Of a stretch of DNA of 64,000 bases, positions 1 to 64,000 are shown in pieces. This DNA is from Bacteroidales bacterium (lineage in GTDB: Bacteria; Bacteroidota; Bacteroidia; Bacteroidales; UBA932), in NCBI GenBank assembly GCA_022653735.1, contig JALCSU010000005.1:20774-84773 (forward strand), read 5' to 3'. The translations under genes and the position numbers were made by a program. The notes beneath the pieces were generated by a model, which saw nothing but the letters and a program-made list of their open reading frames with translations, was not told where the DNA came from and made no database searches. Each line of letters starts with the position of its first letter. Position 1 is the first letter of the stretch.

Positions 1-1189
1 CATTTCTAGCGTATGTGTATTGCTTGTAAATGGATTTGTCGCCAAGTTGCGTCCGGTCATTCTTGGAACGCTTATAATATTTACTGTCCCCGATATAATA
101 AGTCAATTCCGACTGTAAATCGGACTGCTCGATAAGCCCCTGTCCGATGAACATGTGATCAACAAGTTTCCCGTCCTTCTGTTCGGTAAGTTCCTTCGGT
201 AAATTCTGTTTATCATTACCCCCGATAAGGCTATCAATCATTACTTCAAAAATATGGTCAAAGTCTTTGGCGAGCAGAAAATCTTCAGACTGCCTGTTCA
301 TCGCAATCTTATATTCCCTGTCAAAGAAAGCGTAACACAAATCCCATATCCGCAGAGCCTTGTCAGAGAAATACTTGTACTTGATCTGCTTCAGACGTCT
401 ACATCCCAAGTTTCTCTTGATATATGTCTGTCTCAGTTTGTCGGGACTTATCAGATGATAATGGATATTGATTTCAAAAGAAAACCCGTGCGTTTCATGT
501 ATGTAGTTCAATATCGAGAAGTAGATGACAAGCAGTTCCTCGTCAAAGTTGACCATCTTCTTTCTGTTGACAGGCTCGACATAGATAGGTGTACCACTTT
601 GGATAAAGGCTTGAGATGAAGTGATAGTCTTGTTCCAGTTGATTCTGTTATAACCGGAATGCACATTCTTTGCGATAAATGTAAAGTAGTCTTGATTATC
701 CCTGTTAAAGTCACGGAGTGCAATTATCACATCAAGCAAAGTGTTGTGTTTCTGTTTTCGGCCTCTACTTTCTGTCTGATATTCTTTACTTTCAAGGATA
801 TTATCATTGTGCGTCTGCTTATACACGCTGATAGTCCTATAAATCCATATTGAAAGCGTGGAAAGAAATTCCTTGTATTCCTTGCAACCGTCTTCTGTAA
901 ACTTGGATTTTACTTTGTTCGATTCAAAGTCAATGATTTCCTGAGGTGATGCACCGAATATCGTATCATCTCCGTTTTCTTCATTCTGTTCTCCGGTCAA
1001 TACGACTTTCGGCAGAAAGAAAACCACGTCTTTGGCTGTTTTGCTATAACAATACCCCACATACCCAAAGGCGTAGCTGTCTTCCTTAACCGGAACGGAA
1101 ACTACATCCTTGAGTATATCTCTGACGGTCAGGCCATCCCTGACCGTGTTATCCAAGCTATACGGGTATCCTTCGATGAACAGCAGCAT
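1..1189 (-). CDS. LlaJI/McrC-like restriction endonuclease subunit (partial, C-terminus beyond window edge)
   Basis: Not in the ORF track because it runs off the edge; reverse-strand translation from ATG at 1189 reads MLLFIEGYPYSLDNTVRDGL... with a late D-x(n)-GDSKYYK stretch resembling a PD-(D/E)xK site; starts just after the McrB-like gene. Confidence 0.75.
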   Translation of the reverse strand, partial: MLLFIEGYPYSLDNTVRDGLTVRDILKDVVSVPVKEDSYAFGYVGYCYSKTAKDVVFFLPKVVLTGEQNEENGDDTIFGASPQEIIDFESNKVKSKFTEDGCKEYKEFLSTLSIWIYRTISVYKQTHNDNILESKEYQTESRGRKQKHNTLLDVIIALRDFNRDNQDYFTFIAKNVHSGYNRINWNKTITSSQAFIQSGTPIYVEPVNRKKMVNFDEELLVIYFSILNYIHETHGFSFEINIHYHLISPDKLRQTYIKRNLGCRRLKQIKYKYFSDKALRIWDLCYAFFDREYKIAMNRQSEDFLLAKDFDHIFEVMIDSLIGGNDKQNLPKELTEQKDGKLVDHMFIGQGLIEQSDLQSELTYYIGDSKYYKRSKNDRTQLGDKSIYKQYTYARN

Positions 1190-1194
1190 AAGAA

Positions 1195-2841
1195 TTACAT
1201 TGTTTGATTGTCTGTTTTATTATCTTCTCCTGTTTTTGCATTAGTCCTATCTTCACCCGGTTTCTTAAGAAGATAATTTATCATTCCGAGCAATTTATCA
1301 TTTCCGGCTTCATCATATAAATCCGAGAATTTAATTTCGTCAATTTCACTCGTTCGGAAAATATCGCCTTCCCCGTCCTTGCACACGTCATTCCACAAAT
1401 AGAACAGAATTTTATTCCGCAGCAAATCCGCAGTTATCACGCCATTTGCAGGGTTGACAAAATAGTCTCCAAGCATCTTGTCCTCAGAATGAGTGGCGTC
1501 AAATATTCTCCTGTTAACCTCTTTCTGGAATGCAACCCATGAATACTTATTCTGCTCATCGATTTCTATTTTCCATCCGGTATTCTTATATTTGATAGGC
1601 TCATATTCCCAATCCCAACGACGCTTGAATGCACTGTCAATCGGGAACAGGGATTGATCGGAAGTATTCATTGTGGCGTAGATATAAAGATTTGGTGGCA
1701 AGCATAGTTCACCATCCTTTATACCTGGCTTACCTTCGCCTAGTTTTTCTTCCAAAAATGTCCTCAAATCCGCATCTGCCTTAATAGTGTATTCAGATTT
1801 CCCATTCGCGTCTCTATCAAGAAGCTGGAATAAATCTCCAAATATCTGTGCACAATTACCTCTATTGATTTCTTCTATTATCAGATATACGTTGTCATCC
1901 GTCTGATAGGCACGTATATATGCATTTAAGAAAGTCTGCGGAACAAATGAATAAATTATACGGGATTCTTCCGAACCGGCAAGATATTCCTCTCCGACAG
2001 CGATTCCTTTATCAAACTCAACTGTATAATTATCAGACATACCACAGGCTTGAAGTATGTCTTTTTTATCTACAAGATTTAATAGCTTTAATGAACGCCA
2101 ATATTTAGCACCAAACTTCTGAGGAGAATAAGTGACACCACCATTTTTCATCTCAGTCAATTTACTGATGAGCTCCTCTTTAGTATAGATTTTATCCATG
2201 AGCTTTCTCATTGTCGGCTTATATGCCCCGACAAAGGTGGAATAATCACTATCCGGATGGAATGTGGTCCTAAACACATTGTCTTTGGGAACATTATTTG
2301 AATCTAAAATTCCTTTAATCTTATAGGACTTTCCTGTTCCCGGCGCTCCATAGTAGATTCGCTGACGACTATCAACATTCGACATGTTGACTTGTTTCAT
2401 AATAGGCCTAAAACTATCAGCGACATCTTCCAACTTAGATATTGTAGTTTCTATCGCTGCTTTATCAAGACAAATATTTATATCAGGGTCATTATTATCC
2501 AACGTCGGCTGGTTTGCCCACATAATAATTTTACTTAATGTCGAAAATAAAGGTTTGGTTTGAACCGTAGAATTCGCATTTGCAACTGGATCAGTAAAAT
2601 ATTCAGAACCATTATTCCTCCAAGGTGTTTCTTCATATTCAGTTATATGTATAAAACTTTCAAGATGATTTAATATATCTTTTAAAGTTTGCAGAATACT
2701 GTCCAAGCCTATCTGGAAAAACTTGATACCCCCTCGTCTGCCAGAATTGCTAAAAGTAATAAAACCGCCTCTATTACTCAATGCCGCCTTAAAGTCGCTG
2801 TTAATAGATGCATCATTCAAAAATGAGAACAAATCCTTCAT
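1195..2841 (-). CDS. McrB-like AAA+ NTPase subunit of restriction system
   Basis: Walker A YYGAPGTGKSYKI, Walker B-like LIIEEINRGNCAQIFGDLFQLLDRD, YATMNTSDQSLFPIDSAFKRRWDWEY. Confidence 0.9.
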   Translation of the reverse strand: MKDLFSFLNDASINSDFKAALSNRGGFITFSNSGRRGGIKFFQIGLDSILQTLKDILNHLESFIHITEYEETPWRNNGSEYFTDPVANANSTVQTKPLFSTLSKIIMWANQPTLDNNDPDINICLDKAAIETTISKLEDVADSFRPIMKQVNMSNVDSRQRIYYGAPGTGKSYKIKGILDSNNVPKDNVFRTTFHPDSDYSTFVGAYKPTMRKLMDKIYTKEELISKLTEMKNGGVTYSPQKFGAKYWRSLKLLNLVDKKDILQACGMSDNYTVEFDKGIAVGEEYLAGSEESRIIYSFVPQTFLNAYIRAYQTDDNVYLIIEEINRGNCAQIFGDLFQLLDRDANGKSEYTIKADADLRTFLEEKLGEGKPGIKDGELCLPPNLYIYATMNTSDQSLFPIDSAFKRRWDWEYEPIKYKNTGWKIEIDEQNKYSWVAFQKEVNRRIFDATHSEDKMLGDYFVNPANGVITADLLRNKILFYLWNDVCKDGEGDIFRTSEIDEIKFSDLYDEAGNDKLLGMINYLLKKPGEDRTNAKTGEDNKTDNQTM

Positions 2842-2845
2842 AATT

Positions 2846-3961
2846 TTATTTCATCAGTTGTTTTACAATTTCTTGCGCTATTCTCTTTATTACAGGAACA
2901 GCAACACTGTTTCCGAATTGACGATATGCTTCCTTGTTTGAAACAACTATTTTAAATTCTACATTAGAACTATTGTTGTTATCATTATTTGCACATTCTT
3001 CATGTTCCCATCCATTGCCGATAATCCTGTAACCTTGCAGTCGTCCCGCTTCGACAGGGGTCAGAATTCTAGGATTAAGCCCCTTTTCTGATTGATCGAT
3101 CAGTATTTCGCTGCCATCTTTCCAATATCTTGCAGAAATAGTGCTTGTATAAATACTATTTGCATTAAACAATGAATATCCAAACCCTTTCCCGTTTTGT
3201 TTGTTCCGTTCTTTCCTTTTTTGATGACCTTCCCACATTTTGTCGCTTATAGTATACTGAGCATCAATCTTATCCAGCGGTTCAAACACATCTGAGACTT
3301 TAGTAGGAAGTGTCCCTTCTTTCAATTTTTCCTTTTCATATATTGTAGATCCATCAGGAGAGATTCCATATGGGAAGCGGAAATTTTCAACATCTATCAA
3401 TTCCTTATACCATGCTATTATAAACAGTCGTTCTCTATTTTGAGGAACGCCAAAATATTTTGCGTTTAATACCTCATAAGAATAACCGTACCCCAATTCT
3501 TCAAGCGTTGCTAAAATTACTTTCAAGGTATTTCCTTTATCATGATTCTTCAATCCACGCACATTTTCTAAGAATAGTACTTTTGGCGGATACCCTGCGT
3601 TAATTTTCTCTTTAACAATATTAACTATGCTAAAGAATAAAGTCCCCCTAGTATCCTCAAAACCCCTTTTCAAACCTGCGACTGAAAATGGCTGACACGG
3701 GAAACCACCACAACAAATATCAAAATTTGGAATTTTACTTGGAATAGCATCGTTTATATCTTCATTAAAAAAAAGATATTTGCCTTCCTTATCTTTCTTG
3801 AATAATTTCGGTTCGAGTTCCTTATAGTTTGCCTCATATGACAAACGGGCATTCTTGTCCCATTCACTGGCAAAAACACATCTCGCACCGACAGAATGCA
3901 TTGCCATATGGAATCCTCCAATACCTGCAAACAAATCTATAAATGTATATTTCTTCCTCAT
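2846..3961 (-). CDS. DNA (cytosine-5-)-methyltransferase
   Basis: FIDLFAGIGGFHMAM, CCGGFPCQPFSVAG, FLENVRGLKNHD, NRERLFIIAW, QFGNSVAVPV m5C MTase motifs. Confidence 0.95.
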   Translation of the reverse strand: MRKKYTFIDLFAGIGGFHMAMHSVGARCVFASEWDKNARLSYEANYKELEPKLFKKDKEGKYLFFNEDINDAIPSKIPNFDICCGGFPCQPFSVAGLKRGFEDTRGTLFFSIVNIVKEKINAGYPPKVLFLENVRGLKNHDKGNTLKVILATLEELGYGYSYEVLNAKYFGVPQNRERLFIIAWYKELIDVENFRFPYGISPDGSTIYEKEKLKEGTLPTKVSDVFEPLDKIDAQYTISDKMWEGHQKRKERNKQNGKGFGYSLFNANSIYTSTISARYWKDGSEILIDQSEKGLNPRILTPVEAGRLQGYRIIGNGWEHEECANNDNNNSSNVEFKIVVSNKEAYRQFGNSVAVPVIKRIAQEIVKQLMK

Positions 3962-3963
3962 TA

Positions 3964-4188
3964 TTATTCTATATCATAATTAAAATCAGCCTCAATGAGG
4001 TCTTTAATATCCACTTTGAGCAGTTGGGCGATTTCGACAAACTGAGCCATAGATGGCTGCACCTTATTGGTCTTCCATCGTGAGACAGTCATATCTGTAA
4101 CCCCCATCTGTTCTGCCAGCCAACGATTGGTTATTTCTTTTTCAGCTAAAATTACACGCAATCGGTTTGAGCATTCTATTTTTGCCAT
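3964..4188 (-). CDS. XRE-family HTH regulator (R-M controller-like)
   Basis: 74 aa HTH protein (LAEQMGVTDMTVSRWKTNKVQPSMAQFVEIAQLL) 2 bp upstream of MTase gene. Confidence 0.85.
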   Translation of the reverse strand: MAKIECSNRLRVILAEKEITNRWLAEQMGVTDMTVSRWKTNKVQPSMAQFVEIAQLLKVDIKDLIEADFNYDIE

Positions 4189-4216
4189 ATTGCTTCATAT
4201 TACATGATTAACAGCA

Positions 4217-4269
4217 CAAAGTTAAACATAAAAAGATAATCATCAAAACATACTGATATAAATATCAGT
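4217..4269 (-). promoter_or_regulatory. Promoter plus palindromic operator candidate for the R-M operon
   Basis: Minus strand TTTG (4247-4244)-N19-TAACTTTG (4224-4217); palindrome ACTGATAT-AA-ATATCAGT at 4252-4269 just upstream of the -33 box. Confidence 0.6.
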
Positions 4270-4303
4270 TTATGAAATGCAATAAAAGATTATTAGCACT
4301 GTT

Positions 4304-5857
4304 TTATCTATTTCGTCCATGTGATTTACTACTTCTCATTACTACTATTATAGCTGCTTTCAAACACCTCCTCCGATAAGCTTCTTCCTCTTCGTCCGGC
4401 CTGCGGCCGTCCCAGCGAAGGTCGGTATCAGAGTTGCCGCCACCTCCGCCACCGGAAGGAATTACAGTAGGTGTTCCTCCGACAAGAGCATCGGCAATGG
4501 CGAATATCTTTGAGCGGAGAGAAGGGTTGGCAAGTTGGTCAAGCATTGTTTCCAATGTTGATTTCAAGCCATCATTATTCTCAATAAGCGTTTTAACATC
4601 TTTTCTTAACTGATATAATTCTCCGTAATCCGCCAATACATTGCGTTGGGCGGCTTCGACCTGCCTGGCTGCATCATTCCTATACAGGGATTCTATCTTG
4701 CGGACAATTTCGGTAAACTGCTTGGCGATAAACCTGTTCTGACGCTCTACCCATTTATCTGTACCGAACAAGGGCACTTTCTCTGTAATTTGCGGTGGAG
4801 TGAAATCGACCTTGTAGTTACGGAATGGCTGGACAACAGAACGGACTTTCTCTGCATCCTTTGTCAGTTGCTCCAATTCCAGCTCCTTTACCTGAAGCTT
4901 ACTAACTTTGTCGTCCAATTTAGTCTGATACTCTGCAATGAGTTTCTGTATATCCGTTTTCTGCGCCTCATATTTGTCAAGAGTTATCTTGCCGGAAGCG
5001 AGTGCTTCATCAATTTCTTTAAGCCGATTCCTACCGGCAAGCATTTCCCGTTCAAGTTTCCATATCATAGTCTGGAGTCCTTTGACCGCTTTCTCTGCCT
5101 GTTTCGCCTCTTTAGTTAATTTTCGGATATATTCACGCTTGTGAAGGTGTTGAACATTGCGACCGTCAATACTGTCACCTCGTTCAAGTCCGTATTTGCT
5201 GCCGACCTCTTCATGGAGCGAAGTGTGCATCTCTCTAAGAATCCGTCCGTATTCATAACAGTCTTTCCCAAATTTCGCCGACCACATCACGCATTCCCGA
5301 CCGCTTTTAAACCGGATACCCACTGGAACAATCAAGGCATGAATATGCGGACTGCTCTCATCGAGGTGCACCTGGAAGCCGATGATGTTCTCCTGGCCAT
5401 ATCTACGAACGCACCATTCATAAATATCTTTTGCCCAATGCTCTATTTCCTCGCATCTGTGCAAATGGCTGTTGTCGGCATCTTTTTCCAGATTGACAGT
5501 CTGGTCACCGAATGCCATTTCAAGCGTCCGGTCATGGTTGCCACCGAAAATGAATTTTGCACAACAGTTCGGTTGAATCTTGCTGTCCGGTTTGAAAGGC
5601 TTCCAACCTAACTCTGCCAACCGTTCCTGCAACCGGACTTCGAGAGATTTCTTCTGATAGCCCAACGGATGAATCTTTCCGTCAGAGCCAATCTCGAAAT
5701 TCAGCTTCATTCTGGTCTTGTCATAGTGGTTGGTCGGATCCTGATTCTTCCTGTCAATCTTGTCTTCGTTCCAACGCCTTTCGTTTTCATTCGCCTCTGC
5801 CGTGCCGAATGACTTTCCGGCTTCGACATGCATGGCCTGTTTTATATCTGTACTCAT
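4304..5857 (-). CDS. MobV/Pre family relaxase
   Basis: IIGFQVHLDESSPHIHALIVPV HxH motif region, N-terminal AGKSFGTAEANENERRW, long coiled coil. Confidence 0.9.
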   Translation of the reverse strand: MSTDIKQAMHVEAGKSFGTAEANENERRWNEDKIDRKNQDPTNHYDKTRMKLNFEIGSDGKIHPLGYQKKSLEVRLQERLAELGWKPFKPDSKIQPNCCAKFIFGGNHDRTLEMAFGDQTVNLEKDADNSHLHRCEEIEHWAKDIYEWCVRRYGQENIIGFQVHLDESSPHIHALIVPVGIRFKSGRECVMWSAKFGKDCYEYGRILREMHTSLHEEVGSKYGLERGDSIDGRNVQHLHKREYIRKLTKEAKQAEKAVKGLQTMIWKLEREMLAGRNRLKEIDEALASGKITLDKYEAQKTDIQKLIAEYQTKLDDKVSKLQVKELELEQLTKDAEKVRSVVQPFRNYKVDFTPPQITEKVPLFGTDKWVERQNRFIAKQFTEIVRKIESLYRNDAARQVEAAQRNVLADYGELYQLRKDVKTLIENNDGLKSTLETMLDQLANPSLRSKIFAIADALVGGTPTVIPSGGGGGGNSDTDLRWDGRRPDEEEEAYRRRCLKAAIIVVMRSSKSHGRNR

Positions 5858-5908
5858 ATAGGATATTCTTTTGATAGATGGTTAATGTTTGAGCTTGCTC
5901 CTATGCCA

Positions 5909-5979
5909 GTCTGCTCTGCCAGACAATGACCGGATTTTATTGCCGTCAGGCAAAAAGTCCTTATTGTGTTATGGACTTT
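5909..5979. other. Hairpin-rich intergenic segment upstream of the relaxase (oriT and/or terminator candidate)
   Basis: gtctg-ctctgc-cagac (5909-5924) and aaagtcc-N12-ggacttt (5954-5979); on the minus strand the second hairpin is followed by TTT. Confidence 0.35.
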
Positions 5980-6007
5980 CTATAAATCCCCAGAACAAGT
6001 TCCTTTA

Positions 6008-7036
6008 CTATTCAATAAGTTCCAGTTCCAGTTCATCAATGAGTAATTGTAATGCTGGATTACGTTGTATCATCTGATGGAGTATCTGTCTCTTTGATGG
6101 TGAATACAGGAAGAAGTCTGCAATGTCCAATCCTTGGCTGCGTTGCTCTTCATCAGATGTACATTCCAAAACATTGGACACAACAACCCGTTTGCATATT
6201 CCAGACAACAAAGCAGACTTTTCTTTCCATTGTTCGGTTGCTCCTAAATCAGGGATGAGAGTAACCTCCCTGCCTCTGAGAACCTGCATGGCTTCACTAT
6301 TGAAACAACCGTTCTTTCCACCTGTTGCCAGCCATATATAATCGGGGATAAAATGGCTCATTACAACAGCGGTCTTTTCACTTTCCACCAGCATTACCGG
6401 AGACGATGAATTTTTCAGAAGATGTTCTCCAAACAGACATTGCTTCAAATGGAAATCCTGCAACTTCAACTCGGAATGTGCCCAGCTGACAAAAGCCTGA
6501 GGCTCTTTAACCCGATGGCCTGTCTCGGCATTATAGCACATTACCTTGCCGGTTCTTACCTGTCCATTTATATCTGTCTGCCAGAAAACCGTTGCGCCTC
6601 CCCATTTTGAAGATGTCCCTATGCGATACATTTCAAACAATCTGCTTGCCTCATTTTCGCCAAATACATGACAGAAATACTGATATAAGGGGTTGATTGA
6701 ATAATGTGACAGACTCCTTAACACATAAGCTGAAGGAATATACGAAGGGACGATACAAGACAGAGTTTTATCTGCCGTCTTATAAGGGGCAGAAAGAAGT
6801 GGCTTGCCGCTTCCCTCATCCATTTCCAACACATCAGGATTATCCTTGAAGTATTCCTTAGGTGTATAGTGGTAGCCACAACTGTTTTCATGATCACACT
6901 TGCCGACATTACCGGGAAAGCTAATGCTGCCTTGTTCATCAATATACCTGACAAAACACCGGCTTTTACCACAGTTCGGACAAGTAGTCTTGCTTCCAGG
7001 GCGGTATTTCTGTAAATGGAATCTGTATTCACTCAT
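6008..7036 (-). CDS. DUF6371-like zinc-finger/Toprim-like mobile-element protein
   Basis: CPNCGKSRCFVRY...CDHENSCGYHYTPKEYFKDNP zinc-binding N-terminus; VMLVESEKTAVVMSHF Toprim-like segment. Confidence 0.65.
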   Translation of the reverse strand: MSEYRFHLQKYRPGSKTTCPNCGKSRCFVRYIDEQGSISFPGNVGKCDHENSCGYHYTPKEYFKDNPDVLEMDEGSGKPLLSAPYKTADKTLSCIVPSYIPSAYVLRSLSHYSINPLYQYFCHVFGENEASRLFEMYRIGTSSKWGGATVFWQTDINGQVRTGKVMCYNAETGHRVKEPQAFVSWAHSELKLQDFHLKQCLFGEHLLKNSSSPVMLVESEKTAVVMSHFIPDYIWLATGGKNGCFNSEAMQVLRGREVTLIPDLGATEQWKEKSALLSGICKRVVVSNVLECTSDEEQRSQGLDIADFFLYSPSKRQILHQMIQRNPALQLLIDELELELIE

Positions 7037-8579
7037 GATCCTCTGATTTTAGTGTGGTTGCACTCTGCACTTTTGCACTTTGAGAAGATTGCACGGTATC
7101 CTGACAAGATGAAAGTGCAATAGTGCAAGGTGCATCAGTATTTCCTGTCATAAGTTTGCGATAGACTCCATGCTGAAGCTTTTCTATAAGAGGGTGCTTA
7201 AGCCGGCATAATTGGTCAAGCACATAATAGACGGTACGTCGGGACATATCAACTTTTCTACCGGCAATAACAGCATCCCCGGAAGTGAACCGATCTTCCA
7301 ACAGAGAAAGCCACGCTTCCTTAGTTTCGCCGATACTGTTTATGACAATGGCTTCCTGGATTCTCCTGTATGTTTCCTCATAATAATCAATCATACGGAT
7401 TGCCGATTCTACGGAGTCCCGCTCAATATATTGCATATCTCCACTATCAGTAGCCCATTTCATTACCTGAAACAACAGGGCAAGACGTGCTACATGGCCG
7501 TTGAGTTTCATCTTCCGGCTTTCAACATCCGCATCATCCTCAATGGCGTTTACAGCATCGATAATTCCATTGTACCATTCATAAAAGTATTCTTCCGCAT
7601 CGTCAGACATTGTAAGGATACGGGGATTGACCGTTGTACCCTTGTCATCAAGGATACAGGGGATGCTTAAGATTCTGTTGATTATTGTCCTCCATTGATT
7701 CATGATGTCAGGACGGGTTGTATTCCGTTCTTCCCGTCTCCATCCGGATATCTTCCTGTTTTTGGGATAGACAAACAGAAAACGGTCAAGCAATCCGTTG
7801 GCAAGGAATTCTGCACGGAAGACTTCCTGCAGCATATTCGTCTGTACTGAACCGATGACATTTATACATGGATTCTTGATTAGAACAGGACGTGATTCTG
7901 ATTTGCGGATAATCTTTAACGGCTGTCCGCTATAAGCTGTCAGCAGATCTTCAATGAGGTTGTTCTTGCTGTTGTACCTTTTGACGGAATTGAACAAAGC
8001 CAGGATTTCATCGACGACCAATGTTATCCCACGCTGATTATGCTGATGAATATTCATCAGCGCCTCCGGGGTGGAATCATAAATGACCGTCGTTACAAAA
8101 TTCGGTTTCTTGAGCAGTTGTTCTTCCCCCTCACTTCCGTGCTTGCCTGCTGACATGGCTCTTTCATATTCGTCATATTCCTCGTTATATTTCTCATGCA
8201 GCCGGTCATCATACTCATTAATCGGCTTATAGATAAAACCGAGGGGAGGAGTCTTTCCAAGCCCGGGACGTCCGACCAGCATCATATAAAGGGATGGGCA
8301 AGTTTTCCACTCGCCCTTTATACGAATATGACAAGAGTTGCCTATTGCAGTAGCGACAGCAGAAAGAACAATAGACGCAGTATATTCCACATTGAAATTT
8401 TCGTATCTGGCAAGATTGAGGATAATCTCCTGTATCTTGTCCGGGAAGGCATCCAACGGAAGACCTGTTTCCGGAATGCCTTCCACTTCCGAACGAAGCA
8501 TGTTGGTCAAATGAATGGTGTCAAACATAGCCACCTCCTTCCTGTCTTGGAAGTTCATCACCAATAGCGAAAGCTTCAT
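7029..8579 (-). CDS. DUF3987-type helicase/primase-like protein (start probably near 8528)
   Basis: LYMMLVGRPGLGKTPPLGF Walker A-like, GITLVVDEILALFNSVKRYNSKNNLIEDLLTAYSGQPLKIIRKS; typical IME context. Confidence 0.75.
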   Translation of the reverse strand: MKLSLLVMNFQDRKEVAMFDTIHLTNMLRSEVEGIPETGLPLDAFPDKIQEIILNLARYENFNVEYTASIVLSAVATAIGNSCHIRIKGEWKTCPSLYMMLVGRPGLGKTPPLGFIYKPINEYDDRLHEKYNEEYDEYERAMSAGKHGSEGEEQLLKKPNFVTTVIYDSTPEALMNIHQHNQRGITLVVDEILALFNSVKRYNSKNNLIEDLLTAYSGQPLKIIRKSESRPVLIKNPCINVIGSVQTNMLQEVFRAEFLANGLLDRFLFVYPKNRKISGWRREERNTTRPDIMNQWRTIINRILSIPCILDDKGTTVNPRILTMSDDAEEYFYEWYNGIIDAVNAIEDDADVESRKMKLNGHVARLALLFQVMKWATDSGDMQYIERDSVESAIRMIDYYEETYRRIQEAIVINSIGETKEAWLSLLEDRFTSGDAVIAGRKVDMSRRTVYYVLDQLCRLKHPLIEKLQHGVYRKLMTGNTDAPCTIALSSCQDTVQSSQSAKVQSATTLKSEDHE

Positions 8580-8850
8580 AATGGAAACGACGCAGAAAGC
8601 GGTCTACGTCTTCCTGCGTGTACCAGTATTTATCACCTTCACGCGAGTAGCCGAGATAGCCGTTGTCTCGCAACTTTTTCAGATACTTTTCTTTGATGTT
8701 CAATTTCTCCATCAAAGACTTGTTGTCATATAGACGGTGTCCGCCTTCCTGTGCCGGAGGCGGCAGTTTCTCTTGTCTCTCCACTATGCTGAGAATCTTT
8801 TCAAGCAATTCCCGGTCGCATAGCTTCTCTACATTCGTTTCTTTAGCCAT
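8521..8850 (-). CDS. Helix-turn-helix / excisionase-like protein
   Basis: MEKLNIKEKYLKKLRDNGYLGYSREGDKYWYTQEDVDRFLRRF MerR/Xis-like HTH. Confidence 0.75.
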   Translation of the reverse strand: MAKETNVEKLCDRELLEKILSIVERQEKLPPPAQEGGHRLYDNKSLMEKLNIKEKYLKKLRDNGYLGYSREGDKYWYTQEDVDRFLRRFHYEAFAIGDELPRQEGGGYV

Positions 8851-9189
8851 ACTTAAAACAATTATGGCCGATTGCCCTGATGCACACTCAGACCTTCAGC
8901 CTGGTTATACGATATGGTACGATTGTGCACATCGCACCAGAATCACGGCACGAATGTATGAAATAGCTGAGGACTAATAAGTTACAATAAATTATCCAAT
9001 GTTAGGACAGGTGTTATGGAAAGTTATGATTCTGTCACAACTTTGTATGTAACCAGTTGATTACCAGTAATAAAAAAGAGGAAAATAAAATTGAAAAAAT
9101 CGAAGATTGCCAGATGAAGCAAAACAAAATGCATAACAAGCCAGAAGCTAAGACTTGCCAAGAACGAAGATGATACTCTTCGTTTTTTG

Positions 9190-9861
9190 TCACTTCTGAA
9201 AAAACTTGTCAATTTCTCCGGCATTGTTAGGGACGGGCATATCCCTCCTGTTCTGTCGGGACTGTCCGATACCGGTCTGTTCAAATAGTGCGTTAAGCTC
9301 GACATCGGGAAAGAGTCCGTTGCCGAATTCCCAAAAAGTCTTCTGTTCGTATTTGGAATATTCAGGATAATCGCCGCAATATATTCGACCACACATATAG
9401 GCAAGAAGAGCCTTTGTCCCTTTCCAGCTATAATGTGACCCGACCTCTTCAATATATCCAGCTTCTATTGCTTTCGCAAAGATTGTACGGGCAAGTGAAG
9501 TATCAAGTCTTCCCGACAATACAACCCCTTTTGGGGAATCCGGACATTCTGACTGATTATCTATGGCTTGAACGGTTTGCTGATTCTTTTCCCTAAGTTT
9601 GATGTGCAGTTTTTCTGCTCCGTATGCAAATAGCCCCGATAAGATAAGGGCGGTGACAATGCCTGTTATAACGACAGGATCAGGATGATTGTCCTTTACC
9701 GGATCAATTATCCCAAGTCCTATAAGGAGCAGAGTTCCTATAAAAAATACTATTGCAGCAGACCACATGATTATCCTATGGTGCTTATTAAAGATAGTAG
9801 AAAGCAGCAATACCAGAACAAATGCGCACACCAGCAATAGGAATATCTTCGTAATAGTCAT
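9190..9861 (-). CDS. Hypothetical membrane protein of the mobile element
   Basis: 223 aa, N-terminal hydrophobic segments then soluble domain. Confidence 0.5.
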   Translation of the reverse strand: MTITKIFLLLVCAFVLVLLLSTIFNKHHRIIMWSAAIVFFIGTLLLIGLGIIDPVKDNHPDPVVITGIVTALILSGLFAYGAEKLHIKLREKNQQTVQAIDNQSECPDSPKGVVLSGRLDTSLARTIFAKAIEAGYIEEVGSHYSWKGTKALLAYMCGRIYCGDYPEYSKYEQKTFWEFGNGLFPDVELNALFEQTGIGQSRQNRRDMPVPNNAGEIDKFFQK

Positions 9862-9918
9862 ATCAAATCAATTTTAGATATAAAATTAATGATTGTTTAT
9901 AATAGCCATCTACAATTA

Positions 9919-11277
9919 TCAGACAATTTCCAGAGATGCAAAATCCTCTTTCAGACGAGCCACTTCCGCCGACAGCGTTTCGGGCAGAAATTTGGCATAA
10001 ACCTTTTCGGTGACATCCGTGCTTCCATGACCGAGCAAACGACTGACAACCGACATGGAAAGTCCCTTGTTCAGTGCAAAGACCGCAAACGAATGCCGGG
10101 CAACATGCATTGAGAGGGTAAACGGAAGCCCTATCTGTTCTCCGACAACCGCCAGCGACTGATTGATACATTTCGTTGCATTGTTACGGGCTTTGTACAG
10201 AGCTTCTGCATCATCAAGATCCAGATCGTCCTTTACTAAGTTGAATACATACCGGCATCCGGCACGTTTCTCCTGCCACCGGTGAAGAATGTTCAGGGCA
10301 GGTTCTGTAAGAGGAATTACATGGCGCTTGTTCGTCTTAATCATGATTTTTCTCAGTTCCTTCTTCTCGAAATTTACATGCCCCCACTGCAATGTCATCA
10401 CATCGACAACACGGAGTCCACAGGCATGGAAGGCAAAGAAGAACATTTCCAAAAACTCCTTACGGCGCGGTTCGGTGCAGGCATGGTAATATTCCAACAG
10501 CGCGGACATCTGTTCTTTTGAAAGATACTTGCCGTCAAACTCGTTGTCTTCATCTGCAAGAGATATCTTAGAGGTGATACGCATATCCTGAATCCTCGCA
10601 TTGACGGCATGGTCTATCATCTTCATTTCGGAAGCATAGGCACACGCCTTCAGAATCGGAGTCAAAGCATGGTTGATCGTTGCATCGCTGTTCTGTTTTA
10701 TCTCGCGGCGCCACTTGATGTATTCGTCAATCAGTTCAACCGATATTTCACCTAAATAGATACTGTCCGGCTTATAGGTACCGTTCTTTGTTGCACGGAG
10801 AAAGATACGGAAAATATTCATGCCGCTCTTGCCGTTTTCATAGCGGCTGCGTCCGATTCGGTTTCTCGAATAATCGGATTCAAGCCTTTCCAGAACAAAC
10901 TCGATAAAATCCTTTCCTTTGTCTTCCCGTGTGAGCGGTTTGTCGGCCAAAAAGTCGGCGATCACCTGTGCTGTAATCTGATTGGGATGTTTTTCCTGAT
11001 ATTCGGCCAGCAGTCCGTCGATCTTGTCAGCACGGGCAAGCAGCAGGCTGTTGATACGGTTGGCCTCCGGACCATAACTCGCCCTCACACCTCCGCGTCC
11101 CTTGTTGGCTTTCTCGTTCCAGTCGCCCAGCCGGACAAAGATGTTCATGCCCTTGCGTATCACCTGCCGGTTCCAGGTGTATTCAAGCTGAACAAGATAC
11201 TGTTTGGCTGGATCGATCTCACCCCGGATATGCAGGCGATAGCGTCCCAATGGATATAGTCGTTTCGGTCGTCCCAT
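9919..11277 (-). CDS. Tyrosine-type site-specific integrase
   Basis: ACGLRVVDVMTLQWGHV, HVARHSFAVFALNKGLSMSVVSRLLGHGSTDVTEKVYAKF; start set at MGRPKRLYPLG (11277) because the ORF-track N-terminus covers repeat sites. Confidence 0.92.
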   Translation of the reverse strand: MGRPKRLYPLGRYRLHIRGEIDPAKQYLVQLEYTWNRQVIRKGMNIFVRLGDWNEKANKGRGGVRASYGPEANRINSLLLARADKIDGLLAEYQEKHPNQITAQVIADFLADKPLTREDKGKDFIEFVLERLESDYSRNRIGRSRYENGKSGMNIFRIFLRATKNGTYKPDSIYLGEISVELIDEYIKWRREIKQNSDATINHALTPILKACAYASEMKMIDHAVNARIQDMRITSKISLADEDNEFDGKYLSKEQMSALLEYYHACTEPRRKEFLEMFFFAFHACGLRVVDVMTLQWGHVNFEKKELRKIMIKTNKRHVIPLTEPALNILHRWQEKRAGCRYVFNLVKDDLDLDDAEALYKARNNATKCINQSLAVVGEQIGLPFTLSMHVARHSFAVFALNKGLSMSVVSRLLGHGSTDVTEKVYAKFLPETLSAEVARLKEDFASLEIV

Positions 11278-11351
11278 ACTGGAGATGTTTGAAATTAAAA
11301 AACAGAGGTTGCGGTAATACTCACAAACCTCTGTAAAGGTAATGAATTTTG

Positions 11352-11443
11352 TCCAAACAAATCCCGAAATTTCCTCCGAAAAACGTATTTTATCCAAACA
11401 AACCACGCCATTTGAGGCGGTCAAACACTGTTGTCCAAACAAA
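11352..11443. repeat. Three direct repeats TCCAAACAAA spaced exactly 41 bp, putative integrase arm sites
   Basis: tccaaacaaa starts at 11352, 11393 and 11434. Confidence 0.6.
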
Positions 11444-11483
11444 TTAAATCCCCGCCAATCTTATTGATTGGCAGGGATTTAAT
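11443..11483 (-). terminator. 18-bp-arm hairpin: terminator of the 11508-11729 gene and/or element end
   Basis: attaaatccccgccaatc-N5-gattggcagggatttaat, one mismatch. Confidence 0.6.
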
Positions 11484-11507
11484 AGCATTTTTGCGCTTAA
11501 AATTGCA

Positions 11508-11729
11508 CTAATATTCCTCCTCGTTGAAGAAGAAGTCGTCTTTGGTCGGGTAGTCCGGCCATATATCTTCTATGCTTTCGTAAATTTCGCCATCGTCCTC
11601 AAGTTCCTGAAGATTCTCGATTACCTCTTCCGGCGCACCGGAACGATTGGCATAATCAATGAGTTCGTCTTTCGTGGCCGGCCAAGGAGCATCGTCCAGG
11701 CTGCTGGCAAGTTCAAGTGTCCAATACAT
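11508..11729 (-). CDS. Small acidic DUF2795-like protein
   Basis: MYWTLELASSLDDAPWPATKDELIDYANRSGAPEEVIENLQELEDDGEIYESIEDIWPDYP. Confidence 0.8.
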   Translation of the reverse strand: MYWTLELASSLDDAPWPATKDELIDYANRSGAPEEVIENLQELEDDGEIYESIEDIWPDYPTKDDFFFNEEEY

Positions 11730-11887
11730 ATCAAAAATGTGTTAAGTTTCTGTTAATCAAAATAATCCCCTCAGGCTTCACGCTTAAGGCTCTATTTTGC
11801 CGCAAAGATATGCAAAAAATAATTACAATGAACTTTTTTTGCTTAATTTTGCAGTCAATTTATGGAAAAACCATTTGAATATTCACC

Positions 11888-13596
<1,709 letters not shown>

Positions 13597-13618
13597 GAAT
13601 ATATTATATTCATAAATT

Positions 13619-13657
13619 AAAAAAGTGACTTTAGGTGATTCCCAAAGCCACTTTTTT
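13619..13657. terminator. Bidirectional hairpin terminator
   Basis: aaaaagtgacttt-N11-aaagccacttttt between convergent trpS and aquaporin genes. Confidence 0.75.
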
Positions 13658-13677
13658 AGTAACATCTCGCCTGCCGA

Positions 13678-14391
13678 TCACTGAGCTTTCGCTTCTGTTA
13701 TCGCTGGAGATATAGCGCTCCACACAACTGCGCTCAGGGCACCGCCGACCAGAGGGGCAACGATGAATACCCAGAGATCCTTGAGGGCTTGTCCGCCAGC
13801 GAAAATGGCAGGGCCTATAGAGCGGGCAGGGTTCACTGATGTTCCGGTGAGATTGATGCACACAAGATGCACTAACGTGAGCGAAAGTCCTATTGCTAGG
13901 CCAGCGAAATTGCCAGCGCCAACCTTCGGGTCTGTGGTGCCAAGCACAACCAGGACGAAGATGAACGTCCCGACAACTTCAACCAGGAAAGCTCCGCCGG
14001 CACCGCCTGCTCCAGCGACGCCATTTGCGCCGAGTCCCGCAGGATTGGCACCAGCGAAAGCTGCGCTAGGCGTCATAGTCTTGGCGAACAGCAGAAGGAG
14101 AGCTCCAGCTATTATAGCACCGATCAGCTGTCCGAGCCAGTAGCCGACAGCGTCTTTCCATGACATCCTGCCAGAAAGAGCAACTCCAAGGGTGATTGCT
14201 GGATTGATGTGGCATCCGGAGATACCTCCGATGGTGTATGCCATTGCCACGACTGTGAGGCCGAATGCTGCTGCCGTAGCGAAAAGCCCGGCAGGAGTAC
14301 CACAACCAACGAACATGGCTGTCGCACAGCCAAAGAATGTCAGAACGAATGTTCCAATGCATTCAACAATGTACTTTTTCATATACATCAA
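13678..14391 (-). CDS. aqpZ: MIP family aquaporin
   Basis: GCHINPAITLG and TGTSVNPARSIGPAIF NPA motifs. Confidence 0.92.
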   Translation of the reverse strand: MMYMKKYIVECIGTFVLTFFGCATAMFVGCGTPAGLFATAAAFGLTVVAMAYTIGGISGCHINPAITLGVALSGRMSWKDAVGYWLGQLIGAIIAGALLLLFAKTMTPSAAFAGANPAGLGANGVAGAGGAGGAFLVEVVGTFIFVLVVLGTTDPKVGAGNFAGLAIGLSLTLVHLVCINLTGTSVNPARSIGPAIFAGGQALKDLWVFIVAPLVGGALSAVVWSAISPAITEAKAQ

Positions 14392-14500
14392 AATTAAAAA
14401 AGTGTTACGTTTTTGTCTATTTATCTATTACCGTCAAGTTTTCGGGTTATTTTTTGCTAAATTTACAAAAAATAGAAAACGAAACAAATTTCTTTCCAAT

Positions 14501-15598
14501 ATGGAGACTCATGTAGTAATAATGGCAGGCGGCATAGGCAGCAGACTATGGCCCCTCAGCACTCCGGCAATGCCTAAGCAGTTCATAGACTTGTTAGGTG
14601 TTGGTAAAACGCTGATACAGATGACAGTTGAAAGGTTCCTTCCTGTCTGCAACATGGAGAATTTCTGGGTTGTTACATCGGAACGATACGTAGACATAGT
14701 TAAAAAGCAGCTCCCTTTCATCAGGCCACAGCATATTTTAGCAGAGCCAGAGCCTCGCAACACAGCCCCTTGCATCGCATATGCCTGCTGGAAAATTCAG
14801 AAGGAAGCACCTAACGCAAATGTCGTAGTGACGCCTGCCGACGCATTGGTAATCAATGTAGAGAAATTCTCGGATGTCATTCGTAAAGCCCTGAATGCCA
14901 CCGATGGCAGTAAGAGAATCGTCACGATTGGCGTAGAGCCGACCAGGCCTGAGACCGGTTACGGTTATATTTATGCCGAAGAGAAGAAGCATGGCGAGGT
15001 CGTGAAAGTTAAAGAGTTCAAGGAGAAACCTACATTGGCTACCGCAAAGAAATATATTGCTGCGGGGAGATATTTCTGGAATGCAGGAATATTCGTCTGG
15101 AATGTGAAGACCATAGTGGAGAACATCAGGAAATTCGCCCCTCAGATAGCTGATGTAATGGATAAAATTGCTAAGTCGTTCGGTACATGGAAAGAAACCG
15201 AGACGACGCGCATTCTGTTCCCGACTTGCCCGAAAATATCCATTGACTATGCTGTCATGGAGAAATCCAAAGACATATTCGTGATAGCTAGTGACCTGGG
15301 CTGGTCTGACCTTGGCGCTTACAGCGCTATAAAACAGTATATGCCTATCCCTGAGGATGATCCTGTGCCTGACTGTGGCAGCGTAGAGGCAATCAAGCTG
15401 GACAATAAAGTCGTGGGAAAGGATGTCCGCCTGCATGGATGCAAAGGCTGCATAGTGCATACAGAAGATGCCAGGACGGTTGTCGTGTCTGGCTTGAAGG
15501 ATTATGTCGTCGCCATGAAAGGTGCCGACCTGCTGATCTGCCCAATCGCAGAGGAACAAAAAGTCAAGGAATATTCTGCCAAGAAAAACAATGGATAG
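14501..15598 (+). CDS. manC: Mannose-1-phosphate guanylyltransferase
   Basis: HVVIMAGGIGSRLWPLSTPAMPKQFIDLLG; start at 14501, the longer track ORF is antisense to aquaporin. Confidence 0.92.
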   Translation: METHVVIMAGGIGSRLWPLSTPAMPKQFIDLLGVGKTLIQMTVERFLPVCNMENFWVVTSERYVDIVKKQLPFIRPQHILAEPEPRNTAPCIAYACWKIQKEAPNANVVVTPADALVINVEKFSDVIRKALNATDGSKRIVTIGVEPTRPETGYGYIYAEEKKHGEVVKVKEFKEKPTLATAKKYIAAGRYFWNAGIFVWNVKTIVENIRKFAPQIADVMDKIAKSFGTWKETETTRILFPTCPKISIDYAVMEKSKDIFVIASDLGWSDLGAYSAIKQYMPIPEDDPVPDCGSVEAIKLDNKVVGKDVRLHGCKGCIVHTEDARTVVVSGLKDYVVAMKGADLLICPIAEEQKVKEYSAKKNNG

Positions 15599-16346
15599 AA
15601 TTGCATTCAAAAGCATTGTGATTTCAGATGTCCACCTCGGTTCCCCTCACTCGAAGCTAGTAGAGGTGACGAAATTCTTAAGCATGGTAAATTGCGAGAG
15701 GCTGATCATGGCAGGGGACATCATAGATGGCTGGCAGTTGAAATCCGAAGAAGACAAATGGACTCTGGAAGAATCAATGTTTTTCCAGGTAATCATGAAG
15801 ATGATGGAAAAGATGGGGACGGAGGTCATCTACGTGACAGGCAATCACGATGATTTCCTGTTCCCGATAGTGCCTTGCGAGCTATTCAAGATAAAGATAG
15901 TGAGCGAATATATTATCGAAGATTTCGGAAAGCGCTTCGTCGTGATTCATGGCCATGCCTTCGATGCCGTCACCATGCATTTCCGCTGGCTGTCAAAGCT
16001 TGGAGCGATCGGGTACAATTTCTTGCTGCGCTTCAACCAGGTTTGGAACAAGTCCAGGGAACGAAGCGGAAAGGGGAAGTTCTCTCTTTCTAAATATATC
16101 AAATACGGCGTGAAGAAGGCCGTGAATATCATTTCCGGCTTCGAGTCCGATTTGGACTCTTTCGCGAGGTCCTTGAAATGCTCTGGCGTGATTTGCGGGC
16201 ATATTCATCATCCTGAAGATAAGATACTGAAGCATGGGACGCATTATCTTAACTCTGGTGACTGGGTTGAGTCCCTGACTGCCCTTGGCGAGGATTTTGA
16301 TGGAAATTGGAGGGTCCTGAGATATAAGGATATAGTAAACATTTAA
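15591..16346 (+). CDS. LpxH-like metallophosphoesterase
   Basis: ISDVHLGSPHS, AGDIIDGW, VTGNHDDF, GHIHHP. Confidence 0.88.
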   Translation: MDRIAFKSIVISDVHLGSPHSKLVEVTKFLSMVNCERLIMAGDIIDGWQLKSEEDKWTLEESMFFQVIMKMMEKMGTEVIYVTGNHDDFLFPIVPCELFKIKIVSEYIIEDFGKRFVVIHGHAFDAVTMHFRWLSKLGAIGYNFLLRFNQVWNKSRERSGKGKFSLSKYIKYGVKKAVNIISGFESDLDSFARSLKCSGVICGHIHHPEDKILKHGTHYLNSGDWVESLTALGEDFDGNWRVLRYKDIVNI

Positions 16347-17467
16347 TGAGGTACGTTTTCATCATACAGGGGGAGGGCAGAGGCCATCTGACGCAGGCGA
16401 TGTCGCTGGAGCATCTGCTGGTCTCGCATGGCCACGAGGTGGCTTGCATGCTTGTTGGCAAGAGCAAGAGCCGCATCCTTCCGTCGTTCTTCGAGAAATC
16501 CGTGCATGCCCCTGTACGCTATTTCGAAACCATTAATTTCGTCGCCTCACATAACCAGAAACGACCAAATCCTGCTAGCACGTTCTTCTACAATGCTTCC
16601 ATCTGGTTCCGTTTCCTTCCATCGATTAAATATATTTCTCGCACTGTCAAGGAATTTGCCCCAGACGTGGTGGTTAATTTCTATGAGATGCTTGGCACGA
16701 TAGCTTGTGGAGGCTTAGGCGTGCCGATTGTCTGCATCGGGCACCAATTCTTCTTCCTGCATAAGGATTGCCACATTCCTGAAATAGGTTATGAGGGGCA
16801 TCTCGGGTTGGATTTGTTTTCCAAAGCCATAGCTGCCAAGGCGACTAAAATTCTGGCCCTATCGTTCCGCCCCATGCCTGACGATCGCAGATTCAAGGTT
16901 ATGCCGCCACTGCTAAGGAGTGAGGTTATGGAATATAGAGCCTCAGATGGCTCTCCTCGGGAGGGTCTGAGGAGCGGGAATTATATTCTTGGATATATGC
17001 TTAATCCGGGATTCGCCGATGAAATCTTGAAATGGCACGGCGCTCATCCCGAAGTGCCCTTGCATTTCTTCTGGGATAGGAAAAGCGAAGCTCCAGTTAA
17101 AGTCGTCGATGAGACTCTGGCCTTCTATTACTTGGATGACAAGGAGTTCCTGCGTCAGATGGCTGGCTGCAAGGCATATGCGTCCACGGCTGGATTCGAG
17201 TCCATTTGCGAAGCAATGTATCTAGGCAAGCCTCTACTCATGGTGCCTACGCACATAGAGCAGAAATGCAATGCCTACGATGCCACGGTCGGCGTCCGAT
17301 TCAATCCATCCATGCCGCAGGGCATCCGGCCGGCAGTTGCGGCATCCAATTTCGATCTTGACCGGTTGCTAAGCTTCGCCGAGAATGAATACGCACCGGA
17401 TCCTTCCTTCGTTTCATGGGTACGCTCTGCCGATTCTCTTTTCCTCCGGGAGTTAACCGAGTTCTGA
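16346..17467 (+). CDS. Glycosyltransferase family protein
   Basis: IIQGEGRGHLTQAMSLEHLL N-terminus; STAGFESICEAMYLGKPLLMVPTHIEQKCNA. Confidence 0.82.
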   Translation: MRYVFIIQGEGRGHLTQAMSLEHLLVSHGHEVACMLVGKSKSRILPSFFEKSVHAPVRYFETINFVASHNQKRPNPASTFFYNASIWFRFLPSIKYISRTVKEFAPDVVVNFYEMLGTIACGGLGVPIVCIGHQFFFLHKDCHIPEIGYEGHLGLDLFSKAIAAKATKILALSFRPMPDDRRFKVMPPLLRSEVMEYRASDGSPREGLRSGNYILGYMLNPGFADEILKWHGAHPEVPLHFFWDRKSEAPVKVVDETLAFYYLDDKEFLRQMAGCKAYASTAGFESICEAMYLGKPLLMVPTHIEQKCNAYDATVGVRFNPSMPQGIRPAVAASNFDLDRLLSFAENEYAPDPSFVSWVRSADSLFLRELTEF

Positions 17468-17803
17468 TGCCGGATTTCTTCTTCTGGGTTCGCTGAAATG
17501 CAGTGGGCGGGTGATAAAGAAAGCAGGGTCATGCGCCTTATTCCCGTATATTGACTGGTTATGGCTTGAAGAGGGCTTTCTCTACAATGAGACGTAAGCG
17601 TCTCCGGAGTTACGTATTGATAGGCCGACGACTCTGAGAAGGAATCCGCCAATTGGTTTGTCGAAGTTTCAGGAATTCCATTTGATATGTGCTCAGACAT
17701 GATATATGGCGGCAATCCATGGTTGTCTACACAGCGTATCCAAAAATGTGACCTGATGATACGAGACAAAATGAAAATCGTGTCCGAAAAACGTGAAAAG
17801 AAA

Positions 17804-18168
17804 AAAGGCGGGGCTGTAAGCCGGTTTCTGTTTTAGTCTGTCATTTATCTTCGCGACCTACCCCCTGGCATCGGGCGGGCAGCCCTCATCTGCCAGTATA
17901 TTTGGTTTTGCAGGCCCTGGTGCCGTACCCATGCGACGTCACCGCCACATGTCGTGAGCTCTTGCCTCACGTTTTCACCCTTGCCCGAAGCCAGTCAGTC
18001 ATGACCCGAGGGCCGAGAGCCTGATGGCTTTCATGGCGGTAGTTTTCTGTTACTGCATCCATAAGATTACTCCCATCTGGGCTTTCCCCAGCAGGGCGCC
18101 CTATCCTGTCCGGACTTTCCTCACCCTTGGGCCGAAACCCTCGCAGCGCGACAAACCACCCCACCTTT
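17804..18168 (-). ncRNA. rnpB: RNase P RNA (class A)
   Basis: Minus strand GAGGAAAGTCCGGACAGGATAGGGCGCC...; 3' end ACAGAAACCGGCTTACAGCCCCGCCTTTTTT; 5' GGTGGGG pairs with 3' CCCCGCC (P1). Confidence 0.93.
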
Positions 18169-18215
18169 TCATTCGTACAGGCTTACATAAAATCTGAAGA
18201 TTCTACGCCCGTTAA

Positions 18216-18357
18216 ATAAAAATCAAGACCACATGCTACTACTATTATTACTGGCTCAGCGGACGTCGCCTTTCAGCGCACCGCAAAATACTTATTAACG
18301 GGCTTGGTGTCCCAAAATTTTTATGCCAGTAAGTATTAGTATGCGGTCTTGACATCA
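18216..18357 (-). ncRNA. 6S-Flavo-like (6S) RNA candidate
   Basis: Rod with closing stem TCAAGACCGCATACTAATACTTACTGGC / GCCAGTAATAATAGTAGTAGCATGTGGTCTTGA then TTTTTATTT; promoter TTG-N19-TATCTTTG (18388-18359). Confidence 0.65.
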
Positions 18358-18463
18358 GCAAAGATAATATGTCCGTCTGAAATTTCAATGAGATTAAAGA
18401 AAAAATCTTACCCAACGGCTAAGTTTGATTACTACTTCAGAAAGCAGTATGGAAAAACCAAAT

Positions 18464-18556
18464 AGAAAAAAGGGATTCAAAATGAACCCCTTTCCGCAAC
18501 GGGCACGGATACTTCCCGTCTGCTCTTTGGAAACTTACCAAGCTAGTCATTGCTGA
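18464..18556 (-). ncRNA. Unassigned structured small RNA candidate with its own promoter and terminator
   Basis: TTTG-N19-TACATTTG promoter (box 18569-18562); RNA UUCCG...CGGAA closing stem enclosing three hairpins; terminator AAAGGGGTTC-ATTTT-GAATCCCTTTTTT. Confidence 0.6.
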
Positions 18557-18807
18557 CGGAACAAATGTAAAAACTATTTCATCAATATCAAAACACAAAC
18601 CCATTAATTTTCATTAAAATGGAACAGAGACAAGCAAACAATCATCGAAGGGACTCAGGGAGTTCTGGAGGGGAGCTCACCGGATACTCCTGGGGATGCT
18701 GGCTATCATTCTAGTTATTAATTATTTAGCTAAACTTGATGTACCTAGTCATTAGGAGTGACGAAGTGGGTCGTGCAGGATGACGGGGTGCTTCTGCGTC
18801 GGACGAC

Positions 18808-18900
18808 GTAGATAACCTAGATGACCTAGATGACCCAGATAACCTAGATAATGTAGATAACCCAGACGACATAGATAACCTGGATGATCTAGATGTCGTA
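18808..18900. repeat. 9-bp degenerate minisatellite (about 10 units, ctagataac-like)
   Basis: gtagataac ctagatgac ctagatgac ccagataac ctagataat gtagataac ccagacgac atagataac ctggatgat ctagatgtc. Confidence 0.85.
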
Positions 18901-19017
18901 GTCCAGAATGGAGTTCGTGGATGTTGATTTATTGTTCCGCTTATGGATTTTTGAGAAAAATAGCGATATCGGTTTCAGAAATTAATTTTATTGGCTAACT
19001 TTGTAATCCAGTAAAGA

Positions 19018-20646
19018 ATGAACGTTATGCACACAAAGTATGTTTTCGTTACTGGCGGGGTAGCATCATCCCTGGGAAAAGGAATAATAGCCGCGTCTCT
19101 GGCAAAGCTTCTTCAGGCCAGAGGTCTCAGAGTCACAATTCAGAAATTTGATCCGTATATCAATGTGGATCCGGGAACATTGAACCCGTACGAACATGGC
19201 GAGTGCTATGTCACGGACGATGGTGCGGAGACCGATTTGGACCTTGGCCATTACGAGAGGTTTCTTGGCGTGCATTTGTCTCAGGCCAATAACGTCACTA
19301 CTGGCAGGATATATTGGACTGTAATCACTAAGGAACGCGAGGGTGCCTTCCTTGGCAAAACAGTGCAGATCGTGCCTCATATCACTGACGAGATTAAGCG
19401 CAGAATGCTTCTTTTAGGCAAATCTGGAAAATATGACGTGATTGTCACTGAGGTTGGTGGAACCGTGGGAGACATGGAGTCCCAGCCTTTCCTCGAGGCC
19501 ATCAGGCAGCTTCAGTGGGAGATGCCGGATGAGGATTTGCTGAGCATACACCTAACCTTGGTGCCTTACCTCAGGGCTGCGAAAGAGTTAAAGACGAAAC
19601 CTACCCAGCACTCCGTGCAGATGCTTCAGCAGGCAGGAGTACATCCGGACATAATTGTGTGCAGAACCGAGAAGGATCTTTCCCCGGAACTTAGGCGCAA
19701 AGTGGCCTTGTTCTGCAACGTGAAACCTGGCCACGTCATTCAGTCAATTGATGCTCCTTCGATATATCAGGTGCCTCTGTACATGGAAGACGAGAAGCTG
19801 GATCAGCTTGTGCTGGAGCATTTCGGCTGGAACGACCTGCCTGCTCCGGACCTGACGAAGCTGAAGGCCTTCCTGAATAAACTGTACAATCCGAAATCTG
19901 AAATAAACATCGCCTTGGTCGGAAAATATGTCGAACTGCAAGACGCATATAAATCCATTCTGGAATCTTTCGTCCACGCAGGCGCGGCGAACGAGTGCAA
20001 AGTAAACGTGCATTATGTTCACAGCGAATTTCTTGACGAGAAGAACCTAAAGGAAAAGATAGGGAATATGGACGGCATCCTAGTTGCCCCAGGCTTCGGA
20101 GAAAGAGGCCTTGAAGGCAAGGTGCTTGCCATTAGATATGCCAGAGAAAATAAAGTTCCGTTCTTCGGAATATGCCTCGGGATGCAGATGGCCGTGGTAG
20201 AGTTCGCCCGTGACGTGATTGGCATCAAAGATGCCTGCTCTGCCGAAGTAGTACCTAACGCCGAAAACCCTGTGATTGACCTCATGGAAGAGCAGAAGAG
20301 CACGACCATAAAAGGTGGCACGATGAGGCTCGGAGCTTACGATTGCAAGCTGGAAAAAGACTCGCTTGCCTACAGAATTTATGGCACTGACACGATTTCG
20401 GAGAGGCATCGTCATCGTTACGAGTTCAACAATGCTTACCTTGAGAAGTTCGAAGCCGCCGGAATGAAGGCGACAGGAAAGAACCCAGAGACTGGCCTCG
20501 TGGAAATCGTTGAACTGCCGACTCATCCGTTCTTCATAGGCGTTCAGTTTCATCCAGAGCTCAAGAGCACGCCAGAGAACCCACAGCCGATTTTCGTCAA
20601 TTTCGTGAAAGCAGCGATGGATTTCAAGGCAGGAAAAGAAAAATAA
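19018..20646 (+). CDS. pyrG: CTP synthase
   Basis: [31 protein letters not shown]; glutaminase domain [19 protein letters not shown]. Confidence 0.97.
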
Positions 20647-20652
20647 CCCCAT

Positions 20653-21423
20653 ATGTCAAAGTTCGTCAAAATATTCATTTGCTGCCTGGTAATAATGTTC
20701 TCCTTCACCTTCTGCGCAGGTTCGAAGGTGCATCAATATAAGGTTCAGGTAGTAAAGGAATATCCTCACGATCCTGCTTCCTATACTCAGGGCCTGTTTT
20801 TCTACGATGGGGCGATGTACGAGACCACCGGCCAGTACGGGGAATCCACGCTGAGGAAGGTGGACATCGCTACGGGAAAGGCACTGAAGCAGTTCAATTT
20901 CGATAGGAAATATTTCCTCGAAGGCTCAGTAGTGTTGAATGGCAACTTGTACATCCTCACTTGGACCAACAAAGTGGCCTTCGTCTACGATGCTGCGACG
21001 CTGCAATACAAGGCAACATATTCCTACCCTCGTGAGGGATGGGGGCTGACAACCGATGGCAAGAGTCTCATAGCCAGCGACGGCTCTTCAAGAATATATT
21101 TCCTTGATGAGAATTTCAAGCAGCAGAAAGTGCTGGCCGTCAAAATGAACGGTCGCAGCCTGAATATGCTGAATGAACTTGAATATATCGACGGCAAGAT
21201 ATGGGCGAACGTCTATATGACTGACATGATTGTTATTATTAACCCATCATCTGGCATCGTAGAAGGGGCAATCGACTGTACCGGCCTGTTGTCGCAGAGT
21301 CTGAGAGACGATAAGACCGACGTGCTTAACGGCATCGCTTACAATCCTGCCGACGGAAAAATTTACTTAACTGGCAAATACTGGAAGCGTCTGTACGAGG
21401 TGAAGCTGGCAGACAAGAAATAA
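20653..21423 (+). CDS. Glutaminyl-peptide cyclotransferase-like lipoprotein
   Basis: VVKEYPHDPASYTQGLFFYDGAMYETTGQYGESTLRKVD. Confidence 0.85.
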   Translation: MSKFVKIFICCLVIMFSFTFCAGSKVHQYKVQVVKEYPHDPASYTQGLFFYDGAMYETTGQYGESTLRKVDIATGKALKQFNFDRKYFLEGSVVLNGNLYILTWTNKVAFVYDAATLQYKATYSYPREGWGLTTDGKSLIASDGSSRIYFLDENFKQQKVLAVKMNGRSLNMLNELEYIDGKIWANVYMTDMIVIINPSSGIVEGAIDCTGLLSQSLRDDKTDVLNGIAYNPADGKIYLTGKYWKRLYEVKLADKK

Positions 21424-21464
21424 TTCGCCGAGAAGCGGAAATTATATTATATTTGCGGAAAATT

Positions 21465-21552
21465 AGCGGGGGTGAGGAAATGGTTGCCATTTCCCCTGAG
21501 ATCATACCCAATGAACCTGATGCGGTTAATACCGCCGTAGGGAAGCGTAATC
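21465..21552 (+). promoter_or_regulatory. TPP riboswitch (THI element)
   Basis: GCGGGGGTGAGGAAAT...CCCCTGAGATCATACCCAATGAACCTGATGCGGTTAATACCGCCGTAGGGAAGCG; TATATTTG -7 box upstream. Confidence 0.95.
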
Positions 21553-21601
21553 TCAAACATGCCACATTAGTGGCGCCCCCTTGCATTAATATTAACACAT
21601 T

Positions 21602-23860
21602 ATGCGAGGTTTTATTTTTTATGCAGCATCTATGCTGCTCATGACGGCTCCGGCGGCCGCATTCGCCGGAAATGATTCAAAGTCCGCTGGCGAAGAGTCA
21701 GATAAGGTGGAGCATCTGGACAGCGTCGTCGTGTCTGCCTCCAGGGCAGGAAAATCCACTCCGATAACCTACACGATGGTTGGCAGGCAGGAGATTCGAA
21801 GCGCCAACCCGATAAATTCTGTTCCGATGATTCTGAATCTTCAGCCTTCGGTAGTGACTTACAACGAGGGTGGCACGGGCCTTGGCAACTCGAACATGAC
21901 GATCCGCGGCTCCAAAGGTTCCCAGATCAATGTAACCCTGAATGGGGTGACGCTCAACGATGCCGAGTCACAGGAAGTGTTCTGGGTGAACATTCCTTCA
22001 CTAGCCAGCATCCTCTCTTCCGTACAGGTTCAAAGGGGATTGGGAACGACTGCCAATGGAGCAGGAGCATTTGGAGCTTCCGTGAATATGTCAACGGCTT
22101 CCGTACAGGCGGATCCTTTCGCAGTGGTTGACGTCAGCGCAGGCTCATGGAACACTTTCGAGACTACTGTGGCCGCAGGAACTGGACTCTCTAAATCGGG
22201 CTTCTACGCCAATGCGGCATATTCAAGAGGCTATACCGATGGTTATATTCGTAATGCGAAAGTTAAATCGCAGTCGGCATTCGTGGTGCTAGGCTGGATG
22301 AACGAGCGCAACTCCCTCAGGATGACTTGGCTGATGGGTCACCAGAGGAGCGGTATAACATGGAATGGCATCGACATTGAGCAATATCATAAAGACCGGA
22401 AATATAATGACGCAGGGCAGTATTATGATGAATATGGCAACGTGCACTATTACGACAATGCCATTGACGCATACGATCAGAACCATATTCAGTTGAATTA
22501 TACTCACAGCTTCTCCGATGCGCTCACTTGGAGCACGACTCTGAATTATACTCGCGGCGATGGTTATGATGAATATTATAAAGAGGACAAGAAGCTGCCG
22601 AAATATGGTTTTGCCTCGACTTTCGGAAAGAGCGATATCATTTATCGAAAGCTCATGGGAAACGATTTCTACGTAGTGAATTCGGACTTAAAATACGCTT
22701 CCGACTTGCTTCGCCTAACTGGCGGGGTGAGCGTCTCCAAGTACGATGGTGACCATTGGGGAAGGGTTCTCTGGGCTGCGGTGCCAGGAGATTCTTTCGA
22801 TTATTCATCCTTGAAGCAAGGCAATAGGGAGGACAATCCTTGGTACTGGAATAACGGCACTAAGTACGACGTGTCTGCTCATGCCCGTGCGGAATATCTC
22901 GTAGGAGACTGGGTTACGCTTTTCGGTGATATCCAGTATCGTTATGTGGATCTTGACATGAACGGCGTGGACGACGACGCAGCCAGGGTCGATTATAGCG
23001 ACAGCTGGAATTTCCTGAATCCTCGCGCAGGCATGAACTTCGACTTTTCAGAGGCTCACAGAGCCTATTTCTCGGTGGCTCTAGGACATCGCGAACCAGG
23101 GAGAGGGGACATCAAGGAGAACATAAAGGGTGACATCAGTCCTTTGAAACCCGAGAAAATGCTGGACTTCGAGCTTGGGTATAATTATTCCGGAGCGAAA
23201 TTCTCCGGTTCTGCGAACGTCTACCTAATGGAATATAAGGACATGCTTCTGGAGACCGGGCGGCTCAGCTCCTCCGGCTATGCCATCAAGGAGAACGTGT
23301 CCAGGGGGTGGAGAAGGGGAGTGGAGCTGTCCGCTGCCTGGACTCCTACGCTCTGGTTCCGCCTCGATGCCAATGCTACGCTAAGCGTGAACCAGATAAA
23401 GGAATATGTCGACTATGCTTCCGTCAGCGACGGTGCAGAATTTGAGACCAAGGCTTTTGATTATGGCAGGTCAACCATGCTCATGTCACCGTCCTTCATT
23501 GGCATGGCAAAGCTCTCCGTCACCCCATGGAAGGATACCGGCAGGGGATCCTTGAAAACGACAACCTTCTCCATTGACGGCAAATACATCGGGAAACAAT
23601 ATCTGGACAATACGGAACGTTCTGACATGGAGATTCCAGGCTATTTCGTGAGCAATTTTTCCGTGGCTCATGAGTTCAAGGTGAACGGGGGCTTCCTCGG
23701 CCTGACCGGTTACGTGAATAACTTGTTCAACAACAAGTACTACGCATCAGGCTGGCGCTGGGAATCCTATTCGAAAGCCGATCAGAAGCTCACTACCGGC
23801 ATCGGCGTCTATTCTCAGGCTCCTGTCAATTTCATGTTCAAGGTCTCCTACAGATTCTAG
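21602..23860 (+). CDS. TonB-dependent receptor, predicted thiamin(e)-related outer membrane transporter
   Basis: Plug domain DSVVVSASRAGKSTPITYTMVGRQEI, C-terminal YRF; directly downstream of TPP riboswitch. Confidence 0.9.
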   Translation: MRGFIFYAASMLLMTAPAAAFAGNDSKSAGEESDKVEHLDSVVVSASRAGKSTPITYTMVGRQEIRSANPINSVPMILNLQPSVVTYNEGGTGLGNSNMTIRGSKGSQINVTLNGVTLNDAESQEVFWVNIPSLASILSSVQVQRGLGTTANGAGAFGASVNMSTASVQADPFAVVDVSAGSWNTFETTVAAGTGLSKSGFYANAAYSRGYTDGYIRNAKVKSQSAFVVLGWMNERNSLRMTWLMGHQRSGITWNGIDIEQYHKDRKYNDAGQYYDEYGNVHYYDNAIDAYDQNHIQLNYTHSFSDALTWSTTLNYTRGDGYDEYYKEDKKLPKYGFASTFGKSDIIYRKLMGNDFYVVNSDLKYASDLLRLTGGVSVSKYDGDHWGRVLWAAVPGDSFDYSSLKQGNREDNPWYWNNGTKYDVSAHARAEYLVGDWVTLFGDIQYRYVDLDMNGVDDDAARVDYSDSWNFLNPRAGMNFDFSEAHRAYFSVALGHREPGRGDIKENIKGDISPLKPEKMLDFELGYNYSGAKFSGSANVYLMEYKDMLLETGRLSSSGYAIKENVSRGWRRGVELSAAWTPTLWFRLDANATLSVNQIKEYVDYASVSDGAEFETKAFDYGRSTMLMSPSFIGMAKLSVTPWKDTGRGSLKTTTFSIDGKYIGKQYLDNTERSDMEIPGYFVSNFSVAHEFKVNGGFLGLTGYVNNLFNNKYYASGWRWESYSKADQKLTTGIGVYSQAPVNFMFKVSYRF

Positions 23861-23875
23861 AAATATTTTCTACCT

Positions 23876-24820
23876 TTGCCCCTTGTGATGAATACAAAGG
23901 CTAAAGGTTATTTGCTGGGCTCGATAGCGGCGGCGACTTACGGGATGAACCCCTTGTTTGCGCTGCCGCTTTACAGTGATGGAATGGATCCGAACTCGGT
24001 TCTGTTCTTCAGATACGCTTTCGCGATTCCGATTCTGGCTCTGATGCTTAAGCTAAGGGGCAGGAGTTTCAAAATGAATGTCCGAAAGGAACTTCCGGCA
24101 TACATCATTCTGGGCTTATTGCTGGCGATGTCGTCACTGACGCTCTTCCTGAGCTACAACTATATGGCCGCAGGAATAGCCACGACCATCCTCTTCGTTT
24201 ACCCGCTGATGGTCGCAATCATAATGGCGCTCGTCTATAAGGAGAAAATAACGCTCCAGACAGCATTCTGCATATTCGTGGCAATAGCTGGGATTTCCTT
24301 GCTGTACAAGAGCGATGACGGCACCACGCTAAGCGTGGCAGGAACCATTTTCGTGCTGCTTTCCGCCCTCAGCTATGCGATTTACATCGTTGGAATCAAC
24401 TACAAAGGCATAAAAGACCTGTCCACCATAAAAGTGACGTTCTACATCATTTCGGCAGGCTTTTTCGTGTTCCTGATCCCAGCGCTGGTAAAAGGCCATG
24501 TGTCAACTCCTGATAAATGGTACCTCTGGTTCAACCTGCTGGCGCTCGCCATATTGCCGACCGTAGTGTCATTCGTTTGCACGACTGTCGCCATCCACGA
24601 CATCGGTTCCACTCCTGTAGCCATTCTGGGTGCTTTGGAACCCGTCACGGCAGTATTTTTCGGGGTTCTTTTGTTCAATGAGACGCTTTCGTTCCGTGAG
24701 GTAATCGGCCTGCTGCTCATCATTGCCGCTGTGACCGTAGTCATAATGGGCACCAGCGTCACGCACTTCCTCGTCCGCATCAGGAAAATGCTCCCGAGGC
24801 TGAGTAAAAACAGAAATTAA
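23876..24820 (+). CDS. EamA/DMT family transporter
   Basis: 10-TM DMT protein with ILGALEPVTAVFFGVLLFNETLSFREVIGLLLI; 16 bp after TonB receptor. Confidence 0.85.
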   Translation: MPLVMNTKAKGYLLGSIAAATYGMNPLFALPLYSDGMDPNSVLFFRYAFAIPILALMLKLRGRSFKMNVRKELPAYIILGLLLAMSSLTLFLSYNYMAAGIATTILFVYPLMVAIIMALVYKEKITLQTAFCIFVAIAGISLLYKSDDGTTLSVAGTIFVLLSALSYAIYIVGINYKGIKDLSTIKVTFYIISAGFFVFLIPALVKGHVSTPDKWYLWFNLLALAILPTVVSFVCTTVAIHDIGSTPVAILGALEPVTAVFFGVLLFNETLSFREVIGLLLIIAAVTVVIMGTSVTHFLVRIRKMLPRLSKNRN

Positions 24821-24981
24821 AATTTTAATGAATATGAAAAAACTTGTTTCAGCGTTGTCAGTGGTGGCGGACGGTGTCTTTTTTTGTCGTTTGGACTGAT
24901 TATTGTGCAGTTAATGGGTAAAATAAGCCTGTTCGTTGAAAAATAATTTTGGAAAAAGATAAATTTTTATATATTTGTAAT

Positions 24982-25080
24982 GAAAGTTCAAGGAACTTTC
25001 AATATTTGTTTGGTCAGTGTTTTTAGAATAAAGTTGTTTGTTTGAAGGCAGTCGGGTGCGATACCTCACTGCCTTTTCTT
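24982..25080 (+). ncRNA. Candidate stand-alone small RNA
   Basis: TTTG-N18-TATATTTG promoter (box 24970-24977), hairpin gaaagttc-aag-gaactttc (24982-25000), terminator aaggcagt...actgccttttctttttt. Confidence 0.5.
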
Positions 25081-25135
25081 TTTTATCATTATTTCATATA
25101 TTAGCGGCTGTTTTGTCGCAAAAATGTGAGGAGAA

Positions 25136-26029
25136 ATGGATCGTGCCAAGGAAATAACTTTCGTCACCCTTGTAGGTTCCGTCGTTAACCTGATTCTGAC
25201 TGTATTCAAGATCATTGCAGGCATAGTGGGCAAGTCAACCGCAATGCTGGCCGATGGCATACATTCTTTGAGTGACCTGGTCACAGACGTGATAGTGATA
25301 GTCTTCGTGAGAATCTCTGGCAAAGGCAGGGACAAGGATCACGATTACGGCCACGGCAAATTCGAGACATTCGCGACATTCATAATCGCCCTGATGCTGG
25401 CCATCGTGGCTTTCAACCTGATGGACGTGGGGATCAAGAAAATAAAAGATATTCTTGAAGGACAGCCTGTGCCAACGCCTAAAATGATAGCCGTTTGGGC
25501 TGCTGCTCTGTCCATTGTGGCGAAAGAGGCCCTGTATCAATATACGGCGATAAAAGGCAAGAAACTGGAAAGCCCCATGATGGTGGCAAACGCCTGGCAC
25601 CACAGGTCGGATGCCTTGTCCTCGATTGGCTCGCTGTTAGGAATAGGCGGAGCCATATTCCTAGGGAATAAATTCGCAATACTTGACCCTCTGGCAGGCT
25701 GCGTCATCAGCATATTCATATTCGTGATTGCTTTCAAGATGTCTATCCCTGCGATAAAGGAGCTGCTGGATGTCTCTCTGCCGGACGACATGGAAGAAAA
25801 AATAGTCAATACGGCGGTCTCGGTGCCTGGAGTCATCGATTTCCATAATCTGAAGACCCGCAAGGAAGGACCTTACATCATAATAGAAGGGCATCTGGTG
25901 GTGCCATCGGGCATGTCGCTGAAAGAGGCTCATGATATTTCCAAGGAAGTGGAGGAAGAGATATGGAAGGAATTCGGAAAAGAAACCCAGATTTCGCTTC
26001 ACATCGAGCCGGAAGACGATGCGGATTAA
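25136..26029 (+). CDS. Cation diffusion facilitator family transporter
   Basis: MLADGIHSLSDLVTDVIVIV, KDHDYGHGKFETFATF. Confidence 0.92.
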   Translation: MDRAKEITFVTLVGSVVNLILTVFKIIAGIVGKSTAMLADGIHSLSDLVTDVIVIVFVRISGKGRDKDHDYGHGKFETFATFIIALMLAIVAFNLMDVGIKKIKDILEGQPVPTPKMIAVWAAALSIVAKEALYQYTAIKGKKLESPMMVANAWHHRSDALSSIGSLLGIGGAIFLGNKFAILDPLAGCVISIFIFVIAFKMSIPAIKELLDVSLPDDMEEKIVNTAVSVPGVIDFHNLKTRKEGPYIIIEGHLVVPSGMSLKEAHDISKEVEEEIWKEFGKETQISLHIEPEDDAD

Positions 26030-26063
26030 TGAATATGCCACATTTAATAACACAAGCTGATAA

Positions 26064-27260
26064 ATGAATATGAAGAAGAAATTTCATCTTGGGCTGCTGC
26101 CCAGAATCTTGATAGCCATACTGCTTGGCATCGTTCTTGGGCTTTTCTTTCCGCTGCCGTTGGTGAGATTCTTCGCGACATTCAACGGCATATTCAGTAA
26201 TTTCCTGCAATTCCTGATTCCTCTGATAATCATAGGGTTGGTGGTTCCTGCCATAGCGGACATCGGCCAGGGAGCAGGGAAGTTGCTGCTGATCACGGCT
26301 CTCATCGCATATTGCGACACTGTGTTCGCAGGGCTTTTTTCCTATGGCACCAGCGCTGCCATCTTCCCTAAAATAATCGTCGGAGGCGGGGGAGTGGAGG
26401 CAGTTAATGAATATGAAAACATAGAGCCTTTCTTCACGATTCAGATTCCACCCATGGTGGACGTGATGTCTTCGCTGGTGTTTGCCTTCACCCTGGGCCT
26501 TGGAATGGCATTTTTCGGCTCGACGAACTTGAAGAGCATAGCAGGTGAGTTCAAGGATATAATAGTGAAGACCATCGAGGTGGTGATTCTGCCGCTGCTG
26601 CCCATCTACATATTCGGAATATTCCTGGGCATGACCTTCACAGGACAGGCTGTCCACGTGATCAAGGTCTTCATCGGGATTATCGGCGTCATATTCATAA
26701 TGCACATCCTATTGCTGGTATTCCAATATTGCGTCGCTGGTGCCATCGCCGGCAGAAACCCTTTCAAGACTCTTGGGAAGATGATGCCGGCCTATTTCAC
26801 CGCTCTAGGCACTTCTTCTTCGGCGGCGACTATTCCCGTGACGCTGGAATGCGTCAAAAAGAATAAAGTCAGTGATGGAATCGCCGGTTTCGTCGTGCCT
26901 CTCTGCGCTACGATTCATCTTTCTGGAAGCTGCTTGAAAATCACGGCTTGCGCAGTCGCCTTGATGCTAATGAATGGCATGCCGTTCGACTTCCCGATGT
27001 TCCTGGGCTTCATCCTTATGCTTGGGGTGATGATGGTGGCAGCCCCTGGAGTGCCAGGCGGCGCCATAATGGCGGCGCTGGGCGTGCTGAGCTCGATGCT
27101 GGGTTTCGGAGAGCAGGAGCAGGCTTTGATGATAGCTCTCTACATCACGATGGATAATTTCGGCACGGCATGCAACGTGACCGGCGACGGAGCCATCGCC
27201 ATGGTCATAGACAAGTTCTTTCGCAAAAAAGCCCCGGAAATGCGTTCCGAGGCTTGTTAA
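26064..27260 (+). CDS. Dicarboxylate/amino acid:cation symporter (DAACS family)
   Basis: ALGTSSSAATIPVTLECVKKNKVSDGIAGFVVPLCATIHLSGS; TMDNFGTACNVTGDGAIAMVIDK. Confidence 0.92.
   Translation: MNMKKKFHLGLLPRILIAILLGIVLGLFFPLPLVRFFATFNGIFSNFLQFLIPLIIIGLVVPAIADIGQGAGKLLLITALIAYCDTVFAGLFSYGTSAAIFPKIIVGGGGVEAVNEYENIEPFFTIQIPPMVDVMSSLVFAFTLGLGMAFFGSTNLKSIAGEFKDIIVKTIEVVILPLLPIYIFGIFLGMTFTGQAVHVIKVFIGIIGVIFIMHILLLVFQYCVAGAIAGRNPFKTLGKMMPAYFTALGTSSSAATIPVTLECVKKNKVSDGIAGFVVPLCATIHLSGSCLKITACAVALMLMNGMPFDFPMFLGFILMLGVMMVAAPGVPGGAIMAALGVLSSMLGFGEQEQALMIALYITMDNFGTACNVTGDGAIAMVIDKFFRKKAPEMRSEAC
27229..27255. terminator. Hairpin overlapping the transporter stop region, shared by convergent genes
   Basis: aagccccggaa-N5-ttccgaggctt (10/11 pairs) encoding the last codons. 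Confidence 0.6.
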
Positions 27261-27277
27261 AGCTGCGTGGCTCGGTG

Positions 27278-29323
27278 TCATGAGAGCTTGTCCAGCTCGT
27301 CCATCCAGAGCTTTGCCTTTGCATCCGACGGCATGCGCCAGTCCGCCCTTGGCGAGAGGCTGACCATGCTTATTTTCGGGCCGTCAGGCAGGCAGGAGCG
27401 CTTGAACTGCTGGCTGAAGAATCTCCAGAAGAACTTCTTGAGCCATTTCAGGATTTCTGCATCGTCGTATTCTCCGTTGAATGCCCGTTTTGCGAAGAAA
27501 TATATTTTTTTAGGGGCCCAGCCGTAGCGGTGGAAATTATACAGGAAGAAATCGTGCAGCTCGTAAGGCCCGATGAGGTCTTCGGTCTTCTGCTTGATGT
27601 TTCCGTCCGAGTCCGCAGGCTTCAGCTCAGGGCTGATTGGCGTGTCTATCACGTCCAGGAGTATCTCTTTGGCGGAACGACGGCCTTTCTCGGCCTTCTC
27701 ATCGAATACGTTTTCCGCAGCCCAGCGTACCAGATGCTTGATGAGCGTTTTCGGCACAGAGGAATTCACGGCGTACATGGACATATGGTCGCCATTGTAG
27801 GTGCACCAGCCCAAAGCCAGCTCTGAAAGGTCTCCGGTGCCGATTACTATCCCTCCCTCCTGATTGGCAATGTCCATGAGGATCTGAGTCCTCTCTCGCG
27901 CCTGGGCGTTCTCGTAGGTGGAATCCATGACATCTGGGTCGTGTCCGATGTCCTTGAAATGCTGGTTCACGGCAGGGACTACGGAAATCTCCTTTGAGGT
28001 GATGCCGAGGGCAGCCATCAAATCCGTGGCATTGGATTTCGTGCGTTTCGTCGTCCCTAAGCCCGGCATGGTGATGCCGTAAATGCCTTTGCGCGGGAGG
28101 CCAAGCCTGTCGAAAGCCATGGTGGTGACAAGCAGGGCCAGAGTGCTGTCCAGCCCGCCGGATATGCCGATCACTGCTGTTTTGCAACCGATATGCTCCA
28201 GCCTTGACACGAGTCCGATGGTCTGGATGGAGAGGATTTCCCTGGATTTGCCAGCTATTTCGAGCGGATTGCCTTCCGGCAGGAAAGGATGAGGTTCTAC
28301 TGCTCTGTGCAGGGATTTTTCAAAATCCGTCGGGGCGGCAGGTCCAAGGTCGTAGCGGGAATAGTACACTGAATATTCTGAAGCGGAAGTCCCGTCGGGA
28401 GCCATCCCTCGGAAAGAATTCTTCTTCTGCCTCAGTACGTCAAGCGCCTGGATGTCAATGTCTGCGAATATCATGGAGTCCTCTATCTGGAAGCGCTCGT
28501 TCTCTGCCAGCAGGCTGCCGTTCTCGCAGATAATCGAGGACCCTGCGTACACGGTGTCCTGAGTGGATTCTCCGTAGCCGGCAGAGCAATAGATGTAGCC
28601 GGAGACGGTGCGACCGGACTGATTGGAGATAAGCATCTTGCGCTCGGCGTACTTCGTCATTACCTCGTTCGAGGCTGACAAGTTCACGATGATCTGAGCA
28701 CCTGAAGGGGCCAGAAATGAGGAAGGGGGCACCGGAGCCCAGAAATCCTCGCAAATCTCGATTCCGAAAGTTGCATTTCCTATCGTGAATAACTGGTTCG
28801 GAGAAATGTTGCACTGCTGCCCTGCGAAACGAATTTCTGAGTCAAATCCCTCACGGCAGAACCTCTTCCCGTCATTGACGAAATGGCCGCTGGCGACATT
28901 GTGCTGTGACAGGAAGTCCGATCCTGGAGCGAACCAGCGGGCCTCGTAGAATTCGCCGTAGGTAGGCAGGTATATTTTGGGAACCAGTCCCTTCAGCCCG
29001 CCGTTCCTGATTACGGCGGCGCAATTGTATAGCTTCCCGCAGAATTGCACCGGCACGCCGACGATGACGGTTATGAACTTGCCCCTGGTGAATGCCATGA
29101 TTTTCGCCACGGCATCTTCCGCCTTGCGTAAAAGCAGGTCCTGGCTGAACAAATCACCGCAGGTGTAGCCCGTGACAGATAATTCAGGAAATACCACGAG
29201 CGAAGCTCCTTCGGTCTCAGCCTTGTCTATCTGGCCTACGATTGCCTTCATGTTGTGGTCTATGTCGGCAACCTTCACGCGAGGAACAGCTGCGGCAACC
29301 CTGAACAAACCGTAATCTTCCAT
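27278..29323 (-). CDS. nadE: Glutamine-dependent NAD(+) synthase
   Basis: N-terminal nitrilase domain; GISGGLDSTLALLVTTMAFDRLG; GTGDLSELALGWCTYNGDHMSMYAVNSSVPKTL. Confidence 0.95.
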   Translation of the reverse strand: MEDYGLFRVAAAVPRVKVADIDHNMKAIVGQIDKAETEGASLVVFPELSVTGYTCGDLFSQDLLLRKAEDAVAKIMAFTRGKFITVIVGVPVQFCGKLYNCAAVIRNGGLKGLVPKIYLPTYGEFYEARWFAPGSDFLSQHNVASGHFVNDGKRFCREGFDSEIRFAGQQCNISPNQLFTIGNATFGIEICEDFWAPVPPSSFLAPSGAQIIVNLSASNEVMTKYAERKMLISNQSGRTVSGYIYCSAGYGESTQDTVYAGSSIICENGSLLAENERFQIEDSMIFADIDIQALDVLRQKKNSFRGMAPDGTSASEYSVYYSRYDLGPAAPTDFEKSLHRAVEPHPFLPEGNPLEIAGKSREILSIQTIGLVSRLEHIGCKTAVIGISGGLDSTLALLVTTMAFDRLGLPRKGIYGITMPGLGTTKRTKSNATDLMAALGITSKEISVVPAVNQHFKDIGHDPDVMDSTYENAQARERTQILMDIANQEGGIVIGTGDLSELALGWCTYNGDHMSMYAVNSSVPKTLIKHLVRWAAENVFDEKAEKGRRSAKEILLDVIDTPISPELKPADSDGNIKQKTEDLIGPYELHDFFLYNFHRYGWAPKKIYFFAKRAFNGEYDDAEILKWLKKFFWRFFSQQFKRSCLPDGPKISMVSLSPRADWRMPSDAKAKLWMDELDKLS

Positions 29324-29327
29324 ATTC

Positions 29328-29540
29328 CTAAGAATTTGCAGGGTCGTTTCCCTCATCTATCTTCTCGCGATGGGCATAGACAGCGGTGGCTATGCAGCGG
29401 TACAGGAAATATATTCCTATTACTACGATTAAAATATTGATCCAGAGCTTTCCCTGGCCATTGATCATGTTCGCTATGCCGAAATAGAGGATGAAGGCAG
29501 AGAACACGAAATAGACTATTGCTAGTATTGTTTTATTCAT
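29328..29540 (-). CDS. Small membrane protein
   Basis: 70 aa with two hydrophobic helices. Confidence 0.6.
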   Translation of the reverse strand: MNKTILAIVYFVFSAFILYFGIANMINGQGKLWINILIVVIGIYFLYRCIATAVYAHREKIDEGNDPANS

Positions 29541-29542
29541 TT

Positions 29543-30376
29543 CTATAGGCTTTCAATTAATGCTTCGAATATTGCGCACATCCTGCCCGCAGCTGCGTCT
29601 GCTGCCATTACGACAGCATCGCCATCGTTCTTATAATCAGGGGCATAGTCGTCATGGGCTTCATTAGTGATCACCGACATCCCAAACACTGGAATATCCG
29701 AATGGCGGGCTACGATGACCTCAGGAATGGTTGACATTCCGGTCGCGTCGCCGCCGATCGTGCGGATGTATTTGTATTCCGACGGGGTTTCGTATGTAGG
29801 GCCGGTGCCTCCGTAATACACGCCTTTATGGACCTTGATGCCCAGAGAGGCGGCAATTTCCTCTGCTTTCGCAATCAGTCCTAAGTCATATGGCCTTGTC
29901 ATGTCTGGGAAGCGAGGCCCGAAATCGTCCAGATTAGGCCCGATGAGCGGATTCGGGAGCTGGTTGATGTGATCCTTGATGATCATGAGGTCGCCGATTT
30001 TGTAGCCGTAATTCACTCCGCCTGCGGCATTGGAAACGAACAGATACTTGATTCCGATTACCTTCATCACCCTGATTGGGAGAGTCACCATGTCCATCGG
30101 GTAGCCCTCGTAGTAGTGGATTCTGCCTTGCATGGCGATTACGGTTTTTCCGCCGAGAGTGCCGACTATGAAGTTGCCCTTGTGGCCGATCGCCGTTGAA
30201 ACAGGAAAGCCAGGTATGGTCTTGTAAGGAATGGTGAGCGGGTCTGCGATTTTATTTGCCAGATTGCCCAGGCCGCTGCCCAGAACTATTCCTATCACTG
30301 GCTTCAGGGAGCCAAGCTGCGATTTCACGTAGTCGGCTGCTTTGTAGATTCTTTCTGCTCTTGGATCCATATTCAT
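29543..30376 (-). CDS. Purine-nucleoside phosphorylase
   Basis: [50 protein letters not shown]. Confidence 0.94.
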
Positions 30377-31651
30377 TTATCTTAATATAATTTCATTCAG
30401 TACGGTGCGGGCTCCTTTCAGGATTTCTTTCTCGCCCACGACATTGCGGCCCCTCATGACGAATTTTCCGCCTGATATCAACGATGACACTGAGTCACTG
30501 TGCGCTGAATATATGAAATTCGCGAGGAAAGGAGCAGGGGAAAGGAAGAATGAGCTGTCGGTGTCAATGATTTGAATGTCAGCGTCATAGCCCTCTTTAA
30601 TCAGTCCGGTCCTAAGCCCGAATGCCTTAGCTCCGTTTATGGTGGCCATTTCCAGCAGTTTCGGCAGAGGCATCTCGGAAGGGTCTTTGCGCCAGGCTTT
30701 CTGGAACAGGGCAGTCGTCTTCATGGCTTCGAGGATGTCCAGATTATTCGAGGATGCGCACCCGTCGGTGCCGATGCAGACATTAGCGCCAGCGTCCGAG
30801 AGTTCTTTCCACTTGAATTTGTAGCCAGAGGATAGCTTAGTGTTGGAATTAATATTATGCACGCAATTCACGTGGCGTTTCCCTAGGATTTCGATATCCT
30901 TTTCCGATATCCACAGCGTGTGGGCGGCAATCACGTCAGGCCCCAGAACCCCCAGGGAATCAAGATATTCGACAGGGGAGAGACCTCCGTGCGCCGCTTT
31001 ACAGTCGAGATCTTCCTTCTCTGATTCTCCTACGTGGATATGTATTTTCAGGCCATGCTTGCGGGCATATTCAGTCGCCCAGAGGATGGTCTTCTCGGAA
31101 TTCGTGTAGACGGCGTGGATGCCTATTGTGAATATGCTCCTGGCATCCCAGCCTTTCACGGTCTCGTGCATCTGGATGCATTGCTCTTTCTGCCTTTGCG
31201 CCTCTTCCGGCTTGAAATGGTCCAGGAAGACGTAGGACACGGCATCTCGCACGCCCATTTCGGAAGCGGCCAGATGAGCGGATGGAGAGAACCAGTACTG
31301 GTCATTGAACGTCGTCGTGCCGGTTTTTATCATTTCCAGGCAGGCTACTTTCGTGCCCCAGTATATGAACGGAGCATCCAGCTTCGCTTCTATTGCCCAG
31401 ATATGATCCAGCCACTCTTCCAGCCTCATGTCTTCGCCGACGCCCCTCATCAGGGTCATGGCAGCGTGAGTGTGCATATTGATAAAACCTGGAACAGCGA
31501 CTTTCCTATTGCAGTCCACGACCTCTTCTCCAGCCTCTGGAGTCAAGTCTTTGCCGCAAGGTGCAATCTTCTTTATTTTTCCGTCAGCGATGCGAATGTT
31601 TGCCTTCGAACCATCGATCAGGCCAATATTTTTGAGAAATATGTTATTCAT
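30377..31651 (-). CDS. Amidohydrolase, MTA/SAH deaminase family
   Basis: VPGFINMHTHAAMTLMRGVGEDMRLEEWL, HIHVGESEKE, CIGTDGCASSNNLD. Confidence 0.9.
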   Translation of the reverse strand: MNNIFLKNIGLIDGSKANIRIADGKIKKIAPCGKDLTPEAGEEVVDCNRKVAVPGFINMHTHAAMTLMRGVGEDMRLEEWLDHIWAIEAKLDAPFIYWGTKVACLEMIKTGTTTFNDQYWFSPSAHLAASEMGVRDAVSYVFLDHFKPEEAQRQKEQCIQMHETVKGWDARSIFTIGIHAVYTNSEKTILWATEYARKHGLKIHIHVGESEKEDLDCKAAHGGLSPVEYLDSLGVLGPDVIAAHTLWISEKDIEILGKRHVNCVHNINSNTKLSSGYKFKWKELSDAGANVCIGTDGCASSNNLDILEAMKTTALFQKAWRKDPSEMPLPKLLEMATINGAKAFGLRTGLIKEGYDADIQIIDTDSSFFLSPAPFLANFIYSAHSDSVSSLISGGKFVMRGRNVVGEKEILKGARTVLNEIILR

Positions 31652-31711
31652 TTTAGCATAATTTCATCAAAAATAGCAAAATTTCTGATTATTTGATGGT
31701 TCGAAGACTCT

Positions 31712-33586
31712 CTATCTTACGGTTGGCTTTTCTTTCAGCGAACCACCTTCGTTATAGGTCTGGTTATTTGGAAGCCCCTTTCTGTTCACCCCCTCTTTCA
31801 TCAGGCCCTTCAGTTCGTCCAGATGATAGTAATATATCTGGCGAGGGCTTGCTCCATGTTTCTTGCAGAGTGAAGCGGCCATGCCAACGACTTCTCCCAT
31901 CATTCCCGTAGTTCTCATGACGCGGGTCGTTCCTAGCGCAACGTGGGTGACGCTGATGTCTCTTCCTGCCATGAACAGATTGCTTATGTTGCGTGAATAC
32001 AGGCACCTGTACGGCACTGCATAAGGATAAATAAGAATGTGAGTCGTCACGGCTTTGAATTCCTTCCCAGGGAAATCCGCCGTGTTCTTCGGGTCGGGCC
32101 TGTGCAGGTCGATGCTCCACGTGGTTATGAAAGACGCATCTTCATGGTTTACGTTCTTCACTATATCGTCTTCGCTCAGGATGTAGTCTCCCATCAGGCG
32201 CCTGGACTCCCTCTTTCCAGCCAGATAAGCCACCCAGCCGAGTTCTCTGTTCCTGTATTCTGCATTGTCCTTCAAATGGTTTTTCAGGTAACTCCAATTG
32301 GAATAGACTACCAGCAGACCATAATCGCGAACTTTCTCGAAGTTATGAATCTGGTCATCGAACATGCCTGTCTCCCACGTCCATTCGCCCATCTTTACCT
32401 TCTCGCAGTTATCGTCGCTGAATGAAATTCCATAGTTGAATTCCGGAAATTCCGCCGGTTTGCCAGCATCCACGGAATACCACTGGACGGATGCGCCGAG
32501 AGTCATGCTATCTGGTTTTTCCGGAGCTATGCTCTCTCCGAATTCGTCACGCCCTTCTCGTCCTATCCTGTAATCTGCTCCAGCAAGGTATCCGAGCGTG
32601 CCGTCTCCAGTGCAGTCGGAGAATAGGGGAGCTTTCAAGCTTATTTCTTTGCCCGATTCTATGTGCTTAATGATGACAGAAGCAATTTCGTTCCCCTCTT
32701 TCCGAACGCCTACGAGCCTGTAATTCAAGTAGAGAGTCACATTCTTCTCCGCCCTCATCCAGTCCATCTTCTTCTGGTCTTCGTAGTTCTCGGCTGGCTG
32801 AGCGTTACCTCCGCGTTCCGGACCGAATTCTTTCTGCAATCCGCCGAGTTCCTTGTATGGCTCCATCTCTATCTTTCCGCCAAGGTGCACTCGGATTTCG
32901 GAGCTGTTGTTGCCTCCGATTACCGGGCGGTCATTGACTAATGCCACTTTGCAACCCAGCCTGGATGCAGCTCCGGCGGCACTCATTCCCGCAATGCCGG
33001 CACCAACCACGACTAAGTCATATTCACCAGCCAACGGCGCTTCGTCTGGCAGGTTCAATGCCTTGCGACGGAATGCCTCCAAGCCAGCTGCATCAGATGG
33101 TGGCAGCTGCCCTTCTACGGTAGTGAAATAAATTGCGTCGCAGCGGCCATCGAAGCCTGTGAGGTCATGAAGCCGAACGCTGCCTTTCAGGTCTTTTATG
33201 AATATATTGCCTGCGGCTTGCCATTCCCATGCGTTGCCATTGGCTCCGAGGGTCTGCTTCATCTTTTTGCCATTCACGTAGATGTTGAATTTTCCGGGAC
33301 CCTCCCCATCTTTCCAAGGGGAAGTCCAGTTGAAAGTGCGCACATAAACGTAGTAGCGGCCTTTTTCAGGGAAATTCACCGTCGTGGAAGCGTCCGTGAC
33401 GGGTTTCCCTAATCCATGGGCAATCAGGTACGGGGAGCCCATCGCATCCATGAACTGCTGGTCTACCTGCCACCCGCCTTTCTCCTCGAAACTCTCACAT
33501 TCAACAAGCACGTCAGCGGCCCGAAGATTCATGACACCCAAGGCCAGCACCAGCATCGTCAAAATTATTTTCTTGAAAATATCCAT
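31712..33586 (-). CDS. Secreted FAD-dependent oxidoreductase
   Basis: Signal peptide; YDLVVVGAGIAGMSAAGAASRLGCKVALVNDRPVIGGNNSSEIRVHLGG. Confidence 0.85.
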   Translation of the reverse strand: MDIFKKIILTMLVLALGVMNLRAADVLVECESFEEKGGWQVDQQFMDAMGSPYLIAHGLGKPVTDASTTVNFPEKGRYYVYVRTFNWTSPWKDGEGPGKFNIYVNGKKMKQTLGANGNAWEWQAAGNIFIKDLKGSVRLHDLTGFDGRCDAIYFTTVEGQLPPSDAAGLEAFRRKALNLPDEAPLAGEYDLVVVGAGIAGMSAAGAASRLGCKVALVNDRPVIGGNNSSEIRVHLGGKIEMEPYKELGGLQKEFGPERGGNAQPAENYEDQKKMDWMRAEKNVTLYLNYRLVGVRKEGNEIASVIIKHIESGKEISLKAPLFSDCTGDGTLGYLAGADYRIGREGRDEFGESIAPEKPDSMTLGASVQWYSVDAGKPAEFPEFNYGISFSDDNCEKVKMGEWTWETGMFDDQIHNFEKVRDYGLLVVYSNWSYLKNHLKDNAEYRNRELGWVAYLAGKRESRRLMGDYILSEDDIVKNVNHEDASFITTWSIDLHRPDPKNTADFPGKEFKAVTTHILIYPYAVPYRCLYSRNISNLFMAGRDISVTHVALGTTRVMRTTGMMGEVVGMAASLCKKHGASPRQIYYYHLDELKGLMKEGVNRKGLPNNQTYNEGGSLKEKPTVR

Positions 33587-33857
33587 ATTGTTTTATCTAT
33601 ATTCCAGCCATGTAGTAATATTTGCGTCCCGGCTCGACGTAAATCTTATCCATCTAGCCTGGAACGCATCAGGGAAAACGTGGACTGTGGATTTTCCAGC
33701 CTTCAAATTGAATGCCGCATAATCCATCCCGGACTTGACCCGGAATCTGGGCTCGTTTATTCCCGTCATCCGGGCTTGACCCGGAATCTGGGCTCGCTTC
33801 TCCCTCGTCATCAGGATGGGAGTGGTGGAATTTCGCAAAGTGCTGTCGGAGCATGTC

Positions 33858-34349
33858 CTTCCGGAGGCTCTGCAAAGGGGTGCTGCTCGACAACGTGGCT
33901 CTTGGGAGGTCTCGATGTCGAGACATGCCCTTCCCTACGCACTTCTGTGTAGCCTGCCTCGACAGCGTTCTGCGAGACACTCCTTCCGAACGGTTTGAAT
34001 ATACGTATGCAATTCTTTATTGCTTCAGCATCGACAAGGTTTTATGAGACCTTGAAGAGAGGTTGTGATTATTCACAATCGTAGGCAACGGTGACATTCA
34101 TTTTAAGTGCCTAGGACACATATTCGCATTGCCAACCCCCGTTCTGGAAACCAGGTGGGCGACGCAGCCCTTCATTACAAGCCATCCGGTGGCACTATGC
34201 CGTCGCCCATAAATTCTCGTCCTTCTGGGCGAGGGCATGGATGTATACTTTGCGACCGCATCGATGACAGCCTCGCCGGCAGCCCCACATCTCACGATGA
34301 CGGGAGAAAATGTTCATCCTTCAGTCATCCGGGCTTGACTCGGAATCTA
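33858..34349 (+). repeat. Long dispersed repeat, copy A (~490 bp)
   Basis: Aligns by eye over its length with the reverse complement of 62994-63483. Confidence 0.85.
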
Positions 34350-34370
34350 TACTCGTGGAAACCAGATCCT

Positions 34371-34425
34371 GAATCAAGTTCAGGATGACGGGGTGGGTAG
34401 TTCAGGATGACGGGGTGGGTAGCGG
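34371..34425. repeat. REP-like palindrome plus 22-bp tandem units
   Basis: gatcctgaatcaagttcaggatgacggggtgggtagttcaggatgacggggtgggtag; again at 34626-34690. Confidence 0.85.
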
Positions 34426-34430
34426 CCTTG

Positions 34431-34510
34431 CGGTGTGCAGAAAGCCCGAATCGCACACCGTTCTGCCGTTCGGAGCCTTGCGGTGTGCAGAAAGCCCGAA
34501 TCGCACACCG
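34431..34510 (-). repeat. Two copies of the GTGTGC palindromic unit (period 50 bp)
   Basis: cggtgtgcagaaagcccgaatcgcacaccg at 34431 and 34481; inverse orientation of the 63572 array. Confidence 0.85.
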
Positions 34511-34720
34511 ATGAGGTGGTAGTGTGATGTTCGGCTGACGTGAAGGGTCGTAGAGGGTCATGTGTGGGCAAATGTGTTCATACTTTCCCCATTATTCCGG
34601 ACTCGATCCGGAATCTAGGCTTGCGTAAACCAGATCCTGAATCAAGTTCAGGATGACGGGGTGGGTAGTTCAGGATGACGGGGTGGGTCGTTCAGGAACT
34701 GAACCGAGTTCTGAATAACG

Positions 34721-34894
34721 GGACCGTACGGGCATTGTGAAAATGCCTATTCACAATCAATAAGCTACGAAAGGCTTGCGTACGGTCTGCATGATGGAAT
34801 GGGGACCGTGCTATAACCACTTACAAACAATTTGGCATCCAATTGTTTACAAAACGCCATCCGTACGGTCCCAATCCATACCATCTCAAAACCT
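34721..34894 (+). repeat. Dispersed CGTACGGTC double-hairpin element, copy 1
   Basis: ggaccgtacg...gcgtacggtctg...ggggaccgtgc...ccgtacggtccc; homologous to 60607-60794. Confidence 0.8.
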
Positions 34895-34903
34895 TGATGC
34901 AAG

Positions 34904-35518
34904 TCAGGAAATGAAAAAGACTAAGACAGGGAAATATTCTTTTAATTGAGCCATAAGCATCTTCAAGCTCTTGTTCACATGGTAGTCGACTGCCTGCACA
35001 GATACATTTAGCTGTCGAGCGATTTCTTTCCGGCTTTTGTTCTGCAGACGGTTCATTCTGAATATGTTCCTGGTGGTTTCAGGAAGTTTATCCAGCGTCT
35101 TTTCTATTATTCCGACAATCTCACCAGAGAAGATTTTGCTGTAGGTGGCATCTTCCAAGATCTGAATCCTGGATGTTATTTCCCATTCGTACTGTCTATT
35201 GCTACTTTTGTCGAATTCCTGTATGACTTTAAGGTGTTTCAAATAGTTCAGGCATTTGTTCTTGACTACAGTGAGCATCCAGCCTAGGGCATCTGAGTCA
35301 GTTTTTAGAGAATCTTTTTTCACCCAGTACTCAAGAATCGCATTACTTGCTATATCTTCGGCAGTGGCGGTGTCTCTGACATAATAAAAGGCATAATGGA
35401 CGAATCTGGGATAGAAATTATTGTAGAAATCACCGAAGTCTTTGCCAGACCTGATGTCAGGAGGAGATATTTTTGTTCTTAGCTCATCCATATATTCCTG
35501 CTTTCGCCGCCGTGCCAC
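34904..35518 (-). CDS. ECF-type RNA polymerase sigma factor
   Basis: DTATAEDIASNAILEYWVKKD region 2; LPETTRNIFRMNRLQNKSRKEIARQLNVSVQAVDYHVNKSLKML region 4. Confidence 0.9.
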   Translation of the reverse strand: MARRRKQEYMDELRTKISPPDIRSGKDFGDFYNNFYPRFVHYAFYYVRDTATAEDIASNAILEYWVKKDSLKTDSDALGWMLTVVKNKCLNYLKHLKVIQEFDKSSNRQYEWEITSRIQILEDATYSKIFSGEIVGIIEKTLDKLPETTRNIFRMNRLQNKSRKEIARQLNVSVQAVDYHVNKSLKMLMAQLKEYFPVLVFFIS

Positions 35519-35644
35519 TTGGGTTAATATTTCTGCCGTTTTGCTCGTTACAAAAATAGAAAATAAGGTAGGAAATTCAAATCTTGCATCTAAGCAAGAA
35601 ACTATCGCTTTGTCATCCTGTCGCTCGCTGTTGCCGTCGGCCTA

Positions 35645-35771
35645 GTGCTCAGGCAATACTCTTGGTGAGGCCTGGATGGTGTCCGATTATCCGGAGGGGT
35701 AAGTAGGCGGCGGGGTGCTCAGGCAATACTCTTAGTGAGGCTTGGATGGTGTCCGATTATCCGGAGGGGTA
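35645..35771. repeat. 57-bp direct duplication, period 70 bp
   Basis: gtgctcaggcaatactctt[g/a]gtgaggc[c/t]tggatggtgtccgattatccggaggggta at 35645 and 35715. Confidence 0.9.
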
Positions 35772-35776
35772 TGTGA

Positions 35777-37714
35777 TCAGGCGCAGTGGGTGGTGAGGAC
35801 TTCGGCGAAGTCTTTCACTGGGACGGTGGAGCGTTCGCTGAAGGTCTTCAGGCAGAGTGGGCAGGCAGTGACTATCGTATCAGGAGAAGCTACGGTGAGG
35901 TCTTTGATAGCTGCGTCCGTGATTTTCCGGCGGTCATTCTGGCTAAGGGTCAGGCTGCCGAGGCTGCCTCCGCAGCAGATGCTCTCGTCGTATTCATGGC
36001 CGGCCTTCACCAAGTCCCCGACTTGCCTCAGCACGGTTCGAGGCTCTTCATACACATTGCATCCTCGCCCAAGCTCACAAGGGTCGTGGTAGACTATTTT
36101 TTCTTGCGACTTGCCGACATTCAATTTACCTGCGTCGATAAGCTCTTTGAAATATTGCGTGTAGTGCACCACTCTGATGCCTACTAGGTTATATTCCTCT
36201 TTGAAGACTTTGTAGCATATCGGGCAGGAAAGTACCAGTGTCTTGCATCCTGATGCCTTGATCATGCTCTTGTTTGCGTCCATCGTCTTTGCCGCTGCTT
36301 CCGTCTTCCCAGCTAGCAGCAGAGGCCTGCCGCAGCATATTCCTCCTTCGCGGTCTGCGAAAACATATTCAATGCCGGCTTTTTTGAATATTTCCTCGAC
36401 GGCTTTTATTATTCTCGGTGTCAGATGGCTCATGCATCCGGCGAAGTAGAGGACTTTTGAGGAGTTAGATCCTGAATCAAGTTCAGGATGACGTGGGGTG
36501 GCTGGTTCAGGATGACGTGGGGTGGCTGGTTCATACAATTTCACCGGAACTGTAGCGAGGTAGGAATAGTCGTAAGGCAGGTGGTCGTTGGTGGTCTGCC
36601 TCTGGGCGCGGCGCAGGGCTGGTGCGTCCACGCTCACCGGACACAGCGCATGGCATTTGTCGCACATCAGACACTTGTCGGCGATTTCGGCAATCTTGCG
36701 CTCGTTGTGCCTGCGGAGAAATCTTATGAAATACACCGATGAATATTTCAAATTCTTCTTCTGCACGTTCATCGGGCAGGCATCCAGACAGAGTCCGCAG
36801 CTGGAGCAGGCGTAAATTTCCGCTTCCGCCACGCCTTTGCGAGGATGAGAAGGCTTCAAGCCGGCGTTCCTGAACAATATCCACAGCACCTCGGTCAAGA
36901 TGTGCATGTATCTGGAGAACGGCATGGCCGCGAAAAAGGTTCCCAGGCAAATTGAATATGCCCACCAGAAAGGCTGAAAATAGAGCTTGTCGCCGAACAG
37001 GAAGTGCAGCAGGTGGTTCATCCCCAGCGTGAGGAAACTGCCACCGCTGAGGTCAGCAGTAAAGCTCTCCGCCAGAAGCCTCAGGGGAAATATCATCCAA
37101 AGGCTGTACAGGGCAACCCGGTCTGCGAGCGACGGCTTGGTGGTGTGACGCATTCCAAGCACTATGGACCTGAACCGCTTGAACATTGCCAGGCCTATGC
37201 CAGTAAGCACGTATAGCAGGAAGAAATCCATCAGGAAGAAGAAGAAAGCTCCGCGCAGGCTCTCATGCCCTGGCCTTATCCACACGAAGTACCTGTAGAA
37301 AATAGGGTAAAAGAGTCCTCCTTCCCCGTAGCTCAGATGCTTAGGCACGAAAAGCGCCACTTCGACATGCCCCAGCACTATCAGCATGAACCAGCCGAAA
37401 GCTATGGCAGAATGCATATAGCCCAGCAGAGGCTTCCGCTGCCAGATTTTGGTATGGAATAGGCAGTCGCAGAACAAGTCCCTTATGTTCTTGCCGGCGG
37501 TGATCGGATTCAGCAGAGATGTCCAGAATTTCATTCTGTCGTCGTGGTTCAGCTGAATGAGCACTCTAATGAAACCCACGAATATCCAGACAAGGAAAAA
37601 CGTGATGCCGGCGACGAAAGGAATGACGAAGTGGCTGTACGAAGATGGTATGCGGTCGATTACCTCAGGCGATGCTTGAGCAGCCAGGATTGGGAATATA
37701 TTGGCAGGCATCAT
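35777..37714 (-). CDS. Membrane (NarI/HdrE-like) plus HdrD-like Fe-S/CCG-domain fusion protein
   Basis: N-terminal TM helices; CSSCGLCLDACP and CLMCDKCHALCP; CCG domains YFAGCMSHL...GGICCGRP and HDPCELGRG...SICCGGSLG. Confidence 0.85.
   Translation of the reverse strand: MMPANIFPILAAQASPEVIDRIPSSYSHFVIPFVAGITFFLVWIFVGFIRVLIQLNHDDRMKFWTSLLNPITAGKNIRDLFCDCLFHTKIWQRKPLLGYMHSAIAFGWFMLIVLGHVEVALFVPKHLSYGEGGLFYPIFYRYFVWIRPGHESLRGAFFFFLMDFFLLYVLTGIGLAMFKRFRSIVLGMRHTTKPSLADRVALYSLWMIFPLRLLAESFTADLSGGSFLTLGMNHLLHFLFGDKLYFQPFWWAYSICLGTFFAAMPFSRYMHILTEVLWILFRNAGLKPSHPRKGVAEAEIYACSSCGLCLDACPMNVQKKNLKYSSVYFIRFLRRHNERKIAEIADKCLMCDKCHALCPVSVDAPALRRAQRQTTNDHLPYDYSYLATVPVKLYEPATPRHPEPATPRHPELDSGSNSSKVLYFAGCMSHLTPRIIKAVEEIFKKAGIEYVFADREGGICCGRPLLLAGKTEAAAKTMDANKSMIKASGCKTLVLSCPICYKVFKEEYNLVGIRVVHYTQYFKELIDAGKLNVGKSQEKIVYHDPCELGRGCNVYEEPRTVLRQVGDLVKAGHEYDESICCGGSLGSLTLSQNDRRKITDAAIKDLTVASPDTIVTACPLCLKTFSERSTVPVKDFAEVLTTHCA
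36464..36532. repeat. Dispersed REP-like element inserted in frame inside the HdrD-like CDS
   Basis: ttagatcctgaatcaagttcaggatgacgtggggtggctggttcaggatgacgtggggtggctggtt; encodes EPATPRHPEPATPRHPELDSGS. Confidence 0.85.
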
Positions 37715-38043
37715 TTTTTCTTTGAATATATTTTAGCGATCGACAGAATAAGGTGCCTGGTGTTTATGCCGCGCGGGCAGACCATCGTGCATTTCCCGCA
37801 CAGCTGGCAGCCTTTCAACATATTCATAGCAACCTCGTCCCGACCGTTCTGTAATTCTTCTATAGCGGCTCTCAGGCTCGTCGGCGTGAACTTCCCAGCC
37901 GTGCAGACGGCAGTGCAGCTGCCACAGGCGATGCATTTCCGCACGTCGGGCTCTGCTGCAGCCAGAGAGTCGAATTTTTCCTTGTCGAAAAGATCCAGAT
38001 TGATCCTTGAGCTTGCTAACAGCCCGAAACCGAAATCTACCAT
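37711..38043 (-). CDS. HdrC-like 4Fe-4S protein
   Basis: CIACGSCTAVCTAGKF and CQLCGKCTMVCPRGI. Confidence 0.85.
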   Translation of the reverse strand: MVDFGFGLLASSRINLDLFDKEKFDSLAAAEPDVRKCIACGSCTAVCTAGKFTPTSLRAAIEELQNGRDEVAMNMLKGCQLCGKCTMVCPRGINTRHLILSIAKIYSKKK

Positions 38044-39092
38044 GCCGTCTTGATCAATTGTTTGAGGTCTTTTGCTTTCGGGAATATGGCGCTGAGGTAT
38101 TTGTCTATCTGTGTAGCAGCCCCTCTGGCATCGGCGAGCGTGTCCGGGAGAGTTTTAGGCCCGGTGGCAGCGCCGGCAAGGAAAAGCCCCGGTATCGGGC
38201 TGCGCTGCTGCGACGTGATTTCGCTCAGCACCTCGAAGTAGCCATCCTTCTCGTTCTGCATGCCCAGCAGACTGCCTATTCTTTGACCAGAAACCGACGG
38301 TCTCATGCCAGCCATCAGCACCAACAGGTCGAGGGAAACCTTCAGAGGCTTGCTAGAAACCGTGTCCTCAGCCTTGACGGAAAGGCTTCCGTCAATGTTT
38401 TCGGACACTTCTGCCACCCTGCCACGTATGAAGCGGATGCCGTAGTCCCTCTGCGCTTCGAGATACATGTCCTCGTAATGCCTTCCGAACATGCGCAGAT
38501 CCATATAGAAGCAATATATTTGTGCATCAGGAAAGGCAGCTTTCATCTCGCAGGCCTGCTTCACGGCAGTTGCGCAGCAAACCTTGGAGCAGGAGCGGCA
38601 CCCAGACTTTTCGTCCCTCGACCCCACGCAGTGCACGAAGCCGATTTTCTTGGGAGCGTTGATTCTTGCGTCCAGGCCGGTCTTGAAATATTGCTCCAAA
38701 TCAGCGTTCGTAATCACGTGGTCATATATTCCGTAACCATATTCCTCTTTCTTCTCGGCCTGGAACAGGTCGAAGCCCGTTGCAACCAGCACTGCGTCCG
38801 CCAGCACCGTGATGCCGTTGGAAAGAATGACATTGTAGGATTTGCCCAACCTGTTTATGGACTGTATCTCGGTGTCAATGAAACATTTGACTCCATCCAT
38901 GCTGCCCAGTAGCTTGTCCAGGGCTCCGGATGCCGGAGTCCCGCTGGGGAAAAGCCTGTCCCATTTGCCCAGGTGCCCCCCAAGCGTGTTGGAATGCTCC
39001 ACCAGCAGCACATTGTATCCAAGCCTTTGCAAATTCGCTCCTGCCTCTAGCCCGGCAGGCCCTCCGCCTATTATCAGTACGTTATTTCTCAT
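38037..39092 (-). CDS. HdrA-like FAD-dependent oxidoreductase
   Basis: VLIIGGGPAGLEAGANLQRLGYNVLLVEHSNTLGGHLGKW; FVHCVGSRDEKSGCRSCSKVCC. Confidence 0.88.
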   Translation of the reverse strand: MRNNVLIIGGGPAGLEAGANLQRLGYNVLLVEHSNTLGGHLGKWDRLFPSGTPASGALDKLLGSMDGVKCFIDTEIQSINRLGKSYNVILSNGITVLADAVLVATGFDLFQAEKKEEYGYGIYDHVITNADLEQYFKTGLDARINAPKKIGFVHCVGSRDEKSGCRSCSKVCCATAVKQACEMKAAFPDAQIYCFYMDLRMFGRHYEDMYLEAQRDYGIRFIRGRVAEVSENIDGSLSVKAEDTVSSKPLKVSLDLLVLMAGMRPSVSGQRIGSLLGMQNEKDGYFEVLSEITSQQRSPIPGLFLAGAATGPKTLPDTLADARGAATQIDKYLSAIFPKAKDLKQLIKTAW

Positions 39093-39113
39093 ATTCCTTT
39101 CATATTGTCAGAA

Positions 39114-40178
39114 TTACTTGATGCAGGATGGGCATGCAGGCCTCCCGATGTCTTGCCCCTTTGCCCCGAGATATTTCCTCTCCGGGTCATATTGAATGCC
39201 CATTTTATCCAGCAGCGGCTCTGCTCCCACCTGATGCGTCTGAAGCCCCAGGTCCCAAGGGTCGTAGCCCAGCACGAGTCCCATCATCTCTTCGTAGGTC
39301 AGCACCGGAATGCCGTGACTGCCTTCGCCGTAGGTCTTTCCCGTCTCCTCGGCTATCACGTACTGCCATCTGTCCATGAAATATGGGCATCCAGGGCAGT
39401 TGGTGACAATGAAGTCTGGATGGTAAGGCTCCATGCTTTCGAATTTCTTATAAGTATTGGACAATGAATATCCTCTATTCGCCTTTATGAAGTATTGCCT
39501 GAACCCGAAGCCACAGCAGTGCCGCCTCTCAGGGTAGTCCACCACCGTGCCTCCGCATGCCTCCACCATTCCAGCCAGTACGTAGGGATATTCCGCTCCG
39601 CCCACGCCCTTGGATGGGAACATCTTAGAATAGTGGCAGCCTATGTGCTCCACGACTCTCAGCGGCTCGCCGGTGTGCACGTTGATAAGTTTGTGCTTTG
39701 CGAGGGCGGCTATCTGGTTCCTGTAATGATAGATGAGGTCGCTGGCATGCACGATGTATTTGGGCTTGGCAAAATCCAGACGGCACGTCTTCCATAAAGT
39801 CTCGGCGATTTTTTCCTGGAGCTCCGGGAACTCTCTCCAAGTCTCAAGGGTCTCGCAGTAGAGTCCGAAAGAGGTTATGCAAGAGCAGACGTAGTTCTCG
39901 TAGCCATATTTCGCCATTAGGGCGAACTGGCGGGCTATTATTGTCATCACCGTCTCCTGTGGGATTGCGTCTGAATGGTAGGCGATTCCTCCGCAGGTGG
40001 TGTGATGCTCTGTCTCGAATATGTCTTTTCCAAGCTTGTTCCTGGTTATGTCCAGGAATGCCGCCTCAGAAGCAGGGAAGAAGCTCTGCCTGATGCAGCT
40101 GCGGACATAAAAATAATGATCGTCTGGGATTTCTTTCTGATATTCCGACCAAATCTTTTGCTTTCCTTCGTAAATCAT
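39114..40178 (-). CDS. HdrB-like CCG-domain protein
   Basis: VEHIGCHYSKMFP...YPERRHCCGFGFRQ...VTNCPGCPYFMDRWQ. Confidence 0.82.
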   Translation of the reverse strand: MIYEGKQKIWSEYQKEIPDDHYFYVRSCIRQSFFPASEAAFLDITRNKLGKDIFETEHHTTCGGIAYHSDAIPQETVMTIIARQFALMAKYGYENYVCSCITSFGLYCETLETWREFPELQEKIAETLWKTCRLDFAKPKYIVHASDLIYHYRNQIAALAKHKLINVHTGEPLRVVEHIGCHYSKMFPSKGVGGAEYPYVLAGMVEACGGTVVDYPERRHCCGFGFRQYFIKANRGYSLSNTYKKFESMEPYHPDFIVTNCPGCPYFMDRWQYVIAEETGKTYGEGSHGIPVLTYEEMMGLVLGYDPWDLGLQTHQVGAEPLLDKMGIQYDPERKYLGAKGQDIGRPACPSCIK

Positions 40179-40188
40179 CTTGTCTGTC

Positions 40189-40884
40189 TCAATGGTTATA
40201 GTGCTGCGGCCCGGTTTCAGAATAAACTTTCTTGGTGAATTCTTCCATGCTAAGCCCTAGCTCCGCCGCTTTTTTCTCCGCTGCCTTCCGAACATTCTCC
40301 ATCCTCGCCGTGGCGCCGGTCTCGTCGAATATTCTTTTGAGTTCATCCAAGTCCTCTTTCGGAATCTTCCTCATCGCCCCGGGGCCGTTCCCGTCCAGGT
40401 TGGCGCCGAGCCTTTCGAACACGTCATCCAGATGCTTCTCCTCCCACTCCCACACCCTTCCTGCCTCAGGATGGCCGGCATAGTCGAACACTCTCGGATA
40501 GACGCAGTAGCCGTAATTCAATACATTGCTGCACAAATCCTTGGACAGCAAGAACTGCTGCCTCCCTTTTTCGGAATCGATGAAATAACCTAGGTCTATC
40601 GACAGGCTGCGCAATGCCATCACTATCATCCCGGGAGCGTTCTTTCGGGGGCATCTGGTGACGCAGCTCATGCATTCCCCGCAATACCAGATGGTGTCGC
40701 TTCTGAGAAGTTTCTCGATTTCGTCTTCATCCTTGCTCTGGACAATGTCCACTATCCGCCTTGGGTCGTAACGATAAAATTCGGCGGCAGGACACACCGC
40801 AGTGCAAGTACCGCAATTGATGCAGGCATTCAGCCCCTCCTTAAGACGGTAATCCCGCATCAGCAAATCATATAGCTTCCCCAT
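40189..40884 (-). CDS. HdrC-like 4Fe-4S protein
   Basis: CINCGTCTAVCPAAEFYRYDPRRIVDIVQ and CGECMSCVTRCPRKN; start likely MGKLYDLL at 40884. Confidence 0.85.
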   Translation of the reverse strand: MGKLYDLLMRDYRLKEGLNACINCGTCTAVCPAAEFYRYDPRRIVDIVQSKDEDEIEKLLRSDTIWYCGECMSCVTRCPRKNAPGMIVMALRSLSIDLGYFIDSEKGRQQFLLSKDLCSNVLNYGYCVYPRVFDYAGHPEAGRVWEWEEKHLDDVFERLGANLDGNGPGAMRKIPKEDLDELKRIFDETGATARMENVRKAAEKKAAELGLSMEEFTKKVYSETGPQHYNH

Positions 40885-41359
40885 CTTTCTTATTGCTAGG
40901 ATATTTTTTAGCGAGCGAGAGAAGGTCGCTCTTCGGATACATATTCTTTTCCAACTTCGCCAGAATGCCGACGAAAGTCTCAAGCTCTTCCTCCGAAATG
41001 CCTTTTATTATGGATTCCACTGACTTGAAAGCGCATTCATTCACCTTCTGCCGTATCTTCAATGAATATGGAGTCACTTTGATCAGGTTCTGCCTCCTGT
41101 CCTTGGGGTTGCTGACCCTCTTGACCAGCTTGCGGTTCTCCAGCCCGTCAATCAGCTTCACGATAGAGTTCTTGTCTCTCATCGTGATGTTCGCTATCTG
41201 TTGCTGGGTGAGTACTCCTTCGTCCCAGAGGGTGTCCATGACAAGGAACTGCTCGGGAGTTAGATTAAATCTTTCTTTCTTGAAGTCGTCCGTCATGGTC
41301 TGCTTTATGCCGATGTGGACGATGTTCGTGAAAAGGACGATTTGCTTGCTTAGTATCAT
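40868..41359 (-). CDS. MarR-family transcriptional regulator
   Basis: LTQQQIANITMRDKNSIVKLIDGLENRKLVKRVSNPKDRRQNLIKVT. Confidence 0.9.
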   Translation of the reverse strand: MILSKQIVLFTNIVHIGIKQTMTDDFKKERFNLTPEQFLVMDTLWDEGVLTQQQIANITMRDKNSIVKLIDGLENRKLVKRVSNPKDRRQNLIKVTPYSLKIRQKVNECAFKSVESIIKGISEEELETFVGILAKLEKNMYPKSDLLSLAKKYPSNKKDGEAI

Positions 41360-41365
41360 AATATA

Positions 41366-41398
41366 TTGTAAGATATTTTACAATTCAATGCAAATATA
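41366..41398 (-). promoter_or_regulatory. Promoter -7 box and palindromic MarR operator candidate
   Basis: TTGTAAGATATTTTACAA at 41366-41383; TATATTTG on minus strand at 41398-41391. Confidence 0.6.
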
Positions 41399-41460
41399 CG
41401 TAAACTTAGTAAATGCACAAGCGCCCAAGGCCAAATTAGGCTATATAAATTAGGAATATT

Positions 41461-41490
41461 TTGCAGTCGGGGAAAATATTCATAAATTTG
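41461..41490 (+). promoter_or_regulatory. Bacteroidetes-type promoter for the DUF3868 gene
   Basis: TTG (41461-41463)-N19-TAAATTTG (41483-41490). Confidence 0.6.
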
Positions 41491-41524
41491 AAGCTTCGAA
41501 ATTTACTGATTAAAATCAACGGGA

Positions 41525-42976
41525 ATGAGAATTAAGAATATCTCTATGATAACAGGAAAAGTATCTATTTCGATTGTTTGCGTCGTGCTTTCCGTATTCG
41601 CGGCAACGGCGCAGAATGTCTCCGAGAAGAATGCTTCAGCGACCCTCAGAGACAACAATGTTGATGTTAAAGTGGATCTAGAGCTGGAAAAAGGCGTCAA
41701 GACGAACAATGCGGTAGTACTCACGCCTGTGCTGAGGAAAGGAAACGATTCCGTTGAATTCCCTGCGGTGGTGGTGTACGGTCACAACCGTTATTACTAT
41801 TACCTGAGGAAGAATGGCGATGCCATGCTGACCGGCGAGGGCGAAACGACCCTGAAAGCAAAGCAGCTCCCCCAGACTATTAATTACCAAGCTACCACTC
41901 CGTATCAGCCATGGATGGAAGGCAGCGACCTGATTTTGCGCAAGCAGGTCTACGGATGCTGCGACCATGTCCTCGATTCCGAAGACTTGACGCTAGCGAG
42001 AGGCAACGAGTTCATCAAGGTGCTGCCTCCACTGGAGAGCCTTCTCAGCTTTGTGTACGTCACTCCAGAGCCGGAGGTGGAGAAGGCTAGGGCGATGTCT
42101 GGAGATGCCTACATAATATTCCCTGTGAATCAGACGGTCATCTATGAGGATGTCGCAAACAACAAGGCTGAGCTTCGCAAGATAACATCTTCTCTCGACT
42201 CTGTGCGCAATGACAAATACGTCACCGTGAAGTCGCTGAGCATCAAGGGCTACGCTTCTCCGGAAGGCAAATACGCGCAAAACGAAAAGCTCGCGAAGGG
42301 TCGTACCGAGGCAGTGAAGAATTATGTGGCGAAATATTACAACTTCGATGCTAACAAGATTTTGACCGACTATGAGCCTGAGAACTGGGAAGGCCTAAGG
42401 AAATACGTGGAGAACTCCAACATTTCCAATAAAGCCGGCATTCTGGAAATCATCGATGGCACGCTGGACCCGGATCCGAAGGAGTGGAAACTCAAGTCCA
42501 CTTACAAGGACGAGTACAAGACCCTGCTAGCAGACTGCTATCCTTCGCTCAGGAAGACGGAGTACAAGATTGACTACGTGATTGCCAAGATTTCCGACGT
42601 GAACGAAATCAAGTCGCTCGTGAAGACGCATCCACAGGAGCTTAGCCTGAACGAGTTCTACAAGGCTGCGGAGACCTACGAGCCGGGCAGCGAGGACTTC
42701 AACGAGGTGTTCGATGTGGCTGTGAGGGAATATCCTTCCGACGCTGTCGCAAACCTGAACGCTGCCAATGCCAGCATGTCCGCCGGCAACCTCGGCGCTG
42801 CCAAGAAATATCTTGCCAAGGCCGGGAATTCTGCGCAGGCTGAATATGCCAGAGGAATGCTAGCTGTTTATAATAAGGAATATGCTTCTGCGCAGAGTCA
42901 TTTTGCCAATGCCAAGAATGGCGGAGTGAAGGAGGCTGAGGTAGCACTGGAGAAGCTAGCCGAATACATGAAATAA
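41525..42976 (+). CDS. DUF3868 / OmpA-like fimbria-associated protein
   Basis: VVYGHNRYYYYLRKNGDAMLTGEGE N-terminal domain; VKSLSIKGYASPEGKYAQNEKLAKGRTEAVKNYV OmpA-like; helical C-terminal repeats. Confidence 0.78.
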   Translation: MRIKNISMITGKVSISIVCVVLSVFAATAQNVSEKNASATLRDNNVDVKVDLELEKGVKTNNAVVLTPVLRKGNDSVEFPAVVVYGHNRYYYYLRKNGDAMLTGEGETTLKAKQLPQTINYQATTPYQPWMEGSDLILRKQVYGCCDHVLDSEDLTLARGNEFIKVLPPLESLLSFVYVTPEPEVEKARAMSGDAYIIFPVNQTVIYEDVANNKAELRKITSSLDSVRNDKYVTVKSLSIKGYASPEGKYAQNEKLAKGRTEAVKNYVAKYYNFDANKILTDYEPENWEGLRKYVENSNISNKAGILEIIDGTLDPDPKEWKLKSTYKDEYKTLLADCYPSLRKTEYKIDYVIAKISDVNEIKSLVKTHPQELSLNEFYKAAETYEPGSEDFNEVFDVAVREYPSDAVANLNAANASMSAGNLGAAKKYLAKAGNSAQAEYARGMLAVYNKEYASAQSHFANAKNGGVKEAEVALEKLAEYMK

Positions 42977-43099
42977 GCCAAGCCCCTTGAATATTCCGGA
43001 TTTTTGCGTCACCGCTCCCATGTGATGCACACCGCACGACCCGAACCCCCGTCCCTGTGTGCAATTCGGCGCTTCTGCACACCGCAAGGCCACGAACCA

Positions 43100-43215
43100 C
43101 CGCCGTCATCCTGCACGACCCACTCCGTCATCCTGCACGACCCACTCCGTCATCCTGAACTTGATTCAGGAACTGTTTTTCGCATACCCAGATTCCTGGT
43201 CAAGCCCGGATGACG
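43100..43215. repeat. REP-like dispersed repeats
   Basis: gtcatcctgcacgacccactcc x2 then gtcatcctgaacttgattcagg...cagattcctggtcaagcccggatgac. Confidence 0.8.
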
Positions 43216-43643
43216 AGGAAATAATGAACACAACTCCCTACACATCACCGCGAACGACCCACTCCCATTATCCCGAGCGTGCTTCCCCGTCATCCTGCGA
43301 CCAATGCGTGGAGTCCAGTCCGGATGCTTTTGCAGCACGAACCAATCCCATGTACAAGGCTCTCCAGCGTGGCATGCCATACGAACCCCTACATGTCATC
43401 TTGGGTGTTTGCATGCCCACATTAATTACAGCCACCCTAGGGCCACACTACCTCGCGCTGCAAAAGCATGATGCGCCACATAGCATATCTTGCCAATAGG
43501 CTGCCGTACCATTGCGCTGGCTCGCTAGTTGGTGCTTGTGGCGTATCCGCCTGCCGAAAACGTGGCCTCGGAACGATGTCGTATTTATCCATAATTGACG
43601 GCAACGGCGACCAGAATCCTACAGGCCTAGAAGTAATATTCCC

Positions 43644-43732
43644 ATCGCTTACCCTGGTTCTGGAAACTGGGTGGGCAATGCGGCCCTCCATTCCAGACCA
43701 TACGGTAGCACAACGCCGTTGCCATTAAATTT
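43644..43732 (+). repeat. Diverged partial copy of the A/B long repeat
   Basis: cccatcgcttaccctggttctggaaactgggtgggcaatgcggccctccattccagaccatacggtagcacaacgccgttgcc aligns with 34125-34210. Confidence 0.7.
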
Positions 43733-44278
43733 GAAATATGGAAATCGCCCGTCGGCCTAGGGACACCGCCGCTACGATCTCCGGCGGCTACAGATCGGGC
43801 GCTGCGGGGGACTCAGGAATAGGCCCTCCTTGCGCCCGACTGTTGCCCAGGCCATCACCTGAAATGTCTCCCTTAACTTTTATAGGAAATCAATCACCTC
43901 AAATGTCAAGGTGACCGGAAAAAACACTAATTTTGAAGCCAGAAGCAATCGCCCCACTTTTTATTATTAACCGTCCAAACTTTGCATACATCAAATCACC
44001 AGACAAGGGAGATTCAGTCAACGTGACTGTGCTTCTTGAAATGGTGGCTGGGCATGCCAGTAAGTTGCGTAGCGCTTTCTGATGCAAACATGCATGCCCA
44101 CCAATTGCAAAAACTCATGGACGGAATCGGGTTCTGGATGACAGGTGTTGAATGGGATGATTGTGGTGAGGAATGGGTGACTGGTGAGACATATGATGAC
44201 TGTGGTTGTTCAGAATGAACAGGTCCTATGAGTGCCACCTCGTACATTCTGAACGCCATCTCTCATCCAGAATCCGTT

Positions 44279-44405
44279 CATCCTGAACGACTCACCCGTC
44301 ATCCTGAACTTGTTTCAGGATCTAGTGTCCATGAGCCTAGATTCCGGATCAGGTCCGGAATGACGTGGAAAAGCGAGCCTAGATTCCGTGTCAAGCCCGG
44401 ATGAC
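44279..44405. repeat. REP-like dispersed repeats
   Basis: gtcatcctgaacttgtttcaggatct...gcctagattccggatcaggtccggaatgac... Confidence 0.8.
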
Positions 44406-44640
44406 GGTAGGGAAGGGTGATGGCAGGTTGGATGGCAGGGGGGAGTCTAGGATGATGGGTGGGAGATGAATACTGTTTCTGTCAACGTCACTCTTTAGGT
44501 GTTTGGTCTTTTGGATGAGTTTATGATTATGGAGGCTGAGAGGGTCCTGTTTTCTGTTGGGATAAGTGCCAGCTGATGTTGTGCTTTTTGGTGGAAAATT
44601 AATGGAATTTAGAATTTTTTGAATATTAATGAAACTTTGA

Positions 44641-44670
44641 TTTGAATTTAAAAAAATATTATTAAATTTG
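44641..44670 (+). promoter_or_regulatory. Predicted promoter of the fimbrial operon
   Basis: TTTG-N18-TAAATTTG; about 250-nt leader to first CDS. Confidence 0.55.
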
Positions 44671-44924
44671 CAGCGATAATGTTCTGCTAGAGCTTTATCC
44701 TATTGATAAAAACATATATATGACTTACGTCGCATATTTTGCAATTAAAATGGTTGCAAGTGCTTTGCCGAGCACTAAACCGCTGGCTCAGAATTCATTA
44801 GCCATCATTCACAATCTTTTTCGCAAGGCTGCTGCCACTCACAATCGCTTGCGGGGTGGGGATTCGCTCCATGATGGGCGTAAGTTGTTTCTATATTCAG
44901 CTGTTACTCTGTAATTTACGCAAG

Positions 44925-46256
44925 ATGAGAAAATATATTGAAACTGCTATATTGCTCACGGTTCTGGGCGTGGCCATCGGTATTTCGCTATTGGCAGGCA
45001 CTGATGCCAAGGGTGCTACCGTGACCGAGCAGAGCTTCCCGCCTTCGACGGGTGAATCCTCGGCCTCGTTCTCGAGGGTGAACGACAGCACTGAGGTAGT
45101 GATTAATTTCCGCCTCGACAAGGTGGTTTACGATCCGGCCTACATGGGCAACAACGAACGCTTCAATGAACTCATGAGGCTGCTCGCCGCCGTGAAAGCC
45201 GATCCTGACACAAGGCTCAAGAATATCAGGGTCACCTCTTCCTCATCGCCGGAAGGCCCATACAAGCACAACGCAGACCTTTCAATCGAAAGAGGGAAGA
45301 CTCTCATAAAGCTGATCAAGAAGCAGGATCCGACGCTTAACGATGACATTTTCGTGATCACTTCTCTCGGAGAAGCCTGGGACGGAGCCATCAAGGCAGT
45401 GGAAGAGGGTGACATGCCGCATAAGGAAGAAGCCTTGGAAATAATGCGCAACGTGCCAGTGAACGTGATAAAGGTCGGCAAAGTCGTGGACACGCGCAAA
45501 CGCCAGATGATGAACCTCGCAGGAGGCACGGTGTGGCGTTACATGATCGAGAACTATTTCCCGTCGCTCCGCCAGACCAGCGTGTTCGTCGTATTCAAGA
45601 CCAAACGTCTGGTTAACACCCTTGAAGAGCTAGCCCCAATCTATGCCTGCGCCCAGCAGAGCGTACCCGGAGAACTGGCAAGGGGCGAAGTGCGCATGCC
45701 GGAGCTTGCCGTTGAGAGCAAGCCGATAATTGCCGTGAAGACAAACCTTCTCTACGACGTGCTTGCAACCCCTAACTTCGCGGTAGAACTTCCGCTTGGG
45801 CAGAGATGGAGCATATTCGCAGATTACACCTTCCCATGGTGGGAATGGGACGACAACTCCAGGGCTTGGGAAGACCTCGACTGGAAACTTGGCGCCCGCT
45901 ACTGGTTCGGAGACCGGACCAAGCGCGACGTGCTTACGGGATTTTTCGCCGGTGGCTTCGGAGCAGCTGGCTATTACGATGTTCAGCCGCATCACAAGGG
46001 ATGGCAAGGCGAGTTTTATGCGGCCGGCTTGGAAGGCGGCTATGCGTGGAGACTCTCCAAGCACTGGCACTTTGAGGTGTCTGGAGCCCTAGGATACATG
46101 CACACCAAGTACCGTCGCTACCACGGAGAACTCGATGACCAGCATCTGGTCTATAAATATAACGGAAAGTATGACTGGCTTGGGCCGGTGAAGCTCAATG
46201 CTTCGATAGTCCACCTTTTCTGGGGCAAGAAAAACGCTAAATCAGGGAGGAAGTAA
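44925..46256 (+). CDS. DUF3575-type fimbria-associated protein
   Basis: OmpA-like first half; IAVKTNLLYDVLATPNFAVELPLGQRWSIFADYTFPWW second half. Confidence 0.82.
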   Translation: MRKYIETAILLTVLGVAIGISLLAGTDAKGATVTEQSFPPSTGESSASFSRVNDSTEVVINFRLDKVVYDPAYMGNNERFNELMRLLAAVKADPDTRLKNIRVTSSSSPEGPYKHNADLSIERGKTLIKLIKKQDPTLNDDIFVITSLGEAWDGAIKAVEEGDMPHKEEALEIMRNVPVNVIKVGKVVDTRKRQMMNLAGGTVWRYMIENYFPSLRQTSVFVVFKTKRLVNTLEELAPIYACAQQSVPGELARGEVRMPELAVESKPIIAVKTNLLYDVLATPNFAVELPLGQRWSIFADYTFPWWEWDDNSRAWEDLDWKLGARYWFGDRTKRDVLTGFFAGGFGAAGYYDVQPHHKGWQGEFYAAGLEGGYAWRLSKHWHFEVSGALGYMHTKYRRYHGELDDQHLVYKYNGKYDWLGPVKLNASIVHLFWGKKNAKSGRK

Positions 46257-46258
46257 AA

Positions 46259-47371
46259 ATGAAGAATTTTAAGAATATATTCCTGGCTGTTTTAGCTGCG
46301 ACTGCAATTTTAGCTTCAGCAAGCTGCGAGCGCAGGCCTCTCGAAGACGTGGAGACCGTCGGAATCATCATCAAGGTAGACTGGAAATACTACGAGATGG
46401 AGACGGAGAAGCCTACTGGCATGACCATGGTGTTCCAGGACCAGTTCGGCCTGGTGACCAGGGTCACAACCTCTTCGGTGGATTCCGTTTACGTAACGCT
46501 CCCTGTCGGCACTTACGACGCTTTCGTCTTCAACCAGAGCGAACAGGAGTTCTCGAGCTACTCATTCTCAGGGATGGACTCATATCCCGACGCAACTGCC
46601 GAGCTTAGAACCGTCAGGTCTCGTTGGTACGCTGCTCAAAGATCCGAGTCCGACGATGAAACAGTCGCCACCACTCCGGAACAGCTGGGCGTAGGCCTCG
46701 GCCATTTCAGCATCACTCAGGACATGGTGGACGCTTACAATCGCTACTACCCTCACAATAAGAACAATAAGGCGACCAAGGAGCATCAGTCGCAGGTGGA
46801 CCGCAGCGCTTCCGTGCTTCTGACCATCTATCCAGTCGACGTGGTAAGCGTAGTGCAGGTACGATGCTACATAAAGAATATAGACAAGCTATATTCCGCC
46901 CGCGCCTCCCTGTCCGGCATGGTAAGACGTTACAAGATGACGAAGGGTGTCACCGGCCCGGAAACCATTACTCAGCTTCTGGAACACTGGAGAGCCGTAA
47001 GGAACGAAGATGACAAGACGCTCGGCTACATTTATGCCGTATCTGACATCTATTCCCTCGGACTCAACAACGGCGACGACACCCAGGCAAAAATCAACCT
47101 CAGGGACACGCTGGACAACAAGTTCGAGCTGAATCTCCTGCTGGTGGACGGAAAGACGCAGATGCACTTCCCGTTCTGGGTCGGCAGCAGATTCACCATA
47201 AAGAAGGATTATGCCGACGACATCAACATCCGTGACACCTTGTTCCTGGAACTTGGCAAGAACGGCGAGATAGAATTACCTGACGTAATCGTGGACTCTA
47301 CGGCGAACGGCGGATTTTCCGCGAACGTCGAGGACTGGGACGACCAGGTTAACGTGAACATACCTATTTAA
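46259..47371 (+). CDS. DUF5119-type lipoprotein
   Basis: Lipobox ASASC; RRPLEDVETVGIIIKVDWKYYE; position in fimbrial operon. Confidence 0.75.
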   Translation: MKNFKNIFLAVLAATAILASASCERRPLEDVETVGIIIKVDWKYYEMETEKPTGMTMVFQDQFGLVTRVTTSSVDSVYVTLPVGTYDAFVFNQSEQEFSSYSFSGMDSYPDATAELRTVRSRWYAAQRSESDDETVATTPEQLGVGLGHFSITQDMVDAYNRYYPHNKNNKATKEHQSQVDRSASVLLTIYPVDVVSVVQVRCYIKNIDKLYSARASLSGMVRRYKMTKGVTGPETITQLLEHWRAVRNEDDKTLGYIYAVSDIYSLGLNNGDDTQAKINLRDTLDNKFELNLLLVDGKTQMHFPFWVGSRFTIKKDYADDINIRDTLFLELGKNGEIELPDVIVDSTANGGFSANVEDWDDQVNVNIPI

Positions 47372-47426
47372 CAATATATTAAGGTGGTTAACAATAAATT
47401 AAGGTGACGATAACCAACAACTTATA

Positions 47427-48505
47427 ATGCATTTTAAGATCATGAGGAAAAGTGTATTTATCGCTGCAGCCGCAGCAGCCGCTCTTGCGCTCGTGGCATG
47501 TTCTCACAACGAGGTGACCACGTCTGAGGAGCATGAGTTCTCCTTCACTACCTATGCGCCCAAGGCTCTTTCGAGGGCTGACGCAAGCTACGTCGGTGGT
47601 GCTAATCTTGTAAAGGGACAGAATTTCGTGGTTTACGGCTACAATCAGAAAGCCGGAGATTTTTCCGAGACTCTGGCTCCTAACTTCATAAACGGAATGC
47701 CGGTCCTGTACAACGGTGGCAACACCGTAGACAACGCAGGTCTCAATACGTATTCTCCTAAACGCTACTGGCCGTACGACGAGGCTAACAACAAGCTCGC
47801 CTTTTACGCCTATTACCCTAAGGAGAACGGGGGAGAGATCACTCCAAACGTGACTGCAGGTCTCGGTACCTACAGCGTGAAAGTCCCTGCCGACCCAGCG
47901 TCCCAGAGCGACTTCCTCGTTTCTGACCTGAAGGTCGATCAGGTATATTCAAAGACTAAAGACAAGAAAGGAGTCGTCGAACTTCTGTTCCGTCATCAGC
48001 TTGCCAAGATTCTCTTCCTGGTGAAAACTGACGAGACGGACGAGAATTCTTCCATCACTCTCAACAGCCTTACCATAAAGAACGTGCTTTCGGAAGGCAC
48101 GCTTACCCCGTCTTACAGCGCAGATGCCGGCCCACCACCGCTTGATCTGGCCAGAGCACGCCGGTAGACCTTACCGTAGTTTCAAAAGACACAGTGCTCA
48201 CCTCTTCCTCTGTGGGGAGCATCGACACTACCTCTTACTTCATCCTGCTCCCTCAGACATTGGCGGACAACCTCACTGCGGACTTCGTGTTCACGATTTC
48301 CTCCGAGGGCACTGAACCAATAGTCAACAAGGCGAGCATCAAGCTCAACGAACTGAAGGATGGCGATGGCAATGTGATAGACGAATGGCACAAGAACAAC
48401 TTCATCGTCTACACTTTCTCCATCAGCCTTGGCCACGAGATAAAATTCGCCGCCACTTCCATTCCATGGGATGAGGAGAAGGATGTCGTGTATCCGATTG
48501 ACTAA
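47427..48505 (+). pseudogene. Fimbrillin-family lipoprotein 1, disrupted
   Basis: Two ORFs (47427-48167 and 48194-48505) aligning with the 48588-49629 paralogue; frame loss near 48130 and TGA where paralogue has TGG (gct tga tct ggc cag vs AWSGQ). Confidence 0.75.
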
Positions 48506-48587
48506 ATAACTCTTAAGGAGCGACTAACTAATTGATGATAAGTAGTTTAAAACATAATTTAATTCAACTTTTAATTTTTTTTGCAAA

Positions 48588-49629
48588 ATGAACGTAAAAG
48601 TTATTTTTTTTCGCAGGCGCGGCAGTTCTAGCGCTCGCAGCCTGCTCCAAAAATGAAGTAGTCGAGACCAATGACCACGCCATCGGTTTCTCCAACTACA
48701 TTCCGAAGACCGTGACTGGCAGGGCGGATGCCACCTTCGTGAATGGCAACGACCTGGTATCAGGCCAGAAATTCGTAGTTTATGGTTACAACCAGAAAGC
48801 AGCTGACTTCTCAACTACCCTTAACCCTACATTCATGCCAGGGGTTGAAGTTACCTACAACGGCGGAAATACCACTGCCACTGCAAGTCAGAGCACGTAT
48901 TCGCCGACCCGTTACTGGCCTAAAGACGAGGCTAACAACAAACTCGCCTTCTACGCCTATTACCCGAAATCGGACTACATTGTGCCGACTGTTACCACAG
49001 GCCTTGGCTCCTATGCCGTTACCGTGGACACCGACCCTTCCAAGAACGTGGACTTCCTTGTTGCTGACTTGGTGAAGGATCAAGCTTACTCCAAGACGAA
49101 CAATACTGGCGCCGTGATGCTCAATTTCAGGCATCAGCTTGCAAAAGTGCAGTTCTTGGTAAATACGAATGTCACGGATACCGACACTAAAGTCACCCTC
49201 AATAGCCTGACCGTTAAGCAGGTGAAAACTAGTGGAACCCTCACTCCGGCTTACGGAACAGATTTCTCGACCGCATGGTCTGGCCAGGCAGCTCCAAAGG
49301 ATTTCTCAGTTTATAGCTCTGACATGCTTCTTTCCACTACCGCTGTGATCAAAGACACCGCTCACACTTATCTTATGGTCCCTCAGACCCTTGGAGATGA
49401 TGTTGTCGCCACTGTGGTTTACACCTATCAGACAGGCACTGATGAAGCTGTGACCAACACAGTTGACGTAAAACTCAACGAGATTGTGTCAGGCGTCGCT
49501 GCTATCACTTCATGGGAGAAGAACAACTACATCGTCTACACCTTCACCATCGGCCTGCAGCCAATCAAGTTCGCTGCTAAAGTGGCCGACTGGGAGACCG
49601 AAATAGATGGCAATAAAGTTGTCCTCTAG
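48588..49629 (+). pseudogene. Fimbrillin-family lipoprotein 2, out of frame at a T8 tract in the signal peptide
   Basis: ATG at 48588 reads MNVKVIFF then shifts; with 7 T it reads MNVKVIFFAGAAVLALAACSKNEVVETND... and continues into 48712-49629. Confidence 0.75.
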
Positions 49630-49698
49630 CCTTTAGTTTTAATCCCATCAGGGCTGACCCTCTGATGGGGTTCCAATTACAATTTAAATCATAATGCA

Positions 49699-50799
49699 AT
49701 GTTTGTGACGAAAAGACATATTCACATCCTTCTTGCAGCCGGTCTCCTGGTAGCGCTGGTTCCGGCGTGCACCAAGAATGAAATTCGTCAGGCAGAGAAC
49801 ATGCCGCTGGACTTCGGCACCTATTCGGGCAGGGCCACGAGGGCAGACGGCACCCTGACCACGACGAATGCCCTCCCATCTGGCTCAAGTTTCAAGGTGT
49901 TCGGCCTTCATGCTACCGCTAAGGGAACCTTCGACGGCACCAATGCCTCCAACTTCATGACCGATGTCGCAGTGACGTATGACGGCACAAACTATTCATA
50001 CAGCCCGCTCCGCTACTGGCCGAAAGAAGATGGAAGTAACTTCCTCACGTTCTGGGCGTTCTATCCTGCCGGCGATGCCAACGTCACCAGCGCTACGAAT
50101 AATCTCAAGTACACGGATTCCCTGACTTACAAGGTGCCTGCGGACTTGTCCAAGCAGTCAGACCTCATGCTCTCGGAAATTTCAAACGCCAGCATGGACC
50201 TGACATATTCAACGACGGCCTCTGGCTATGACAAGGGCACGGTGGTCTTGACTTTCCGCCATCAGCTTGCGAAGATAGAGGTGAAAGCAAAGCTTGCGAA
50301 AGACACCAAGGTCACAAAGGCAACGATAGACACCGTAAGGTTCAGGAATATAGAATCTGTCGGCACTCTCACGACGGCATATTCTGCCGGCGCGACCACC
50401 AGGGCATGGAAAAGCCAGTCCGTGCCTGTGACATATGCCGACTCAAATCTTGTTTCTGTCCCTGACACCAACGCCGTTTCTCTTACGAAAACTCCGTTCC
50501 TGCTTCTGCCTCAGTCTCTTACGGCTGACACGGACGCTGCTGCTGAAGGCAGCCAGACAGCGATTCTGGAGGTTGCGTTCACGATTTACTATGGGAGCAA
50601 CAAGAGCCTCTCAGACCACGCCATAATCAACCTGGGTACGGTGAAGGGTGCGTCTGACGCCCCGATCAAGGCTTGGGAAATGAACAAGCAATATGTCTAC
50701 ACCCTGATTCTCGGAGCCGATTCCATCGTGATAAATGCAGATACCGTTGACTGGCAGACAGGGGAGGGGGGCAATGAAATCGTCGAAGGCGGAAATTAA
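49699..50799 (+). CDS. Fimbrillin-family lipoprotein 3
   Basis: ALVPACTKNE lipobox; SPLRYWPKEDGSNFLTFWAFYP; FRHQLAKIEVKA. Confidence 0.85.
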   Translation: MFVTKRHIHILLAAGLLVALVPACTKNEIRQAENMPLDFGTYSGRATRADGTLTTTNALPSGSSFKVFGLHATAKGTFDGTNASNFMTDVAVTYDGTNYSYSPLRYWPKEDGSNFLTFWAFYPAGDANVTSATNNLKYTDSLTYKVPADLSKQSDLMLSEISNASMDLTYSTTASGYDKGTVVLTFRHQLAKIEVKAKLAKDTKVTKATIDTVRFRNIESVGTLTTAYSAGATTRAWKSQSVPVTYADSNLVSVPDTNAVSLTKTPFLLLPQSLTADTDAAAEGSQTAILEVAFTIYYGSNKSLSDHAIINLGTVKGASDAPIKAWEMNKQYVYTLILGADSIVINADTVDWQTGEGGNEIVEGGN

Positions 50800-50800
50800 A

Positions 50801-52282
50801 ATGATGATCATGAAAAAGAATATTATACATGCAACCTTGGTCGCTGCGATGATGGTCTTCTTCGCTTCCTGTTCCAAGAACGAAGTCATAGCGCCGGATG
50901 ATGTGAGGGAAGACGGCATCAGCTTCAGCGCCAGCGGGGCAGATACCAGAGCCTTGATTAACAAGGCGGACCTCCTGACCGATGGGTCGGAAGTAAAGGT
51001 CCGTGACGATCTTTTCGGCTTCACGGGCAAGCTTGATGGAGTGCAGAAGAACGCAGAAGATGTCACGGCATACATTGACGATGCCATAGTCTATGGTAAC
51101 GGCGGCTGGTCGTACAAGACCGCCGATGCCTACTACCCGTGGACCAAGACCGGCACCCATAAATTCTTCGGCTGGCTGACTTACGATGCCAAGTCGAATC
51201 TAAACCTGACTGCTCTCATCCCTTCTGGGCCTGAGCTGAAAGGCGACACTCTAAAAGTGCCTTCGGTCTCGATGACCCCGGATAAGCCGCAGTTCGATTT
51301 CCTCTACTCCGGATCCATCTTCAAGGATGCGGCGAGAGATGACCGTGGAGCCATCAATCTTCATCTCAAGCACCTGTTCACGGCAGTGGGATTCAAGTTC
51401 GTGAACCGGTCTTCGTCGGATACGATTATGGTAAGGAGCGTCGTTTTCAAGATGCCACACACAGCAAGTGCCGACATACTCTTCCTGGATTCCGACCCGA
51501 ATCCGGACATCAACAGGGAGAGCGATGCGGAGAATTATTTCTCTGCGACATATTCGGCTCCGATCGTCATTTACAATGCTACTGCAGTCTCGGCTGACCC
51601 TGCCAACAAACACAGCCAGTACAACCCTGTCGAAAAAACCTACACCGACGACAACGAATTTTTCCTGCTCTGGCCTGCGCATGCTGAAGAGATAGCCCCG
51701 CAAAACCCTGATGGCACTCATACAAACGAGTTGGTGGAAATCGTCTACAGCATCAATGGGGGCGATGACGTCACCGCAAAGCTGAACTTCTCCTCCATTA
51801 ATCTGCTTCCTGGCACAAAGCATCTGTTCAACTTCCAGTTCATCAACAAGGAGGTCCTTCTGGGAGTGAGGTCTATTCCTTGGGACTATGTCGAGGGGAA
51901 TATCTCTTTCTACGATGCTGCAGTCTCTGGAAGCGCGATCGATCTGGCCAACGTCACGCAAAGCGAAGATAACCCTAGCTACAAGATTATCGACAAGGCT
52001 ACTCCGGCTACGGGAACATTCAACGTGATGACCCCTGTCGGAGGCAGGCTGACCGTCGGAACCTCAGGCGACACTGAATATTTCAAAGTGAGCCTCGACC
52101 ACAACGACATCGATTCTTCAAATACTCAATTCACGGTGACCATCGCTCCGGTTACCACTATCGGCGGGAGCGGAACGAAACGCATCCAGCTTCATTTCAC
52201 GGTCGAGGCACCGAATGGCAGGTCCATTAGCGCCGATTCCGTCATAGACCCTGACAAATATCAATACGTTTTTGAATTGTAG
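50801..52282 (+). CDS. Fimbrillin-family lipoprotein 4
   Basis: FFASCSKNEVIAPDD lipobox; INLHLKHLFTAVGFKFVN; start set to 50801. Confidence 0.8.
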   Translation: MMIMKKNIIHATLVAAMMVFFASCSKNEVIAPDDVREDGISFSASGADTRALINKADLLTDGSEVKVRDDLFGFTGKLDGVQKNAEDVTAYIDDAIVYGNGGWSYKTADAYYPWTKTGTHKFFGWLTYDAKSNLNLTALIPSGPELKGDTLKVPSVSMTPDKPQFDFLYSGSIFKDAARDDRGAINLHLKHLFTAVGFKFVNRSSSDTIMVRSVVFKMPHTASADILFLDSDPNPDINRESDAENYFSATYSAPIVIYNATAVSADPANKHSQYNPVEKTYTDDNEFFLLWPAHAEEIAPQNPDGTHTNELVEIVYSINGGDDVTAKLNFSSINLLPGTKHLFNFQFINKEVLLGVRSIPWDYVEGNISFYDAAVSGSAIDLANVTQSEDNPSYKIIDKATPATGTFNVMTPVGGRLTVGTSGDTEYFKVSLDHNDIDSSNTQFTVTIAPVTTIGGSGTKRIQLHFTVEAPNGRSISADSVIDPDKYQYVFEL

Positions 52283-52285
52283 AAG

Positions 52286-54739
52286 ATGAAAAGAATATAT
52301 TCATATATTGCCATCGCCTCCATGCTGGTCGCGGCCTCTTGCACGGTCGATGTGACTCCTGACTCGGGCGAAGTTTCTGGGGAGGGACTGATTCTTACCA
52401 TATCCTGCGCCGACCCAGAAACCAGGGCGGAGAAGGATGGGGACGACAATTACAACGAGAATCAGATTGACAAGATAGATTACTTCCTTTATCCTACCAG
52501 CGGGGTTGATGGCGAGGCCCCGATTCACGGCACCATAGAGCCAAACGTAGTCGGAAGGTACATGGCTAGCATTGCCATGAGCGCTGGCGATGTCGATAAG
52601 CTGTTCCCAGGCGCTGCCACTACTTGCCAGGCCTTGGTAGTCGTAAATTACTACGGAGACTATGCTTCCACCAAGGTCGCTGACATTCTTGCGACCAAGC
52701 TGCCAGCTGCGGACTTCATCTCGTCCGTGGCTCAGGAGCGCTTCGTCATGGTTTCCAAGAATGATGCTGGACAGGCTGGCACGGTTCCGGTAACCCTTGA
52801 TAGCAAGAAGAAGACTAGGGTCGCTAGTGGTGAGGTGAAGGTAAGGAGGGTGGCCTCCAAAATGACCATCGCAATTCATGTGAAAAATGAAGCCAGCCGC
52901 ACGAGAACCATCGACCTTGGCAGCAAACGCACGGAAATATATAATGAGACATGGGTTCCGGACACGAACAATATCGAGATTGCCTTGAAGAATGTCAACA
53001 AATATGCTGTCCTCGACGGGACTCCGACCATTACGCCTCTTTCTGCGGCAGACACCGTGAAGGCTTCTCTCGTGTCGTATCCATACACTCATAATGGAGG
53101 CCGGAAAATGACCAATGTCAGGGAATCGGCGAAATACTACGATTATGAGCAGGGGTCGGACGGGAAATATACGTCCGTCGAAAAGCAAGGCATATTCACT
53201 GTCTCGGAGCCATTCTATTCCTATCCTTGGATGTGGGGGTACAAACGAGGCAACGAGCCGTCTTACAAAATCAAGCTTCCGTGGACGAGGAAAGCAGGAG
53301 TCAGCACCATCGTTGACTCTACTGCCAATACTACGACAGAAGGGAACAATTTCGGAGAGCTTACGAAAGTATATTACTATAAATTCAATCCGGCCTTTTT
53401 TTACAAGGGTGACACGGTGAGCCTCGGCAGCAATTACTGGTACAAGTTCTTTGTCTATATCGGCATTCTCGGGAATGAAAATGAAGAAGGTGCTGTTTCG
53501 GTTACAGGCACCTACTATGTCGTGGACTGGAAAGATGCGGCGAAGGACGTGCAGATTACTACCAGCAGGTACCTGAACGTCTTCGAGAAGCATAAAGTCA
53601 CTTACAACTCCGACAATGAGTCTATTTCGTACAAGACGAGCGACCCTTGCGAGATTGTGAATCTGACCGTCAGCCATCCGGATTTCTCCCAAAACACAGA
53701 GTCGGTCACATATGAGGTGCCAAATTCCAGCAATGCCTCCGTCATCAGACAATATCTCACGCTAGAGACCGATGCGAACGGCAACCCTGTCATTCAATTC
53801 CACCATGCGCTGAAAGCCATGACGACTGGAAGCACCACCTACGACGTGGCTCCGTACACAATAACGTTCACCATCCGGCACGCCGACGACCCCCGCTACA
53901 GCGAGACCGTGACCATCATGCAGTACCCGTCGATAATCATCAGCATCCCGTATACTCCGAGGAAAGCTAGTGACTATAATTATTATACTTTTGTCAATGG
54001 TAAACGTTATGACGATTACGACAATGAAATTGAAGATAATAGTGGTTTAAGTTTAGGGTCTCTCCCTACGTCTGCAACTGCTGTTTCTGGTAATGCAAAT
54101 CCAAACATGTACCTAATCAAGACCACCGTTTTACCTGCTGATTATGATTATATGTTGGGAGATCCTCGTGTTACTGATATTGATAACTTAGGTGACTATC
54201 GCCGTAACCCGGGACAATGGTCTGCTTCTGAAACGTCTGTGCAAAGTAGTTATTATGATCGATATATTTCTTATTACCATCCTGCCAAAGATGACGGAAC
54301 AGCCGACAATATCATTGCTCCTGAGTTCAGAATTGCGTCTTCATTCGGAGCGACTTCAAGTATGACATATGAAGGTGCCCAAAAAAGATGTGCGTCATAT
54401 CAGGAATATGGATACCCAGCCGGACGATGGAGACTGATGACAGCGGCCGAAGCCTCTTACATTGCTCGTCTTAGTTCCGATGGGAAGATTCCGACACTTC
54501 TTTCTAGAAAAGGATATTATTGGATAAATGGAAAAAGGACCTATGCTTCAGGACAATATTGGGTCAGCGGAGGATATATTCAGATTGAGGATACAGGAGC
54601 ACCTACATATTATGCAACTCCGAATCCTGGAACTTCTACTCATTCTGTCCGTTGCGTCTACGACGAATGGTACTGGAAGAACACTACTTATCCTACGGTT
54701 AACACCACGACCTTTACTTGGGGCGATACTAACGAGTAA
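52286..54739 (+). CDS. Mfa2/FimB-like or DUF4906-type minor/tip fimbrial lipoprotein
   Basis: MLVAASCTVDVTP lipobox; RRVASKMTIAIHV; C-terminal GRWRLMTAAEASYIARLSSDGK...YWVSGGYIQIEDTG. Confidence 0.7.
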   Translation: MKRIYSYIAIASMLVAASCTVDVTPDSGEVSGEGLILTISCADPETRAEKDGDDNYNENQIDKIDYFLYPTSGVDGEAPIHGTIEPNVVGRYMASIAMSAGDVDKLFPGAATTCQALVVVNYYGDYASTKVADILATKLPAADFISSVAQERFVMVSKNDAGQAGTVPVTLDSKKKTRVASGEVKVRRVASKMTIAIHVKNEASRTRTIDLGSKRTEIYNETWVPDTNNIEIALKNVNKYAVLDGTPTITPLSAADTVKASLVSYPYTHNGGRKMTNVRESAKYYDYEQGSDGKYTSVEKQGIFTVSEPFYSYPWMWGYKRGNEPSYKIKLPWTRKAGVSTIVDSTANTTTEGNNFGELTKVYYYKFNPAFFYKGDTVSLGSNYWYKFFVYIGILGNENEEGAVSVTGTYYVVDWKDAAKDVQITTSRYLNVFEKHKVTYNSDNESISYKTSDPCEIVNLTVSHPDFSQNTESVTYEVPNSSNASVIRQYLTLETDANGNPVIQFHHALKAMTTGSTTYDVAPYTITFTIRHADDPRYSETVTIMQYPSIIISIPYTPRKASDYNYYTFVNGKRYDDYDNEIEDNSGLSLGSLPTSATAVSGNANPNMYLIKTTVLPADYDYMLGDPRVTDIDNLGDYRRNPGQWSASETSVQSSYYDRYISYYHPAKDDGTADNIIAPEFRIASSFGATSSMTYEGAQKRCASYQEYGYPAGRWRLMTAAEASYIARLSSDGKIPTLLSRKGYYWINGKRTYASGQYWVSGGYIQIEDTGAPTYYATPNPGTSTHSVRCVYDEWYWKNTTYPTVNTTTFTWGDTNE

Positions 54740-54744
54740 TATTA

Positions 54745-57405
54745 TTGAAGATGAAAAAAATACTATATATTCTTTCCGCCCTCACCCTTGCGCTCACATC
54801 CTGCGTGAAGGAAGAAGGTCCTTCGGCAGGCGCCAAGCTGCCGAACCCAGAAGGAGTCGGCGTGCTCAATGTCAAGATAGAAATCCCTGAAACCGCAATC
54901 GCCACCAGGGCGCTGTCGAAAGATTTCGATTTTACCAACTCGACTCTGCACCTTGCAGTGTTCGACGGCAGCACGCTTTCGGAATATGCCCTTGCCGAAA
55001 ATGTCGGCACCACCACAGGGGAAGTTGACGGCAAAACGGTGACATTGTACCAATTCACGGTCAATCTCACCCTCAATGCCGCGCCTATCCACGTTCACAT
55101 GATCCTGAACGGACCGGACAACCTCAGCTATGGCTACGAAGACGAGCTCATTTCCACGCTTTCGGTCAGCGGGAACACACCGGCATATTGGGGTTATGTT
55201 GATTTGCCGGACGGAATCACCGCCAAGCAGGTGTGGGATTCGGCGACCCAGTCTTATGAATATGTCAAAGAGGATGGAAAATACGTCGTAGAAGATGCCG
55301 TTGCGGAGAAATTCCAAAAAGTCCCTATGGTCAGGAATTTCGCATGGCTGACCGTGGGAACGTCTTCTTCGGTGACCAATTTCACCTTGGACGGGATAGT
55401 CTTGCTGAACGAGCCGAAAGAAGGCACGGTAGCTCCGTACAACCGTAGCACCCATGCTTTCATGACAGATTACAAGACCTACGACTATTCAGGCATCGTT
55501 TCGGCATATTCAGGAAACATGCTGACCTCCGAGACTTTCGACGGCACCGTCCCTACCGATGCCGATTTCGTGGATCCGTCGTCCGGAGTTTTCATGTACG
55601 AGCGTACTGCGCCTACTGGCACGCAGGCAAAAACCACCATCATCGCCCGTGGCAAGTATAACGGCGAGACTGTTTACTATAAAATTGACCTTGCCGATGC
55701 AGACGGCTATTACACCGTCTACAGGAACTTCCACTACAATATTACTATCACCAATGTCGCAAAGAAGGGTTCGGCTACTATTGCGGATGCAATCCAGAGC
55801 GGAGGTACGGCTGATCCTACGATCGACACGGAAATCAGCAGTCTTGACGACATATCCAATGGAGTGAGCCGCCTGTACGTGCAGTATGTGGACACCACTG
55901 TCACTTCTGCCCAGGACATGGTGCTTAGGTATAAGTTCATTCCGGACGTCGATAAGTCTACCGTCGTTGACAATGATGCTGTTACGCTTACCGTCGGCAA
56001 TAAAGGCTCGTATGGCGAGGCTATAGAAGGCAGCACATGCACCAAGGCGACCTCTGACGAGACTTATGGCGGTAGCTCAGGCTGGAGGCAGGTCACCTTC
56101 AAGACCACCGGTCCGGGGACTTCCGAGAAACACCAGTCCATAACAGTCACGGGGACCAGTAATAGCACCAGCGTCAAGATTGTGGTGACGGTGAGGGTCA
56201 TTCCTGTCCAGACCCTTTCAGTCGAGTGCGTGAACAGCGATGCCACCAAACTGTCGACGGCCCGCCGAAATGCTATCCGGGACACGACAGCCGCTCCTAT
56301 GGACGTTAGGACAACGATTCCGGTCGGCCTTCCTGAGTCCATATTCCCTCTGGTCTTCGACATAGAAGTGGTTAAGAAAAGCCTCACCCCAAGGGCAGGC
56401 GCCTATCTTCCGGTCACTTCCGGAAAGTCATATTCAGGTAGTGGCAAGGCTACTTACATGTTCCAGAGGACACTTACGTACAGCGAATATGTTTCTCTCA
56501 CTCCTTCTGACAGCAAGGTGACTTTCTCTTCGCTCTTCAAGTCCAACATTGCGGCCAGCGCCAGCGAAGTTTATGTAGCAAATCCGTATTTCAACACCGG
56601 CAGCGCCAGCTTTACCAATTACCATGTGGCTAAGTTCTCGAACCTAAGATATAATTATTCCTACACCAATAATAGCGATGGCACTCAGACGGCGAAGGTG
56701 AGCAGTTTCACATTTGACATGGAGCATGGTTACGTGTATTCGAATGGCTCCGGAATCCCAGTCCATGTCTACATCGAGGGTGGCACGGCGGACACGACTC
56801 CGACTACGCTCAGTGCGGATAATATAAGGGGCGAAGGCTGGTACATCTACGTCCCGGATAACGAAGGTGAAATTGAAATTGGCAAGTCCTTTAATATCGT
56901 TCCTGACAGCGATGCCACGTCGATTTATGTCCAGCTCAGCACCGACGAGTCATCCCCAGTCGAGTATGAGACAGCAGAACTCCGAGGCAACGCTTCCTTC
57001 GTAATGAGGACGGTAACGTTTGAGACGAACAGGAATAATTTTGGGAATAGAGGGGGGTATGGTACTAATACTATAGATGACATTACATTGACTTTCAATA
57101 ATATTGACAATACGAATCGTAGCTATCTTTCTCTCGAAGACGGAATATTTACTGTCACCTCTACAAGCACGAACATCGCGAGGGTTGATATTCATTACTA
57201 TTCTGATGGAGGGGATACGTATGCTCCTAACAGTGTTACCGCAGACAGTGGAACCTTCAATGACGACTATACTGATTGGCGAGCCCACGGAATCCTGACC
57301 GATAGCGTCACCTTCACCATGGATGCGAATACTGAGACAGACTGGCCTTGGGGGACGACCAGCTATACCAGAATCACCTCAATCGTAGTTTACCTTGCAA
57401 ACTAA
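54745..57405 (+). CDS. Large fimbria-associated lipoprotein (tip/minor subunit-like)
   Basis: LTLALTSCVKEEGPS lipobox, 886 aa, last gene of the fimbrial operon. Confidence 0.65.
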   Translation: MKMKKILYILSALTLALTSCVKEEGPSAGAKLPNPEGVGVLNVKIEIPETAIATRALSKDFDFTNSTLHLAVFDGSTLSEYALAENVGTTTGEVDGKTVTLYQFTVNLTLNAAPIHVHMILNGPDNLSYGYEDELISTLSVSGNTPAYWGYVDLPDGITAKQVWDSATQSYEYVKEDGKYVVEDAVAEKFQKVPMVRNFAWLTVGTSSSVTNFTLDGIVLLNEPKEGTVAPYNRSTHAFMTDYKTYDYSGIVSAYSGNMLTSETFDGTVPTDADFVDPSSGVFMYERTAPTGTQAKTTIIARGKYNGETVYYKIDLADADGYYTVYRNFHYNITITNVAKKGSATIADAIQSGGTADPTIDTEISSLDDISNGVSRLYVQYVDTTVTSAQDMVLRYKFIPDVDKSTVVDNDAVTLTVGNKGSYGEAIEGSTCTKATSDETYGGSSGWRQVTFKTTGPGTSEKHQSITVTGTSNSTSVKIVVTVRVIPVQTLSVECVNSDATKLSTARRNAIRDTTAAPMDVRTTIPVGLPESIFPLVFDIEVVKKSLTPRAGAYLPVTSGKSYSGSGKATYMFQRTLTYSEYVSLTPSDSKVTFSSLFKSNIAASASEVYVANPYFNTGSASFTNYHVAKFSNLRYNYSYTNNSDGTQTAKVSSFTFDMEHGYVYSNGSGIPVHVYIEGGTADTTPTTLSADNIRGEGWYIYVPDNEGEIEIGKSFNIVPDSDATSIYVQLSTDESSPVEYETAELRGNASFVMRTVTFETNRNNFGNRGGYGTNTIDDITLTFNNIDNTNRSYLSLEDGIFTVTSTSTNIARVDIHYYSDGGDTYAPNSVTADSGTFNDDYTDWRAHGILTDSVTFTMDANTETDWPWGTTSYTRITSIVVYLAN

Positions 57406-57480
57406 CGCCAAGGTATTGCCCAGCGCATAAGTCTAGCCATCAAGCCAGGCAAAAACGACACACAACACAATTACACCCAG

Positions 57481-57508
57481 AAAAAGCGGAGCCCCAGCCC
57501 CGCTTTTT
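57481..57508 (+). terminator. Terminator of fimbrial operon
   Basis: aaaaagcgg-agccccagcc-ccgcttttt. Confidence 0.75.
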
Positions 57509-57847
57509 CATATTTCCCCATTCGCCCCACCGTGTGCAGAAAGCCCAAATCACACACCGGTACCTTTAAGCACCTCTACGAGCTGGCAGCGCCAAGCATA
57601 TTCACGGAGTGCCCCGTCGGGGCTTCGCTTGCCCGATGTCTCGATGTCGTTCGTGGCCGTTGTCAAAGAGGATTTTCATAGCTGGTATTTCGTTTGGGTT
57701 TCTGATTGTAAGTTACGAAAAAGAACATCAAGAAAAGCGAGGAAATGCCTACTCGATTTATTAATAAATAATGAATAAAAATACCAGGTCTATGAGGAGC
57801 CTGTCGAAAATAATCTATAACTTTGTACCAAGTATGGATAAACGCCG

Positions 57848-59413
57848 ATGGCTATGGAAACCGCTCATATCGTTCCGCTTGCCGGAGAGAGGCCAGCTCA
57901 GTTTGCTGAGAGGCTTGGGCGGGAGTATGCCAATGCATCTATCCAGAAGGAAAAGAAGCACAAAGGTCAGTTCTTTACGCCGCTCGCCATTTCTGCGTTC
58001 ATGGGTGGGCTGGCTACCCCGTCGAAGAAGAAAGAAGTATCTATCCTGGATCCAGGCTGCGGTCTGGCCATTCTCTCCTGTGCTTTAATCGAGCACTTAA
58101 TAGAGAGTGGAGCACTCAGCAAAATCACGTTGACACTCTATGAGACTGACAAGAAGGTGATTCCACTCACAGAGGCCGTCATGAATCATCTTAAAGACTG
58201 GTGTGGGGCTCACAAAGTGGTGCTGGAATACCAACTGAATGAGACGGATTTTGTCCTGGACAAATGCGAATGCCTAGACGGTGCTGACACTATTTTCGGA
58301 GAAATGTTCGGGGCAGAGAAGTACGACTACATCATTTCCAACCCGCCTTATTTCAAACTTGCAAAGGATGATGTGCATACCCGGTCTTGTGCCAGTATTG
58401 TGGATGGACAGACAAACATTTACGCCCTCTTTATGGCGATTTGTGCAAAGATACTTTCAGAGGATGGCCAGATGATTTTCATCACCCCTCGCAGTTTCGC
58501 TTCGGGTCGGTATTTCCGATCTTTCCGGGATTTCCTGTTTAGCCAGGTCCACATCGACCTAATTCACCTGTTCAACACAAGGAAAGATACATTCTCAAAA
58601 GACGAGGTCCTCCAGGAACTGGTAATTATGAGGATGCACCCAGCCGGAGACATTTCCAATATCACTGTGTCTTTCAGTCAGGGCATCAGTGATTTGGGCG
58701 CTCCTTACCAGAAAGATTATCCGGCCACCGATATTGTTGATGTGACATCTGACGAAAAGGTGGTTTTCCTTCCCGTAGATGGACGTGATGAAGCCATTTT
58801 GAACCTATTCCGCTCCTGGGACGGGAATATGGAAAAATACGGCATCAAGATTTCGACGGGGCCAGTGGTCGCTTTCCGTGCGTACGATTTCATTATAAAT
58901 GAACCGGCCGAAGATACCGTGCCGTTATATTGGCTTCACAATGTGGTGAAGATGCTGTGTGACCATCCTGTGCAGAAGAAGGATAAAGGACAGTATATCA
59001 GGGTGGTGCCGGAGACGAAAGCTGCTCTTCTTCCGAACAAGAACTATGTGCTGCTGAGGCGTTTCAGTTCCAAGGATGACAGCAGCCGTTTGGTAGCTGC
59101 ACCGTACTTCGGCAATATGACGAAGAGCGAATTTGTCGGAATTGAGAACAAATTAAACTATATATACAGACCGGAAGGACATCTCCGTAGAGATGAAGTT
59201 ATGGGTTTGACGGCCCTGTTGGATAGCGAAATGTTTGATGCATGGTTCAGAACCTTCAATGGGAACATCAACGTTAGCGCTACGGAACTCAGGATGATGC
59301 CACTTCCTCCGATTGAAACTATCCGGGAGATAGGCAGGAAGATTATATTGAGAAACAATTATTCCATCGACTACATTAACGATTTGGTCCTGGATTACTT
59401 TAAGATTCGATAA
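57848..59413 (+). CDS. N6-adenine DNA methyltransferase of a type II R-M system
   Basis: KGQFFTPLAISAFM, ILDPGCGLAILS, YDYIISNPPYFKL; adjacent to PstI-like endonuclease. Confidence 0.92.
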   Translation: MAMETAHIVPLAGERPAQFAERLGREYANASIQKEKKHKGQFFTPLAISAFMGGLATPSKKKEVSILDPGCGLAILSCALIEHLIESGALSKITLTLYETDKKVIPLTEAVMNHLKDWCGAHKVVLEYQLNETDFVLDKCECLDGADTIFGEMFGAEKYDYIISNPPYFKLAKDDVHTRSCASIVDGQTNIYALFMAICAKILSEDGQMIFITPRSFASGRYFRSFRDFLFSQVHIDLIHLFNTRKDTFSKDEVLQELVIMRMHPAGDISNITVSFSQGISDLGAPYQKDYPATDIVDVTSDEKVVFLPVDGRDEAILNLFRSWDGNMEKYGIKISTGPVVAFRAYDFIINEPAEDTVPLYWLHNVVKMLCDHPVQKKDKGQYIRVVPETKAALLPNKNYVLLRRFSSKDDSSRLVAAPYFGNMTKSEFVGIENKLNYIYRPEGHLRRDEVMGLTALLDSEMFDAWFRTFNGNINVSATELRMMPLPPIETIREIGRKIILRNNYSIDYINDLVLDYFKIR

Positions 59414-59415
59414 TA

Positions 59416-60357
59416 ATGAGTAAAATTACAGAAGCACAAGAGATTTTAAAGGCGTTGGGACTACCGGCTGCCCAACAGAACGAGATGTCCGCTTTTACGC
59501 TTCTGGCGCTTTGCTGCATCAAGGAAGATACTCCTTGGGCAAATGCGACGCGCACAAGCCAGCATATCACGAAGGAACTTATGGCCTTTGTGAATGAGAA
59601 TTATAAATCTGCGGCTCCTTATGCCCCGAATACGCGCGAGACTTTCCGTCGTCAGGTTTTGCACCAGTTCATTCAAGCGGGTGTTGTGAACTACAACCCA
59701 GATGATCCGACCCTTCCGGTAAATAGCCCCAAGGCGCATTATGCCATTACGCAGGAAGCGCTGGCCGTTGTCAAATCGTATGGTAAGAGGAGTTGGAAGA
59801 AGAAGGTAGAGAAGTTTGTCCAGGATACTGTCCTATTGCGCGAGAAATATGCCGCTGAGCGGGATACGCATCGCATCCCATTGATTATTGAGAGCAACGA
59901 GTATTATCTTTCTCCTGGCACCCATAATGAGGTACAGGCCGCGGTAGTCGAGGAGTTTGCCCCTCGTTTTGCCCCCGGAGGAAAACTGCTGTATATCGGA
60001 GACACGGAGGATAAAGACCTTTACGTGAATGTAGCCGGACTGGAAGCGCTCAATCTTCCCATCACGGAACATTCGAAGTTGCCCGATATCGTCATCAGCG
60101 ATGATAAGCACGGATGGTTGTTCATGATTGAGGTTGTGACCTCTCACGGACCGGTCTCTGCAAAGCGTGTGGTGGAACTGGAGGACTTTGCCAAGGATTG
60201 TCCTTACGGCATCGTTTACGTGACAGCATTTCCCAACGCCAAGGAATTCAAAAAACACATTGACAATATCGCTTGGGAAACGGAAGTATGGCTTTCCGAC
60301 ACGCCGGACCATATGATTCATTTCAATGGAGACCGATTCATCGGACCGAGAAAGTAG
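59416..60357 (+). CDS. BsuBI/PstI-family restriction endonuclease
   Basis: Recalled family organisation; LLYIGDTEDKDLYVN, LPDIVISDDKHGWLFMIEVVTSHGPVSAKRVVELE. Confidence 0.9.
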   Translation: MSKITEAQEILKALGLPAAQQNEMSAFTLLALCCIKEDTPWANATRTSQHITKELMAFVNENYKSAAPYAPNTRETFRRQVLHQFIQAGVVNYNPDDPTLPVNSPKAHYAITQEALAVVKSYGKRSWKKKVEKFVQDTVLLREKYAAERDTHRIPLIIESNEYYLSPGTHNEVQAAVVEEFAPRFAPGGKLLYIGDTEDKDLYVNVAGLEALNLPITEHSKLPDIVISDDKHGWLFMIEVVTSHGPVSAKRVVELEDFAKDCPYGIVYVTAFPNAKEFKKHIDNIAWETEVWLSDTPDHMIHFNGDRFIGPRK

Positions 60358-60382
60358 GGACTTTTTCAGTGTCTTTCAGGAA

Positions 60383-60412
60383 AGGCTTGCGGTTGATTCC
60401 ACAAGCCTGTTT
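60383..60412 (+). terminator. Terminator after the endonuclease gene
   Basis: aggcttg-N12-caagcct-gtttttg. Confidence 0.7.
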
Positions 60413-60435
60413 TTGGGTTTGACTAGCATGCATAT

Positions 60436-60516
60436 TGGCTAACGGGTGCAAGTCCCTAACAGACCCTAGTAGTGGTAACTGTCCAGCTAGAGAGGCTGTC
60501 GCTCTCGGTGCATTTC
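60436..60516 (+). other. Possible group II intron domain I remnant
   Basis: attggctaacgggtgcaagtccctaacagaccctagtagtggtaactgtccagcta resembles group II intron RNA; no RT ORF nearby. Confidence 0.35.
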
Positions 60517-60606
60517 CTTTACGTCAATCCGGGCTTGATCCGGAATCTAGGCTTGCGAAACGTAGATCCTGAAACAAATATAGGATGACGGTATGAGTCG
60601 TGCAGC

Positions 60607-60794
60607 AGACCGTACGTAACTCGTAAAAATACCATTGACAATCAGTGACTTGCGAACCCTTTGCGAATGCCTTGCGTACGGTCTGCCTATCGAAATGGGG
60701 ACTGTGCCATAACTACCTGCCAATCATTTAATAGTCAATTGTTTGTAAAACGCCATCCGTACGGTCTCAATCCCCACCATCTCAAAACGTTGAG
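60607..60794 (+). repeat. Dispersed CGTACGGTC double-hairpin element, copy 2
   Basis: agaccgtacg...gcgtacggtct...ccatccgtacggtct...ccaccatctcaaaacgttga; same orientation as 34721-34894. Confidence 0.8.
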
Positions 60795-61002
60795 CCATAA
60801 AGAAGGGAGAAAATCCTATCTATGCTTAAAGGGCATCCGGAATATCCCGCCAGAAAACTGGCTGAGATTATTGCAATTACGCAGAAGGCATTCGCTACCC
60901 TTTCATAATCGTAGCAAATTTACTAATTTCGCCTCAGCAAGCCTTGGCACTGTAAAATATTCATGAATATCCAAGGTTTGCCTAATAAAAAGAAAGAATG
61001 AT

Positions 61003-61815
61003 ATGAAAAAAACATTTGTTTATGCGGTCGCTCTTGCAATGACCATTTTATCAATATATTCTTGCAGCAATATCGAGATCGCTACTTTCGAAGACTGCTA
61101 CAAGGAGACGGCTAAGATTTCCGAAAACTGCTATGTGTCCGTTGCCGACACTATCCAATATTATGAGAAATTCGGCAGGAAAGCCGTAATGAACAAACTT
61201 AACGACGAAATCGTAAAGTTTTGCTTTGGAGAGCAATTCGCTGGCAAAACGGTCGAGGAAAGCCACAAAGCGTTGTCCGACTCGCTCAGGAACGACTGGG
61301 ATACAAGCGCAATTTCCCTGATAAATTCAGACGCATTCAGTGAGGAAACCGCATTTTTCTACATCTATGAATTCATGAACGTGGGATCGTTCGACACTCC
61401 TTTCAAAGATTTGCAATCTTACAAAGTGTTCAAATATTCCTACATGGGCGGGGCTCATGGCTTTGGCGCCACATATTACATGGTTCTTGACATGAAGTCT
61501 GGGGCAAGGGTGCATGAATATGAGATGTTCAAAGAAGGCTACAAGGCTCCTGTGAGCGAACTGATTTACAATGCCTTGCTGAAAAATTATCCTGACATGG
61601 AGGAAGAGTTCGAGACCTTCAACGATTTTTCACAGGTTAAGGATAAAGAGGACAACCCTTACATTAACGGCAACTGCAAAGTCTCGGATGCGGGAATATC
61701 TTGGAACTTCACTCCTTACGAGATAGCCTCGTACGCAGCCGGTCATTTCGAAGTTACGATTCCATGGGGTGACCTCAAGCCATACCTAAGCGACACGATC
61801 TCCAAAAACATCTGA
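61003..61815 (+). CDS. DUF3298/RsiV-like lipoprotein
   Basis: ILSIYSCSNIE lipobox; YSYMGGAHGFGATYYMVLDMKSG. Confidence 0.75.
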   Translation: MKKTFVYAVALAMTILSIYSCSNIEIATFEDCYKETAKISENCYVSVADTIQYYEKFGRKAVMNKLNDEIVKFCFGEQFAGKTVEESHKALSDSLRNDWDTSAISLINSDAFSEETAFFYIYEFMNVGSFDTPFKDLQSYKVFKYSYMGGAHGFGATYYMVLDMKSGARVHEYEMFKEGYKAPVSELIYNALLKNYPDMEEEFETFNDFSQVKDKEDNPYINGNCKVSDAGISWNFTPYEIASYAAGHFEVTIPWGDLKPYLSDTISKNI

Positions 61816-62111
61816 TTCATGCGGTTTTGCCATGCCGAGCACCGGCTTGCGCATATGGATCAATGAGATAAGTGCCAGCATCCTAAACCACCAACCCCGT
61901 CACCCTAAGCCACTTACGCTCCACATCCTAAACGACCCACCACGTCATCCTGAACTTGATTCAGGATCTGCTTTTTGCGGACCAAGTCCAAAAACCTGTG
62001 TTTAAGAATATAATTGTGAATATGCACCAGCCCTTTCTGACCCTCCTGAAGCTGGATAGTGTTGGTAATCTTTAGATTATGGCTTGAGGGGATTGCGGTC
62101 GGATTTGGAAC

Positions 62112-62378
62112 CTACTTGTCTCCATAATGTCCATACGCTGACAATATCACTACTTCTTTTTCCTGAATCTCATAAACAAGACGATGTTTTGCGCTGATAT
62201 GTCGGGACCAGGTTGTCACGCTTGTCCCTTTCAATTGCTCGGGGTGACCTGTCCCTCTTTCGGGATGTCTCTTCAGTTCATCCAATAGCTTATCCAGTTT
62301 TCTGAACGAACTGGCATCTGTTTCTCTCAGTTTAGCAACATCAATCACTGATGACTTGGTGAACTTGATTTCGAACAT
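62112..62378 (-). CDS. Txe/YoeB-like RelE-superfamily toxin
   Basis: LKRHPERGTGHPEQLKGTSVTTWSRHISAKHRLVYEIQEKEVVILSAYGHYGDK. Confidence 0.9.
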   Translation of the reverse strand: MFEIKFTKSSVIDVAKLRETDASSFRKLDKLLDELKRHPERGTGHPEQLKGTSVTTWSRHISAKHRLVYEIQEKEVVILSAYGHYGDK

Positions 62379-62384
62379 TTATTT

Positions 62385-62690
62385 CTATTCCGTTTTGGAA
62401 TCATACTCCACCTTGTCCTCTGCTATGAGTCTGTCAACAAAGTCAGTGAGGTTCTCTCCTGCTTTCATTGATATGGTTTCTGCGTTCTTGGCCTCCTTTA
62501 TGGAGCGCTCGACTTTGTCAAAAAATTCTTTTTTGCTGACAATAGTGTCATCAGCAGTCACCTTTACAATTTTAAAAGCCTCGTTCTTCCTTGTAATCAA
62601 CAGTTCTGCGCCATTTGCTACCTGGTCAAGATACGTTTTCTGATTTGACCTGAATTCCCTAGAGCTTACCGTAATCATATTTATCCGCAT
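62385..62690 (-). CDS. Phd/YefM-like antitoxin
   Basis: MITVSSREFRSNQKTYLDQVANGAELLITRKNEAFKIVKV; 6 bp upstream of toxin. Confidence 0.9.
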   Translation of the reverse strand: MRINMITVSSREFRSNQKTYLDQVANGAELLITRKNEAFKIVKVTADDTIVSKKEFFDKVERSIKEAKNAETISMKAGENLTDFVDRLIAEDKVEYDSKTE

Positions 62691-62993
62691 TAATTCCGGA
62701 ACAAATTTAAGAATAATTTTTCGTGTACAAAAATGGTACGCACAAACTATCTAAATTCAACACGTTATTGCCGGATTAAGTCCAAAACCCTGTGTTAAAG
62801 AATATACACTGTGTTTAAGAATACACCCCGTCATCCTAAGCCACTCACGCTCCACATCCTAAACGACCCACCACGTCATCCTGAACGACCACCCCTGTCA
62901 TCCTGAAACGACCCACCACGTCATCCTGAACTTGATTCAGGATCTGTTCTTCGCAAGCCTAGATTCCGGATCGAGTCCGGATGACGGGGATAA

Positions 62994-63483
62994 ACGAGCC
63001 CAGATTCCTGGTCAAGCCCGGATGACTGAAGGATGGACATTTTCTCCCGTCATCGTGAGATGTGGGGTCGCCGATGAAGCTGTCATCGATGCGGTCGCAA
63101 AGTATACATCCATGTCCTCGCACAGAAGGACGAGAATTTATGGGCGACGGTATAGTGCCACCGGCTGGCTTGTAATGAATGATTGCGTTGCCCTCCCAGT
63201 TCACTGAACGGGGGTCGGCAATGGGGATATGCGTCCTCAGCGCTTATAATGAATATCACCATTGCCTACGATTGTGAATAATCGAAATCTATCTTCACGG
63301 TTTTACAAAACCTTGTCGACGATGTGAATAAAGAATCGCGTACAGATATTCAAACCCTCCGAAAAAGTATCTCGCAGAATGCTGTCGAGGCAGGCTGCAC
63401 GGAAGTGCGTAGGGAAGGGCGTGTCTCGACATCGGGGCCTCCCTAGGGCCACGTTATCGATCGACACCCATTTGCAGAGGCAC
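62994..63483 (-). repeat. Long dispersed repeat, copy B (~490 bp, inverted relative to copy A)
   Basis: Reverse complement aligns by eye with 33858-34349. Confidence 0.85.
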
Positions 63484-63571
63484 CGGATGACGGTGGCAGT
63501 ATGAACACATTTGCCCACACATGACCCTCTATGATCCTTCACTTCAGCTGAACATCGCACTACCACATCAT

Positions 63572-63800
63572 CGGTGTGCGATTCGGGCGTTCTACACACC
63601 GCGTGGTCCCGAACCGCAGTAACGGTGTGCGATTTGGGCTTTCTGCACACCGCGAGGTCCTGAAACCCCATCACGGTGTGCGAATCGGGCTTCTTGCACA
63701 CCGCGAGGTCCTGAAACCCCATCACGGTGTGCGATTTGGGCTTTCTGCACACCGCGAGGTCCTGAAACCCCATCACGGTGTGCGATTCGGGCTTATTGCA
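63572..63800 (+). repeat. 51-bp tandem array, about 4.5 units
   Basis: cggtgtgcgatttgggctttctgcacaccgcgaggtcctgaaaccccatca; unit starts 63572, 63623, 63674, 63725, 63776. Confidence 0.95.
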
Positions 63801-63830
63801 GGTTCTTCGTCAAATTTGTTGCTAAGTGGA

Positions 63831-63865
63831 AAGGGTAATTTATTGAATTTCAATAAATTACCCTT
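63831..63865. repeat. Perfect 35-bp palindrome (17-bp arms, 1-nt centre)
   Basis: aagggtaatttattgaa-t-ttcaataaattaccctt. Confidence 0.9.
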
Positions 63866-63918
63866 GCTTTTTTCGGATACTTTTCGTATCTTAAAGTGCT
63901 GAATACAAAGTACTTAAA

Positions 63919-64000
63919 GTGTCCGAATCAAGTTATTCCAAAGATACGAAATTATCTATTTCGGGGCAAGCATTGTCAGAGATATGCGGTCTAAAACATG
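63919..64000 (+). CDS. Possible start of a CDS running off the right edge
   Basis: Open frame from GTG: VSESSYSKDTKLSISGQALSEICGLKH...; possibly a mobile-element gene, not identifiable. Confidence 0.25.
   Translation, partial: MSESSYSKDTKLSISGQALSEICGLKH

Follow-up and report, generated by a model that had tools for sequence, protein, structure and literature searches.

The gene for an HdrD-like membrane iron-sulfur protein, in the 64-kb stretch of Bacteroidales DNA analysed here (the window), carries in its reading frame a palindrome and a tandem array that are otherwise dispersed mostly between genes. How did such a repeat become protein sequence, and was its unit length adjusted to the frame of the gene, as the original prediction proposed? 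We conclude, with a probability of roughly 0.9, that a REP-type palindrome of the CGTC-tagged kind, from a family of ~85 copies expanded in this species, landed in a hypervariable linker of the HdrD-like protein and persists because its 66 bp and its sequence keep the frame and the linker tolerates 22 residues. Protein-coding palindromes have so far been portrayed for the most part as peculiar to Rickettsia and Wolbachia; the window element indicates that an ordinary REP can turn into protein sequence on hitting a tolerant linker.

The element in the HdrD-like gene

The features of the window that bear on this question are collected in Table 1. Pfam places Fer4_8 at residues 300-362 and CCG at residues 421-504 of the HdrD-like ORF, and thus the insert (residues 395-416) lies between the ferredoxin and CCG domains, with the frame of the ORF uninterrupted through the element. 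The identity of the HdrD-like reductase and of its HdrC-, HdrA- and HdrB-like neighbours is based on agreement of NCBIfam and PDB matches.

Table 1. Coordinates of the insert, its host gene and the other copies of the repeat in the window
Feature	Position	Strand	Remarks
In-frame CGTC-type REP insert	36467..36532	-	66 bp = 22 codons; predicted peptide EPATPRHPEPATPRHPELDSGS, residues 395-416 of the HdrD-like ORF; limits by position arithmetic
Full palindrome	36468..36492	-	8-bp stem ATCCTGAA/TTCAGGAT, 5-nt loop, CGTC tag before the palindrome; reading in gene direction CGTCATCCTGAACTTGATTCAGGATC
2.2 copies of 24-bp half-site unit, mutually identical	36481..36533	-	Plus-strand unit GTTCAGGATGACGTGGGGTGGCTG
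HdrD-like membrane iron-sulfur protein, 645 aa	35777..37714	-	N-terminal membrane part, 4Fe-4S dicluster 300-362, CCG domains from 421
ORFs resembling HdrC, HdrA, HdrB (37711-38043, 38037-39092, 39114-40178)	37711..40178	-	Neighbours of the HdrD-like gene, redox cluster context
Intergenic copy, palindrome and 22-bp half-site array	34364..34422	-	
Intergenic copy, palindrome and 22-bp half-site array	34632..34697	-	With flank, 90% direct repeat of 34328-34420
Copy with 22-bp array, palindrome with 1 mismatch	43091..43173	+	
Copy, 1 mismatch, CTTGTTTC loop type	44298..44322	+	
Copy with 22-bp array	61879..61968	+	
Copy with 22-bp array	62855..62944	+	

The 25-mer GATCCTGAATCAAGTTCAGGATGAC has seven matches in the window at ≤3 mismatches, compared to an expectation of 0.00, and these include 34365-34389, 34633-34657 and 36468-36492. 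The tandem period is 22 at both 34377-34422 and 34645-34697, and 24 at 36481-36533. The seven matches, the open ORF and the Pfam domains confirm that a dispersed palindrome with its tandem lies in frame in the linker that joins the ferredoxin and CCG domains, and the periods of 22 bp between genes and 24 bp in the coding sequence are those originally claimed; the two intergenic copies also exist, but the positions first given for them (34371-34425 and 34626-34690) deviate by a few bases. When folded as DNA, the insert is only slightly more stable than shuffled sequences (z -1.49), the lone 8-bp hairpin being short, and the fold does not count as evidence here. A search of Rfam at the element found no family.

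The window also contains other repeats. A 67-bp direct repeat (91% identical) occupies 35638-35774, immediately downstream of the HdrD-like gene. A second CGTC-like hairpin type (CCGGACTTGACCCGGAATCT) forms a tandem at 33729-33804 and is the inverted partner of both intergenic palindromes, at 34329-34363 and 34597-34631. A further repeat, GGTGTGC...GCACACC with GATTCGGGCTTTC inside, is found at 34425-34510 and 63562-63794, both as a pair of identical 36-bp copies and as a tandem with 4.5 units of 51 bp. Outside of these repeats, we noted a class A RNase P RNA at 17801-18167 and a TPP riboswitch at 21458-21561.

A CGTC-tagged family, depleted from genes

The genome to which the window belongs is a 2.45 Mb draft of 66 contigs, estimated as 76% complete, and in it the palindrome CTGAACTTGNTTCAGGA occurs in 70 exact copies and in 85 copies at ≤1 mismatch, compared to none for the reversed-pattern control. 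Among 60 other species of the genus, the exact palindrome was found in one genome at a single site, and thus the family is expanded in the window species. A 26-mer of the palindrome is matched exactly elsewhere, in at least 112 stretches that represent many phyla, with hosts that include Sphingomonas, Sulfurimonas, Vibrio, Pedobacter, Prevotella, Armatimonadota and Patescibacteria.

The anatomy of the family was read from 84 copies. In its usual form, an array of ~22-bp half-sites (CGTCATCCTGAAC followed by ~9 bases) precedes a full hairpin, CGTC-ATCCTGAA-CTTGA-TTCAGGAT-CT; the tag is CGTC in 68 copies and TGTC in 3, and the half-site arrays lie on the CGTC side. Copies end with CT and then a variable base, with TCT following the conserved 17-mer in 74 of the 84 (the ATCT end), and beyond this end 33 copies have an inverted hairpin with a different stem, ATTCCGGATC.AGTCCGGA.

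These properties are for the most part those of the CGTC-tagged REPs (Di Nocera, De Gregorio and Rocco 2013, PMC3733652), which that paper describes as having a terminal unpaired CGTC (or TGTC/CCTC), stems of 8-9 bp that start with AT and loops of 4-5 bp (8 and 5 bp, respectively, in family 2), and as occurring in five phyla, including Bacteroidetes, with intragenic copies in several species, tolerance in linkers and no dedicated transposase. Similarly, the window family has an unpaired CGTC (TGTC in 3 copies) at one end, an 8-bp stem that starts with AT and a 5-nt loop in the DNA fold, and it is present in high copy number, mostly between genes, with possible dimers and some in-frame intragenic copies. 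We found neither a dedicated transposase flanked by the repeat nor a match to Y1_Tnp (Y1/RAYT transposase) in the 76% complete genome. The absence of a Y1_Tnp gene there, together with the CGTC tag, distinguishes the family from the GTAG REPs mobilised by RAYT. Two features set the window family apart: half-site arrays (CGTCATCCTGAACN9), which precede most copies here, are not described in the sections of the paper that were consulted, and in 33 of 84 copies the stem of the inverted partner is of another sequence. As for tail and dimer form, the published REPs mostly have a short unpaired tail fitting CCA and predominantly form head-to-head dimers; the copies here end in CT and a variable base, not CCA, and their inverted partners, where present, lie beyond the ATCT end. 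We are highly confident that the window copy belongs to this already published superfamily. The remark in the original prediction that no described equivalent was known is not supported, since the literature already records CGTC-tagged REPs in Bacteroidetes and, in several species, REPs inside genes.

The spacing of half-sites across the genome varies between 20 and 25 bp: 85 spacings are of 22 bp, 22 of 23 bp, 8 of 21 bp, 5 of 24 bp, 3 of 25 bp and 2 of 20 bp. Units of 24 bp are also found at two copies outside genes (L196 and L198). Since only ~10% of the units are multiples of 3, the HdrD-like copy is one of the few with a gene-compatible length. The proposal of a unit adjusted to 24 bp is thus not borne out; the unit is better read as a rare normal variant of a distribution with its mode at 22 bp, and we prefer survivorship to adjustment as its explanation.

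ORFs of ≥200 aa contain only 5 of the 84 copies, compared to 68% of random 85-bp windows from the same loci, and the family is therefore strongly depleted from genes. About four copies are internal to conserved genes and in frame: those in the HdrD-like gene, TrmB (L025), MetH (L212) and a short FabA/Z-like ORF (L208), the last, with a weak Pfam match, probably internal but the least certain of the four. The MetH copy lies in the linker that joins the pterin-binding domain to the B12-binding domain, and both arms of its stem are altered with pairing kept. Within the window itself, preservation of the frame is seen in a single case, to which TrmB and MetH add two. Several other candidates were set aside. 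L023 and L028, two of the five copies in ORFs of ≥200 aa, are unconvincing as internal insertions. At L023, L195, L189 and L013 (a TonB-receptor-like ORF, UvrC, MurF and a deformylase-like ORF), the element is at or before the likely gene start and is probably non-coding. The long ORFs at the CGTC copies of L191, L201 and L204 have no Pfam match and were left out of the count.

Unrelated palindromes in the same linkers of congeners

The sites of insertion in the HdrD-like protein, TrmB and MetH are all hypervariable among congeners, and in the HdrD-like orthologues the linker varies in both length and sequence. Orthologues with the same linker but no REPs would have refuted the original prediction; no orthologue has this linker, and the prediction was thus not refuted by this test. 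The closest orthologue (76% identity), from genome G017, has a linker with a different repeat, which has 28 matches in the G017 genome. The linker repeat in G017 and in G049 is a covarying hairpin of ~84 bp, unrelated to the window palindrome, and the linker of G020 is shorter. If the 27 residues of the hairpin are removed from the G017 linker, what is left is SAVPETALTESKSP, compared to SAVPVHTATEGNAP in G020, as is expected of a clean insertion. For the window gene, insertion is deduced from this comparison of congeners, at 76% identity to the nearest. A third palindrome, GTGCCACCCTCGGCAC (≤1 mismatch), which is dispersed in many congeners, is present in the TrmB loop of G008 and G015 (L230 and L217) and in the MetH linker of G017 (L247), and the MetH linkers of G008 and G024 have CGTC-type hairpins with other stems. 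The TrmB loops of G005, G006 and G004 (L215, L218 and L225) contain peptides such as VISSEAEGGVEKSP and LDSASGSARNDN that resemble translations of further repeat families.

We suggest that copies of the CGTC family arise mostly at random with respect to genes and that nearly all coding copies would be purged. A 24-bp unit could survive in the HdrD-like gene where units of 22 or 23 bp would shift the frame, and the insert would persist because a net 66 bp and its sequence leave the frame open and the linker accommodates 22 extra residues. The predicted insert peptide is most likely neutral filling of the linker.

It is very unlikely that the palindrome was instead selected for a peptide with a function in the HdrD-like protein and that its unit was tuned to 24 bp. 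Such tuning is suggested by the contrast between the 24-bp unit in this gene and the 22-bp units of the neighbouring intergenic copies, and the identity of the two 24-bp units fits a recent duplication. However, the genome-wide spread of unit lengths includes 24 bp outside genes, congeners do with shorter or unrelated HdrD linkers, and the insert peptide is the generic translation of a widespread palindrome. Still less likely is an artefact of assembly or binning, in which arrays in a fragmented draft were collapsed or misjoined. Tandem repeats are prone to mis-assembly and the draft has 66 contigs, but the 645-aa ORF is open with the ferredoxin and CCG domains in one frame, the copies in TrmB and MetH are independently in frame, and the HdrD linker bears repeats in two other genomes (G017 and G049). 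Finally, although chance likeness is conceivable in a hypervariable linker, we consider an ancestral linker with fortuitous resemblance to the repeat to be negligibly probable, as intergenic copies have exactly the same 25-bp palindrome, for which chance predicts 0 matches, and no orthologue carries it.

A probable protein-coding hairpin family in sister species

The ~84-bp hairpin of the G017 and G049 linkers combines a constant core, TCCATYCTCGCTTCGCTGCGGCTGAGTACGG, with arms that vary among copies yet remain complementary. Of 101 sampled genomes of the genus, 11 contain the core TCCATNCTCGCTNCGCTGCGGCTGAGTA (≤2 mismatches), compared to none for the reversed pattern, and the core had no match in the window species. 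We read 24 copies in G017 and 43 copies in G058, G088, G106 and G049 (loci L286-L306 and L331-L370). In-frame copies in ORFs of ≥200 aa number 21 of 24 and 40 of 43, respectively, for a total of 61/67 (91%), compared to 84% of random windows; thus, in contrast to the CGTC family of the window genome, this family is not excluded from genes. Among 69 copies, outer stem pairs vary but stay complementary (one pair is C-G in 28, G-C in 15, A-T in 4 and T-A in 4), with covariation read from the raw pair counts, in which two-sided changes at many pairs are evident, and the mean RNA fold is -49 kcal/mol.

The hosts of the hairpin in G017, based on Pfam, are FtsK, MetRS, GH2, GH31, GH95, KsgA (two copies), DnaG, TldD, a HAD phosphatase, ATP synthase gamma (two copies), ATP synthase subunit a, PriA, TruB, peptidase U32 and others, and the sets in G058, G088, G106 and G049 are similar; host genes across the five species include ftsK, dnaG, metG, atpG, truB and priA, and the host proteins also include AtpB. 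Predicted peptide stretches encoded by the hairpin in AtpG, MetRS or FtsK include GRVHSRFAAAEYGL and RPYSAAAKRGWTRPG. Relative to solved structures of ATP synthase gamma, residues 72-114 stand in place of 15 residues and residues 245-279 in place of 5, and this excess of 28 and 30 residues coincides with the two hairpin copies.

The two copies in ATP synthase gamma of G017 (L297:1688-2761) are in opposite orientations, both in frame. TruB of G058 (L331:1202-2398) contains two overlapping or nested copies, and TruB is also a host in G017 and G106; RPE-1 has been reported in the TruB gene of Rickettsia conorii, according to PMC3733652.

The comparison to Rickettsia elements, which the original prediction made for the window palindrome, is apt in that, according to PMC3733652, RPE-6 and RPE-4 of R. 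conorii are CGTC-1 and CGTC-4 repeats. The likeness of the window family to RPE-4 and RPE-6, which extends to in-frame copies, rests on the CGTC type and ATGAC motif described in PMC3733652 and PMC3767692 rather than on an alignment. As in Rickettsia, different elements occupy the same or nearby places in orthologues (PMC3767692); the window family differs in stem sequence and host, and ~5% of its copies in the window species are coding. Both the window element and the hairpin are palindromes in frame in ORFs of known function that remain intact, as RPEs are, but the Rickettsia analogy fits best a different element from the one for which it was drawn, the hairpin family of sister species. Like RPE-1 to RPE-3, the hairpin in G017, G049, G058, G088 and G106 is a long palindrome that lies in frame in many housekeeping genes unrelated to one another, with shared orthologous sites. 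In this comparison, made by organisation rather than by sequence, the hairpin differs in its length (~84 bp versus 100-150 bp) and in its use of several frames and both orientations. PARCELs (palindromic amphipathic repeat coding elements, PMC2996958) similarly code for protein, have dyad symmetry and are scattered through genomes, but they form 25-residue domains in tandem, within ORFs to which no function has been assigned, while the elements described here are single inserts in housekeeping proteins. A search of the literature, with most subscription journals outside its reach, found no report of such elements for Bacteroidales.

Very probably, the genus harbours a separate, truly protein-coding palindrome of ~84 bp. 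Coding DNA would have been colonised by it much as in Rickettsia, but in a separate lineage, and inversion in place may exchange one inserted peptide for another. In this genus, palindromic families unrelated to one another have repeatedly entered the same linkers of proteins, and most copies of one of them lie inside essential genes. With many sequenced species, insertion, inversion and loss can be traced at orthologous sites, and since the history of the elements is traceable in this manner, the spread of palindromes through coding DNA becomes testable outside obligate intracellular bacteria.

With respect to how the hairpin moves, Y1_Tnp matches were obtained in all seven hairpin-bearing genomes tested (the window genome is the one hairpin-free genome tested), and we hypothesize that Y1_Tnp enzymes play a role in its spread. 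As a candidate mobiliser of the hairpin, RAYT is linked by association only; the hairpin core was absent from all six stretches read at Y1_Tnp loci.

At an orthologous site in the GH2 gene, the inserted sequence is VTTVIAGSAGQPLEPGRVHSRFAAAEYDRGSTAAPADEAYITV in G017 and VTTVIPMEAGAAAGHRPYSAAAKRGWTRTSPDSRPADEAYITV in G058, from hairpins in opposite orientations that are in frame in both species. Our preferred reading is inversion in place between the inverted arms, which we rank above independent insertion of two hairpins at one site. Both orientations are also found in the DnaG, GH31, HHH_3 and transglutaminase-like genes, with less exact agreement of the sites.
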